A stretch of 64,000 nt of DNA from Morinoia aosen. Taxonomy: Eukaryota; Arthropoda; Malacostraca; Amphipoda; Talitridae. Below the pieces are notes generated by a model. It was not told the DNA's origin and searched no databases. It was given only the letters and a program-made list of their open reading frames with translations. The position numbers and the translations under genes are program-made. The stretch lies in assembly GCA_030386875.1 (NCBI GenBank), contig CM059564.1, forward strand, positions 71,009,436 to 71,073,435. Reading direction: 5' to 3'. Each line of letters starts with the position of its first letter. Positions within the stretch are counted from its first letter, which is position 1. Positions 1-64,000 of the stretch are shown one piece after another.

Positions 1-58
1 CTCAAGGTAGGCACTGCCTACTTTACCTACTCAGAAGACACCTGTCAATGTATATGCA

Positions 59-575
59 GGGTGCTGGAAAATTCAGTGCAAATATTTTAACCACTAGTTG
101 AGTCATCATCGCTGTACACTGTGGTGTATTTTTTCGGGAAAATTCATTTTTTAAATTAGTTACAGTGTCTTTAATTTTTATTCCGGAAAAAAGTTTTCTC
201 TGTAAAAAAAATCATTTTCCAAACGATGTGATGAAAATTGCTCACTGTGGATCTTCCAATGCTCTATACGGAAATGTTGGTAAAAATTTGTAGGAAGTGT
301 AAATAACTAGAAAATGAAGTGTAAATTTAAAATAGGCTACACAAATTTATAGACACAATTGTAAAAAAACAAAAAGCCTACGATGAAAGCCTATTTCAAG
401 ACCTTTTAGATAATGCAATGCAAGACAAAAAATAATCATATTAAGTGCATTTGCCAGGAGGAAAACTGATATAAGTTCACCAGTATTGACGCGCACCCAC
501 ATGTTGCCCTGTCACTGCACCAGATAGGCATGGCTAGACGAACGTCAGTGCTGCGGTAAGTGGGTTTTACTACGT
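59..575 (+). repeat. Left long TIR
   Basis: Pairs with the reverse complement of 2364-3074. Matching blocks include the outer end through GTGGTGTATTTTTT (near 121-134), the stretch with AAAATAGGCTAC near 330, GCCTACGATGAA near 376, and the inner block with CACCAGATAGGCATGGCTAG near 518-538. Matches are interrupted by substitutions and short indels. Confidence 0.8.
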
Positions 576-799
576 CTGAGGAGAATGCTGGGAAAAAGAT
601 TCGAATTTAACAGCTTTAACCTGTTTTACGGTATTGACTATGGTACCGTGAACATCTTGAATCTCATTATTTTAGCTTTAAGTAAATGAAAAACAGGTTC
701 CCATAAACGTAGATATGAAAAAAAAAACTGAAATTCAATTTTTCACCACAAAATCATCAGGCTACTCGAGCTCACAGCATGTTATCTTATTTTAGTACA

Positions 800-1968
800 T
801 GATGTATCATCATTCAGGATTAGGATTCAAGTTACAACAGATGTTCAAAATGTTTCCCAGTTACTTCTATGCACAACCTGTACCGATTCTTAGAAGACTG
901 CCGTACTCGTTCGAACACTCCCCTCTTTTCTGCTATGTCTCCAGCAGCCACTGCAATCCCGGCAATCAAATTTTCCTCTGATTCCACGGGCATCTCATGC
1001 ACGAGGCTCTTCATGTCCCCACAGAAAAAAGTTTAATGGGTTCAGATCTGGAGACCTACAAGGACAGTTAACTGGTCCTCCACATCCTATCCATCTGTTT
1101 GGGAAGTTAATGAATGGTGTGTCTCTGGTGCTCTTGAAAAATGAGGCGGGGCACCATCTCATTGAAACAACATTCTGCGGCGAATATCAAAAGGAACATT
1201 TTCAAGTAATACGGGAATAGTCCTTTGCAGGAAAACATTGTAAGTATCTGCTGTGAGTGTAGCAGGGAAAATGTATGGACCGATCAAGTGACTCCCTACA
1301 ATACCTACCCAAACATTGAAACTGTACCGATGTTGATGCTTGTGTTCAATAATGTTGTGGGGATATTCTTCCGCCCAGTGGTGCCGGTTTTAATGGCTAA
1401 AAACACCTTCTCTTGAAAAATTTGCTTGATCTGTAAAAAGAATGGATGAAGAAAAATTCCAATTGTAGCGTACCTTATTGAGGCACTATCTTGAAAAGAC
1501 AACCTGGAGTTGGTAATCTGCTGGTAGCAATCCTAAAACTCTTTCATATCTGTAGGGATGAAGATCACTCCCACGCAAAACGTTTCGCACTTCAGCATGA
1601 TCTCTGATCCCCAGTGCATCAGCAACACAATGACAACTTGAATTAGGATGATCCTGAGTGTACTCTAGAACCTCTCGCTCCCGTTCAAGAGTTGATCTTT
1701 CTCTCCATGCATCAGGTCGCGTTACCTCAAAAGAACAAGTTTCTCGAAGCCTCCTACAAATAGTAGTGAAGGTCCTGAGATTAGGCACATTCTTGTTTGG
1801 GAACTTATTTCTGTACAGAATTGCTGCTTGCCTCGAGTTTCCTTGTGCTTCTCCGTAAGTCAAATGAATGTCAGCCATTTCTTCATTTGTAAATCGTTGC
1901 ATGACAGGGCAGTTGGCAGTGCTACTCTTAATGCAACGAAGTCCAGAAACGAAATGATAAGCAACCAA
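800..1968 (-). pseudogene. DUF4817/DDE transposase, broken
   Basis: Would encode a transposase that cuts and rejoins the element's ends. The N-terminal part (1486-1968) is open and starts near the HTH-like DUF4817 signature: FTNEEMADIHLTYGEA, then YRNKFPNKNVP and RRLRETCSF. Downstream, in shifted frames with stops, come ILFTDQANFSREGVF (the usual D-E pair now D-Q), a WVG block, then FQ-stop-DGAPPHF near 1155-1180, matching the second catalytic Asp block. The C-terminal open piece (832-1014) begins MKSLVHEMPVESEENL, the conserved segment after the last catalytic block. Frameshifts and stops occur between all three parts, so no functional protein is possible. The DUF4817 and DDE calls are from recalled family motifs. 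Confidence 0.85.
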
Positions 1969-2363
1969 TCGTCTAGCAGAAAAATATTTCTTCTAAGCTA
2001 AAAATTTGATGTGGTCAGTAAACCTTAAAAGTTTGAATTTTGTCGTGTGAAATTGTTCTCACAATTTCTTTTTAGAAACTTTTTGTCATATGCAGGTGTT
2101 GCCTCAAAATTTACTATTTACTTAAAAACATAAATTCTTTTGAATGTTAGTGACACGGTTGAAAATGCAACGAGCCTTATTAGGGTTTTAAAACCGTGAT
2201 TACTCAATGAAGTGCGGAATGAGAGAATACGTACCTAGACAAGATGCAAGCTGAAGTTTTCTAATTATTTAATTTTAATCTGCATACATAATGTGTGTAA
2301 ATTTCCCTATGCTTAATAACTCTAAATAGTACAGCTTGTGCTTCATCCAAACATTTTTATCAA

Positions 2364-3074
2364 ACGTAGTAAAACCAACTTGCCGCAACGCTCACGTTCG
2401 TCTAGCCATGCCTATCTGGTGCAGTGACATGGCAACATGTGGGTGCGCGTCAATACTGGTGAACTCATATCAATATTCCTCCTAGCAAATGCACTTTATC
2501 TGATTATTTTTCGTCATAAATTACATCTCCCGAAAGGTCTTGAAATGGGCATTCATCGTAGGCATCTAGTTGTCAGCGCGTTTTGGTGCGTTTTGACCCA
2601 CTTACACCGACTATAAATAAGAACGCCGCGTTCTGAGTGGCGCATTTTACACGTTTCCCTCCCTCTGACCGCAAAAGCACTAACCGCCGGTGAAGCTCCG
2701 TCTTCTGCCCAGCGCTTCGCTAACCTCGATCCGCAGTCGCCATTCAACGGCGGCATATCGTTTTTTACAATTGAAACCAATAATTTGGTTAGCCTATTTT
2801 GAATTTGACCGTCATTTTCCTACTTATTTTAGACGTTTTTCAAATTTTGACAGCATGTCCGTACAAAGTATTAAAAGATTTACTTTGTGACCAATTTTCA
2901 TCAAAATCGGTTGAAAAATGAACATTTTACGGCGAAAATTGTTGATCAGAATGCAAATCAAAAAACTGTAACTTTTTTTAAAACTGAATTTTGCTTAAAA
3001 AATACACCACAATGTACTGCTATGATGACTCTACTGGTGGTTAGAATGTTTGCACTGAATTCTCCAACACCGTG
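2364..3074 (-). repeat. Right long TIR, with an extra GC-rich block
   Basis: Reverse-complement partner of 59-575. It is longer because about 193 bp (2564-2756) sits between the GCCTACGATG block and the CAATTGTAAAAAA block, which are nearly adjacent in the left arm. The extra block is clearly more GC-rich than its surroundings and contains TATAAATA near 2612. No coding function is seen. Confidence 0.75.
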
Positions 3075-3123
3075 TTTATATTAGTGTACATGAACCGTCA
3101 TAAATGACGGGATACGATATTGT

Positions 3124-3884
3124 CTTGATACAAATCTTGCAGATGTTCATCATAAAGAAATAAATCCATCCTAATAGTACCTGCAAGTAAAATATTCTTG
3201 TACGTGTGCACTGGTGAAACCCGTATAACAGATCCGATCATTTAGCATCCTTTTAATCGTGTAATAGGGAGTCAGACCAACCAACCAAGAAGGACCAACC
3301 AGTTTTATTTGTTGAATGAAATTTCCATCGTAATAACACAAGAGAAATCATGCACAGGAAATACCTAAATCTACCAACTTATTGATTTAAGGAGACACTT
3401 GGTATTTTATTGTATAAGAACAATCAACACTGTATAATAAAACGCCAGGTGTCTCTATCTCTTTATAAAAATATATGTTCATGTTTTTGTGCATAATTTT
3501 TCGTATGTTATTACCATGGGAATCTGCTTTCTTGGATGGTATCACAAATACCATTCAAATAATTATAATATGAAAACCCTTCATCTGCTCACTTTTATTT
3601 ATAAGTAAAAAATATTGCATGAAAATTGAATCTATTGTTAAGAAAATGCAGCTTATCAAGGTGAAAAGGTATGGTAACTTTTTAAAAACTTCTTGGTTAA
3701 TAACAATTTAAATTGTAATACACAGTTGTTACTTGCTTGGTTGGTGTGTGCGTCTGTGACGTTCTTAAGGATGCTTTATGACCGTATCTGGGGTACGAGT
3801 TTCACCAGTGCATAAGTACAAGAATATTTTAATCACGGGTACCATTAGGATGGATCTATTTGTTTATCATCTATACCTTGAGAC
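3124..3884. mobile_element. Non-autonomous foldback/MITE-like element
   Basis: Left arm about 3124-3290 and right arm about 3733-3884 are inverted repeats of each other. Shared blocks include ATCCATCCTAAT, AAAATATTCTTGTAC, GCACTGGTGAAAC and the ACCAACCAAG inner end. There is no coding potential between the arms. It begins about 50 bp after the preceding transposon, so the two could be nested or abutting. The superfamily cannot be assigned because the termini and target-site duplication are not clear. Confidence 0.7.
3392..3455. repeat. Short hairpin inside the foldback element
   Basis: GAGACACTTGGTATTTTATT pairs with the reverse complement of the segment ending AACGCCAGGTGTCTC, across a loop of about 14 bp. 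It lies inside the larger inverted repeat, so there are two tiers of palindrome. Confidence 0.75.
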
Positions 3885-4088
3885 TTTTTTAAAGAAAACT
3901 ATAGAATCCCTTCGTTTTTGATGGATCATGTACGCTAGTAAGTATACATAATAGTAAAACTTGATTTTTAACATTCTGTTGCAAATTTAAAAGTCGTTCG
4001 TAAATAAAGAATGTAAAAAACAAATGTACAGGTGGCAACACCTGCACCCATTAAGTAATAAAATATTCATCTTATAAATTGTGAATAG

Positions 4089-4235
4089 GTGGATTTGGAG
4101 TCACAAAGTTGTGAATTGGTGAGTCGGTCTTGGAGTCGTAAAATTCTGGAAAAGTGGAGTCGGAGTCGGAGTTGCCAAATTCTGAAAGGTGGAGTCGGAG
4201 TCGCAAATTTTTTCCTCCGACTCCACAACCCTGTT
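4089..4235. repeat. GAGTCG-rich dispersed-repeat remnant
   Basis: Repeated GTGGAGTCGGAGTCG units about 40-60 bp apart (near 4155 and 4190) end in CCGACTCCACAACCCTG. The wording, ending in an inverted copy of the unit, resembles repeat tails widespread in invertebrate genomes. I cannot name the family. Confidence 0.5.
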
Positions 4236-7200
4236 TGCTACAAACATGTTATTAAAAATGTACATACATCTATGTGATTACATTATACATCTATTCGTCA
4301 AATTTCATTACACTTTTTTATTGTTGGGAAATTATGACAAAAAAATATTTATCGAGCGTCTGGGCACTTTCTGCGGGCACCGTAACTACACCAGTAATTT
4401 TGACTGTTTTGGGCCTCAGTCGCTGTGATCCGTTAATAAACTTCAGAGGCATCAGTATGATCTAATTGACTCACCGAATCTCTCAAGGCACATCCTCTTC
4501 AGCTGACGATTCAAAGAAAAAATTCCCTTCTGGAGAATTGGATGAGGATGGCTTACGGGTCAGCTCATGCAGGAACTCATTTTCGCCAGCTAGATCCCAC
4601 TAATTGCTTCAGGAGAACGGAAGACCACCTGTCATTTAGAATGAAAAATTTATGCGTGGATTATTCTAATTGAACGACTTGACTTCACCCACTCTTCTCG
4701 AAAAGACTTGTCTTTTTCTCAAACTAAAGGTCTACAGCTATAATATTTTTGCCAATTCTCTGTCGTATTTACCAGGCTTCTGCGAAGCCAACATTTTTCA
4801 GTCCTTGATATATACAAACTAATTAAAATTTATGTCAGATTAAGTTCCTTGGCTTATTTTTGTAGGCTGATATTAAAGACAGGTTTCGTGTTTCTCACAA
4901 TTTTAACTTCATGTCCGAATTTAAGTTCTTTCGTGGAAACCTAAGAAAAAGTGATTCTTTCCATTAACTCATTTTTCCAGGTGAGGAGAGATTTTTTTTG
5001 GAGGAGGAAAATTATACATAGCGTCCTTCCGCGCACTATATGCACTTGCTTCATTTGGCCTAGATTTATAGGGACTCAAAACGATAGAAATAGTCATTTG
5101 TGACCAAATCCATTCTTTTTCCTGTTCCTTGATTGTTTCACGTAAAGGTATGAAGGCAAAATGTTTACGAGAAGAATCCCAAGGAATTGATAATATCAAT
5201 TGGAAAATAGATTTAATTCAAAGATACTCACTTTGCAAGATGGATTTTCTGTAGAAACTTGTTATGAAAAGCCACAGAATTTAACGTTTTCTTGATCCAT
5301 GTTCGAACAGGGTTGGGCCGTCACCGCAACGAGTTGTGTCAATATTTTGTCTCCATTTGGCGAGACTTTGGTTCTGGTTCGTCCTTTAAGAGGTGTGCAG
5401 TTCCATTAAATAGTCAATTTCTAGGATGATGCTAAAGTTATAGAACCAAATTCTAATGGCCACTTTACATTAAACTAATCTTTTTCTGATAGTACTTCAT
5501 CAGTATCAAAATTGATTAATGGAAAAATATTCATGCATTCGAAGTTTTGCACATTTAATACTTCATTTTTATTTTTCTTTCTAAGCATTTTTAAATATTT
5601 AAATGCCTAGCATTACAATAAAATTGATAGAAAAGGTTAGTGACATTAACTGTGATATTTTTACCATTTGGTCCTGAAGCGTACGAATTCATCGTTGCGA
5701 GGTATTTTTCAGTCTCAATCATGAAAATAAACAAGATCACTTCACAGAATATCACCGTGCGAAAATTTCTCGCGTATGAGCAGAAATTCTTATAATGAAT
5801 CATGAAGTTCCTTGAACAGTCATAAACAAAGTTAAGCTTTACTGTTGTTAATATTAAAAGAAAATTCAGAAATCTTCACATGAATGTTATATGAAGTTCA
5901 ACATAAACGATATTCATGACTATTGAAAAACTATTGCAGGTGTGTTGGGAATAACAATGAACGAGAATAATAATTTCACAATTCTCGTTAGCGATTGTGA
6001 CATGTCAGCAATCATATCGTGTAACAAAAATAAAACATTTCATAACTCTTTACGAACTACCCTGCAGTGTTATCGCTCGGAGAACTGATCCTTCAGCTCG
6101 CAGAGAATAGTATATTTTCAATTAGCTTCCTCACAAATCTTGAGTGAGTTTTCCGAAACTTTGATAAGAAGCGAAGGCGAGTGACCTGGAGCGGCCAAAC
6201 TCAGCAAATGAGAGGAGGTGAGGTCGTCCATACCGTAGATTTCCGCACCTTCATGGGCTCTCGAGATGCGCGTAGCAAACACCATCTTTCTTCAGTGGAT
6301 AATTACTCGCTCCCTCCACTAATTTAGAAAGTTTTCCAGTCCTCCATTGAACTCTCAGACTCGATAATCTACGAGCTTCCAGTCAATTAAACCTTCTGTG
6401 TCCGCTCTTAGAAATGAATGAAAAGCAACTGGGAAAAACACGGCAGATTTAAGGCGCGCAGCGGCTGAAAAAAAGTTGATTTTTGGACAGGTCTTCGTGA
6501 TCTGAATGCCGAGGGAGGGAAAGACAGTTGGGAGAAAGAATGAAAAGGCGAAAGAGAACTTTAGAGAAGTCGCTTCTCAGGAAGAATCGAAGGAAAAATA
6601 GCTCTGGATTTGCAGAATAGCCACGCTAATGAAATACGTATTTTTGGTTAAGACGTTACGAATGAAAAAAACGTAATTTTTCTGCCTCTAAGACGTATTT
6701 AGCGCGGTAATTTAAGCAACTCAGTTGCCGTACTGGATCATCAACATTTGTTTAGAAGCAAAATGCTGCTTGATCGATCGAGCACAGCTCCTCTGACGCA
6801 GTGCGCCTCCAGTTGAGCAGTGAATTAAAAATGTCTACGAACAGAATTCGAACGACGACTAAAGTACTTGCTCACCAATGTTGGTTTAGATTTAAGCTTG
6901 TTATACCAGCTTTAAGTTTCCACTCCCTTCATTGTATTCATCGAACTTGGACTTAAAAACACATTTTCCATCTAGAATAAATATTTTGCATTTGTTTACA
7001 GGCCTAGAAAGAAGTTAAAAATAGGAAGCGTACTCAGTTAGTATTCGCCGATTTATGTACGATAATGATGGAGAATTGATTGATTGGTGTCATTCTGATA
7101 TTTCCCGGCAGGAAATCACTGCGTTGTGCAGTACACTGCTTCGGCTGCTTATGTATGGTACCGATGACAGAAGTGGTTACACTATAGAAAAACACGGAAA

Positions 7201-7779
7201 AAATTTTTATGACTGATCCAGGCCACTCGTTATTTTTTAAGTCAGGTGAACTATACTACTAATTTTTAAGTTTGGTATTCATAACAAAAAGTATTCAAAA
7301 TACAGCGTTTAAAGATTTTTATTTTGCCTCGAGTTATCATTTGAATTGGAGAGCTAAGTTTCCCCCATATTGTAACTAAAAACAAAAAAAATTCGAAACA
7401 ATTTATTTACCACAATGTAATACATTGAATAGATTGTTTCATATGGCTTTTACAATGGACAAATTTTATTATAGGTACTTGTGGGCCTGAATAAGTTTAT
7501 CAACTTCAAGGACTCCCTATCATCAACCCTATTTTACTGTAAGGTTTACTATTATGTTCAACCTAGTACACCACCTAGTCCCACACTAGACTGATCAATG
7601 AATGGGTCCGCTGATAATTCTATTAATAGGTTTACAGCAATAGTTAACATGAACAAGATCAGAACAGTATATTCTAAAAAGACTAAAGAGCTATGCTGTT
7701 TAACATAGTAAATTTCCTTTTCAAGTTGAATCATGTAAAAGAATAAATATCACTTTGTTACCCAGTGTCATAAATACTT
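4236..7779. other. No gene recognised
   Basis: AT-rich sequence with only short (60-80 codon) chance ORFs. No conserved domain, RNA gene or structured repeat was recognised. A slightly GC-richer patch lies near 6150-6330 without a recognisable product. Confidence 0.5.
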
Positions 7780-8088
7780 CTATAGAAATAGAGAATCGAG
7801 GTCCGTTTTGAAAACTTTGTATGATCTGATTTCACGGATTTCATCAGGGATTGGATTCTCGGTCTCGGTTGAAAAGAAGATGATATCGTGTTTTGACCGT
7901 GCTTCTAAATAAAGAGGATGAATGAACTTAGTTCTATTTCTAGTTATACTAGTATGATCATGTTGACCAGTTCGTGCGGATAATAATTGTTTACGGTCTT
8001 TGTCTCTCTCATTAGTCAACGTCTTGCGTATGAAGCTATACGTGTGGAGTGACTCTGGAGATAAAAATGCTGAAAATAATTCAACCAT
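7780..8088 (-). pseudogene. Probable C-terminus of a non-LTR retrotransposon ORF2
   Basis: A 102-codon open stretch. Its second half has the layout of the extreme C-terminus of Jockey/CR1-type ORF2 proteins: a basic block (ITRNRTKFIHPLYLEARSK), an F-F-x-x-T segment, then NPIPDEIREIRSYKVFK near the stop, comparable to the usual WN-LP-I-S-FK pattern. No RT palm is found upstream on the same strand (8089-8480), so if correct it is a short fragment. It could instead be chance resemblance. Confidence 0.45.
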
Positions 8089-9128
8089 TTCTATGAAATA
8101 TCATTGTGAGAATTTTATTCTAATTTCATCACCCCTCTAAGGTTTTTAGCAGGGTGAAGATCAAATTGGTTTTATTTTCATCCGTTGCATGTCATGCTTC
8201 AATTTCGGATTGTATACATGGTAAAATAAGCGTTCCATAAAATCTTTTCAAAGCTACTTAATTAACAGTTTAGGATTGATTTATGCAATATACTATTTGA
8301 AGGCCGGATTTTGTATCTCTCATAATGCCCGGGAGCTTAATGAGAAAGTTTTTTTTTAATCTGACCTTCACCAATCTTGATGCATGGAATAAACGTTTAC
8401 CGATTGTAAGAAAAAATAATATAATTTGCCTTATCGATTTTGATTCATCTTTCATTTGCTTTGAGCTACATTAACACTTTTGACGTTATTTATACTCTCT
8501 GCAATTAAAACCGGATTTTCATTAGAAAGAACCACTTGATTAGGAAGAGCCATGCTGTCGTGCAAAATAATTAGGAATTTGAAAAAAAAGTAGATTTAAC
8601 CGCATCATTGATGAAGACTAAAACACCGAGTGTAGGCGAGGACAGCCTATCAACCAAGCAAGCAAGTAAACACTCAAATTATCAAATTTCCTAAGGTTTA
8701 TTGATTACATCTGAAATATACTCCTTTTGGTGAACAACGTCCAGTTCTTCACTTACTGCATGGACGTTCAGGCATGGACGCCTTTCAACGTCTCATGCAT
8801 GACTCGGATCTTGTCTAAAATGATATGACTTCAATTTTAAAACATTCAATAAATTTAATTCACATTTGTTCGTTTATTAAATCATTATTAGAGTTGAAAA
8901 GCCATCAATATGAAATACTTTAATTAAGAGGAATGCAATATTGCATTCAGTGACATATTTCTTGGATTGCTCATCAAAGCTTTTAAATAACATAAATTGA
9001 GAACAAATCATTGACTAACATTATTGTAAAAAAGTGCTATTGAAATATAGGCAGCAAATGAAATAAACAGCGAGGGAATATTTGGCACAGGAGAAGAATC
9101 TGAGTTGACCACATCCTTGCGTGCGTTT
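8089..9128. other. No gene recognised
   Basis: AT-rich spacer before the minisatellite. Nothing recognised on either strand. Confidence 0.5.
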
Positions 9129-11136
9129 CTGAGAGGCGTCACATCAGAGCTGCTGAGAGGTGTCACATCAGAGCTGCTGAGAGGTGTCACATCAGAGCTG
9201 CTAAGAAGCGACACATCAGAGCTGCTGAGAGGCGATACATCAGAGCTGCTGAGAGGTGTCACATCAGAGCTGCTGAGAGGTGTCACATCAGAGCTGCTGA
9301 GAGGTGTCACATCAGAGCTGCTGAGAGGTGTCACATCAGAGCTGCTGAGAGGCGTCACATCAGAGCTGCTGAGAGGTGTCACATCAGAGCTGCTGAGAGG
9401 TGTCACATCAGAGCTGCTAAGAAGCGACACATCAGAGCTGCTGAGAGGCGATACATCAGAGCTGCTGAGAGGTGTCACATCAGAGCTGCTGAGAGGTGTC
9501 ACATCAGAGCTGCTAAGAAGCGACACATCAGAGCTGCTGAGAGGCGATACATCAGAGCTGCTGAGAGGCGTCACATCAGAGCTGCTGAGAGGCGTCACAT
9601 CAGAGCTGCTGAGAGGTGTCACATCAGAGCTGCTAAGAAGCGACACATCAGAGCTGCTGAGATGCGATACATCAGAGCTGCTGAGAGGTGTCACATCAGA
9701 GCTGCTGAGAGGTGTCACATCAGAGCTGCTAAGAAGCGACACATCAGAGCTGCTGAGAGGCGATACATCAGAGCTGCTGAGAGGCGTCACATCAGAGCTG
9801 CTGAGAGGCGACACATCAGAGCTGCTGAGAGGCGACAAATCAGAGCTGCTGAGAGGCGACACATCAGAGCTGCTGAGAGGCGATGCATCAGAGCTGCTGA
9901 GAGGTGTCACATCAGAGCTGCTGAGAGGCGATACATCAGAGCTGCTGAGAGGCGTCACATCAGAGCTGCTGAGAGGCGATACATCAGAGCTGCTGAGAGG
10001 TGTCACATCAGAGCTGCTGAGAGGCGTCACATCAGAGCTGCTGAGAGGCGACACATCAGAGCTGATGAGAGGTGACACATCAGAGCTGCTGAGAGGTGTC
10101 ACACCAGAGCTGCTGAGAGGCGTCACATCAGAGCTGCTGAGAGGCGACACATCAGAGCTGCTGAGAGGCGTCACATCAGAGCTGCTGAGAGGCGACACAT
10201 CAGAGCTGCTGAGAGGCGATACATCAGAGCTGCTGAGAGGCGTCACATCAGAGCTGCTGAGAGCCGTCACATCAGAGCTGCTGAGAGGCGACACATCAGA
10301 GCTGCTGAGAGGCGACACATCAGAGCTGCTGAGAGGCGATACATCAGAGCAGCTGAGAGGCGACACATCAGAGCTGCTGAGAGGCGACACATCAGAGCTG
10401 CTGAGAGGCGACACATCAGAGCTGCTGAGAGGCGATACATCAGAGCTGCTGAGAGGCGACACATCAGAGCTGCTGAGAGGCGATACATCAGAGCTGCTGA
10501 GAGGCGACACATCAGAGCTGCTGAGAGGCGACACATCAGAGCTGCTGAGAGGCGACACATCAGAGCTGCTGAGAGGCGACACATCAGAGCTGCTGAGAGG
10601 CGACACATCAGAGCTGATGAGAGGCGACACATCAGAGCTGATGAGAGGCGACACATCAGAGCTGATGAGAGGCGACACATCAGAGCTGATGAGAGGCGAC
10701 ACATCAGAGCTGATGAGAGGCGACACATCAGAGCTGCTGAGAGGCGACACATCAGAGCTGATGAGAGGCGACACATCAGAGCTGATGAGAGGCGACACAT
10801 CAGAGCTGATGAGAGGCGACACATCAGAGCTGATGAGAGGCGACACATCAGAGCTGCTGAGAGGCGACACATCAGAGCTGATGAGAGGCGACACATCAGA
10901 GCTGATGAGAGGCGACACATCAGAGCTGATGAGAGGTGTCACATCAGAGCTGATGAGAGGCGACACATCAGAGCTGCTGAGAGGCGACACATCAGAGCTG
11001 CTGAGAGGCGACACATCAGAGCTGCTGAGAGGCGACACATCAGAGCTGATGAGAGGTGTCACATCAGAGCTGATGAGAGGCGACACATCAGAGCTGCTGA
11101 GAGGCGACACATCAGAGCTGCTGAGAGGCGACACAG
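9129..11136. repeat. 24-bp minisatellite, about 83 copies
   Basis: Tandem monomer ACATCAGAGCTGCTGAGAGG plus a variable 4-base part (CGTC, TGTC, CGAC or CGAT). Because 24 is a multiple of 3, long ORFs persist: 678 codons on plus (unit TSELLRGD or TSELLRGV) and 719 codons on minus (unit SSDVSPLS), plus partial frames. The array has three zones: left (to about 9800), rich in TGTC monomers and a CTAAGAAGCG variant; middle, mostly CTGCTGAGAGGCGAC; right (about 10609-11090), with CTGATGAGAGG. The CTAAGAAG variant recurs at 9201, 9417, 9513, 9633 and 9729, steps of 9, 4, 5 and 4 monomers. There are no spacers, so it is not a CRISPR array. Confidence 0.97.
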
Positions 11137-11167
11137 GATGACATGCAACTCGGCACTTAACAACCAT

Positions 11168-12427
11168 GCAGCCGATTGACAGTTCCTCAACTTTGATGAT
11201 GCGTTCAAAAGAGTTTCAGCACAATTTCGCGTAAATTGAAATTGTTGCGATTACTTTTGTTTTCAAGTTATTTTTTGTTAACTTTTGCAGCACATCGAAA
11301 GGGTCTCTCAGAGTTGATCCATTTATTTGTTTATGTTCATCGCAACGTAAGACTCATTTTGATTGCTGAGCCCGACAGCTAATTTGACCACTTATTTACA
11401 TTGCCGTATCAATAGCAAACAAAGAATAAATCATTTTTAATACCTTTTTGTGAAACGTCAATTCCGTAAGTTTGATTTACTTCTTAACGTAATTTAGTCT
11501 TTTACCATTAGCTGATGACTGTAAAATGTTGTTGATTCACTCAATTTTATCATGTTTTTGCGGTTTGAGGAAATTTTGTCCCGGGAGCATTGGAAAAAAG
11601 CGAGTAACAGGCTCGAAAGATAGTCAAATGTCAGCTGCTAATTGTTCCTGTTGCGATTTTCCAAAGCCGCCTCATTCTGGAAAGACGATCGCAAATTTAT
11701 GCTGTTTCTTTTCAACAGCCTTTTCCTTAATTTCCGTGCAATGGCTCGTAACATTAATGTTTTCGTTTGGACTTTATTGCTTTCAAACTCAGGAAAGTAT
11801 TCACAGCCATAGATCGCTTCAGGAATTTTTAAACTAACCGTAAAAGGTAGAATTCTTGGTGCAGGCATAGTGCTCACGTCACCTAAAGAAAACTGGCAGC
11901 ATTCCAAATGTCATTCAGTTTTGGTTATTTTCAGCAAAGCGTAAAAGAATTATAACACAGGCCAATATCAATGACCAAACTTTCAATTTTGTTACAAATC
12001 TAGACATGAACTTCTTCCGGGATTCTGGAATAAAAACAGCGTGGGTTGCGTCTATCACAATACGGCAGCCGGCAATGAACCATAATTAGGCGGGAGAAAC
12101 TGGGCTCACGTCTACAAATGAAAGCAGGCTCATTAGAGCGATATTCTTACGGGCAAGTACAGTGAAAGTTGCCGTACACATCGATACTACAGTAATGTTT
12201 ATGACCTAATTATGAACTAGGAAACTTAATATTTCAGCTGAGGATAACTGCACAATTCACAGTAGCTCCAGTAACTCGTTTGAGATAACAGTAATTTTAA
12301 GTCACTTTTTAAATAAACCGTGGAGTTAGAAGAGAAAAACTATTCTCATTCTAAACGTCAACAATTTTCACAGCCTTTAAGCTACGCTTCTTTGATATAC
12401 GTTATTAGTCGACGAATCTTAAAAAAC
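11168..12427. other. No gene recognised
   Basis: AT-rich sequence. The longest open stretches, about 90-100 codons and overlapping on opposite strands at 11526-11907, show no family resemblance I can support. Confidence 0.45.
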
Positions 12428-12513
12428 TTTATTTTACCTCATTAGCTTACACTACAGTGCAATTGTAAAATTTATTTTACCTCATTAGCTTACACTACAG
12501 TGCAATTGTAAAA
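12428..12513. repeat. Exact 43-bp tandem duplication
   Basis: The 43-bp unit beginning TTTATTTTACCTCATTAGCT and ending CAATTGTAAAA occurs twice head to tail (12428-12470 and 12471-12513) without visible difference, so the duplication is recent relative to the surrounding decay. Confidence 0.9.
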
Positions 12514-12925
12514 TAATCATCTAAGCCTAATCTTTCCAAGGTTCCTAAAATTAGGAACTTTGAAGGCTTTAGACTCTAAATGTTCAGCAATTTTGAAATG
12601 AAAGGTAAGCATAATGCAATTTATTTTAATTAAAATGATACATGTAGAAAACCTTTGAAATGAAATGCACAAAAACTCCTATTCTTCTATCAGAATGAAA
12701 AGATTGCAAAAACTTTGGAACGTAAAGAGATAGCGCTACTTGAAAAATAACGCTTCGGACATCAGTCTATCAGAAAGTAAATTCAATGAAAGCAGAAAAG
12801 AAAATTATACATGATAATCCGAACATTGGAGCAACAATTACTTAAGAAAAACTAAACGAAAAAAGAAGAATCACAGTACATTGGCTCGACAACCGTACTT
12901 CGGAAGCCTGAGTGGCAAAACTTGT

Positions 12926-13800
12926 ACAGTGGGGCAAAATAATACAACTCATTGATTAAATTGCCAGATTCCACATTTCTAAACCACGTACATTTCCAAA
13001 ATTTGAACTATATATGAACAAAATTATAAAAGAGTTAACAATGTATCTAAAATCCACAAATATTTATTACAACTAATTATATAGGAACATGTATAATAAA
13101 TACATGAACAAAAGCTTACAACACACTTCCAGATATACATAAATGAATACTTCGTTGCATAGCCGGTATTGTTAACTATTCCATCGAGACGTTTAGAGTG
13201 GTTTACTGCTAGCATTTTAGAAGTTTCAGGTGTAATCTCATTCCGTCTTTCACGTAAATTTCTTTGAGTGCAGTGATGTTATTGTGAATTCATCTGAATC
13301 TTCAATTTCTATTCCCTCCACAAGTTTTCGATCGGATTCATGTCCGGGGATTGACTTGGCCATTCTTAAGCGTTTATCTCCTTCATCCTCAACCATTCCT
13401 TGGTTTCATCTGCAGTACGCATTGGATCGTTGTCTTGTTGGAAGGTCCATTCACGTTACAATTTTAACAAACGGGATGAGGGTGGGAGTTGCTCTTCCAA
13501 TACTTAACGATGTTTCCTGCCATTCATGGTTCCTTCATTGATTTGGTTAACTACCCCTGACGAGCTAAAACATCCCCACACCATTATTGAGCCCCCGCCA
13601 AGCTTAACAGTGGGCGTAGTGCACTGTGTTTGATAATACTCTTCGTTTTGTTTCCTCCAAAAATTGTTTGTGCTGTTTCTGCCAAATAGCTCGATTTGGG
13701 TTTTATCTAACCACAGTACTGAGTTCCAAAACACTGCTGACTTGTTCAGATGGTCGTCTGCATACGTTAATTTACTGAACGCATACATGCTTTTAATTCC
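12926..13800 (-). mobile_element. Tc1-like element fragment
   Basis: Contains the Tc1 transposase pseudogene and, on its 3' side, TACAGTGGGGCAAAATAATA near 12924-12943, which resembles the CAGTGGGGCAAAA ends of some Tc1 elements. I found no matching opposite end upstream of the transposase, whose N-terminus is also missing, so the copy seems truncated on that side. The 12926 boundary is an inference. Confidence 0.6.
13137..13800 (-). pseudogene. Tc1 family transposase (DD34E), stops only
   Basis: Catalytic DDE domain of a Tc1 transposase. One reading frame carries the whole domain: WNSVLWLDKTQIELFG (first catalytic Asp; the following Glu is Lys), NFWRKQNEEY, PTVKLGGGSIMVWGCFSSSG, GTMNG, then WTFQQDNDP (second Asp) and WPSQSPDMNPIENLW (Glu). 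Counting residues between the second Asp and the Glu gives 34, the Tc1 signature. The frame then runs through KRLDGIVNNTGYATKY, the usual C-terminal block. At least five in-frame TAA/TAG stops break it, but I saw no frameshift. The N-terminal paired-like HTH half is missing or unrecognisable beyond 13800. Confidence 0.9.
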
Positions 13801-15185
13801 TTAAAAACCTTATCTGATGTTTAGGATTTTTGAGGTGTAGACAAAGATCTATTTATTCTTCATTAGATAGCACTTCCTAAAAGTAATATAATAGTCATCG
13901 TAAAAACACAGCCGCAACAAAGCGGAGGTCCACATGACGGCGGAACGATTGTCTCGGGCAATCAGACGCGTCAGCAGCTTAAGGCATAAAGAAGCAAAGG
14001 TCGTAAAAAATGTTACGTGAGGCACTGCAAATATGGTTAAACTCAAAAGTTTTAATGATTCTCAGATATCGCATTTCCGTTAAATCAAATATCGTGGCAC
14101 ACTACATTGGCAATCCCAAAATTATACGTTAAATATCGTAGGCTCCCAGAGTTTCAGCAAGTTTATTTTAAACAATTGTTTTGAAACTCGAGCAAAGCAG
14201 ATGGAGCTGTTAGGTTGTGGTAAATTGCGTTGGTTTGAACTTGAAATGGTTAGCTTGTTAAAATATAAAATGACTAAATTCACTGGTAGATGATTAAATT
14301 AAAAAAATTAAAAATTGGGTCCAAGTGTCATTTTGTGCGGGAAATTCAACCGACATGCTAAATCTGGATTTAACCTCTTGGAAATTAAACCAACATGCTT
14401 AATCTCATTAAAGATGGTGATAATGAAATTTACCTTCCTCTTTAGGATCTTCAAGTTAACCTTTATTAAGAGTATTTTATCAGAGCAAAACTGCCTGGCT
14501 TTTCGGTGGGTGTGGCGCTCCTTCAGCGAGATGTATTATTTTTGCCTAATAAAAAAACCTCTTATACCTTAGTGTATGGCAACACTTCTCATTTGAGCGT
14601 AAGCTAAATCGATTTCAACTTCTCAGTTGAATTCATGGAAGCAGCGTGTGCGCTTAATACTATCAGTAGGTTGTTTATTGTAGAGTCTTGGTTAAAATTT
14701 TAAACTTTGTTTCAAATGAATAATTAGAAATGGATTCATAATTCATTTCATTGTTTTTTTCTGTTCCAGACTAGGTAAATTAGCCATTGAAATTCCACTT
14801 AATTCTAGTTTAGTATGTACAGTTCCAACCCGTCAGAACCACTGTTTTAGGGTGAGTTTGATTGTTCATAATTTCACGTTATTCAAACTCTCTGAATATC
14901 AATGTCCGGTATCACCTTCTTCTGTTATTTCACGCTTGTGTAACATGATTTATTTTGTTTATATTGAATTATAACCGCTGGGAATATTTGAAGTAAAAGA
15001 TCGGACTTGATCTTTTCAGGTTTCGGTGTGCGAACGAAATTGGATTTAATTCTTATCCTGCCTATCTAGTCATTAAACGGACTTAACCCCCACATGGGAT
15101 TGGCGGAGCATCACTTCAAATGAAATGCAAGAATTAATTTGAAGTGAACTTTCCGGCATCTCGCCGAAATTATTTTTGTGGTTTT
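13801..15185. other. No gene recognised
   Basis: AT-rich, short ORFs only. It may contain unrecognisable N-terminal Tc1 remnants near 13800-14000. Confidence 0.4.
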
Positions 15186-15414
15186 TTAACACTTTGACTG
15201 CAACTACTAAATATTAAGTTCAATGCCAAACTCAAATTTAAAGTCAATTGTAGTATAGTATTTTGAAAATACCAAACATGAACTGGATTGTGCCTTCATT
15301 TAGCTTTGATTAAGTATTTATGAAAATTGAATTTGCGACTGCTGGTTGGTCAACAGCGTTATAAAAATTACCTCCGTGTACCACCGGCGGCGCACGTCGC
15401 AGTCAAAGTGTTAA
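15186..15414. mobile_element. piggyBac-type MITE with TTAA ends
   Basis: Left end TTAACACTTTGACTGC (15186-15201) is mirrored by GCAGTCAAAGTGTTAA at the right (15399-15414). Removing one TTAA from each side leaves a 221-bp element with a perfect 12-bp TIR starting CACTTTGACTGC. TTAA target duplications and C-rich TTTGMCTGC ends are typical of piggyBac-derived elements. The interior has no ORF and is GC-rich only near the right end (CCACCGGCGGCGCACG). Confidence 0.8.
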
Positions 15415-16343
15415 GTTCTAACAGGCTTTATAGGTTAGGATAAGTTAGGTGATGTTCATTTAAACGAAAAGTATATTTTTTGAGTGTTAAACGTTAGGAA
15501 TGAAGTAGTCAGAACTAGATAGAAATTAATCTTACGCTGTGTTATGAGTGGGAATAGATTGGACAATGTCGGATATGGACTGTTGCCAAATAATTCAGCC
15601 ACTTCTGGAAAAATTATAAAAATAGGCTGTGAATCATGAATGGAAAAATTATGATAATATTGGGAACTTAATTTGATTAAGTTAGGTTTGACAGTGTTTC
15701 GTAGGTAAATTTGGGGGCTGAATCTAAAACTGATCTCGGTTTTCCTCTATCTAGTCAAGTTTTTGAATTCTATATAATATTTTTATTTTCTTTTAAAATG
15801 TGCATCACTCAGTACAACACAGTTTCAGTCCTTGTTTTATAAAATTTTGCAAATATTAGCATACAATGACAAATAAAAAATAGGCACGAATGGTATGTTT
15901 TTTTGAGCGCTATCATGTTTTTACAAGGGATAAGGCTATAATTTTGCGCAGGTTAAGGTAAAAACATATGTTTGTAGTTTTTTTCTGAAGTCTACAATTT
16001 GAGGACTTATTAATATTATACAGGACGTTTCATCACCGAAGACGCTACAAAGACGATTCATCGGTGTATTCGATATTCCCTAGTTTTTCATTTCTATATA
16101 TAGGGCAAATATCATTTCTGTTATCTCCGTGAAGTTGCAATTTTGAGGCATACAACGTTCTATTTAGCGCTGGCATGGCGTGCCGTTCAGTTCGCTCGGA
16201 CCAGGCAAAAGACCATCACGCCTCTCACCTGTCAGCCTACGCTGCGTGTCGCATGCCTCTGCCACCGCGTGCCCGCTCGCAAATAAACTAAGTACACAAC
16301 CTATAGAGGTGGGGACCTTTTCGATAAAGCTAGCAATTACTGA
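15415..16343. other. No gene recognised
   Basis: AT-rich. A GC-rich patch at about 16165-16285 has no recognisable coding or RNA structure. Confidence 0.4.
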
Positions 16344-18000
16344 TCAGGTCCTGTAAGGATTGAGTTTCAGTAGTGGTAGCTGGTACCCCCATGCGGGGGT
16401 TCCAGCAAGGCAGCAACCCACCAACACTTGGCCGAGCGATTCAATTTGAGGACTGTCGCGTTTGATGCTCCAATAATAGTCAGCCACCCTATAAACATCC
16501 CATCTAATCTGGTAAAATTCTTCCATAACCTTCAAATCTAGGTGAAATCGTTTATCTTGCTCGTCACTAGCAGCACTAATATTTTCCGGATAGCTGGCAA
16601 GATGGCAATTCAAAAAATGCAATTTAATATTCAGAGTTGCAAGCAAGCGTTATTTAGTTCTCCAATTATTTCTGAAAAATAGTATTTTTGTGTAATTACT
16701 TGTAAGTTTATTTCCAAGAAAGTTCTTTTCGACGTCTTTCAATGATAGCCAAGAATTCTTTGCAACGTCTCACATAGTTTCGATGAACAGCTGTTCACCT
16801 TTGATGAGCTTCTATTTCGTGACCCATCAAACACATCGGTCTTGATTTTTTCGATTGGCACGCTAGGAAATGCCAAGATGATGTACTCTAAATAATCGCC
16901 ATCAGTTGCCAGTGTCGTAACCAATTGTTTCATGAGACCTACTTTTATGTGAAGAGGTGGGAATATTATAATCTTCTTGTCAACAAGTGACTCATATGCA
17001 ATGTTAGGATCTCAAGGCTTAAGATCAGATCTCGGAGGCAAACTCGTCTCAATTCAATAATGCTTCTCTTGAGCTCTGCTACCCCACGTACAGAGGAAGC
17101 AGGGATACATTATGTATCCACGTTACTGACCGAGAAAGAAAGACACCATCTTAAGGTCAACACAAATGATCAAATTGTATATCGTATTGCAATAACTCTT
17201 TTTACATCTCCATATTTTTCCTGAAGGTACACCGAATACCCAATAGGAACTGAGCCAAACAGATTGCCATTTTTGTAGAATGACGCACTCCGAGCTCCGC
17301 TTTGAGCTATCAATAGCCTCCATTGATTTAGACTGTAGATTGAAAACCCTGATTCTTTCAATAATCCAGGAATGTTATGAAAAAACGCAAAACCGCTGTC
17401 ATTTCAAAAGTACTACAGGAACGCATTTTCCCTGGCTTGAAATAATGATACCTTCACGCTCTTTTTAGGTATGTTTTTCTCTTTCAGTCTTGAGGCAAGA
17501 ATTTCTGAAGCTTTTTTGATAGGCCCAAACCGAGTGCTGAATCATTTAACTCGTGCTGATCAAATCCCCTACGAACTGGATCCTCGTGAATGTTAAACTT
17601 AACATCATTGCTGTCACTACGTTCTTTAACATCACTCAGATCTTCTAGGAGAGGTAGTTGTTCGAAAACTGGCACTTGAATTTCAGCTGAATGAAGCATT
17701 GGTGATCTAGATGAGTCAAATCATGATCAGCTGGCAAGTTTACTGTAGTTAGAATTTTCTTATCGGGTGAGTAAGCTGTGGAAAAAGAACTTGACGTGTT
17801 AAAAAAACTAACGGCAGATTAGATATCAGCATGCCAATTTTAGTGTAAATAAGTTCAAAAATGTAACTCAACAGAATACTGTTCTTAAATTGTTCCCTAG
17901 TGTAGTCAATGATGTTATTAACATCTGTATTCCCATCAGTACTTTTACGACATCCTCTGAATTAACTTTTCTTTCTTTAGGTTTACCAGCTTCCATCGCA
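16344..18000 (-). pseudogene. Decayed copy 1 of an unnamed arthropod multicopy protein family
   Basis: Fragments appear in family order on the minus strand: KPKERKVNSEDVVKVLMGIQ (about 17930-17990), LNDSALGLGLSKKLQKFLPQ (near 17490), RYHYFKPGK, IAQSGARSASFYKNGN, VPIGYSVYLQEKYGDVKRVI (near 17200), PCFLCTWGSRAQEKHY-like residues (near 17070), IIIFPPLHIKVGLMKQLV (near 16930), YLEYIILAFPSVPIEKIKTD, then LHFLNCHLASYPENI and EFYQIRWDVYRVADYYW (16344-16646). I recognise these as motifs of predicted proteins present in many copies in arthropod genomes, probably mobile-element-borne, but cannot name the family or its activity. C-x-x-C-like residues could be a zinc site. Several frameshifts and stops make it non-functional. 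Confidence 0.7.
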
Positions 18001-19240
18001 ATTGTAGCCTCGGTAGAGGATGTTCCTAAAAGCAGTGTTTCCCACTGCTAAATTAAAGTAGACATTAGAAAATAATTTAAATTTACTTACTATCGTTTTG
18101 AATTTTATTCAGAACACAAAGTTGAAATAAGAAAGTGGCTGCTTCTAAAATTTCTCCACGGCCGCAAGCCTCTAGTTTTGAATTCTCTCGCACTGCCTCG
18201 AAGAAATGAGCTTAACGCCAGCTTTGCATTCCGGAAAAAATAGGCCGGTGGAGATACGCAATTTTTGTCGGAAAGCATTTAGAAAATCGGTTGGAAATTA
18301 CCCACTGTTATTGCGAATCTCAATATGATATCCTCAGGCACTGAGCAATTCACCCGTAAAAATGCACCGATCTCCTACCAATGTAGAGCAAAAATAGGCT
18401 TTTGTTCGTTATGGCTGCAGAGCTGTTCTCAGTTCCTCGCACTGCTTAAGTTTTTCTAGCTCGAAAGTAAGTAAAATTAGCATTCTTACAGTTCTTGTGG
18501 AAAAAACATAGCAAATCTGCACATTCCTAATATTGTCGTTTGAGAGTCGAACATGGTAATTATAATTTTAGCTGAGTATTCCTACCAGGCTTTATTTTGG
18601 TTTCAATATTCAAACGGTTTCAATACAACTGTAAGTTGCGTTGCCTGAACTCACATGCAATTTTCAAACAACATTTTTATGCCTTTTGAGCATTTATGCC
18701 TCAATAAGTGCACGTGTCTTAGTAATTCGCTGCTAAATGATCTCAGCAATAATTTTTTGAATTCACTGTTCCCTTCTTTTAAATGCAACGAACTCATGCT
18801 CAAACATAGGCCTGATTTCCATGATTTTTCCTTCCAAATTTCTTTTTCACTATATAATAATAAAATTTTCATGTACAGTTTGATACGAGGTTTGCGCCCA
18901 TTCGAACTTTTTTCGTAGTTTGCAAATTCAAACAGACTGAATGAGTGAAATAAAATGAGGAAAACCAAAGTGATATCACAGTTCTTTTTTATAAGTGCAC
19001 CAGTTTCTTCGGAAAACAGAATTTCAATCTTACGTTAATTGCTAAACACTTCAAAGGAGTGTTCACCCTCAAAAATGTTTCTAAATTGTTCAAGCTTATG
19101 CACATTTCATGCATGTTACTAACAAGAACTTTGTTCTGCTCGAACATATGAGTGTCAAGCCATTCCCAAACATTCATCAATTTCTTAGCTTCAAAATATT
19201 TCTTCGGAAGATGCATTCGTAAAGTATGCTCTTCGTGTTA
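18001..19240. other. No gene recognised
   Basis: Two adjoining minus-strand open stretches (18651-18968, 105 codons; 18989-19216, 75 codons) are the longest. Neither shows a motif I recognise. Confidence 0.4.
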
Positions 19241-20066
19241 TGGAGAGCGTCCCCCATACGGACCTTTTTTATGTTATTGGGCCTAGATCAATAAAATTTA
19301 GTATGCTGATAGGAAATGCAATTGAGAATCGTTTATCTTCAATGAAAAAGTGCGATTTTCTTGAAAAGAAAATGGGAAATAAAAGAAAATGACGTTTTAG
19401 GGGGGGGGGGGAGGTTCAAAATGCTTCTTGTCCGACAGTTTTTGAGCTACAGTGATGATTTTGGTATCATTGGATGCGAAAGACAAGGGCTTTTATAGAT
19501 ACTCTATGCTTTTTCCAAAATTTTCAGTTTTAAATGAAAAAATGAAAAAAATTGAGAGCAAATTCTGTTCTCGAAAAAATGCTGATTTATGACGTCATAA
19601 CTTATGAACAAAAGTACTCGTGAAAAATATTGTAATATCTATAAAAGCCCTTGTCTTTCTACATCCAATGATACTAAAATCATCACTGAAGCTCAAAAGC
19701 TGTCGGAGAAGAAGGATTTTGAAACCCTAAAGTCCGAAGTTTTGATTATAGGCAAAACAAAGACATGTAAACAATTTTAATTTTTTGTTCAGGTTAGACC
19801 CCAGAAATCATTATACAGTATTACATAGACATAGGAGATGATATAGCAACGTCGCACCGTGAAGAAAGTGCCATGGAGGAGGTGTAGCATGATAAAATAC
19901 TGCTTCCAATTCCCTCCCTCAAACGCCGGTAGCGGGCGAACGAGTGAACGTACGAGTCTCATTTTTCCACAGGATGTACCTGACCTCCTACACTTCTTAT
20001 AGCAGCAAAAATCCCAGCTTCTCAAATGGTCTCAGAAGCATGGATTCCTATGGGGGACGCTGTCCT
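19241..20066. mobile_element. Non-autonomous element with terminal and internal inverted repeats
   Basis: Ends GGAGAGCGTCCCCCATACGG (left) and, read inward from the right, GGACAGCGTCCCCCATAGGA form an imperfect TIR of about 20 bp. Inside, 19422-19501 and 19638-19717 form a second inverted repeat of about 80 bp with strong identity (for example GACAAGGGCTTTTATAGATA on the left arm). The left flank reads TTAT and the right flank TTAA, so a degenerate TTAA target duplication is possible. A G-run near 19400 lies between the two tiers. There is no transposase. Confidence 0.75.
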
Positions 20067-21282
20067 TAACTGCAGTTTAGTTCAAATCCTGTTTAACTGC
20101 TGTCTATGTAAACAAATCTTGAGTAACCTGAGTAAGGTAGATGGGCTACGCAGTGCGGTTTTTTTAAGAGATCCGGAAAGAAACTCCTGATTTCTGACTA
20201 GAGCCTATGCATTCGTGCACAGTGTGTTAGGCAAAACAGCTGAGTGAGCTGTTAGCTAACTGGACGTTAGCAGAATAAAATTGGGCTGTATGGAGCGACA
20301 TATTGAAGTAACATCTGAATAATTTGATCAGAGTGGAGTATGCCAAACATGAAGCTAGTATTATCATAGCTTTGATCCTCAATGTCAATCTCGATCCTCC
20401 TGTGGAGCTTGAGTGTGCGTCTTCTTTTCGAGCTGGGATGGCTGCAGGCAAATGACCTCGAGGCGCAGCGAACCGTCAATAGATGAGAGATACCGGAATT
20501 AGGGAGCAAAAATAATAATACTCATATTTTATTTTTCTTTACCTGTCCGTAGGCCAGCGAACACAAAATTCTCACAGATTATAGGCATTAATTTTTAAAC
20601 AAATATTTTAAATTAAACAATTGATTTTTCAAGCATACGGATTCTCATTCATTAAAAAATATGTACGGTGAATGACAAAAGCACTAAACTATTGTAGTGA
20701 AATGATTTAAAAATATCAATTATTATGGTTTGAAAAGCGTACAATGAAAAACAAATCCTCTCACAGTCTAAACGTTTGTAGAATAAGCATCAACGTGATT
20801 TGGCAAAAATTACACGCTCAGACAAGTATGACACCGATCCAGGAGTTCGCTTTAACTATGCATTATCTTTACAGAAAGAATTCATTGAAGGTCATCGAGA
20901 GTAAATTTCATCCATAATAAAGACTTATGCCCAATTAAATGTGCCACATTCTATCGTAATTCCCATTAGGATAAAAAAGGAGAAGAGATGTAAAAAAGAA
21001 CATTTTTATTATTTTTCATGACGAAGGTTTCCGAATTTTAGAATTCCAACTTCAGTGCTAAAACATAAAGAAAGGTCAAACTTAGAAAATACAAAAAGTA
21101 AATAAAAAGTAAACAAACATCCATAAAAACTTAGATCCTAATCCTCATTTACAAGCAGTAGAAATAACAACCACCCTCACTTGCTCATTTACATAACCAT
21201 GCACAAGCACATGCAATCCTACGCTTACACATGAGGACCTCAAATGTACACGCTCGCAAACACACACAAAAATATGTTGGTA
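20067..21282. other. No gene recognised
   Basis: AT-rich. Two overlapping minus-strand ORFs of 74-80 codons near 20227-20509 look like chance. Confidence 0.4.
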
Positions 21283-21573
21283 CATTGAGGCAATGTTCAG
21301 GTTGATTGCACAGAAATCTTTATTTAGGTTAGACCTATAAGGGGAAATGAATGAAGATTCCGCAATACGAATATATTGTTAATTATTTGCGGTACACAGG
21401 GCAGGGATACTATTTATTTTGAGAGGATGATTAAATTCCTGACAATAATCTCGAATTGCTGAACGGGAAGGAGGGGAAAATGTGCGATCAGTTATATGAG
21501 AAATTCCTGAATGTTGCTTGTGTCTAATAATTTGTTGAAGTTTTGTATTACTACGTACAATGTTTTTGTACAT
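21283..21573 (-). pseudogene. GIY-YIG endonuclease end of a Penelope-like element
   Basis: The minus-strand product contains KHKQHSGISHITDRTFSPPS, then SAIRDYCQEFNHPLKINS, LCTANN-stop and RIAESSFISPYRSNLNKDF. This is the order of the C-terminal GIY-YIG domain of Penelope-like proteins, where an H-C-H stretch is followed by the LRI-ES-LF-I motif with its catalytic Glu and a K/R-P-x-LN tail. At least one in-frame stop (TAA after LCTANN) is present. The N-terminal GIY and YIG strands would lie above 21573 but are not clear. It has the same strand and correct relative order as the RT fragment at 23490-23800. Confidence 0.7.
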
Positions 21574-21773
21574 TGCCTAGCTTCATCATATCGTCGCTGT
21601 CTCCAAGCAGTAACAAAGAGCAGTGGCTTTGAAACTAAAAATTATCAAGACAAAATATTTTGATTGTACTCTTGTCATATAACAAACACGTTTCTGTTGT
21701 TTGGGTCCGTATACTAAATTAAAGTAATCTTTATTTTTTCAACTTAAGATTATCCATTGACAACTACATTCGG

Positions 21774-22169
21774 TCAGACTTTAGTGTATGTTGGTCCGCT
21801 AACAGCTAAATAAATGTGCAATTGCCCGCTTGGAAATTTCAACATCCAAACCTTCTGTACATGGCACGATAAAGGGTCATAGGACAGGATTTTGATGTTA
21901 AAAGTATGAATACAGAAACAACAACGCACCAGGCTAAGCAATGATTGCCAAGTCGTCACGTTGACGTTAAGGCTGAACAGCTCATTCCCACGACTGAGAG
22001 AGCCTTTACAAACAGGAGGCATTGCCAAAAACCTTATGAATCTCCACGGTTGCTCAAATTTATTAAGACGTAGCACCATAGCAATGATGTCACACTTTTG
22101 GTACGAAGGTGGCAGCACTTTTGGATTAATTGTGATCGTGGTAAATGCGTTTCCCGGTACAATCTCCAT
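21774..22169 (-). CDS. Unrecognised 131-codon open stretch
   Basis: Open on minus from ATG to stop, overlapped by a 97-codon plus-strand ORF at 21961-22254. The product includes NKFEQPWRFIRFLAMPPV and two Cys-rich/hydrophobic stretches. I see no family motif. It lies between the two halves of the Penelope-like element, so it may be inserted material. Probably not a gene, but longer than most ORFs here. Confidence 0.15.
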   Translation of the reverse strand: MEIVPGNAFTTITINPKVLPPSYQKCDIIAMVLRLNKFEQPWRFIRFLAMPPVCKGSLSRGNELFSLNVNVTTWQSLLSLVRCCFCIHTFNIKILSYDPLSCHVQKVWMLKFPSGQLHIYLAVSGPTYTKV

Positions 22170-22319
22170 AAAAACGTTTGCGATAATGTTTTTTAGTGAG
22201 CAAAAAGGGCATAAAATTTGTGCAAATGAACAAAAATTATTTATACATACATAATTTTATAACCCTTAAAGACGGAGAATATACTACGCATCGAAATCAT
22301 ATTTATCAAACCTCTACAG

Positions 22320-22410
22320 GGCCTGAATAAAAAATAATGACAATGTATCAGTTTTAAAAAAACATTTCGACGTGCTCCATCTTCAGTAAGTAGCCTGAAA
22401 AATTTATAAA
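22320..22410 (-). repeat. Probable retroelement 3' tail sequence
   Basis: On the minus strand the text runs GAAGATGGAGCACGTCGAAA, then a stretch about aaactgatacattg and a poly-T/AT tract. Phrases of this type (gaagatg...tcgaaa) are common near the 3' ends of Penelope- and CR1-like elements. The assignment is by resemblance only. Confidence 0.35.
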
Positions 22411-22659
22411 ATCAGATATCCTGAAAAAAACATGTATACATTAAAAATTACATAAAAAAATACAAAGGATATGAACTATTTGAACTAATGTTGACCAGTT
22501 TTTCTTCAGGTTTGTGAAGGGATTATAAATGCGTAAGTCTGAATTATTTGACGAAACGCTTAAGAAAGAAAAATTATCTTCTGCTATGCGGTCATATGAG
22601 GTGTTTGGGTAAATGGTCTTCCTCTACGGTATCTGGCTTCACGTTGTTGAGCAATCCTA

Positions 22660-22942
22660 GTATAATATTATTATAATATAATATAATATAATACAATTTA
22701 ATATAATATAATATAATATAATATAATATAATATAATATAATATAATATAATATAATATAATATAATATAATATAATATAATATAATATAATATAATATA
22801 ATATAATATTATATAATATAATATAATATAATATAATATAATATAATATAATTTATTATAATATAATATAATATAATACAATATAATAAAATTTAATATT
22901 ACAATATATAATATAACATAATATAATATTATATAATATAAC
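22660..22942. repeat. TATAA pentanucleotide microsatellite
   Basis: Near-perfect (TATAA)n for about 280 bp, with a few insertions and substitutions at both ends (ACAAT, TTATT, ACATAAT). Open frames across it encode only Ile/Leu/Tyr runs and are not genes. Confidence 0.97.
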
Positions 22943-23039
22943 ATGATAGAATCGTAAAATCGTCATGCCGACACAATCAAATGTATACTTTACACAATTC
23001 ATTTTATACATAAGGAATGCCAGCATCCATTTATGAATC

Positions 23040-23489
23040 ATGTTTTAGTAGCGGAAAAATGAGCCAACTCTAAGTGAATAAAAGGGCACAATATGAACTT
23101 AGTTTGACGATACAAAAATGAGGTTTAAAAAGATTTCCAGATCTTGCAACATTGTACTGTACATGAGAAATCACCAAAACATAGGAAAACGCAATGGAGA
23201 CTCTGCATTGACTCTGTAACAATAACAGTAATTGTAGTTTTTTAAGCCATGAATGTTTTTGTTTGAACATTGACAATGGAAGAAAGAAACTTTTTATACG
23301 AAGAAAATGTTAGATGGAAGTAAACTTAACATGCAAATCGACATAGACTGAAACATATCTTGTATGCACGATTCAATAAAGTCTGTATGGGATGAAGGTA
23401 ACTTTTGGGAAAACACATGAATGATACGCAGGGCCTATTTTGGTTATTTTTTAATCGAAAAAATTGGCTCAATGACAATGGTTTATTTA
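23040..23489 (-). pseudogene. C-terminal RT remnant of the Penelope-like element
   Basis: Continues from the RT piece in mixed frames. Readable fragments include QTLLNRAYKICFSLCRFA, HVKFTSI and CVFLCFGDFSC, resembling the post-palm part of Penelope-like RTs (the LL-RAY-IC block and the LPF-G-S block). Several frameshifts and stops. This is a weak but collinear match. Confidence 0.5.
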
Positions 23490-23800
23490 TAAAGGTGTAG
23501 TATTCAAACAGTCTCTGAACAAGGGGGCATGCCTGAGCTCTTGAAACAATAGAAAAGTATTGTCAATATATTTACGGTAAAGTTCAGGTTTGAGATCTGT
23601 AGGACAATCTGCTGGCCAGTATTCCTCCAATCGCATATCAAAAAATTTGCAAACGTAAGCCTCAAAGGGCGATTCATACCAAAACCTTCAAATGACTTAT
23701 ATGTTCATTTCGCCTGCAAAAATAAACACGGAGTTCAAAATGGAAAGTTCAATCAGCGTTTTGAAATTAGTTCTTCCAAGCCCTAAAAACCCATCCTCTG
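23490..23800 (-). pseudogene. Penelope-like reverse transcriptase palm, broken
   Basis: One minus frame reads LGRTNFKTLIELSILNSVFI, then after two stops YESPFEAYVCKFFDMRLEEY, then WPADCPTDLKPELYRKYIDN and TFLLFQELRHAPLFRDCLN. This follows the Penelope-like RT order: LxELxLxNxxFxFxG, the (G)xAMGSPLSPxxANxFM block, then DCPxxFKPxxYRRYVDDTFLLF. The catalytic YVDD is YIDN here, so the second of the two adjacent metal-binding Asp residues is Asn. The MGSPLSP block is also degraded. With two stops it cannot encode a working enzyme. The family call is from recalled motifs and is strong because of collinearity. Confidence 0.8.
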
Positions 23801-26800
23801 ACTAGGCACCCCCAAAAAAAGATTTTAATTAAATATGCAGTTTATACCAATGAAGTATTAGTAAATAACGTTTCCACATCATTTGAAGCAAATTCATTTT
23901 TCTGCGTTCATATGAGTTTCATGCATTCTGTATTCCTATTTATTGTTATGAAATGAGGGAGCCGCAGTCGTAATGTGGAGCTATGCAGCGTTTTAAAGAA
24001 CGAATTTGTAGCCAAGGTAGTTTCCAACGTCACGATACCAAAATTTTCGCATTTCCCTCTGTTGAACTACGCCAGACTTTAGATGTAATCGACGATTTTT
24101 GACGATCACGAGTTAGATTGGCTCAATATGGAAGGAAGTTTGTGTGGAATAGCCGTGCTCTATGTCACTCCTATGCTTTTTAACGAAAGAAAAACTCTTG
24201 CCCAGTCGGTATTACAAAAAGTGCGTGAGTTCATTTCTCCCTTGTTTAAATTGTCTAATCTTTCCACACATGCGTAAGTCGGACTCAAACAAGCTGGACT
24301 AGGCGGTCTGTCATACGGGAACAAAAATAGGAACCTTATCTTTTTTATCCACACTATTGACAGGAGATTATTTCTGCATTATTCTCTATATTTTGCAATG
24401 CTTTGTTAGCTCCGTTCCATATAACAAGCTTTGTTACGTATTAACCAGTTGCACTGAATCCAAAGAGCAACTTCAGTCAAATTTTTATCATTAGTGTTCC
24501 TGTATTTGAATAAATCGGGAAATTTGGGGTGGTATTTACCCAAATTTTCTTATTCATTTTTTTTTTGTGGCGTTTATTTTGAATGTATTTTATTACTATA
24601 GGTTAGTGTTCAGCATACTATATATGTAACGTCGTACCTTTTTTTGAAAGTTTACATTTTCCAACGAAGTATACCGGAATTGATATACTTGAATTCTTAT
24701 TTCATTGCATTTCCACACGGCCCCTCTCAAAAATGAATAAAACTTATACAAATATATGTGCTTCTGACTGCGAAGGTTTTGCAACGATAAATCAAATCCG
24801 AATAGAAAAAATTACGTTGAGTGTTATTTCGTATTACTTTAGATATCGTATCGACAAAGTTGAGTATTTTACAAGTATCAATAATATTTGTTTTATACGA
24901 TTTTGTATTTAAAGGAGCATCATAACCCAATAAATATAAAAAAACTAGTAGAGGTTCTTCATTTCCATGCAGTTAACGAAATAAATATTCAAATTGACGG
25001 CATATATGTCGGAAGTCGACACGGCATGTAAATTAGGATTAAAATCTAAAATAAGCATTCAAAAGCATCCTGCATCATGTGTTACTGATTGTTCAGTATG
25101 TAGCATTTTCCTGAGGCTGCGTCAGGAGAACAAATACTCTCAACGTGTTCCCGTGATTGCGTAGCTCAGGAATGATACAACATTCCTCATGTGCCGCTAT
25201 AAGGCTACAAGATAAGCTGGCTGACAATTTATTTTCGAGCTCCCAAGATGAGACAAAATATCATCACGTGTTACGATCTGTCTCCTTCATTTTATTAAAA
25301 GTTGACAGGAATGTTCTCTGTATTTTAGCGTTTGCATGTCCGCTCAATATTCATGTCCTTTTAGGAGTACATAAGACCTTCCTGCAATGCGCTAACATCT
25401 ATGAAGTGTCCATCAACATCTTCCGTTGACATTTCATTTTGCACTTTAATCCTCTTAGGAAAGTTTGCAGAGGAAGCTTCTCTGCCACAAACTTTGAAGA
25501 GGATATTCTCCAAAACAATCGTAGAGAAAAGTAATAAATCATCATAGTGCAGAAGTAAATAAGTATGTTGCTGTTTTTTCAGAACTTATTGTCGTTATTT
25601 GTTGAACTAATAATAGTTGTTGCAATGATCATTATGATCACCATTTTCCTATTATTTATCTATAATTTAGTGTTGAGTAGAACATGTTTTCCACGACAGA
25701 AAAATGTACAGCTATTTGCGAATTGAGCCTAGATAGAATGTACGCCTGTTCGATTCATCTCAAATGATGGTTTATGTACTTGGAGCTGAAGAAAGGTTAT
25801 TTGTCCTGAAGTTCTGTCTGTGACCTTCATTCCCTTTCATACTCATCTTTATAATTTTTGCCAAAACTTTTCACGATCTACTTAACTGCTAAATTTGATA
25901 TTCTCACCTATATTTATTACAATAGTCTGACATTTTTGCGAAATTCTCATGATGTAGTAGGGAAATGTAAAGAGTATATAGCCACCCACCAAATTAAACA
26001 TGAACTTATAATAACCTGATTTCCATGACTATGACACCCACGTTAAAATAGACATTGCTTGCACGCCTTCATATCTAAGACACAATCACTCAAGGTGATA
26101 ATCGCCTCTCTTATTTTGAACGATGCACTTATTTCAGAATACGGCTATATTCCATTATCGCGGGGGTTTGTTGTTAAGATTCCGTACGCACTTCTAGAGA
26201 TAAATTATTTTCAAAAAAAGTCACCAGGTGTGTGTGGTGAAAGGGAGCACCTTCAGAACATCTTTTGGACTTGAGAGGTCCTGAGGACGCGAGGAATGCC
26301 AGAGCTGCGCCCAAGTAGGTGCACTGGTAGCGTCTGTCCTCACAGCGGTGCAACTACGGCAACTAGCGCTCCTGAGTGGTAACCTCAGCTACCCTCACAA
26401 ACTTAGCAAACTTGAAGGGCGAGATAGTTGAGGGTTCCAATTTATAGTTAGGTAAAACTTAACTTTTATTTATTAGTTATCTTTCCTGTGCGTAGAGGAA
26501 ACTTTTTTTTTGACGTACAACCGACCTTTAGAGCGGGTTTATCCAGGTTTTATTCTCGGTTCTCCTTCCCCGTCTACTCTCATGGAGATGCTCATTCCTT
26601 CTTTTGTCAGCACAGCGGGCGGTAGCAAGCAAGACATCTATATTTTGCATTTCCACGATACCATATGAACTTATATAACCATTGAATTTTCGAGAAACCC
26701 CTTTGAGCGTCACAAACAAGATATCACAAACCAATCGCAGTCAAACTTCATGATTATCCATTGCTAATGCTTGCCTCTAGTGTTTGAATTGTCTTTGTGT

Positions 26801-27689
26801 GATTTAACTCTGGTCCGTAATGAAGATGAAACGTATAGGCTACACTTTGAATAAATCAACAATTTGTAAAAAAGAGGGCAAGCTCAGAGTTATCATTGCT
26901 ATAAATAAGGGTATTTTTGCAGCAACCAGCTAAGAGATAAAATTTTAAGTAACTTCGCTGTCCATTTGATATAAGTTATGTGCTAAAATATCCTGATGAG
27001 CTTAAAAGTGCCAATTCGCAAGGAACCTGTCACTCAATTGAGCTCCTTTGAGTTCAAGCTGTATCACAGAGTCCCAATTTCTTGTACAAAAAGCGTGAGC
27101 TAAGCAGCGAGTTTTCGCATCTACTGAATTGATGAGACAATGTTCGAAGGATCCGTTTTCCTGAAGCGTATAAGATGACGAAATTGTTTTCACCTCATGC
27201 CGGCATTGCGATGCATTATTGCTGCAAGCAGTGCTCGAAAACGCTGATATTTCGCTGAGTCAGACCAGCGTCATTTCGAATATCGTCGTAAAATGTTACA
27301 TTTACCACTTATAACACTGGGGAACAAAATACTACTCTTTGTGGGTTGCATACAATATGAAACCAGTTCCTGGGTAAATTGTGGTCACTAACTTCATATA
27401 CGAATAAATTATTTTCTATCAAGTCAAGTTTCCTCACAATGAATTACCTCCCATTTACAACTGGTTCTATATAGATAGACCACCTGACACTACTGATAAA
27501 ATTCTAAAACAGTACAAACAAATTAATGTAATTCAAAGACATTACGAACACGCAAAATTAATTTAAAATTACTTCTACTTACCTTGGCAAACACTTTGTA
27601 GATTCATCAGTTGTTTTGCGAATGACAGATTTATTCAGGCAGAAGCTTGCGTTTTAATGGACTGTCTAGAATGTAGCTTCCCTGTGTAT
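23801..27689. other. No gene recognised
   Basis: Nearly 4 kb of AT-rich DNA with short ORFs. A GC-richer block at 26275-26420 contains AGTGGT and a GGTTCCAAT-like box (near 26430), reminiscent of tRNA-derived SINE boxes, but no cloverleaf can be drawn. Confidence 0.45.
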
Positions 27690-28960
27690 TTTCGCTGAGT
27701 GCTCCAGCAATAGTCGGCCATCATGTGGCCGTCCCAGCGAACCTTGATGTCGATCTTCCATAATTTTGACATCCTGTTGAAAGCGTTCACTCTGCTCATA
27801 ACTCACGTCCCCAAGTTTGAAGAGAATGATTCAATATGGCTGTTGAAAAAATGTATCTTAATACTCATTTTGCAACGAACACCTTGTAATTTTACTGGCT
27901 CTTTATAAAACTTTCATTTCTTGTTTCCAAGAAAGTTTCTTGTAACCGAAACGAACGATCCCCCTGCATTTTTCTTAACATCAGTCATGGATTGAGTGAA
28001 AGGTTGATCTTTCATCAGCTTCCTAATTTAAGAGCCGTCGAACATACCTGCTTTGAGTTTTTCTGCCGTTATACCGGGAACTTAACACTAATACCTGGAA
28101 CAGTCACTGTCAGTTTTGAACGCCTTGACGAACTGTTATTGCCTAGCTTGATATGAAGGGCGGGAAAACAATTTCTTCACATTCTACAAGGGGTTCATGA
28201 ATAATGTCCTCCTCCCTAAAATTGTAGCTTTCCCTAACTGGCCATTTCTTCTGAATCCAGTTTTGGTCTTAGGCTCTGCTCTCCCACAGGTACAAAAAAA
28301 AACAAGGGAATTTTGTTTAGCGACTTTGCTGCCCTTACAAAAAATCACCATCTTTATATCAGCATAAATGATCCATTTGTGTTCTTCATATTTGAGTAGC
28401 TCTAAAATTGTTTCGATGAGTTCATATTTTTATTTCTGGTGTACTGAGTTTCCTATAGGGTATTGCGGTAAATATTTCGCCTATATGTGATGAAACACAT
28501 TTCAGACTTAGCTTATAGAGCTATCTAGAAAGAGACCCCACTCTTTCGGATCATACTCTGTAGCTCCCGTCGCGGTTACTAATCCAAGAGTATCAGAACA
28601 ATAGACAAAGTTGAATTTAGAATGAAAAAAACAGTAAGAGGTTTTCTTCGCGGTTTGTGATAGAATGTTACCTCTGCGTCCATTCTAAGCAAGTTTTTAT
28701 CTTTTAATCATTAAGCCATCAATTCTGACAGCTTTTTAGACAAAGCCAGATCTCCAACTAAATCATTCAATTCTGCATGAGTAAATGTTGCAGTTCTGTT
28801 GATACGCCTGCAAAATCTGAGTCACTGTTTCTTTTAGTTGACTTCTCTGTCAACCCAGTGTCATTTTCGCTGTCAGAGTTAAGAGAAGCAAGTTAAGTGA
28901 AGATTGGTTTTGGAGCATCATCTGAATGGCCAACAGGTCTGATTACTGAATCTAGACTAG
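27690..28960 (-). pseudogene. Decayed copy 2 of the unnamed arthropod multicopy family
   Basis: Same family and order as 16344-18000: FTHAELNDLVGDLALSKKL (near 28750), YDPKEWGLFLDSSIS (near 28550), DG-FL and GQQS-type residues, CTCGRAEPKTKTGFRR-like residues (near 28280), a QFVKAFKTDSDC-like block (near 28130), AEKLKAGMFDGS (near 28060), MTDVKKNAGGSFVSVTRNFL (near 27960), KMSIKIHFFNSHIESF (near 27860), GDVSYEQSERFQQDVKIMED (near 27800) and ADYCWSTQRK (near 27710). Segments missing from copy 1 are preserved here, which confirms the family order. Many stops and frameshifts. Function unknown; likely mobile-element-associated. Confidence 0.75.
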
Positions 28961-31432
28961 GGTATGTGATAAGCTGACGAGATTTACCAGTAAAACTACA
29001 GATAACAACATCAGTAAAGTAGACGTAACAATCTGTGACATAGCCTCGTCCAACCCAAGATTAAATTACAGATGGTGGTAAAAACGGAGACTGAACGCAG
29101 TTAATCTGGCCTTTCGAAATTTATAGAATTATATCCCACATGAAAGTTCGTTTATAGATCAACACAAAACAGCGTTTTTGTATGAGTTGAACTCTGACCG
29201 TAATTATCACTGGGATTGGAGTATACCTCGGTAGGCTTTAACCAGAGTTCCTTCATTAGCATGCCCTCATTTTGCTGCATTATTCTAAAACTGTCGTAAT
29301 TCAAATTTCGTTATTTTTTAGGAAAACATTTTAAGTCTTTAAGTCATATAACTTCACAAATTTTACACAAATCAACCAACGTCATCTCTCCGCCAAAAAA
29401 TGCACGTAGAGGTAGGACTTTACTGCCAAAAGACGAAGGATTAATTCAGCATTCTTATAAACATAGTAACTCTTCAATTGCAATTTTTGAGTTATGACAG
29501 TCTTTTGAGTAGTGATACAGCGATTTGACGTGGCGCCTTGAAAGCGCCTTGACAGCTCCCAGCAGTGTGGCGTCAAACTTCTTCGTGCAGACCCACTGTC
29601 GTGTGCAGAGCTAGACAGCAAAAACAAACCATTCTATTCTATAATTATAATTGTTTTATTCAAAAGTTCGTATCCTTCCGCAGCTTGTGGGTGGTATTTT
29701 AGTACGACAGACATACATCGTAAGTTGAGTGTTGTCAATTTGTCCTGGTACTGTTCTTAATTTATTCATTTCTGAATGTTTTTTAAGTTCCCCATTTCTA
29801 ATTTTTATGGACAAGCAACACTTAACTAAATTTATTTTACATTTGAAAAGGCTAATGTGTAACAAGCAAATTTCAGCAGAGGACATGTGTTATAAAGTTT
29901 ACAGTCTTTGTTTTAGCACGATCTTATAGTCACTTTTGCGAAAACGTGCCCGAGTTGTTCTTTAACAATTTTAATTTTAAAAGAAAAAGGAACAAATTCT
30001 TGTAACTTGTTGAACATTCATACTTTAGTTTCTTAACACTTATCAAGTCCATGTTACAAAATTTAACTCTGTATCAGTTCTTACTAAAACGATTTAATCT
30101 TAGGAAAGTTGAGAGTACCGTTGCGATCTTGAAAGCGCTCAGCTGGGCTTGCTTACAAGTTTTACTGACCGGAAACAACTGCCGGGGCTCATAGCTAGGT
30201 CTACAGCCTATGCAGCAGAGCACAGAAAACTTGTGCCGAAAATCTAACTTACAAAAACCGCACAGTGTTTGGACGGCTGTCAAGCCGATCATATGTAGCT
30301 AGGCCCCTAAACAACCTTACAGCGCTATCCTCCATACACGACCTTGCTCATTCTGAAGAATGGCGTACGGCTCTAATCTATGTTGTATTCTGATCATTGA
30401 TTTCCCTCCGAACACTTGAATATGATTACCTTCGCTGACGTCGTGTAAGTTGTTATGATTGCCATCAGATTGCAAGAATCAAAGAATGCGCTGAAGTGAA
30501 TGGACTGATGAAGTTTATGTTATAAGCTCATTGAGGATGTAATCGAGCCAGAAGAGATGTGAATGGAGTAAACAAAGGCTTTTATCAAAATATATTGGGG
30601 TCATGTGGTAAAAGGCGTATTAAAGAATCAGAATTACCTCTGTGGCTGACAAAATAATGCTTGTGATTTACGATATTTGGCTATGAACTGGCTGAGAAAA
30701 ATTTCAGCGACAACGGCCCAAACGAATACGAATCAATATAAATATTCAAATTGAAGTACTGAAATCCGTGAATCGTAACTAATCGAGAAGTTTTTATTCT
30801 AGACTTTGTTTATGCTTTCCTCCATGCGTTTTGAAAACATTTCAAAAGTTTTGAATCACCTGTAAGCAGCTCCCAAAATTTGCAAAATGTTCCCCCAATA
30901 ATTCGCAACATCAACAGGATGGCTCGAAATATGAAAGCACGCATTCATGGAAATAAATTAGTAAGCAAATATGCAGAAAGCATTTTAAAATTGGTTCAGC
31001 GTCTATCATTTAGTATATATGTATACATAAACCATGGTCTATGTCTCTAAAACTAGCTAATGTTATTCCAGTGGCTTACATTTATCCAGATTTCATGAAC
31101 CTTGCATGTGAATGTTAGTTCAAGTTTTGCACAGAATTTGCACGTTAAAATTTGTACTGTACATTGTATGCACCACAACCTCATCACAATTTTTCCACGA
31201 ACCTAACGCTTGAATTAATAAACATATTGAATTTCAACTTTACAGTAATTTTCATGGAACTGTCGACTTTAGCAAAGCAGTAAAACTTCAAGTAAATATA
31301 CATTGCAGGCAAAATACTTTACACTCATTGAGCTGAAATAATTCATTCAATATTGTGCTGAGGGAATAAATACGAACACCATCATCAAACTGAGATCTTT
31401 CTGGTGGAACGAATGTTATCATCTACCATAAT
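28961..31432. other. No gene recognised
   Basis: AT-rich with only short ORFs (about 60-80 codons). No repeat structure was noted by eye. Confidence 0.45.
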
Positions 31433-31620
31433 TTTCTCAATCCTAACGTTAGTTTCACTTCTTCCTGCTTGAGGTCGCCCAGATCCTCCTCAGTTGCAGC
31501 TTTTTAGAGTTCCTTTCGCTGTCCGCTTGTCGAGAATCTTGCAAACAGTCATTCGAGTCTGAGCGAATCAATACAACCTGAAGAACCTCCTTAATGTTTC
31601 CTTAATGACTTGGTGCATTT
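31394..31620 (-). pseudogene. Mariner-type transposase helix-turn-helix fragment
   Basis: The minus frame reads MHQVIKETLRRFFRLY-stop-FAQTRMTVCKILDKRTAKGT, then after a second stop GGSGRPQAGRSETNVRIEKI and DDNIRSTRKIS. The pattern (helix, a 'T-x-x-K-I-x-x-K' segment, the GRP linker, then E-NV-I and a second S-R helix) matches the bipartite HTH region of mariner-like transposases. No DDE domain follows on this strand. Two in-frame stops. Confidence 0.55.
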
Positions 31621-34600
31621 CATTCTTTGGTCCGTCTTAAACTGAAAAGTGAGATTATTGCAAAATAGAGCATCAAATTTTAATTGGTGGTATTATTTCT
31701 GTTTAAGAGGCCGGTGTAAAAGATTCATACTCTGAATCGAAATTTTCTCAGCAATCCGATGGTGGCTGTACTTATTTCCTACCTGAAAAAGCGAGTAGAA
31801 TATTGTAATTTACAGAGTGTATACTTTTTTTGCTTAGGGGTGAGAGTGTGAGTTATTTCATTCTTATTCCGTTCAGGTATTTATGAGTAACTTACAATCT
31901 TACTTTCACCGCCCTACAATTAAGAGTGCCCTAGATGATATTCATCGAAAAATTAGTGTCACACTTTAATTCTATTTGATTCTAATCATTTTGATTATTT
32001 TTCTCTGAGCTTAGTGCAAAGAAATTATTGTTTTCTCTTCGTGCGGGCTATGTTGCGTTCAATTACGTTCTGAAAATCAGCAAGAGCATATTAGTGTAGA
32101 AATGCTGTTCTGATGTGAAACTGAAGCTCGGAAATTCTTAATTTCAAAACCAAATGTTGTTCTTCTTTCTGGAAGTTTTTGAAAAGCGTCAGTTTCGACA
32201 AGCGCATTAGTTGTCCCATCCTCTTACATCATCTCTCCCATCTCTCCACTATCATCTCTAATTAGCGCATCATACTTATGTTTGCGAAGCAGACATTTTT
32301 CACTCTCAGAATTATTAATTGATCCTCAGGCTTAAGAGTATACATTGAATTTAATCTAAATCCCACGTAACAGCTCACCTCATCCGCACCCCTATTTCCA
32401 TTATCCTCATCGCGCGTTTACTAAAGTTCATTACACCCTTCATTTTTCCAATCCTTCTTCTTCCATTCCGTGAAATCAGCGTCCTCGTTGTCATTTCTAC
32501 TTCCTTGCTCCCTCTTCGGACTATTTTAGACAACGCATTCTGGCAAGGCCTTTTATTCCTTAAGCTCGCCACTATTCTCTTTGAAACCACTATTTTTTGA
32601 AATCACATTTCATCTGATAAACTTATTTCTAATCTTCACGTTCTGGCTTTACAAATTATAGAAATTGCGTACAATTTAATCCTAAACACGCTAATGAATT
32701 TGAGTAAAGTTATCAACAAATTGTAAGGAAATCAGTTAGAAGTTATTTGTTAGTGATCAGAATGACACATTTATTTGTACTGGCCGTAAGTGCAGGAAAC
32801 GATGTTGTTCCAAACACGGGTCTATTCTTTGCAATTATTATATTATTCTTCATTGTGTTATAGTATGTGTATGTTAATGTAGTCTAGAATTTCAGGGGTA
32901 ATTTAAAAAATCTATCTTAATCTGACACAATCATCAATGTCTCGGTGTGCTTATTAATAATAAAAATGCGCATGCTCGAAAAAGTACGGTGACTTGTGGC
33001 AAGGAATTTATTTCAACAGAAAAACGTTATAACGTGAAATACACGCTTTAGAAACTTGGGCGACGGCCAGACCAGGTGACTGAGATAAAAGCTTCCTTGA
33101 ATTAAGTTTCCGTGATCTATAAAGGAGCACCGTACGCGCTGTCAAGTTACTCGATCAGGTGATCAGTTGCATCCACATCAAATTCTGCGAGCATAGGCCA
33201 TTCAGTAATTTTGTCGATTTGCTCCACTGAGTGAATGAACATTTCAATAATTAGTTAATTTATTTCATCGGCTCCGGTTGCTAGATTTTGGGAAAATCTG
33301 AACGTTTATTCTTGTAAAACATGCATTACTTGAACTTTTATTTGAAAAAAGTTATCATTTTTATACAATTGCTAAAATTTTACATGCATTTTCAAAAAAC
33401 AAATAATTTTTGGAAAACAAAGAAGGAGGAGAAACTTATTTCTATTGGATAATGGATAAATCATTGGTTTTATTCAAAATGTAGGAGTTTTGCTGGAATT
33501 GGTGAACACATGAGCAGAGAGAGCATTTCATTATTAAAATATTTGATTATGGGGCAGAAAAGCAAGGAAAAATCAAAAAACAACTTTGTCAAGAACTTTT
33601 TCACATAAGACAAAGACGAAAAATTAAAGAATTTTTTTTGCAAAGGTTCGTTCGGTTACTTTTTTGGCCGCTAGTGAAAGTTTTCGTGTCGCAAATATGT
33701 TATAATCACTTCAAAATTATTATTGGTTAAAAATTAGCAGTAAACAAGAAGGAAATACCGGCCGTCATCCCGACTCAAAAATGTCAATGAAACTTGGATG
33801 AACTTAGCTGTATTTTATTTTGTTAACGACCACCATCGGTTCACGTGCAGAGTTATGTCGTGAGACGAGTGTTAAATGTACTCTGCATGAAAAGACCGCA
33901 CAAGGCTTCATGTGAAGATTGAAATGGAACAAATTAACAGGGCATCGCCACTCGGTGGCCGGAGCCACTTTGGTCAGCACTGCGTAAACATCCCAACGCC
34001 CCCAAAAAGTGCTACGCAACATATGATGTCGCAGTTTTATTGCACCCATAACAGTTGATAGGTGAAGCAGGACTGCCGTCAAGTTATATGGGTAGATGAA
34101 TGGTGATTCCCTATGGAAGGGCTCATGGGTGGGCAAAAGGCTGTTTCTCGCAAGGATAAAATTTCATGTATCACTTTTCGAGACATCATGCAGGTGTTGA
34201 GGTAATTTTTTCGTTACCTTGCCCAGAATCAGGATAATGAGCTATTTGAGGTTGAACCTGGCGTCAACACGAATTCTATTGACAATTGTTTCAAAAAATA
34301 TTTCTCATTTGTTCAATGAACAATTTACCGAAGGAAGAGCAACGCTCCCTCGCATGCATTGAAAATTTACAAAGCTCGCTAAACTGTTGTTAGAAGAAAA
34401 TAAACTCGATCGACGAAGCCTCACTGATGGGCCGCCTACGCAGCCCTATAATATAAATCCAGTAAAAATACTGTATATGGTCAGGTAACAATCTACGCTA
34501 ACGGAGGGCAGAACATGAGTTGATGAAATTCAAAACGCCTTATAAAATGCATGTAAAATACAACGTTTCAACGTGTCTCGCTAGAAAATTGCTCGATTCG

Positions 34601-37560
34601 ATTGATAGAAGAAGTATTCAAGTTATTAGAGAAGAACAGGGAAAATTGATGTGTAGTTATTTCAACTCTACTTTTTGTGCTGGGAAATTATTGCCACTTA
34701 ATGTTTAAAAGTTCCTGAATCAGGTCCACTCATTGAATAACCTATTATTTGATGCTAGTTGATAATTTATGTTCGTGATTTTTTTTGTACATTCTATTCA
34801 GCTATGAATCATGCAGAAAAAATATAATGTGCAACATTTTTGCAAAATGAATTGTAAACTCTTTTTTTCAATCGCAAATGGAATGTCCCATTTGCCTCTC
34901 AATTACACAGAAAAAATTGTTAGGAAATTGTCACTTTTCGTGTAGTTTTAACAAATTGTTTCTCTTGCACAGAGTTCTAGTTCGCAATGTATATGCATCA
35001 AATTTTTCGGACCATCTTTGTCTAAATTCAGAGGACTTTGAAAATAATGAAGTCCGGCGTGTAAATTTTCTCATTTGAGCAGTTTGACCACGTGTAGAAC
35101 ATGCGCACTCTCCTCTCATGCTACGCCTCCCGGATGCAACTTTGGAGTTGAGATCCATTCAACTCGGCTTGTGGACAAGTTATTCCAATAAAATAACCTA
35201 AAAGAATATGATAGATTACACGCACATAATTATTTTTGATTAAATGTCAATTTCTTCGTGAAAAAGTTAGATAAGTCAATCTTTATGTTTCCCTGCATAT
35301 TTCTCAGTTTGTTAGACTCGTTAAAATTTACTATTTTGAAACTCGTATAGGTGATGACTTCCAATTTGTCCAATTATCCTTTTTCGCTTCGATTAGTAGT
35401 AGCTATTCAGGCTGTAAATTGCTGTTAAATTGCTCACTCTTCCCTTAACTTAAAAACTCGAATTTGAGGAAAGTTCTCACTATCTCCACATTTCACAATA
35501 TTTGACATGTAGGACATTCACACCCTTAAAATGATTATCTAACCAAATCGGTACCTGATTTCCTCGGACGAGTTTCATGTATTTCTTTTATTTTTCAGTG
35601 GATATTTGAGAACTTTATATCATTCCATATACTTTCTTTCCTTTCCTTAAAAGAGAGCAAAGCATATTGCATTTTTGATTATATGAATGACGATGAAATT
35701 TTGTGAGTTTGAATATTGACAATGAGTAAAACTTATTTACGTATTGCGCAATTCACTTGTATAATGATCATTAGTATCTCGTTATGGCAGCGGCAAACGA
35801 GAGTTCAGATGAAATTAACTGTCTTTTCCTGGCATTGGAGTTCGTCAACAGAATGAAATATTTTTTGGAAAATTCTCTAATACCGTGCGACCCATAAAAT
35901 ATGTGTTTTTTCAAACTGGCAACCGAAATCTCGATCTAAATTAATACTGATGGCATATCGGCATCATGCAGAAAAAAATCGTCAGCTTATAATTCTTGAA
36001 GTTTGTGAATCGGTATCTCAATTCAACGAGTCAATTTAAAAACCCTAAATACACCTGCAGCAACAATAATTCTTATTTAAATTGAATTAAAAGAAATACA
36101 TACGAAAATCGTTGCTTAAGTGCTGCTATGCTGTCTTTTTTTCTTATAAATGACTCATTTCATACTGTAGTTCTGCTCGTGATAGCCACAGTAAACGCTG
36201 GGATTTACTTCCTTTTTTTACTTCCGTACAACTCTAACACTCGGATTTACTCGTCAACTTCAAACGCAAGTAGCTGCTTTATAATCAAACTTTTGATTTC
36301 TATTAATTCACTCAGCATTGTATTCTTGTTTCCAAGTAGGCTTGGAAAAATGAGAAACGCACGTCGTTTGATATAGTTGACCCTTTCGCTAGTTCTGGTA
36401 CAAATTAGTTCTGCTCACTTCTGCCATCGAACCTCTAATTCGGCTGGTGTTCGCAAATATTCGTGAGCCATTTGCAACAAATGAGCGCCGCTGTGAACGA
36501 TAAAATCTTATTGTTCAAATTGAGCCGAGCAAAAGCACTCGTCAACTGCGTCGCTGTGCAGCCCCAAAATTCGGTGACATAAGGCTTTACTCTTTGTGCC
36601 TCCCTGAATTCGACGCTTAACGATCACGTCTTGCTTCCTTTTCCAATCTTTGAACTGAAATTTCTATCACATCGAGGGCCCACAAAATAAAACGTTTTGG
36701 TGATCCTGGTGAGAACATCGAACTTAATTTTGTATTGAAAAACATTGAAGCACAGTAATTAATTATTGAATTAACCCTTGCGGACCCAGTATTGCAAAAT
36801 AATGATTCAATTCCATTATGAAAATTTTCTGAGCGATGACCATACATCATCCGTTGACGTAGGGAAACATGATATGGAGTACCAAAAATAAACTTCGTAC
36901 ATTTTTTCAATATTAATCGGTGATTCATCATTTTACGCTACCGATTGTCTGGAATCATTTCTGCCTTCAATTGATTATGAATGAAGCTGAGGGAAATTTC
37001 ACGTCTGAAAAAAAGGATTACAGTTGTTATCTATTAGCTTTCACGTTTCAATAAATTAATACATGAGCAAAAACAGCTCTGATGTGAGATGAAAGTTTAA
37101 AATCTCTCGTTTCACACCATATTTAGGCGCCTCCACCATTGACACAACATGTCTCTCAGGTCCACCAGGAATTAATTAACTTGTAATCACCATCTGCGAC
37201 TTTTAGCTAGCATGCTTTAGAAATCGGTATTTCTCATTGAATATGATGCTTTGCGACGTATTTCTTCAGCCTAAAGTTTCCTAGACACTCAAGTTAAAGG
37301 CGTTGATGTGTAGATGATATAGAATTCATAGGACGCGAGTCAAGGTCTATCGACCTGGTTAACAGCAAATATACATATAAAAAAAAGTTGCCTCCACTTC
37401 CAGAGCAGCACTGGAAATGCCATTAGTTCCGTAAGTCCAGGAAATAAATGTGCATCCCAAAATTTGGGCTATGTATCGATATCGGCTGATTTTCCATCCG
37501 ATAGCGAAACAATAGAGCCCTTTTTACAACGTAACACCTGCAGCTACCAAGACACTCAAT
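31621..37560. other. No gene recognised
   Basis: About 6 kb of AT-rich DNA. The longest open stretches (33804-34136 minus, 110 codons; 36617-36931 minus, 104 codons) have no motif I recognise. No RNA gene was recognised. Confidence 0.45.
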
Positions 37561-37600
37561 GGAATAAGAAAGAAAAAAAAGAAAGAAAAAAGAAAAACAG
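37561..37600. repeat. GAAA-rich simple repeat
   Basis: Purine tract of AAGAAAGAAAAA-type units. Confidence 0.8.
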
Positions 37601-37965
37601 TATATTTCCAATATAGATGGTACAAAAGTACCATCATTGGTTTTTAAAATCTCTTACAATTAATACACTTAGATGATACACACACACGAGTATTGTAAAA
37701 CTCGTGTCACTAGTCGAAAAGAAATGATTGAGGGCAATGTACTCCTATTCTTGCTTAATCTACATTTGATAATACATGTAATGATAATTATAAGAGACAA
37801 CACAATTTCATGGACGATGCATTTTCATTGTGAGGTGAAAACACTTGACAGTTTACATGTACATGACATAAAACTTCGCAATTCTTGACGCCAGGAAATA
37901 ATGCATGAATCGCTTGTTTCGGCTAATGTTCAAAAATGTCATTTTAAGGAAGCATGAAAAAAATA

Positions 37966-38072
37966 TGTATATAAATATACATCCGTATATATATACATCA
38001 ATATATATATATTCATACATATATATACATGCATACATACACACATACATATACATGTATACACGTACACAT
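37966..38072. repeat. ATACAT/TATA microsatellite
   Basis: Alternating TATATA, ATACAT and ACACAT runs. Related CA/TA-rich tracts recur near 38310-38370 and 39040-39110 in the duplicated segments. Confidence 0.9.
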
Positions 38073-38170
38073 AAGCATGAGGACCAAGAAGATTACAAGT
38101 TTTGTATTTCTAATCCAAAAGTTTTAACATAGCGGTCATTAGTTAATAAGCATTTTATTTAAACAAAAAA

Positions 38171-38507
38171 TGGATGATCGCACAACAAATCTATAGTTTT
38201 TACATGAATGCTTTACAATATTAAAGAGATGACGAGTTAGGTATTGTTACAAGTTGAGAGTGAACAGAAAAAAGACCACTATCTCTAGTAAAATGCTAGT
38301 TGTCAGTCTAGTACACACATGCGTGCACATATACATGTAAATATATACACATACACATGCACGCATATACTTACACCAAACTCGTAAGGATATACAAATG
38401 CATTTCCATGCATCGAGGCAATACATACGCATTCTATTTAGTGTCATACGCATAGCGTGCACACGTACACACATATACAAGTAAGCATGTGCGCGAATAT
38501 CAGCGTA
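38171..38507 (+). repeat. Duplicated segment, copy A
   Basis: Begins TGGATGATCGCACAACAAAT, contains TACATGAATGCTTTACAAT, a CACATATACATG-type tract and AAGTAAGCATGT, and ends CAGCGTA. The same order of blocks recurs in copy B. Confidence 0.75.
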
Positions 38508-38817
38508 AACCAGTCAGTATAAACCAGAAATTCCAATCGAGGGAAACGGAGAAAATATTTTTTATTATGGCATGAATTTTATAAAATTTCGTACTAAAAA
38601 TAGTGGCACAAAACAGTCTACCTAAGTCTGGAACATGAAAACGATTGTGGGATGTGAATAAGAAAGAAAACATTAATGTCCTATAAAGGTTTCATATTAG
38701 AAAAAAAATGGCATTATCTTTGAAATATGGCGCAAATTGTCGGCAATTGATAAACAAACATAGGTATCACATTATAATAAGCATGTAACTATAAGCATAA
38801 TAATACTGCAGTATAAA

Positions 38818-39137
38818 TGGATGATCACACAACGAATTTATTGCTTTTTTTACATGGATGCTTTACAATTTCATATTAGAAAAAAAAATCACATTATCTT
38901 TGTAATATGGTGCAGAATGTCTGCAATTGATAAACACACACACACACATAGGTACCATGACGGTCTAGTTTGATGCATGCACAGAAATGGAGAGAAATGA
39001 CATGAAATGCAACCTTCGACTGGTTTATCTACTCTAGTGCACACAGGTGTACGTGCACATATGCACACCCATATGCCCACATACACCTATATACGTACAC
39101 ACATATTCAAGTAAGCATGTTTGCAAATGGCAGCGTA
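38818..39137 (+). repeat. Duplicated segment, copy B
   Basis: Begins TGGATGATCACACAACGAAT and follows copy A through TACATGGATGCTTTACAAT, a CA/TA-rich tract, AAGTAAGCATGT and CAGCGTA, with inserted material. A sub-block TTCATATTAGAAAAAAAA...AATTGATAAACA occurs both in copy B (near 38872) and just before it (near 38691), so the region has duplicated more than once. Confidence 0.75.
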
Positions 39138-39290
39138 TAGGCGATCAAATCACAATACCTACGCATACTTTAAAACTGTTGTGTGATATCTTGTATTATA
39201 AAACAATAAGCGAGGGAGATTTTTGAGCAATGGAGATACCAGGCAAATGAGATTCGACAGTACTTATTTTGTATGTTCTGTAACTAAGAA

Positions 39291-39640
39291 TTATTCTTGA
39301 GACACAAGATGAAGAGTTATTTTGGCTTTAAATTCTCTCGGTCTTTGAGGGACTTTAATACTCAGTGGAAGTTTGTTCCACAGTAAGGCGCCAGATATGG
39401 ACAGAGCCTTCTGCCCTAAGTGAGATGAACGATAGTTGACTAAGACATTATTGTTTCTATTCGGTTTTTGATCGGTTACAGTGGGTGGATGGAAACGCAC
39501 TATCTCAGCATTGCTCTGAGGAAGATATAACGAGGAGTATACGTATTGGGCCTTCTGCATGAGGAGCCTTTCTTGGATAGGGATCCAGCCGAGTTTATTG
39601 AGGAGAGGGGTTACGTGATCACTTCTTTTGAAATTACCGT
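39291..39640 (-). pseudogene. C-terminal part of the retrotransposon ORF2
   Basis: Reads FKRSDHVTPLLNKLGWIPIQ, ERLLMQKAQYVYSS and, near the stop, YRSSHLGQKALSISGALLWN then KLPLSIKVPQRPREFKAKI. This is the standard end of CR1/L2/Jockey-type ORF2 proteins (L-WLPI, then YNT/S, G-LWN-LP, S-FK). It continues the RT remnant after a stop. Confidence 0.85.
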
Positions 39641-40440
39641 TGCACCTTCGCTGGAAAATTCATGCACTTTTGTAAGTCCCTTTGAAGGTATTTAGGTAAG
39701 TCTCCCCATACTAGGCTGCAGTAGTCAATGCGCGATAACACAAGGGATTGAATTGCCAATAATCTGGATTTTTCGTCTAGCATACTTTTTATACGATGAA
39801 AAAACATTAAAGTTGGGCCTGTAGTTTGATGCTGTATTTAGGTCACCACTTTTATGCAACGATCTAATAATGGAGTGTTTCCATTGGTTTGGAAACATGT
39901 TGGTTACTATTGATGTATTAATTATCAGACGAATCCATGGTGCTGTAACAGGGAAACTGTCTTTGATATATTGAAGACTGATACCATCATGTCCAATTGC
40001 CTTTGTGTTTTTTAGTGAGTATAAGATATTTTGTAACTCCGGTAAATCGACAGGGCGTGGTCTCCACTTGACATCAGTTCTCGAGGGTGCAGTGGGGCAT
40101 GAATTTTCAATCGTCGTTTCATCTGGATTGGTACACACCTCACTGAAAACTTGAGCCCCTACTTTTGAAAAAAATGTGTTGAAATCTGTGGCTGTTGCCA
40201 AGGGATTTTCAAAATTACTTCTGCGATCTAAATTTTTATATGGGGCTACCTCACTAATGATTTCCCAAGTTCGTTTCGGGTTATTTTTAGCCGTTATCAG
40301 TGCCTGGTGGAAGTGAGTTTGTTTCGCTTCAGTGATTTTCTTTCGAAGAATTTTCTCATGTTTTTTATATCTCTTGCATAAAGTACTGTTTGATCTATTT
40401 TTTTGTACTCTCGCAAGTTAGCTTTCTTTATTCTGCTCAT
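39600..40440 (-). pseudogene. Reverse transcriptase remnant with the palm deleted
   Basis: After a frameshift near 40380, one frame reads the pre-RT linker (NNPKRTWEIISEVAPYKNL) and the RT fingers: LPELQNILYSLKNTKAIGHD, GISLQYIKDSF and SIIRSLHKSGDLNTASNYRP. Immediately after SNYRP the sequence jumps to FFHRIKSMLDEKSRLLAIQS and LVLSRIDYCSLVWGDLPKYL, which belong after the palm. So the core with the FADD catalytic motif, roughly 200 residues in such proteins, is deleted between about 39790 and 39830. The piece ends at a TAA near 39648. Confidence 0.9.
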
Positions 40441-40461
40441 CTCTTTCACTTCGTCAGTAAT

Positions 40462-41488
40462 TTAAACAATCCGTTTTGGCTTGGTTTTTTTGGTAACGTA
40501 AGGTGCACATTCGTCGAGAGCTGCTGTGAAGTTCTCGTTGAAGATTGACACTTGAATGTCAACATCGTCAGATTGCTTCATTTTCTGGAATTCGGTGGAC
40601 CTATCGAGAAGTTTTTCTTGAAATAGTTCTGCTGAATAGTGCCTTTTCGAGCGATAGGTCATTAAGCGGTATTTTTGTCTTTCCTTTGCAATATTAATTT
40701 CACATTCTATAGAGTGGTGATCGGAAATAGAAGGTGATATTACTGTACTAAGTATTGCGGTGGGATTATTTGTGATTGCTAGATCGAGGAGAGTTGCAGA
40801 GACTTTAGTGATGCGAGTCGGTTCTTTGACCATTTGTGATAGGCTTAGTTTATACAATAGTTTGCTTAGCTGATTGCTTTTGTCCGTTAGGTCAACGTTA
40901 AAATCTCCGAAAGCAAAGAATGATTTTTTTTGCCTGAAGGATTTCTTTGAAGGTTTCCTCAATGAAATCTAGTGTTAGATTTAGGGGAGACGATGGGTGC
41001 CGGTAAAGGCTGCCAATGATGATTGATTTGTGTTTATTTATTTGCGCTTCTAACCAAACCATTTCAATGGCTTCGCAAACTTTATTCGCTAATAGTGAAG
41101 ATGTTGAGTACATTTCTTTCACAAAAATACAAGATCCACTACCTCGGCTGGTTTTAGCGCCATCGTAGCGGTACAACACGTAATCAGGAATGTTAAAAAA
41201 TGAACTTTGGGTTCGTGAATCAAACCATGTTTCTGAGACACACAAAATGTCAATTTTTTCAGTGACCAACATTACTCTGATTTCATCCAATTTACCATTC
41301 AGGCTTCGAGCATTTACATGCTTAATTTTGATTTCACCTATATTAGCACTCTTTTTGAAGGTAGCAAAGTTACTATTTCGATGGGATCGTTCAGGGGATT
41401 TATCGATTTTGTCTAAGTTGCCCAGGGTGTTTGGCCCAGCATCTGCTATGTAAGTAAGTCTACTATTTGGCTGGGCAGCGGCACTCTG
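40462..41488 (-). pseudogene. APE-type endonuclease domain of the same retrotransposon
   Basis: Endonuclease/exonuclease/phosphatase fold that nicks target DNA. It starts in the OTU frame after the TGA: KIKHVNARSLNGKLDEIRVM, then DILCVSETWFDSRTQSS (metal-binding Glu in SETW), YRYDGAKTSRGSGSCIFVKE, IIGSLYRHPSSP. Near 40921-40931 a run of A residues (T on plus) shifts the frame, after which FFAFGDFNVDLTDKSNQLSK (GDFN motif), LLDLAITN and SISDHHSIE (SDH catalytic motif) are read to a stop at 40462. Apart from the frameshift and the stop, the domain is nearly full length. Confidence 0.9.
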
Positions 41489-42169
41489 TCAAAATGAGGT
41501 GATCCCGGTCTGATTTTTGCCTTGTGTGACAAGAGCACTGTAGTGATCGCTTCTACGATGGAGCAGTAGTGGAGGGTTATTATTTGATAACTCTGAAAAG
41601 GGATTGACTGATATTTTCAAAACACAATGATCCTGTTCATCCAGGACGAGAAGTTTTTGGCCTGTCACATTTGAAATGATTAGTGGTATAAGGTCTACAG
41701 CAGCTTGATCAAAATGTTTGTCGTCAATGTAATTATCTATGAGGTTTTGCATGTCTCCACTGTTCTTGTCAACAAACTTAGCGTGTGTGCTGTTGTTTGC
41801 TTTACTCTCTGTTTTGATTGCAGCCTTTAGGGAATTGTAATTCCAATTTGATGCTGGTTGTTTTGTAAGTAGATGAGCTACTGCATGGAGGAGGCAGTGT
41901 CCATCGGCTTTGGTGGGAATCAGTTTTATGTTCCATGATCGTTTCAATTCATCCATTGTGGAATTCATGCGTTCACAAATGGGGCTGGAGACGTTTTTTT
42001 CGTACTTTTTATAGATAGCGTATAGATATAGATAATAAGCAGATAGCGTGGTCAACTGAGAGACAAAATCATTGCCCAATGGATGAGAGGCCACAAAATG
42101 TGATCGAAAAATCGTTTCACTCATTTTTATCAATGATTTAAGCCCATCATTGTATGCATTGCCCCGCAT
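41489..42169 (-). pseudogene. OTU-type cysteine protease domain of retrotransposon ORF
   Basis: A 226-codon open stretch. It holds an OTU deubiquitinase-like core: IPTKADGHCLLHAV places Asp89, Gly90 and the nucleophile Cys92 in the D-G-x-C motif, and RRSDHYSALV places the C-terminal catalytic His at residue 209, about the usual OTU distance. Family knowledge: OTU proteases cleave ubiquitin-like linkages; in retroelements they are presumed to process the polyprotein or counter host ubiquitination. It ends at a single TGA, after which the same frame continues into the endonuclease, so this was probably one polyprotein or a readthrough. The key residues look intact although the element is dead. 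Confidence 0.8.
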
Positions 42170-42320
42170 TCTGCCACTAGTCTTTCAGTTATCATGAAGG
42201 AAATAATATTACAAATATTGATGTTTCGATACCAATTGCGAAATGGCACATTTGTAGGGAAATTGAATGAGACTATTCTAAAAAGGGTCGTCGAAGAATG
42301 TGGTTCTGTATACAAGTTTT

Positions 42321-43694
42321 ACTACAGTCGGTGTTTGATTTCTGTTCAAGTTTGACTTCTGCCTTCATGAAAAATTTTCTCGAGTGGCATCAGAGTGAAA
42401 TGAAGAAGCCGATTAAAGTAATGTTCCTCAGAATCTGCGTTTTTTTTACTGAGAATGCTGAGTCGCCTCTTGTAAGCTAGTAGTCATTAAACGACTTCTG
42501 CAATATTCTTGTGTTTGAAATTCGATACTCACACAAATTATACAAGCTGTAAATCACATTCTATGTATAGCTCTCAGTGTATAAAACCTGAAAAGTCTTC
42601 ATGCATTTGTCGTCCAAACGAACACCTCCATCCAGCACAACAGAATTTATTTTAGACGCGTCTTTGCCATATATTTTACACAGCACCAAAAGTTTCATCA
42701 TGAAAAGCTTATACACACCCACCCTAATTAAGCTAATATTCCGCTATAGGTCTTCAAAATAAGATAAAAAGGATTTGAAGAACGTTTATTCATTGCAATT
42801 ATTAGCAATTACCCGTTAAAGAATAAGAGACAATTTTTTCAGTTTTCTTTACAGTCTAACACTCCATTTTAAAGCTATTTATTTGGCATTTGGCCTCACT
42901 ATGTCAGTCGTACATTTATTTTCTACGTATAGCCAAAAATAAAATTAAATCAGCATTTGTGCGCTGTCAATATTTAGGTCAAAATAAAAAATACTAAACA
43001 ATAAAAGGGATGAAAGCTATTTCTCATCGTCATTGTCTTAACTCTAGATGACCTCAAAAGCGTGACTGTAGAATTTCCCTGTCTGTCAGTGCTGAAACAG
43101 AAATAAATTAAACAGCGGAGGCATTCGATGGCACCGTTTCTACAAAAAGTTTAACGGAATAAAAATTTGGTCCAATCCTGATACAATCGCGTCTAAGAGG
43201 TTAGGAAAGTAAATAACAGAATTCCTATACATCAGATTCAAGACTAATTTTAATTTAACGGATGCGATACATTTCATTAAGTATCGTGACTCGTGCTATA
43301 GTATTTGTAGTGTCAATTTCTTTCAAAATAATTTCATTCTAGAATTAATCTTACACCTAAGGGTCAGAAAGGCAATTCGTTTTCGAGTATATTCACTTTT
43401 ACCCTCATCAAAAAATATTTACACTGAACAAAATCAAATATATAACAATATTAGTCACTCGAATCTATCACAGATTATAAATTATTTTAGACACTTATTC
43501 ATTTTTCGGCGTTTATGTTTTCAGAAAGATTATGATGCGCCGTGAACGTCTGTTTCTCAGTCTACGGGGTACGTACTTAATTATCCGAATAAAAATGAAA
43601 AAAAAAACGTCTGGAATTGAATAGTTGACATTAAGTCCGGTCGCTCTATGTATTAAAGAGGAAAGAACACTGTTTTCAGTTATAGAAACATCAA
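42321..43694. other. No gene recognised
   Basis: AT-rich spacer between the retrotransposon and the satellite. Nothing recognised. Confidence 0.45.
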
Positions 43695-44180
43695 CTCAAT
43701 ACAGCATTGTAGCTTAGTACATTCTCTCACATCCGCTCAACTTGGCGTTGTAGCTTACCATATTTCCTCAAAATTTGGCTCAATTTCACATCGTAGTGTA
43801 CTATATTCCTTCAAAATCTGCTCAGTTTGGCATAGTAGCGTACTATATTCCTTCAGAAACTGCTCAGTTTGGCATTGTAGCGTACTATATTCCTTCAGAA
43901 ACTGCTCAGTTTGGCATTGTAGCGTACTATATTCCTTCAGAAACTGCTCAGTTTGGCATTGTAGCGTACTATATTCCTTCAAAATCTGCTCAGTTTGGCA
44001 TTGTAGCGTACTATATTCCTTCAAAATCTGCTCAGTTTGGCATTGTAGCGTACTATATTCCTTCAAAATCTGCTCAGTTTGGCATAGTAGCGTACTATAT
44101 TCCTTCAGAAACTGCTCAGTTTGGCATTGTAGCGTACTATATTCCTTCAAAATCTGCTCAGTTTGGCATTGTAGCGTACT

Positions 44181-44850
44181 AAATTCCTTCAGAAACTGCT
44201 CAGTTTGGCATTGTAGCGTACTATATTCCTTCAGAAACTGCTCAGTTTGGCATTGTAGCGTACTTTATTCCTTCAGAAACTGCTCAGTTTGGCATTGTAG
44301 CGTACTATATTCCTTCAGAAACTGCTCAGTTTGGCATTGTAGCGTACTATATTCCTTCAGAAACTGCTCAGTTTGGCATTGTAGCGTACTATATTCCTTC
44401 AAAATCTGCTCAGTTTGGCATTGTAGCGTACTATATTCCTTCAGAAACTGCTCAGTTTGGCATTGTAGCGTACTATATTCCTTCAAAATCTGCTCAGTTT
44501 GGCATTGTAGCGTACTAAATTCCTTCAGAAACTGCTCAGTTTGGCATTGTAGCGTACTATATTCCTTCAGAAACTGCTCAGTTTGGCATTGTAGCGTACT
44601 TTATTCCTTCAGAAACTGCTCAGTTTGGCATTGTAGCGTACTATATTCCTTCAGAAACTGCTCAGTTTGGCATTGTAGCGTACTATATTCCTTCAGAAAC
44701 TGCTCAGTTTGGCATTGTAGCGTACTATATTCCTTCAAAATCTGCTCAGTTTGGCATTGTAGCGTACTATATTCCTTCAAAATCTGCTCAGTTTGGCATT
44801 GTAGCGTACTATATTCCTTCAAAATCTGCTCAGTTTGGCATAGTAGCGTA
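44181..44850. repeat. 8-monomer (336-bp) duplication inside the satellite
   Basis: The TACTAAATTCC variant at 44181 and 44517 and the TACTTTATTCC variant at 44264 and 44600 are each 336 bp apart, exactly 8 times 42. Confidence 0.8.
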
Positions 44851-44969
44851 CTATATTCCTTCAGAAACTGCTCAGTTTGGCATTGTAGCGTACTATATTC
44901 CTTCAAAATCTGCTCAGTTTGGCATTGTAGCGTACTAAATTCCTTCAGAAACTGCTCAGTTTGGCATTG

Positions 44970-46480
44970 TAGCGTACTATATTCCTTCAAAATCTGCTCA
45001 GTTTGGCATAGTAGCGTACTATATTCCTTCAGAAACTGCTCAGTTTGGCATTGTAGCGTACTATATTCCTTCAAAATCTGCTCAGTTTGGCATTGTAGCG
45101 TACTATATTCCTTCAGAAACTGCTCAGTTTGGCATTGTAGCGTACTATATTCCTTCAGAAACTGCTCAGTTTGGCATTGTAGCGTACTATATTCCTTCAA
45201 AATCTGCTCAGTTTGGCATTGTAGCGTACTATATTCCTTCAAAATCTGCTCAGTTTGGCATTGTAGCGTACTATATCGCTTCAGAAACTGCTCAGTTTGG
45301 CATTGTAGCGTACTATATTCCTTCAAAATCTGCTCAGTTTGGCATAGTAGCGTACTATATTCCTTCATAAACTGCTCAGTTTGGCATTGTAGCGTACTAT
45401 ATTCCTTCAAAATCTGCTCAGTTTGGCATTGTAGCGTACTATATTCCTTCAAAATCTGCTCAGTTTGGCATTGTAGCGTACTAAATTCCTTCAGAAACTG
45501 CTCAGTTTGGCATTGTAGCGTACTATATTCCTTCAAAATCTGCTCAGTTTGGCATTGTAGCGTACTATATTCCTTCAGAAACTGCTCAGTTTCATTGTAG
45601 CGTACTATATTCCTTCAGAAACTGCTCAGTTTGACATTGTAGCGTACTATATTCCTTCAGAAACTGCTCAGTTTGGCATTTTGGCGTACTATATTCCTTC
45701 AAAATCTGCTCAGTTTGGCATTGTAGCGTACTATATTCCTTCAAAATCTGCTCAGTTTGGCATTGTAGCGTACTATATTCCTTCAAAATCTGCTCAGTTT
45801 GGCATAGTAGCGTACTATATTCCTTCAGAAACTGCTCAGTTTGGCATTTTAGCGTACTATATTCCTTCAAAATCTGCTCAGTTTGGCATTGTAGCGTACT
45901 AAATTCCTTCAGAAACTGCTCAGTTTGGCATTGTAGCGTACTATATTCCTTCAAAATCTGCTCAGTTTGGCATAGTAGCGTACTATATTCCTTCAGAAAC
46001 TGCTCAGTTTGGCATTGTAGCGTACTATATTCCTTCAAAATCTGCTCAGTTTGGCATTGTAGCGTACTATATTCCTTCAGAAACTGCTCAGTTTGGCATT
46101 GTAGCGTACTATATTCCTTCAGAAACTGCTCAGTTTGGCATTGTAGCGTACTATATTCCTTCAAAATCTGCTCAGTTTGGCATTGTAGCGTACTATATTC
46201 CTTCAAAATCTGCTCAGTTTGGCATTGTAGCGTACTATATCGCTTCAGAAACTGCTCAGTTTGGCATTGTAGCGTACTATATTCCTTCAAAATCTGCTCA
46301 GTTTGGCATAGTAGCGTACTATATTCCTTCATAAACTGCTCAGTTTGGCATTGTAGCGTACTATATTCCTTCAAAATCTGCTCAGTTTGGCATTGTAGCG
46401 TACTATATTCCTTCAAAATCTGCTCAGTTTGGCATTGTAGCGTACTAAATTCCTTCAGAAACTGCTCAGTTTGGCATTGT
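44970..46480. repeat. Second higher-order duplication, offset 964 bp
   Basis: CGCTTCAG recurs at 45277 and 46241 and CTTCATAAAC at 45363 and 46327, both 964 bp apart. That equals 23 monomers less the single 2-bp deletion at about 45591. The outer limits are estimated from the shared variants. Confidence 0.8.
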
Positions 46481-48400
46481 AGCGTACTATACTCCTTCAA
46501 AATCTGCTCAGTTTGGCATTGTAGCGTACTATATTCCTTCAGAAACTGCTCAGTTTGGCATTGTAGCGTACTATATTCCTTCAAAATCTGCTCAGTTTGG
46601 CATTGTAGCGTACTATATTCCTTCAGAAACTGCTCAGTTTGGCATTGTAGCGTACTATATTCCTTCAAAATCTGCTCAGTTTGGCATTGTAGCGTACTAT
46701 ATTCCTTCAGAAACTGCTCAGTTTGGCATTGTAGCGTACTATATTCCTTCAGAAACTGCTCAGTTTGGCATTGTAGCGTACTATATTCCTTCAAAATCTG
46801 CTCAGTTTGGCATTGTAACGTACTATATTCCTTCTAAATCTGCTCAGTTTGGCATTGTAGCGTACTATATTCCTTCAGAAACTGCTCAGTTTGGCATTGT
46901 AGCGTACTATATTCCTTCAAAATCTGCTCAGTTTGGCATTGTAGCGTACTATATTCCTTCAGAAACTGCTCAGTTTGGCATTGTAGCGTACTATATTCCT
47001 TCAGAAACTGCTCAGTTTGGCATTGTAGCGTACTATATTCCTTCAGAAGCTGCTCAGTTTCATTGTAGCGTACTATATTCCTTCAGAAACTGCTCAGTTT
47101 GACATTGTAGCGTACTATATTCCTTCAGAAACTGCTCAGTTTGGCATTTTGGCGTACTATATTCCTTCATAAACTGCTCAGTTTCATTGTAGCGTACTAT
47201 ATTCCTTCAGAAACTGCTCAGTTTGTCATTGTAGCGTACTATATTCCTTCAGAAACTGCTCAGTTTGGCATTGTAGCGTACTATATTCCTTCAGAAACTG
47301 CTCAGTTTGGCATTGTAGCGTACTATATTCCTTCAAAATCTGCTCAGTTTGGCATTGTAGCGTACTATATTCCTTCAAAATCTGCTCAGTTTGGCATTGT
47401 AGCGTACTAAATTCCTTCAGAAACTGCTCAGTTTGGCATTGTAGCGTACTATACTCCTTCAAAATCTGCTCAGTTTGGCATTGTAGCGTACTATATTCCT
47501 TCAGAAACTGCTCAGTTTGGCATTGTAGCGTACTATATTCCTTCAAAATCTGCTCAGTTTGGCATTGTAGCGTACTATATTCCTTCAGAAACTGCTCAGT
47601 TTGGCATTGTAGCGTACTATATTCCTTCAAAATCTGCTCAGTTTGGCATTGTAGCGTACTATATTCCTTCAGAAACTGCTCAGTTTGGCATTGTAGCGTA
47701 CTATATTCCTTCAGAAACTGCTCAGTTTGGCATTGTAGCGTACTATATTCCTTCAAAATCTGCTCAGTTTGGCATTGTAACGTACTATATTCCTTCTAAA
47801 TCTGCTCAGTTTGGCATTGTAGCGTACTATATTCCTTCAGAAACTGCTCAGTTTGGCATTGTAGCGTACTATATTCCTTCAAAATCTGCTCAGTTTGGCA
47901 TTGTAGCGTACTATATTCCTTCAGAAACTGCTCAGTTTGGCATTGTAGCGTACTATATTCCTTCAGAAACTGCTCAGTTTGGCATTGTAGCGTACTATAT
48001 TCCTTCAGAAGCTGCTCAGTTTCATTGTAGCGTACTATATTCCTTCAGAAACTGCTCAGTTTGACATTGTAGCGTACTATATTCCTTCAGAAACTGCTCA
48101 GTTTGGCATTTTGGCGTACTATATTCCTTCATAAACTGCTCAGTTTCATTGTAGCGTACTATATTCCTTCAGAAACTGCTCAGTTTGTCATTGTAGCGTA
48201 CTATATTCCTTCAGAAACTGCTCAGTTTGGCATTGTAGCGTACTATATTCCTTCAGAAACTGCTCAGTTTGGCATTGTAGCGTACTATATTCCTTCAAAA
48301 TCTGCTCAGTTTGGCATTGTAGCGTACTATATTCCTTCAGAAACTGCTCAGTTTGGCATTGTAGCGTACTATATTCCTTCAAAATCTGCTCAGTTTGGCA
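46480..48400. repeat. Tandem 962-bp higher-order duplication inside the satellite
   Basis: Private variants recur 962 bp apart: ACTCCTTC at 46491 and 47453, CATTGTAACG at 46811 and 47773, a 2-bp-deleted monomer at about 47061 and 48023 and another at about 47184 and 48146, TTTTGGCG at about 47149 and 48111, CTTCATAAAC at 47165 and 48127. 23 monomers of 42 bp are 966 bp; two 2-bp deletions per block give 962. Confidence 0.9.
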
Positions 48401-49415
48401 TTGTAGCGTACTATATTCCTTCAGAAACTGCTCAGTTTGGCATTTTAGCGTACTATATTCCTTCAAAATCTGCTCAGTTTGGCATAGTAGCGTTCTATAT
48501 TCCTTCAAAATCTGCTCAGTTTGGCATTGTAGCGTACTTTATTCCTTCAGAAACTGCTCAGTTTGGCATTGTAGCGTACTATATTCCTTCAAAATCTGCT
48601 CAGTTTGGCATTGTAGCGTACTATATTCCTTCAAAATCTGCTCAGTTTGGCATTGTAGCGTACTTTATTCCTTCAGAAACTGCTCAGTTTGGCATTGTAG
48701 CGTACTATATTCCTTCAAAATCTGCTCAGTTTGGCATTGTAGCGTACTATATTCCTTCAAAATCTGCTCAGTTTGGCATTGTAGCGTACTTTATTCCTTC
48801 AGAAACTGCTCAGTTTGGCATTGTAGCGTACTATATTCCTTCAAAATCTGCTCAGTTTGGCATAGTAGCGTACTATATTCCTTCAGAAACTGCTCAGTTT
48901 GGCATTGTAGCGTACTATATTCCTTCAAAATCTGCTCAGTTTGGCATTGTAGCGTACTATATTCCTTCAGAAACTGCTCAGTTTGGCATTGTAGCGTACT
49001 ATATTCCTTCAAAATCTGCTCAGTTTGGCATTGTAGCGTACTATATTCCTTCAAAATCTGCTCAGTTTGGCATTGTAGCGTACTATATTCCTTCAGAAAC
49101 TGCTCAGTTTGGCATTGTAGCGTACTATATTCCTTCAAAATCTGCTCAGTTTAGCATAGTAGCGTACTATATTCCTTCAGAAACTGCTCAGTTCTCATTG
49201 TAGCGTACTATATTCCTTCAGAAACTGCTCTGTTTGGCATTGTAGCGTACTATATTCCTTCAAAATCTGCTCAGTTTGGCATAGTAGCGTACTATATTCC
49301 TTCAGAAACTGCTCAGTTCTCATTGTAGCGTACTATATTCCTTCAGAAACTGCTCAGTTTGGCATTGTAGCGTACTATACTCCCTAACATCTGCTAAATT
49401 GCTGACGCTCGTAGT

Positions 49416-52390
49416 AATTCCGTAAACAGTCAACAACATTGGATAATTAACTCCAACCATAATGATTTCTTAAGAGCAAATATCTCGCCCATGTTAGCAA
49501 TATTATCGCCTGCCTTGTATCACGTAATAAACAAGACGCATCAAAGGGAATGCTTCAGAGGCCAAGTTTCTAAATTCATGATGCGAGATAATTTGTGCCA
49601 TAGACCTGGAACGCAGCTCACTCTAATCCGTTTTGGCTTTGAATCTGATACCCAGTGAAACTTTTCAGCAAACAATAATTAGAGTTACTTAATGAACTCG
49701 TGATAATGCTTTGATTCATTGATTACGCGCAGTAAAACGTCATTGACAGTTTTTCGATTACCTACAGACGCAGGAAGAAGTTCAGCAGGATAATTTCAAA
49801 AAAGAAAAATAGTCGTGAAAAGGCATACTGTATCAAAATGATTCATTACTTACATATTTAGTCCAAAACATATAACCTGACATTTTACCTTCACATTGGA
49901 CGCGTATTTGCATGCATGTAAATATGTTTGCAAAAATGTTTCGCTCAATTAATGAGATTCAATTGAACAGTACGTTATGCCTGGAAAATATATTTTTGTT
50001 TGACCGTAAACGTAAGTAAGAGCGTAGGAAAAATGGCGTAGAGATGTAAAAAATTTATTCCTCGACTTAGAAGAAGAACCTTTGCGGTAAAACTTAGCAA
50101 CTATTCACGTTCGATGGCAAAACATTAATTCTTAGCGTTATTCGTATAGCGTGGTATTAAAAATTCGTATATCGTTATAACGTAAAAAAACATTAAGCGA
50201 TTCATGAACTTTAACCTAAGATGAGAAGTGATTGAAAACCCTTAATCACATCCCTTGATGTTTCATAATGCATTCTTCATCGGTGTTAACTCCAACGTAA
50301 CGTAGGTGAAATGAACATTAAAAGCCGTATGTGAAATGTTCTCACATTTGAGATTGTTTTCCCTCGACTGAACATTTGAGGTATTTTCTATCAAAAAGCT
50401 AGCATTGCCTTTAAAGCCGATGAGATGTGAAGTAACTGCACTTCTTATGCGTAAACTCGTTCGTTCCCCCACAACACTTGGCGCTAGCCTCACCATGGCT
50501 AGAGTGCCGATGAAGAGCTGGGAGCACATTCTCTCATCCGTAGTTGTACACACAGCCCTCTGGAGCGGTACCTTTTTCCTCTATTTCCTTTGGTATATTG
50601 ATACTCTTCGAAAGATAGGTTAAGATTTTTCTTTCAGTCTATGCAAAGCCGGTTATGACATTTTGACTCGAAATCATTTTATGCATGACTCGGTCAGCCT
50701 TCTGTAATATTTTACGGACTTAATTTTCTTAAGCCATGGTATCGTAAATCCGTAAATGATACACTCGTCTTCAATAAACATTTCATCTAAAGCCGAATTT
50801 CGTTTGAATATTAATACTCTAAAAACTAGGAGCATTGCGACGTCTAATTTAGTGCACGTTATGAATGGTGTTTTACCGAGGGCTTTTCAAATAGGAGAAG
50901 ATGCGCCATGGAATTAACTGTATCAAGCGAGAATGATCCACAGCGGCTTGTTGCACCTATCTCGTAATGCCTAAAAGTTTAAATACGAATGTAACTGCGC
51001 ATTTGAGGTTTTAAATAGTCGCAGATTAAAATATCCGATGCTAGAATTACCAGTTCCCAGTATTATTTTCAAGTCAAATTCTTTTTCCACGAAAAAGCTG
51101 GATTGAATTCAATATTTAGAATGCCTTCAGCAAGGTGGTTGGGATATTTCTCTTCTGCTAACATTTATTCGCACAACACACAAATTGAGTTAGTTATGTG
51201 CAAATGGTAACTCTTCACTATTGGTAAAAAGAAATTGCATATTGAGGATCTCTATGGCAACAGCTGTGACAAACAATATTTCGTTTTATTCTACTCGCGA
51301 ATCCAGTCCGTATTTATGCTATGTTCATATTGAGGCCATGGGCTGTACTGACTGGGTGCGCCAGTCATCATTTCCAAGCTATAGAAGACTTATAACCGAA
51401 CTGAGCAGGTCGCAATGTCTGAGCATATGTTTATACATCCGGAAGTACCTTTCCTCAATACATACTGAATAACAGTACAGCTCGTGCCTTACTTCCCGGC
51501 TTAGTTGATTTTTACGTCCTTATTCCCACACTGAAGACGGCAAAACTGAGCGCTGCCTTCATAAGCTATTTTACTTCTGTCAGAAATTCATTAACACTTT
51601 TATAATGAAGAATATGATAAGAAAATTCACCATTTATCGGAAAATATTTAGTAATGCCAGTTGAATTAGTTCATAGTCATAGGCCACTGCAATGAAACTA
51701 TATGGTGATCGTGAGGGTTCCTCTGACGAGTAAAAATAAAAAATCGACATCCTAACCGTTTTGTGTAGCAATTTATAGAACGCAGTAGTCACAATGCACA
51801 CAGAGAGGCGCGCGAGGTATGCGAGTGTCACGGGACTACCGCTCGCGAATAGCTGGAATTTGACCTGCGTTGTAAGCGAAATGAGATAATTTCCGAATCG
51901 CTGAGGATTCGTCCTTCTTTCTGGTGTTGTGTAAAGCACCTAATTATCTTCATGACACGGTTTTGAAGAAATTTCCCACAAATGATGAAAGTAGAAGGAT
52001 AAATTAGAACCGTGAAATGGTAACCAAACTAGAAAACGAGCCTCAGGAACAATTGAATTTTGATCTTTTCGAACATCTAAAAAATGCTGCAGAAGAAAAC
52101 AAGAAAGAATTCAACATAATAAGAATTTTCGATTATTATCAAAATATGATGAGCTGTTCGGCAAAGCAGGGCTAAAACTTCTTTACATTGAGCAAAATTA
52201 AACTGAAAAGAATTACCAGTCACTCAAGTTCGTCTTTTATCACTGGAAAAGTTATTTTTTTGCGAGAGTAGAAAAAATTAAATTGAATTTCCCGGAACAA
52301 CGGAGGCTATCCTCTAGCAACTCAGTAATATCACCGTAGATGAAAAGGTAATTTTAAGACATAGAGTTGTCTCTGCCAAGCCGAGCAGTA
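49416..52390. other. No gene recognised
   Basis: AT-rich, with ORFs of about 100 codons or less (50263-50553 and 51634-51939 minus) that I do not recognise. Confidence 0.45.
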
Positions 52391-52399
52391 AAAAAAAAA

Positions 52400-52530
52400 C
52401 AAAATATCTCCTACAAAGAACTGCAGGATATAAGAGTTTACAAGCGATAATGCTCTTGTGATAACCTCCGGCGATAGAGGAAATGCATTGGTGGTGTTAG
52501 GTTTTAAAAGACTGTTAGAATAAAATAATA
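52400..52530 (+). pseudogene. Possible Penelope-like RT N-terminal block
   Basis: The plus frame reads SDNALVITSGDRGNALVVLG, preceded in another frame by YKELQDIRVYK. This resembles the conserved block upstream of the Penelope-like RT fingers (AL-x-L, then IVI-x-ADKGNA-x-VV). The flanks do not extend the match convincingly, so it is at most a short relic, in the opposite orientation to the copy at 21.3-23.8 kb. Confidence 0.4.
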
Positions 52531-53053
52531 CAAAATCAAATGACCGTGATAAAGCAGCCCCCACTGCTGCAAATGTTACTTCTGAGGCAAACAAAATTCT
52601 AATACCTTTGACATAACTAGGCGATTAATGTGGAATCATTAAAGAAACAAAATGAATTCTATACATGAAGAAATGTGCTTCTACTCTATTCTGCACCTTA
52701 ATTACGATTTATGAAGTTAGAAATTCAATTTGTTCAGCAGTAACTTATCGACGCGCCAAGCTATCACAATACAAAATTACAGGTTCCGCTATAATAATTG
52801 TTACCAGGATATTAAAAGAGGTATATTTCCAAGCCATGTCTTTAGAAGAGTTGACCTTATTTTGAACCTATTTATGCGGCTTTTATATTACGTGAGAGAA
52901 AATTATCAAACACAAATTCCCAATGGATATTGATAGTAACACAACAGTTTCCTTTCATGAAAACGGTGAGAGTAGTTCGTGCATTGGTAAAAAGCTGCTT
53001 ATTTGTAGTAAAATAGTTTCAAGTCGTAAAAAGTTAAAGGAAGCTGGTAAAAC

Positions 53054-53990
53054 ATGAAATCGACCAGGCCAGGGCAGAAAGCTGTCCGCCCGATCACAAC
53101 GTCTCATCAAAAACGCATGAAAAAAATTAGAAAAAATCCGCTTCGCTCTGCCACAGAATTGGTCACAAAAACAGGAGTAAGTCAGACTTCGTTGCGTCGA
53201 CTCCTAAATGAAGATCCTAAGGTAAATTCTTGCAAAGTGCAAGAAAGACATGAATTATTCACCACTCATGAACGTGTGAGATTCAACAGAAGTCGACACA
53301 GAACGACTCAACTTCTGAGGAGATAACACGCTGCCTAATTTGGTTTTTACAAACGAAAAGAAATTCGACTTTCATCAAAATCTAAATATCCAGAATCATA
53401 CAGTTGGAGTTTAAGACGGACCAGTGAGAGGCAGAGAAGTGAAGCGATGCCAGAACGCATTATCTGTGGTGGTCTGGGCTGTAAACATTCCCACTGGGAT
53501 GTCTACACTTGTTTTTGTTCGTTTAGGTGTCTAACTTAAGATATTGCGTTACATTTCTGACATAGTGGAAGCAGAACTCATTCCTTGAACTCTTGAACAT
53601 TTCGGTGGCACACCTTGTACCCTTCAATAAGATTCTGCTCCATCACATTGCCCTAAAATAACTTAACGCTGAATTCAGGTACACATTCCAGCATTCATTA
53701 GCAAAGAAGAGTGACCCTCGACCAGCCCAGATTTAAGCGCGCTAGACTTTTCTGCTAGTCCATCTTAGACAATAAGTAAGGTCTGTAGAATTTTTCTTGG
53801 TTCTTTTGGTAGCTTGAAGGTTAATCCACGTTGAGAATTAGCTTTGTTTTTGCACGAAGGGTTTCGTGCCTCCTGTGAAGCCTTCCGGACTAAATTGAAG
53901 ATTGTCATAAAAAATAAAGGACACCATTTCGAATAAATTATTTTGATTATTATTAAAGAGTCTTTGAAGTTTGTGGTTAGTTGGTAAATT
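53054..53990 (+). pseudogene. maT-like mariner transposase (DD37D), broken
   Basis: An N-terminal open piece (53054-53326) carries the bipartite HTH: STRPGQKAVRPITTSHQKRM, KKIRKNPLRSATELVTKTGV, SQTSLRRLLNEDPKVNSCK. The catalytic half follows: LVFTNEKKFDFHQN (first Asp of the usual FTDEK is Asn), VVVWAVNIPTGMSTLVFV in shifted frames, TLQ-stop-DSAPSHCPK (second Asp) and STSPDLSALDFS (third Asp). The count between the second and third Asp is 37 codons including stops, consistent with DD37D maT-type mariners. The C-terminus is readable as EGFRASCEAFRTKLKIVIKN near 53860-53910. Several stops and frameshifts; the first catalytic residue is lost. Confidence 0.85.
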
Positions 53991-54329
53991 GTCAATGTCC
54001 CCAGTTTTTTATTGAGAAACATGATAAAATGTTTGTCGTCCTAATCGTGGTAGATCCTGAACTATCTAAGATCCTTCAGCCGTTGGCGAATTTGGCTCCA
54101 TAAAACGAGAAAAATTCTGCCATGCTCGAGACATGATCATTCCAGATCTCTGGGGCATATCATTCCACATGGCTGTTTATTAGTTCCATTTGATTTAAAA
54201 TGAGTATTCACTTACATACATACCACAAGACCAGGTGTTACAAAGTCTTCCCAGTCGGCTGACTGGTCTCTTACTTATTAGTATTAAAACAGCCTGAAAA
54301 ACGAAAAAATGTTCAAAAAATTCTTATAA
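53991..54329. other. Spacer between transposase relics
   Basis: AT-rich, nothing recognised. A short phrase near 54325-54360 repeats the start region of the preceding mariner gene. Confidence 0.4.
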
Positions 54330-54965
54330 AACATGTGATCGACCAGGCCCGGGCAGAAAACTTCCCGTCCTAATAGCCAGCGAGAAAATTTTATAGGAAA
54401 TTATAACAAAATATTTGTGAACGAAAGAAGAAAAAATTTTAAGGCCATCATTGGAGAAAAAATTAGAGATAACTTCGTAAAAAATTGGGGATTAATGTTC
54501 GCAACAGGTTATGATAGGATACGAAATGAATAACCTGATTTAAAGAAAAAAGGAAGACCACAGACCAAAAGAACAGAAGAAATGATAAACTGCATCGTTG
54601 ATCATATATAGGTAGAAATCTGTTGACCACTCTTGTGGGAATCATCACAATTGTTATGAGTAGATTCAGTGTATCTGTATGTGTTGTCACGATAAAAAAC
54701 TGGTTGGATGATCAAATGATTTCTTGGAAAAATGTGCGTCTTATGATTTACAATGTTAATGCTCATGATAACAAAATTTAAAGAACACAATACTTGAAAA
54801 ATTTATTAAAGTTCGAACAAATCGAAGAACATTAATTTGGATGGATGAAACAAATTTCAACCAGTATTGTCGTCGGAAATAAGGAAGACGTAGAATTATT
54901 GGAGGAAGATCATTAGAAGTGCTACCTAGCAGCAAAGGTGCAAATCTGCAGTCCATATATGTCTG
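54330..54965 (+). pseudogene. Second, different DDE transposase relic
   Basis: Opens with STRPGQKTSRP (same phrase as the mariner relic at 53060), then changes to a different protein. Readable pieces in shifted frames: LTTLVGIITIVMSRFSVSVC, VVTIKNWLDDQMISWKNVRL, MIYNVNAHDNKI, then LIWMDETNFNQYCRRK-stop-GRR and SLEVLPSSKGANLQSI. The WMDETNF-Q-YCRR-GR and P-SKG-N motifs match a family of IS630/Tc1-related DDE transposases in which the first catalytic Asp sits in IWxDETNF. The domain stops before the second Asp, so the copy is truncated as well as frameshifted. Confidence 0.65.
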
Positions 54966-55317
54966 ATAACACTCAAAAAATTGTTCATTTAGTCTTCAAA
55001 TATAAAAATAAGTTTTAAATACGCATTACCAGCTAATGAGCCTTGAAATTTGAGTCGTGGACAAATTTTGAAAGGTGCTTACAATTAAACAAAAAATCGG
55101 AAGGATTTATAAGAAATTGAAGTTTTCAACTATACTTTCCGTCTACGGTTAATAGGCCGAAGGAAAATAAAAATTTCCGCTAAGTAACTGGAAAGTTGTC
55201 CCTTTCTAAAGCACAATATTTTCTTTATTGAAAAGCAACTACACAGTCTCTACTCTCTTACTCAGAGCCGGAACCTCACACAGGCACCTGCACACAGGAC
55301 AAGAGAAGTTTGAATAT

Positions 55318-55470
55318 TATTATATATGAATAAGCATGAATATTAATGCGAGAATAAGTCAGAGAATAAGAATTTGAGAATAAGGTGTAGCATTAATGTC
55401 AGAATAAGTTGTAGCATTAATGTCAGAATAAGTTTATGAGAATAAGAATTCAAGAATAAGAGTATGAGAA
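55318..55470. repeat. GAATAAG-type simple repeat
   Basis: Irregular repeats of GAATAAG, including a 24-bp direct duplication of GTAGCATTAATGTCAGAATA plus AGTT (about 55387-55434). Confidence 0.85.
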
Positions 55471-57042
55471 TCAAGCTCTAAGTGAGCAAGGGGCGAGGGA
55501 AACGTCTGGCTGACCGTGAGCCTCACCTCGCCCCACAACACGGCGCCGCAGCAGCAGAAGCGAAAAGCCGCGAAGAGTGACGTTGAGCCCCCAAGTATGG
55601 GAAACACTCCTTCCCACCTCTCGACGCAGGGACTCCAATGGCAGTGGCAGTAAAGATGCGCGTGCAACGCAGGCCTCCTCTGTGCACAGGAAAGCTCGGG
55701 CCAAGATTAGTGGTGGCGGCAGGACAAGTTGACGAACTGGTTAACAAGGCCCAGCCAGGGCTTTACTTTATCTTCTGTGTGGCTCACTTGCCAGCCAGAA
55801 AAGTGGATGATCGGGCCATTTATTATTTCCCCACCAGAATTTTGTACAACAATAGATGCTTAAATTTCCTCATTCGCTATCTCATCTGTCTGTAATTACT
55901 TTGCATGTAAATGTAAGGTGATGAATCTACATCTACATACACGCCTCTCCAGATACACTTGCAATGCTGGGACACAGTTGGTCTTTTTTCAGATATGTCC
56001 CATCATCTAGTCGCAATTTCAGTACCGTAGTGTTCAAACGCAAGGGTTCTAGTCTTAAAGTATTGCCATAATCCAAGCCACATTTGCAATGCTCAAGTTT
56101 TTTCTGTTGTTATTGTGTAGTATGTGCTGGGATCCGTGTAAAATTACAGTGTCTTAGTGCCACCCACAGTTGCAGTATCTTAGTCTAAGTTGCAGAGTCT
56201 CAATCTTGGCCTCGCAGTTACCTTTCCCAACCTTATAGAGCACTCATAGTCGCTATTGCAGTGTCCTCTTCTTGGCGTAGCAGTGCTCGAGGTACACAGG
56301 GTACTAATTACTCTAGTAAATGGTGTACTGATTAGTAGAATAATAATATTGTTGCGTCCAAGGCAGAATCGAATTTTTCTGGTAATTGTAGTAACGCCAG
56401 AATTTAAACCGCAGTTTTCGAGCAGTTGCTCTTGTCACGGTTCCCATTTCACACTTGTTCGAAAAATAATTAGGCCGTTAGGTTCCGGCCGACGCATTTT
56501 AGGGCCGACATGCGCAGCGTACCCTGCGAAAGCCCTGCTCGAGTTCTAGACGGCACTGTCACTACCTGCCCTAAATTGAATATTTCTGCGCCGATCAGCC
56601 ACTTGGCAGGTGCTGCCACGGACGTAAATGCTGCACTAACTGACAGCGGCCTGTTTCAATGCAGCAAACATGTTTGGCAGTAATAATACCTCAAAATGTG
56701 TAATTACATCACTCAGTCGGAAGATCTCCATAGCAGCGAACGTTATAACAGCACTCTTCGGAGTGAGGCTTCAGGCAAGACGTCCCAAGGAGACAAAACG
56801 AGATACAACTTAGCTCTTCGTGCTGCTGAAACACTTGTCAGTTAGAAAACCATTACTAATGAATTTCAGAAGCATGAACTCAAATCCGCATTTTCCTCCC
56901 AAGCCCCATTGCTGAAAAAGACGTGGTGAAAGGTCATGATTGTAGATTACAGAAGGAAATGAACGTGATGAATTTTCACATGAATTTTGTAGTTTTGTGA
57001 AAGCAAGAAATAGCTTTAAGGCCATTGTGATGCCTCTCATGT
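55471..57042. other. GC-richer interval, no gene recognised
   Basis: Base composition rises from about 55480 to 56830, with overlapping short ORFs in several frames at 55434-55895 and one of 97 codons at 56256-56549. None shows a known motif. It separates two transposase relics and could be inserted retroelement sequence (for example a long terminal repeat or untranslated region), but I see neither a paired LTR nor a protein domain. Confidence 0.35.
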
Positions 57043-57480
57043 TTGAAGAAAAACGTAGAAATCAACCCACGATCACGCCATGTCAACTGTGAAAATTGCC
57101 GTCGGGGTTTACTAGTAGGTGGTTGTTTTACATTTATGTGCACAGGACAATTAGAAAAATTTCAAGGGGCTAACGATTTTGTTGAACATTGTAAAATTTG
57201 GTTGATGACTCGCAAAAAAGTCTGCTGGTGAACTGGATCTTGAATCAGAAAAGTTTTTTCAACCGGAAAATTATCTTACCTGTACAACCAAGATAATTTG
57301 TGAATAGCTCGGAGGCAAAAATATCAATATATTTGAATGGCTTGGTCAATCACCGGATTTACATCTGAAAGAAAATATACGAAGAAAACTCATAAACAAG
57401 GTCCACAAAAAACGAACGACAATACTTGATGAATCGAAGGCGTTGCTATAGAAGAAAAGCCTAAGTTTCAATTCATACCT
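57043..57480 (+). pseudogene. Tc1-like transposase C-terminal relic
   Basis: First piece (57043-57228): CRRGLLVGGCFTFMCTGQLE resembles the Tc1 GGGSVMVWGCF-x-x-G-G-L block. After a gap with frameshifts (57230-57330), INIFEWLGQSPDLHLKENIR matches the WPxQSPDLNPIENLW block with the catalytic Glu kept in KENI. It then reads KVHKKRTTILDESKALL before a stop. The middle block with the second Asp is not readable. It is on the same strand as the two relics upstream but of the Tc1 type, so it is not simply their continuation. Confidence 0.65.
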
Positions 57481-59959
57481 CGCTAAGGTTTTTTAAAACT
57501 TACAGCACCTGCATAAAGCAGGAGTTGAGAATGAAGATGCAACTAAATATTGAGTAGACTTTCTTCAAGCGTACATTTAATTTCAATCAAGCGTACATCA
57601 CTCATCATGATAATTGCCTATGATTACTCGTTCAATTTTGTGTTCTTCATTTATGATTGTTAGCATGAAATACTTTGAACAGCTGTACAAGTTCCGTGCC
57701 TTCAGTAAATCCCTTAAATGAGATTTTTTTGGCCAAATTTTCCCTTCACTCCATAGTGTTTCATCATGTGCGCTGTATTGCTCCACACAATTTTGCAATT
57801 GGTTTAATTACCCCCCAACGACTTTCATTCGGAGAGAAATTAAAAACTACGTGTCACTGAAAAACGCGGACGTATGGTTTAGATATGAACTAGTTTTCCC
57901 ATCCAACGGTTTGTTCGAAGTGCAAATGATTCTTTAATGGATGCTCAATTCCATTAGAAGTATTGTTGAATCGTTTCGCCATCGGTTGCTAGTTTGAAAA
58001 GTTTTAAGATATAGCTGCGCATGTACTTTATTTTGGAGCCCTATGTAGTCGTTAAGGTTAAAGTTTTTATTTTCCGAGGTATCGTTATAGAATTTTTTTC
58101 ATTTCCTATCCATAAAAATATGAGAGCCTTGGAGTTTTTTTAAATTGTCACATCTTGCAATTTACAGATTCATACGTTGATATTGATTCATACGTTGATA
58201 TTGTGGATCAGAATTCAATCAGTACTTCCAAGAGCTACCATGTAAACGCTTAAGCGGACTGAGGAACTAAAATAGAAAAATTGTTCCGAGTTCCAGCTAG
58301 GAAACAACGCCCTGATCTCACTATCGAGCCTCCAAATCTCGCGCACGTGCTTTTTCCTCGAGGATGAGCGAGCAGTTGCTCGCCTGATCTAACAACTCAA
58401 ATTCTTCAAATTTGCTCTGTCTCTTCAATTTATCAAACTAAAAACTGCTCCAACAATGATATTTTCAACAAGGATCACTGTGTTTTTCGTGGACAAGCAA
58501 GGAAATTTTCACTTGCGTTCTGAGATTAAAAGAATTGTTTAGAGGACTCAGCGTATGTGAGCTTTTAGGATTGTTTTCGTTGAATAAATACGCAATTCGT
58601 TTTACTGGATTGGCAAAAAAGTTACCATGAAAGAAATGCCGCTCACTCTAGAGCGAAAAAATAAAAAATTGGTGAAGCATTCAAGTTCGTACTAACATGC
58701 CTAAATATTTATCTTCGTTACCTAAAATTAACAATGTCATATCGTAACCTTGCCGCAACTTGGGAGGAGCAAGTAATCATCCGAAGGGTAACTGAGTGAA
58801 AGAAAAAATAAGAAGATTTGAAAAGAATCACATTCATACTAATACTTGTTGAATGAATCGCTGTTATAAATATATTCATGCATTTGCATCAAGAAGCTTT
58901 CATTCCTCCTACCATTCCTCATGCGCGTTGAGTTACTCCACCCCTCCCTGTCTCTGCGGTGTTCGTACACGAGACGCTCTCATCGCTGCGGTGTCCCGAG
59001 ATTGGCAAGGGCGCCAACACTTTCACACCTGTGACTGATAGTTCTTGAAATTTTGGAGTCAGAAATTTCTTTTCCGAATGAAATGAACGCGTTAATTGCA
59101 GTCGGCTAAACAGTGAAGTGTAATTGTGCAGTCACTATACTGTAAAAAATGCACAAATATATCGTTTCGTGTGCATACTAGCGAGTGTTTTGATTTGCGA
59201 GTGCAGTTATTGTTCAATGTGTTCTAGTGCACAACACACATTGAATCTTTTTTTTAGCTTTTATACTTGTGATTAAATCTTGCCCATAATCAAATTATAT
59301 TTTTACGTTTTGAACAGTTCTTACATTTTCCAGATGTTCATTGTTTCACAGATAATGGAAAGTGCGATAACCTGTAGGGTGCTCGAAAGCTCGAATAAAA
59401 ATATTTTCATGACGATTAACTTCCTGCCTAGGATCACAGTGTGGTTTTCGATAAGAACTAGGTTCCCCGGACGTAAATCTTTTCGGGGGATTACAGTATA
59501 TTGTTTCCACTTCACCCAACATGCGAAACTCTTAACGCTCATTTCCCCTTACAAAACATGTGCTCCTCGGTGAATACCCTAGTTGGTCTCAGCGAGTTAG
59601 AATCACCTCTCACATGAATCTGTTGCGGGGGTAGGGTTTTTGATAGCAGGTTTTCTCAACGTCTTATTGTATCTCATTCAGGAATGCATCACCGTTTTCA
59701 TTGTGCCCAAGCACACAAAAATGATTCAAATGGAATATTATTCGCTCATTTCACAATAGCAGGGGATGAGGACAGCTTGTGCCAGTCCGGCGAGAGGTAA
59801 TGCTTTCGTATTCAAATAATATACCGTTTCAATTCATTTTTTCCACACGCAGAAATAAATTTCTATGCGGATTATTAGTCATCCTGTGTTTATTATGAGC
59901 TACTTTTAATTATAAGATACTGACAAAAGTACTTATTTTAATTTCACGAGGACTCGTTA
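57481..59959. other. No gene recognised
   Basis: AT-rich with short ORFs only, apart from a small tandem duplication near 58167. Confidence 0.45.
58167..58202. repeat. 18-bp tandem duplication
   Basis: GATTCATACGTTGATATT occurs twice in a row. Confidence 0.85.
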
Positions 59960-61080
59960 GGATACATTCCCCAGTCGACAGCCGAATCTTTGCTCAACAC
60001 AACGAACACAGTGAGGCAAGCTGGTAAGGGGACAACTCGGTTCGGAGATCCAAAAGACAAACCAATCCAGCTCTTACTTTCAGTTCGTCACGATTGGATG
60101 CCGTGAATAGGATATAGGCTCGAAGCCTCTACCTCCCTCCAGCCACTTATGAGTGAGGGATTCTGAGACGTACAAAGGTCACCAGTCACAAAAGGCCAAA
60201 CCAACCGCGAAAGGACCATGAGAGAGCCAAACTCTACTTGGTGCCAGCGAGACAAAACGGCTGTCAACCATCGTATGCCTCCTACCGACGCCGAGTCGGG
60301 ACTCTGTAATGTCGCTCGGCTGAGACAACCTGTGAACATGGCAACCTCTAGTTCGCTTGAAACTCCAACTAAAGGATAGAAGGAGTTATTTAAAGCTCAT
60401 CGATTGCTCGGAGGCACATGAGCTAACCCCGTCTTCTGATTAGAACTGATCCTTAGGGAAATTAATACCGCTAACGCCAGTCACAGATCAACCTTACAGT
60501 GACTAGCATATTGCTGAAAAATGCTCACAACCCGTCTAATCTTTAGGCCACCACAAATCATAGATACACCCGTCTAATCCATCCTAACGCCAGACCAAAG
60601 TTCCACCATCGTTTGCATACATACTGAACATTGCTTCGCATTCAACTCTTTTACACTGTTTGCTGTGTAGGCTCGCTTACAACAAAGACCAAAGATCCAG
60701 CTATGCTGGTACTGTTGTTCCTAATGAAGACGGACAGGGACAACATCCGAACACCAATGCTCTGTATGAAGGAGGCGTCAGATAAGGGAGGAGAATGTTT
60801 GATAGACAATATACTCGCGCGCGTGCTGCGACCAGCTTGAGTGCGGTGCCCATCCCTGAGGAAAAAAGGGGATTCAACACAACTCAAGCTGAGCCCACAC
60901 AACCAATTACAGCCAATACAACCAGGACCTTTAATTTCGATCAACTATCCTTTCATTATCCCTAAACCGCCCCCAATGAGTATTCTCTGAACACTTTTTC
61001 ACAATGTATGCTCTCTAATCCTTTGTGTCGATTACAACGGTTACCGAGCCGTGCTCTCCTTAAGTGAAACATCCTGTAGG
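59960..61080 (-). mobile_element. Probable 3' part of the R2-like element
   Basis: Composition is clearly more GC-rich than the flanks and changes abruptly near 59950 and 62110, so this interval probably belongs to the same insertion as the R2-like coding remnant. ORFs here (60088-60339 and 60651-60944, minus) have no recognised motif and would lie in the 3' untranslated region. The extent is inferred from composition only. Confidence 0.4.
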
Positions 61081-62090
61081 GTTGGGAGAGGCATTTCAGA
61101 GCTAGCATCGCAATCTCCCACCGGCTGATTCCAAGAGCCATCAGATCGGAAGCTGAATCAGTAGACATTCAGTTCTTCAAACTCCTAGTAGATGAGGCCA
61201 CTAGTCTGAACGGGCAACCCATTAAAGCCCTTTGTAGGCAACCTTCGAAGCGTTGTATGTTCCATCTTTCACGTACATTGGTGGCATAGGGAGAACTTAT
61301 ACGACACAACTTATCCATCAATTACAACCGAGAGGTAGTTAAAGGTCGCAACAAGATCTGGTTCAGAAAAACCTCCAACCATTAGAACAATTAGAACCCT
61401 ATGCTCCTGCAGTTCCTCTAGCCCACGAGCCCGCATGTGGTTCGCCATCAGCCTGACAAGGTCGCTGTGCCTCCCCAATCTAGCCCGTGGGTTTTAGGGC
61501 AAGTCTGCAAGATGTGACCTAGACTGCCCACCTCATAACGTGCATCACAATTAGGGGACAGCCCGGTTCCACTTGACTTACGAGCTGGTGTAAGGAGGGA
61601 ACCAACGTTCAGCGCGACAGCTTGAAGCTCAGTACATGTACCACCCTCGCGGCTCCCAACTTAGCTGTAACCTAGCTACGGGCGGCGAAGTATTCTGCAG
61701 CCTGTGCTAGCCCAGTGCTATCGATCGATTCCAATAGCTTGGTCTTTGACACACGAGAAGCATCTTACTTCTAGAGACCAGAGTCTCTATCATCTTAGCT
61801 GGGTGAGTCCATTACCTCGTGCACTAGAGATAACTGTATGATATCGCCGTTTCGCAGATTACCATGTCGCTCGATCTCGGGAACCTTTCCTTCCTCCATG
61901 AAGCGCATTGCAGTGAGGCCTTGAGGAATACAAACTCCTCCATCCATTCTACGCGTGGATCGAAGTCCCGACAGTCAAGCCTCTCAATATGGATCCTGTA
62001 CACCTGCACAAGGACCATTCGAAGCCTGATCTTCGTAATAAGTTGATTTGCCGAGATTGCCAACCGTTGTATGGTTTGCAAGATGCTCTC
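61080..62090 (-). pseudogene. R2-like retrotransposon C-terminus with restriction-like endonuclease
   Basis: Fragments follow the R2 protein order. A thumb-region piece (61824-62081) contains RVEWMEEFVFLKASL. Then SPNCDARYEVGSLGHILQTC and PKTHG form the CCHC-type finger (61500-61560); spacing C-x3-[C]-x6-H-x4-C is kept but the second Cys is Tyr. After a frameshift RLGRHSDLVRLMANHMRARG follows, then FSEPDLVATFNYLSVVIDG, the PD...D part of the PD-(D/E)xK nuclease (usually KPDL...VVDVQVVS), and SFRSDGSWNQP. This domain nicks the target strand for target-primed reverse transcription. Stops after VVIDG and elsewhere plus a frameshift kill the copy. The RT palm is not seen upstream (62100-64000), so it is 5' truncated, as is usual for such elements. 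Confidence 0.8.
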
Positions 62091-62109
62091 GTGATTTCAA
62101 CAATACCGT

Positions 62110-62905
62110 CTTTTAAAATAGTCCTAGAGCTTATCCTTTCCCTTCAGTGTAAGGTTTCCAAACGTGCAGAAATTAAAAAAAAAATTAAAGGTTTCATTCA
62201 CGTTTAATTGAACGATTTTAAAAGAGCCGCAAAGACCGAAAATAGTTTAATAAGTTTTTATCGAAGAAATTTTTATTTATATTATTTTTTACTATTTTAT
62301 TATTTTTTATATGGTAGATTAACGCAAAGAGCGCTCGTAGGATAGCTTTCGCTCTAACTCAAAAAGTGACATTGTTGACATGGGTGCTCCATAGGTTGAA
62401 ATACATTTTTCAGCAGCAACCGCTGCAGCCGCAGTTGTAGGTAAGTAGGTTGACACGGTTAAGAAAGAGCAGCAGGAACCAGTCTGATCAGCAAGAACAA
62501 AATAATACTGTAAGTAAATGAATGAATAAACACCGTAGAAAGTTAGCAACTCAAACTGTGCACGAATATAGACATTAAGCTACAAGAACGCACTCCACAG
62601 TAGTGCCAGACAAAAACCTCGCAGCAGCGTTACGGGGAAAGCAGCCGACCGCAGCCTCCCAGGTACGTAGCACAATTATACCAACAGCAGAAGATACTGG
62701 GAGCAAAAAAAAAAATACGAATTAACTTGGGGTACCGACACGGCAAAGAATTGAGGGAGAATTTCAGAGCACTGATTTCATAGTCAAAATAGTGAGCTCC
62801 ACTAACCCGAGTTAGTTTCCTATCGGTAGGTCAATAAGCCACTGTAAGAGGTTTATCAAGGAAAAGAAAAAAGACGAAAAGAGTGGTAGAAAGGTGTTCA
62901 GGCGT
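62110..62905. other. No gene recognised
   Basis: AT-rich sequence; a few CAG/GCAGC triplets near 62400-62480 do not form an array. Confidence 0.4.
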
Positions 62906-63028
62906 AAGGAGGTAGGTAGTAGATAGGTAGATAGGTAGATAGGTAGGTAGGTAGATAGGTGGGTAGGTAGAAAGGTAGGTAGACAGACAGGTAGTTTAGT
63001 TAGTTAACAAAGGTAGGGAGGTAGGTAA
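62906..63028. repeat. GTAG/GATA tetranucleotide microsatellite
   Basis: Interrupted TAGG and AGATAGGT units for about 120 bp. Confidence 0.95.
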
Positions 63029-64000
63029 ATGTTGAGGATTTACCGGGAATCGATTTTCCACTTTTCGAATCCTAAATATAGTTAATTAGATCGAAATAAA
63101 CAAGTTTTCTTCTATACACTTTCCGTCGTAAATGAGTATTTTACGGATTATAATAATTAATATTATAATTATCTTCATTTTAACTATATTTGTGGCATGC
63201 TTCGCTTAACAAAAAATCCTTGAATTAGAACGTATTTCACATCAGAACAGTTCAAGTGTTTAATGAATTTCACATGGTAAAATACTTACTTGGATAGCTA
63301 GTTTCCTCTCGGGTTGTGCAGTCGACTAATGAAACTGAGCTTTGTAAGCGTTTTTTGTTTAAATTGTAAGAATACAACGACACATATCGTTTCAATTTTT
63401 ACGCTTCTTGAATACTCTTTTCAAAAACTTGCTGTGATAGGATTTAGCTCCCACTGGGTACGTGCTTTTATTCTTGTTCTTTTGCTGACGTATCATATAG
63501 TAGATAAATGAAAATCCATATTCATAGATCAACACCATATAAATATAAATAGTTGAAATATTTTAATCAAAGTACATAGTGAGTTAGTCACCAGAACTAT
63601 TTATCTCATGTGGAAAACAGTACAGGTTTTGTGTTTCGATTACCCATAGGCTTCCTAAACAGTAAACTTCTCAGCTAAGCCACGGGCAGAAGTTCACTCC
63701 ACAGACTAATGCACATGCCTGGGAGTAACTAAAGTTTAATTTTCGATGCTTGAAAAAATCCACTTAGTACACCAAATTATACCAAAAATAGTCAAATTTG
63801 GATTGGATTATAACATAAGGTCTGACAGCATCTCCCAACAATCAGAAAATAGAAGTAGCAAGTATATGTAGTGCTCGATATTATCGGTACTTCGCCGCGC
63901 GTAATATTGATGTTAGACTCAAACGACGCTGAATTAAGGGTACCATGAAAACACTTATTTTGCTTGACACATTGGGTGAAAGTGGTTAGCCTATGTATCT
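63029..64000. other. No gene recognised
   Basis: AT-rich sequence to the window end with one 65-codon ORF (63314-63511) of no recognisable family. Confidence 0.45.

Follow-up and report, generated by a model that had tools for sequence, protein, structure and literature searches.

A dead copy of a non-LTR retrotransposon lies in the window, the whole 64,000-nucleotide stretch of Morinoia aosen DNA analysed here (G000:C9:71009436-71073435; the genome searched comprises 1.99 Gb). It belongs to family A, one of two families that both encode an ORF1 ending in an OTU-like domain, a UGA codon and an endonuclease-reverse transcriptase (EN-RT) in one frame, and we consider it probable (about 0.78) that the UGA is leaky and gives an ORF1-OTU-EN-RT fusion. 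The architecture, the phase, the TGA in two families, the UGA CUA context in the second of them (family B) and purifying selection are read at the sequence level; from these we infer the occurrence of UGA readthrough and its rate.

Family A is a young, abundant non-LTR retrotransposon of ~8.4 kb. It was sampled at 22 loci: the window copy, locus L002 and 20 further fetched copies (L009-L028), including the segmental duplicate pair formed by the window and L002 and another pair, L014/L015, with a common 3' flank. Aligned pieces of the 20 fetched copies are ~93-98% identical to L009. The 5' end agrees within about ten bases in five of six copies extended upstream, which gives the length of ~8.4 kb; 5' ends vary among the fetched copies, LTRs are absent, and a 3' end with a T/C-rich tail is common to 18 of the 20 fetched loci. 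Target-site duplications, judged by eye, amount to only short or doubtful repeats. In L023, an ORF1 frame (837-3524, 895 aa) abuts an ORF2 frame (3525-6494, 989 aa) in phase; the ORF1 frame is 896 aa in L015, and ORF2 frames of 989 aa are also found in L020 and L022. Pfam detects RVT_1 (130.6 bits) and Exo_endo_phos (27.0 bits) in the L023 ORF2, and no domain beyond these two; where ORF1 ends, an OTU match falls below threshold. APE endonuclease and RT thus share one 989-aa ORF, as is characteristic of APE-type LINEs, and the non-LTR assignment of the preliminary description is borne out by these ORF2 domains, the common 3' end and the variable 5' truncation. RNase H had no Pfam match in the L023 ORF2, which fits CR1/L2/Jockey elements without deciding placement.

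No recognised domain was found in the remainder of ORF1 by Pfam or by profile comparison with solved structures. Esterases occur in CR1 ORF1, and on that basis a 'GDN' motif in the middle of ORF1 was considered as a possible SGNH esterase; this reading gained no backing from Pfam or from solved structures (the ORF1-middle profile, A2, matched only ULK1, with E values of 0.52 and 0.54). Background on the CR1 ORF1 esterase is found in the available part of PMC3905857. Several fetched loci contain further repeats. In L025, the 3' UTR of one family A copy apparently harbours a second family A insertion, and an empty-site comparison by eye there revealed only a short possible target duplication. 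On the minus strand of L026:6481-7220, overlapping tblastn pieces match ORF1/OTU at ~83% and perhaps stem from a second ORF1 fragment that is rearranged or has diverged further. The RT of a distant, different LINE (L010:2124-3226; ~28% identity to family A ORF2 by tblastn) lies beside one copy, and a degraded ORF2 piece at L012:810-1251 (62-72% identity by tblastn) is possibly an older family A relative.

Within this recently amplified lineage the window copy is dead, broken by 5' truncation and an internal deletion. Alignment with the L009 element by blastn places it at 37566-42011 on the minus strand, where all of its features described below also lie. Its start is placed at ~42011 because, in a genome search with the OTU segment as query (40 matches scored among 1807 candidates), 38 of the 40 scored matches begin at query base 173-176 (window 42012-42009); the other two are the window itself and C9:73340397, the latter, in a segmental duplicate, matching the whole query. 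Coding sequence at 42184-42012 is flank, common, among the 40 scored matches, only to the segmental duplicate, so the open stretch containing the OTU starts outside the element. L002 (G000:C9:73338897-73342592) is 98.8% identical over 3.7 kb to the window copy with both flanks (L001), and the two form a segmental duplication on the same contig, ~2.3 Mb apart. Two blocks align with L009, 3001-5205 with window 42011-39814 (97.2%) and 5972-8242 with window 39814-37566 (95.6%), and the intervening 766 bp (L009 5206-5971), including the YADD of the RT core, are deleted at 39814; loss of the RT core with retention of the OTU catalytic residues had been recognised previously. The original extent was 39291-42320, but the element begins at 42011 and continues to 37566 through a long 3' UTR (37566-39293, ~1.7 kb), which is collinear with L009 as far as its 3' end at 8242. 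A T/C-rich tail follows just past 37566.

Upstream of this UTR, the copy retains a C-terminal part of ORF1 with the OTU-like domain (41492-42010), the TGA (41489-41491, in the context TTT TGA CAG AGT), which is the proposed readthrough site and had been placed at 41486-41488, and an open linker of 58 codons (41315-41488) leading from the TGA to EN motif I (NARS). The APE-type endonuclease (40462-41314) is split by a frameshift into 40898-41488 and 40462-40968, and its pieces match Exo_endo_phos and Exo_endo_phos_2, in all cases below cut-off, while retaining the NARSL, SETW and SDHH motifs. The region behind EN and the RT start occupy 39815-40429 (tblastn, L023 ORF2 residues 354-558), the RT fragment being in yet another open stretch, and an ORF2 C-terminal region follows in two frames (39294-39813; tblastn, residues 815-871 and 873-989). 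Because of the frameshift and the separate RT stretch, EN and RT do not form one frame in this copy; the earlier statement that the OTU frame passes across one TGA into APE and RT thus holds for the in-phase APE and fails for the RT.

The C-terminal domain of ORF1 is a predicted OTU-like cysteine protease domain. OTU proteases are marked by Asp-Gly-x-Cys and, C-terminally, by a His that precedes an aromatic residue. Both were reported in the preliminary description, and the D-G-x-C (D-G-H-C) at residues 89-92 and the H-Y (D-H-Y) at 209-210 on the minus strand were recovered when counted from the Met at 42169; the Cys codon is at 41896-41894 and the His codon at 41545-41543. The domain does not start its ORF, as had been supposed, and instead ends an ORF1 of the length seen in L023 and L015. 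Against Pfam OTU (PF02338), the window segment scores 17.9 bits (E 0.0046), under the curated cut-off of 23.3, and family A with the window ranges from 17.0 to 20.0 bits, all below it. The profile check proposed for the OTU therefore fell short on the window copy itself and succeeded on its homologue in family B, which scores 34.5 bits (E 3.5e-8) in L041 and 35.2 bits in L035. DGHCLLHAV and DHYSAL are invariant in an alignment of 11 sequences (the window, two from family A and eight from family B), so that DGHC and DHY are found in 11/11, and DGHCLLHA is present in 20/20 and DHYSAL in 19/20 fetched family A copies. A profile of the 11 sequences matched solved structures with marginal E values, the six best matches all being OTU proteins (E 0.0018 to 0.034; for example, VCPIP1, 0.0018; EschOTU, 0.016; OTUD7B, 0.027); up to E 1 there were 11 matches in total, eight to OTU proteins and three to others. 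The likeness to OTU goes beyond chance, since family B passes the Pfam cut-off and OTU proteins are the top profile matches. An AlphaFold2 model of the window OTU from a single sequence had a mean pLDDT of 35.5.

Family B was found by a genome search with Pfam OTU, in which the best 150 of 1842 candidates were scored and the eight best were read; none of these eight loci is full-length, and the length of ORF2 in this family was deduced from reported frame lengths. A TTR-coded DGHCLLHA pattern, used to search for a third diverged family, gave 0 matches, and two families were found in this one genome. Identity between A and B is 48% in the OTU domain, 69% in EN and 27% in the part of ORF1 preceding the OTU. 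Synonymous sites are near saturation (pS 0.68-0.71 in ORF1, OTU and EN; dS about 1.7-2.2), which points to anciently diverged, related families within one genome. dN/dS is 0.27 in ORF1, 0.21 in OTU and 0.12 in EN and the part behind it, values that are inflated by mutations after insertion and come from one copy per family (L023 and L041), with family B ORF2 represented by its first 457 codons only and with stop codons, including an extra ORF2 stop in L041, skipped. These ratios indicate purifying selection on both sides of the TGA. Across 45 aligned codons of the post-stop linker, identity is 24%, with a dN/dS of 0.68 and a weak coding signal. The existence of family B copies in which both frames are open suggests that this family was recently active.

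The in-phase TGA is the remarkable feature because, in most copies, the endonuclease ORF offers no AUG before EN motif I. In the window and 15/20 fetched family A copies, the first in-frame Met is located 72 codons past the stop, behind motif I (58); in family B it comes at 63, with motif I at 55, in five of eight loci and at 68, with motif I at 54, in one, the remaining two loci being frameshifted. Out-of-frame AUGs precede the first in-frame Met in those 15 family A copies and in all eight family B loci, and no AUG overlaps the stop. These positions bear on termination-reinitiation, by which ribosomes that halt at the TGA would restart at a downstream AUG to make ORF2, a mode that, in the available part of PMC5972666, is described for SART1 and is a proposal for LINE-1. 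It is also true that five of the 20 fetched copies have an in-frame Met before motif I (the pairs L012/L013 and L014/L015, and L010 after a frameshift). The more common arrangement, with the first in-frame AUG behind motif I and out-of-frame AUGs ahead of it, argues against reinitiation, under which conservation of phase would moreover be needless, and we regard this explanation as improbable.

Conservation of the stop itself is best judged across the two families. TGA CAG separates the frames at all 22 family A loci, so that the stop noted in the window recurs in every other copy in which it was sought, and the OTU is joined to the endonuclease in 20/20 fetched copies, in agreement with the preliminary description. 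Taken by itself, invariance in family A is weak evidence, 226/374 surrounding codons being likewise invariant in 21 copies. In family B, TTG TGA CTA is found at 8/8 loci read, and in copies free of frameshifts ORF2 follows directly in phase. A search for this junction with a 229-residue protein query, in which the best 150 of 5925 candidates were scored, found TGA in 150/150 and other kinds of stop in 0, with one TGA in 149 copies and two in 1; because the best-scoring copies were taken, this sample is tilted to intact ones, and the search gives no place of the TGA within a match, its place being seen directly in the eight loci read. By hand count, in 54 of these 150 best copies an open frame of 1792-1872 codons runs across the TGA, frame lengths here including the read-through stop (for example, 573 + 1 + 141 = 715 in L041). 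Stop and phase are kept between A and B despite whole-codon length changes on either side (13 versus 15 codons from HYSAL to the stop; 58 versus 55 from the stop to NARS).

Alternatively, a master copy whose OTU-EN ORF was once uninterrupted could have acquired the TGA by nonsense mutation, trans-mobilisation then spreading it. The fetched family A copies are closely related, so their common TGA could be one inherited event; against this stand family B, at a dS of about 2, with TGA throughout the copies read or scored and an otherwise open frame in 54 of them, and the strong constraint on EN-RT behind the stop (dN/dS 0.12). This makes such an origin quite improbable. As judged from the sequences, the TGA is instead the terminator of ORF1, not a decay stop of the window copy, and it is probably functional, since harmless debris would be expected to decay and a harmful stop to be purged from an expanding lineage. 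Its presence in every copy read suggests that readthrough is imposed on the cell.

The codons around the stop differ between the families. High readthrough is known for the context UGA CUA, at ~1.5-2.9% alone and more with other elements, according to the available parts of PMC11166343 and PMC4359377. Type II readthrough involves UGA with CUA or CGG behind it, and family B has UGA CUA in 8/8 loci read; family A, with UGA CAG, has neither combination, and by the same partial sources this is a weaker context, leaky only through its +4 C. Near-cognate start codons also occur in frame in the linker, namely a CTG at offset 21 in 20/20 family A copies and, in family B, an ACG at offset 24 in 7/8 loci and a CTG at offset 42 in 5/8. 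ORF2 might thus begin at a non-AUG codon; however, A and B lack the same near-cognate at matching positions, and a start of this kind would leave the conserved phase and the UGA CUA unexplained, so we consider it very unlikely. RNA structure near the stop was not significant in either family (six tests, z -0.54 to +0.25): a 7-bp stem 12 nt downstream of the family A stop is no better than shuffles, and the stem-loop 6-12 nt downstream that accompanies many cases of type II readthrough was found in neither family. Fifteen miRNA-family matches in L023 were discarded, all being below gathering scores and behind ORF2. Least probable of all is another form of recoding, as selenocysteine or through A-to-I editing that yields UGG; UGA suits either route, but no SECIS matched in the two family A sequences searched (the window element at gathering thresholds, and L023 with E up to 1), and a 5' G is a poor neighbour for ADAR.

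In both families a single frame carries, in order, ORF1 with its terminal OTU-like domain, UGA, the linker, the APE endonuclease and the reverse transcriptase. Under the favoured reading, most ribosomes would halt at the UGA and produce ORF1-OTU in excess, and a minority would decode it as an amino acid and produce the ORF1-OTU-EN-RT fusion, a gag-pol-like strategy with readthrough as in gammaretroviruses and alphaviruses. The OTU would be present in both proposed products. We favour the more conservative role of a deubiquitinase acting on or around the RNP; a bolder alternative is that the OTU may cleave the fusion behind the stop. A more far-reaching idea, which we put forward tentatively and think rather doubtful, is that this LINE lineage independently evolved a virus-like polyprotein, in which UGA readthrough would set the ratio of ORF1-OTU to ORF1-OTU-EN-RT and the OTU, lying immediately before the leaky stop, would free EN-RT by cutting the poorly conserved linker and/or strip ubiquitin from the RNP so as to escape the host.

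Parts of this arrangement are known from other systems. CR1/L2/Jockey-type LINEs (ORF1 types I-V; PMC4120745, in its available part) likewise have an APE endonuclease and RT in ORF2, a long ORF1 and 5' truncation; unlike them, the present elements have an OTU at the ORF1 C-terminus and keep phase from ORF1 into ORF2 over a single TGA, and the main text of that paper contains none of the terms 'OTU', 'protease', 'stop codon' and 'readthrough'. The RLE-type Utopia/NeSL LINEs of nematodes resemble them in carrying a cysteine protease of the ubiquitin-like-deconjugating class in a non-LTR element, which in that case is Ulp1-like, N-terminal and associated with a restriction-like endonuclease, and Dualen/RandI differs in having both APE and RLE (PMC4640811, available part). 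The OTU ascribed to Dualen/RandI in the preliminary description found no confirming text in the accessible parts of the open-access literature. Acquired OTU domains are shared with Ginger1 (PMC2836005) and with Helitrons/Helentrons (PMC6431247), which, from the available parts of these papers, are DNA transposons whose OTU goes with a transposase or RepHel. Mammalian UGA CUA genes and the ilarvirus CP-RT are alike in UGA C(UA), an in-phase extension and the lack of a conserved AUG in that extension (PMC4359377 and PMC11166343, in part); these are viruses and host genes rather than a LINE, and the present elements are without a detected stem-loop. Viral OTU proteases also occur in polyproteins with a polymerase (PMC3968130 and PMC5695851, in part). 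They act as deubiquitinases (PMC3968130, in part), and the OTU-like proteases of tymoviruses and arteriviruses process viral protein whereas the nairovirus OTU does not (partial texts of PMC3968130 and PMC5695851); unlike the tymovirus and arterivirus cases, cleavage in the present elements is proposed from sequence.

In the open-access literature searched, neither readthrough between ORF1 and ORF2 of a LINE nor an APE LINE with an OTU was found. OTU domains in transposons and Ulp1-like proteases in nematode LINEs are known, and within that literature gag-pol-like UGA readthrough in a LINE would apparently be new. How LINEs produce scarce EN-RT from an RNA with two ORFs is only partly understood; frameshifting occurs in the gag of HeT-A and in further elements. 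If the proposal is true, an expanding family that retains UGA CUA readthrough would show a further route to EN-RT, and an encoded OTU protease would link LINE mobility to the ubiquitin system.

Two tandem arrays lie elsewhere in the window. One, at 43735-49383, has a 42-bp unit in ~135 copies (94% matches) and is open in several frames on both strands, because its period is a multiple of three; the other, at 9129-11135, has a 24-bp unit in ~84 copies (94% matches) and is also open in several frames.
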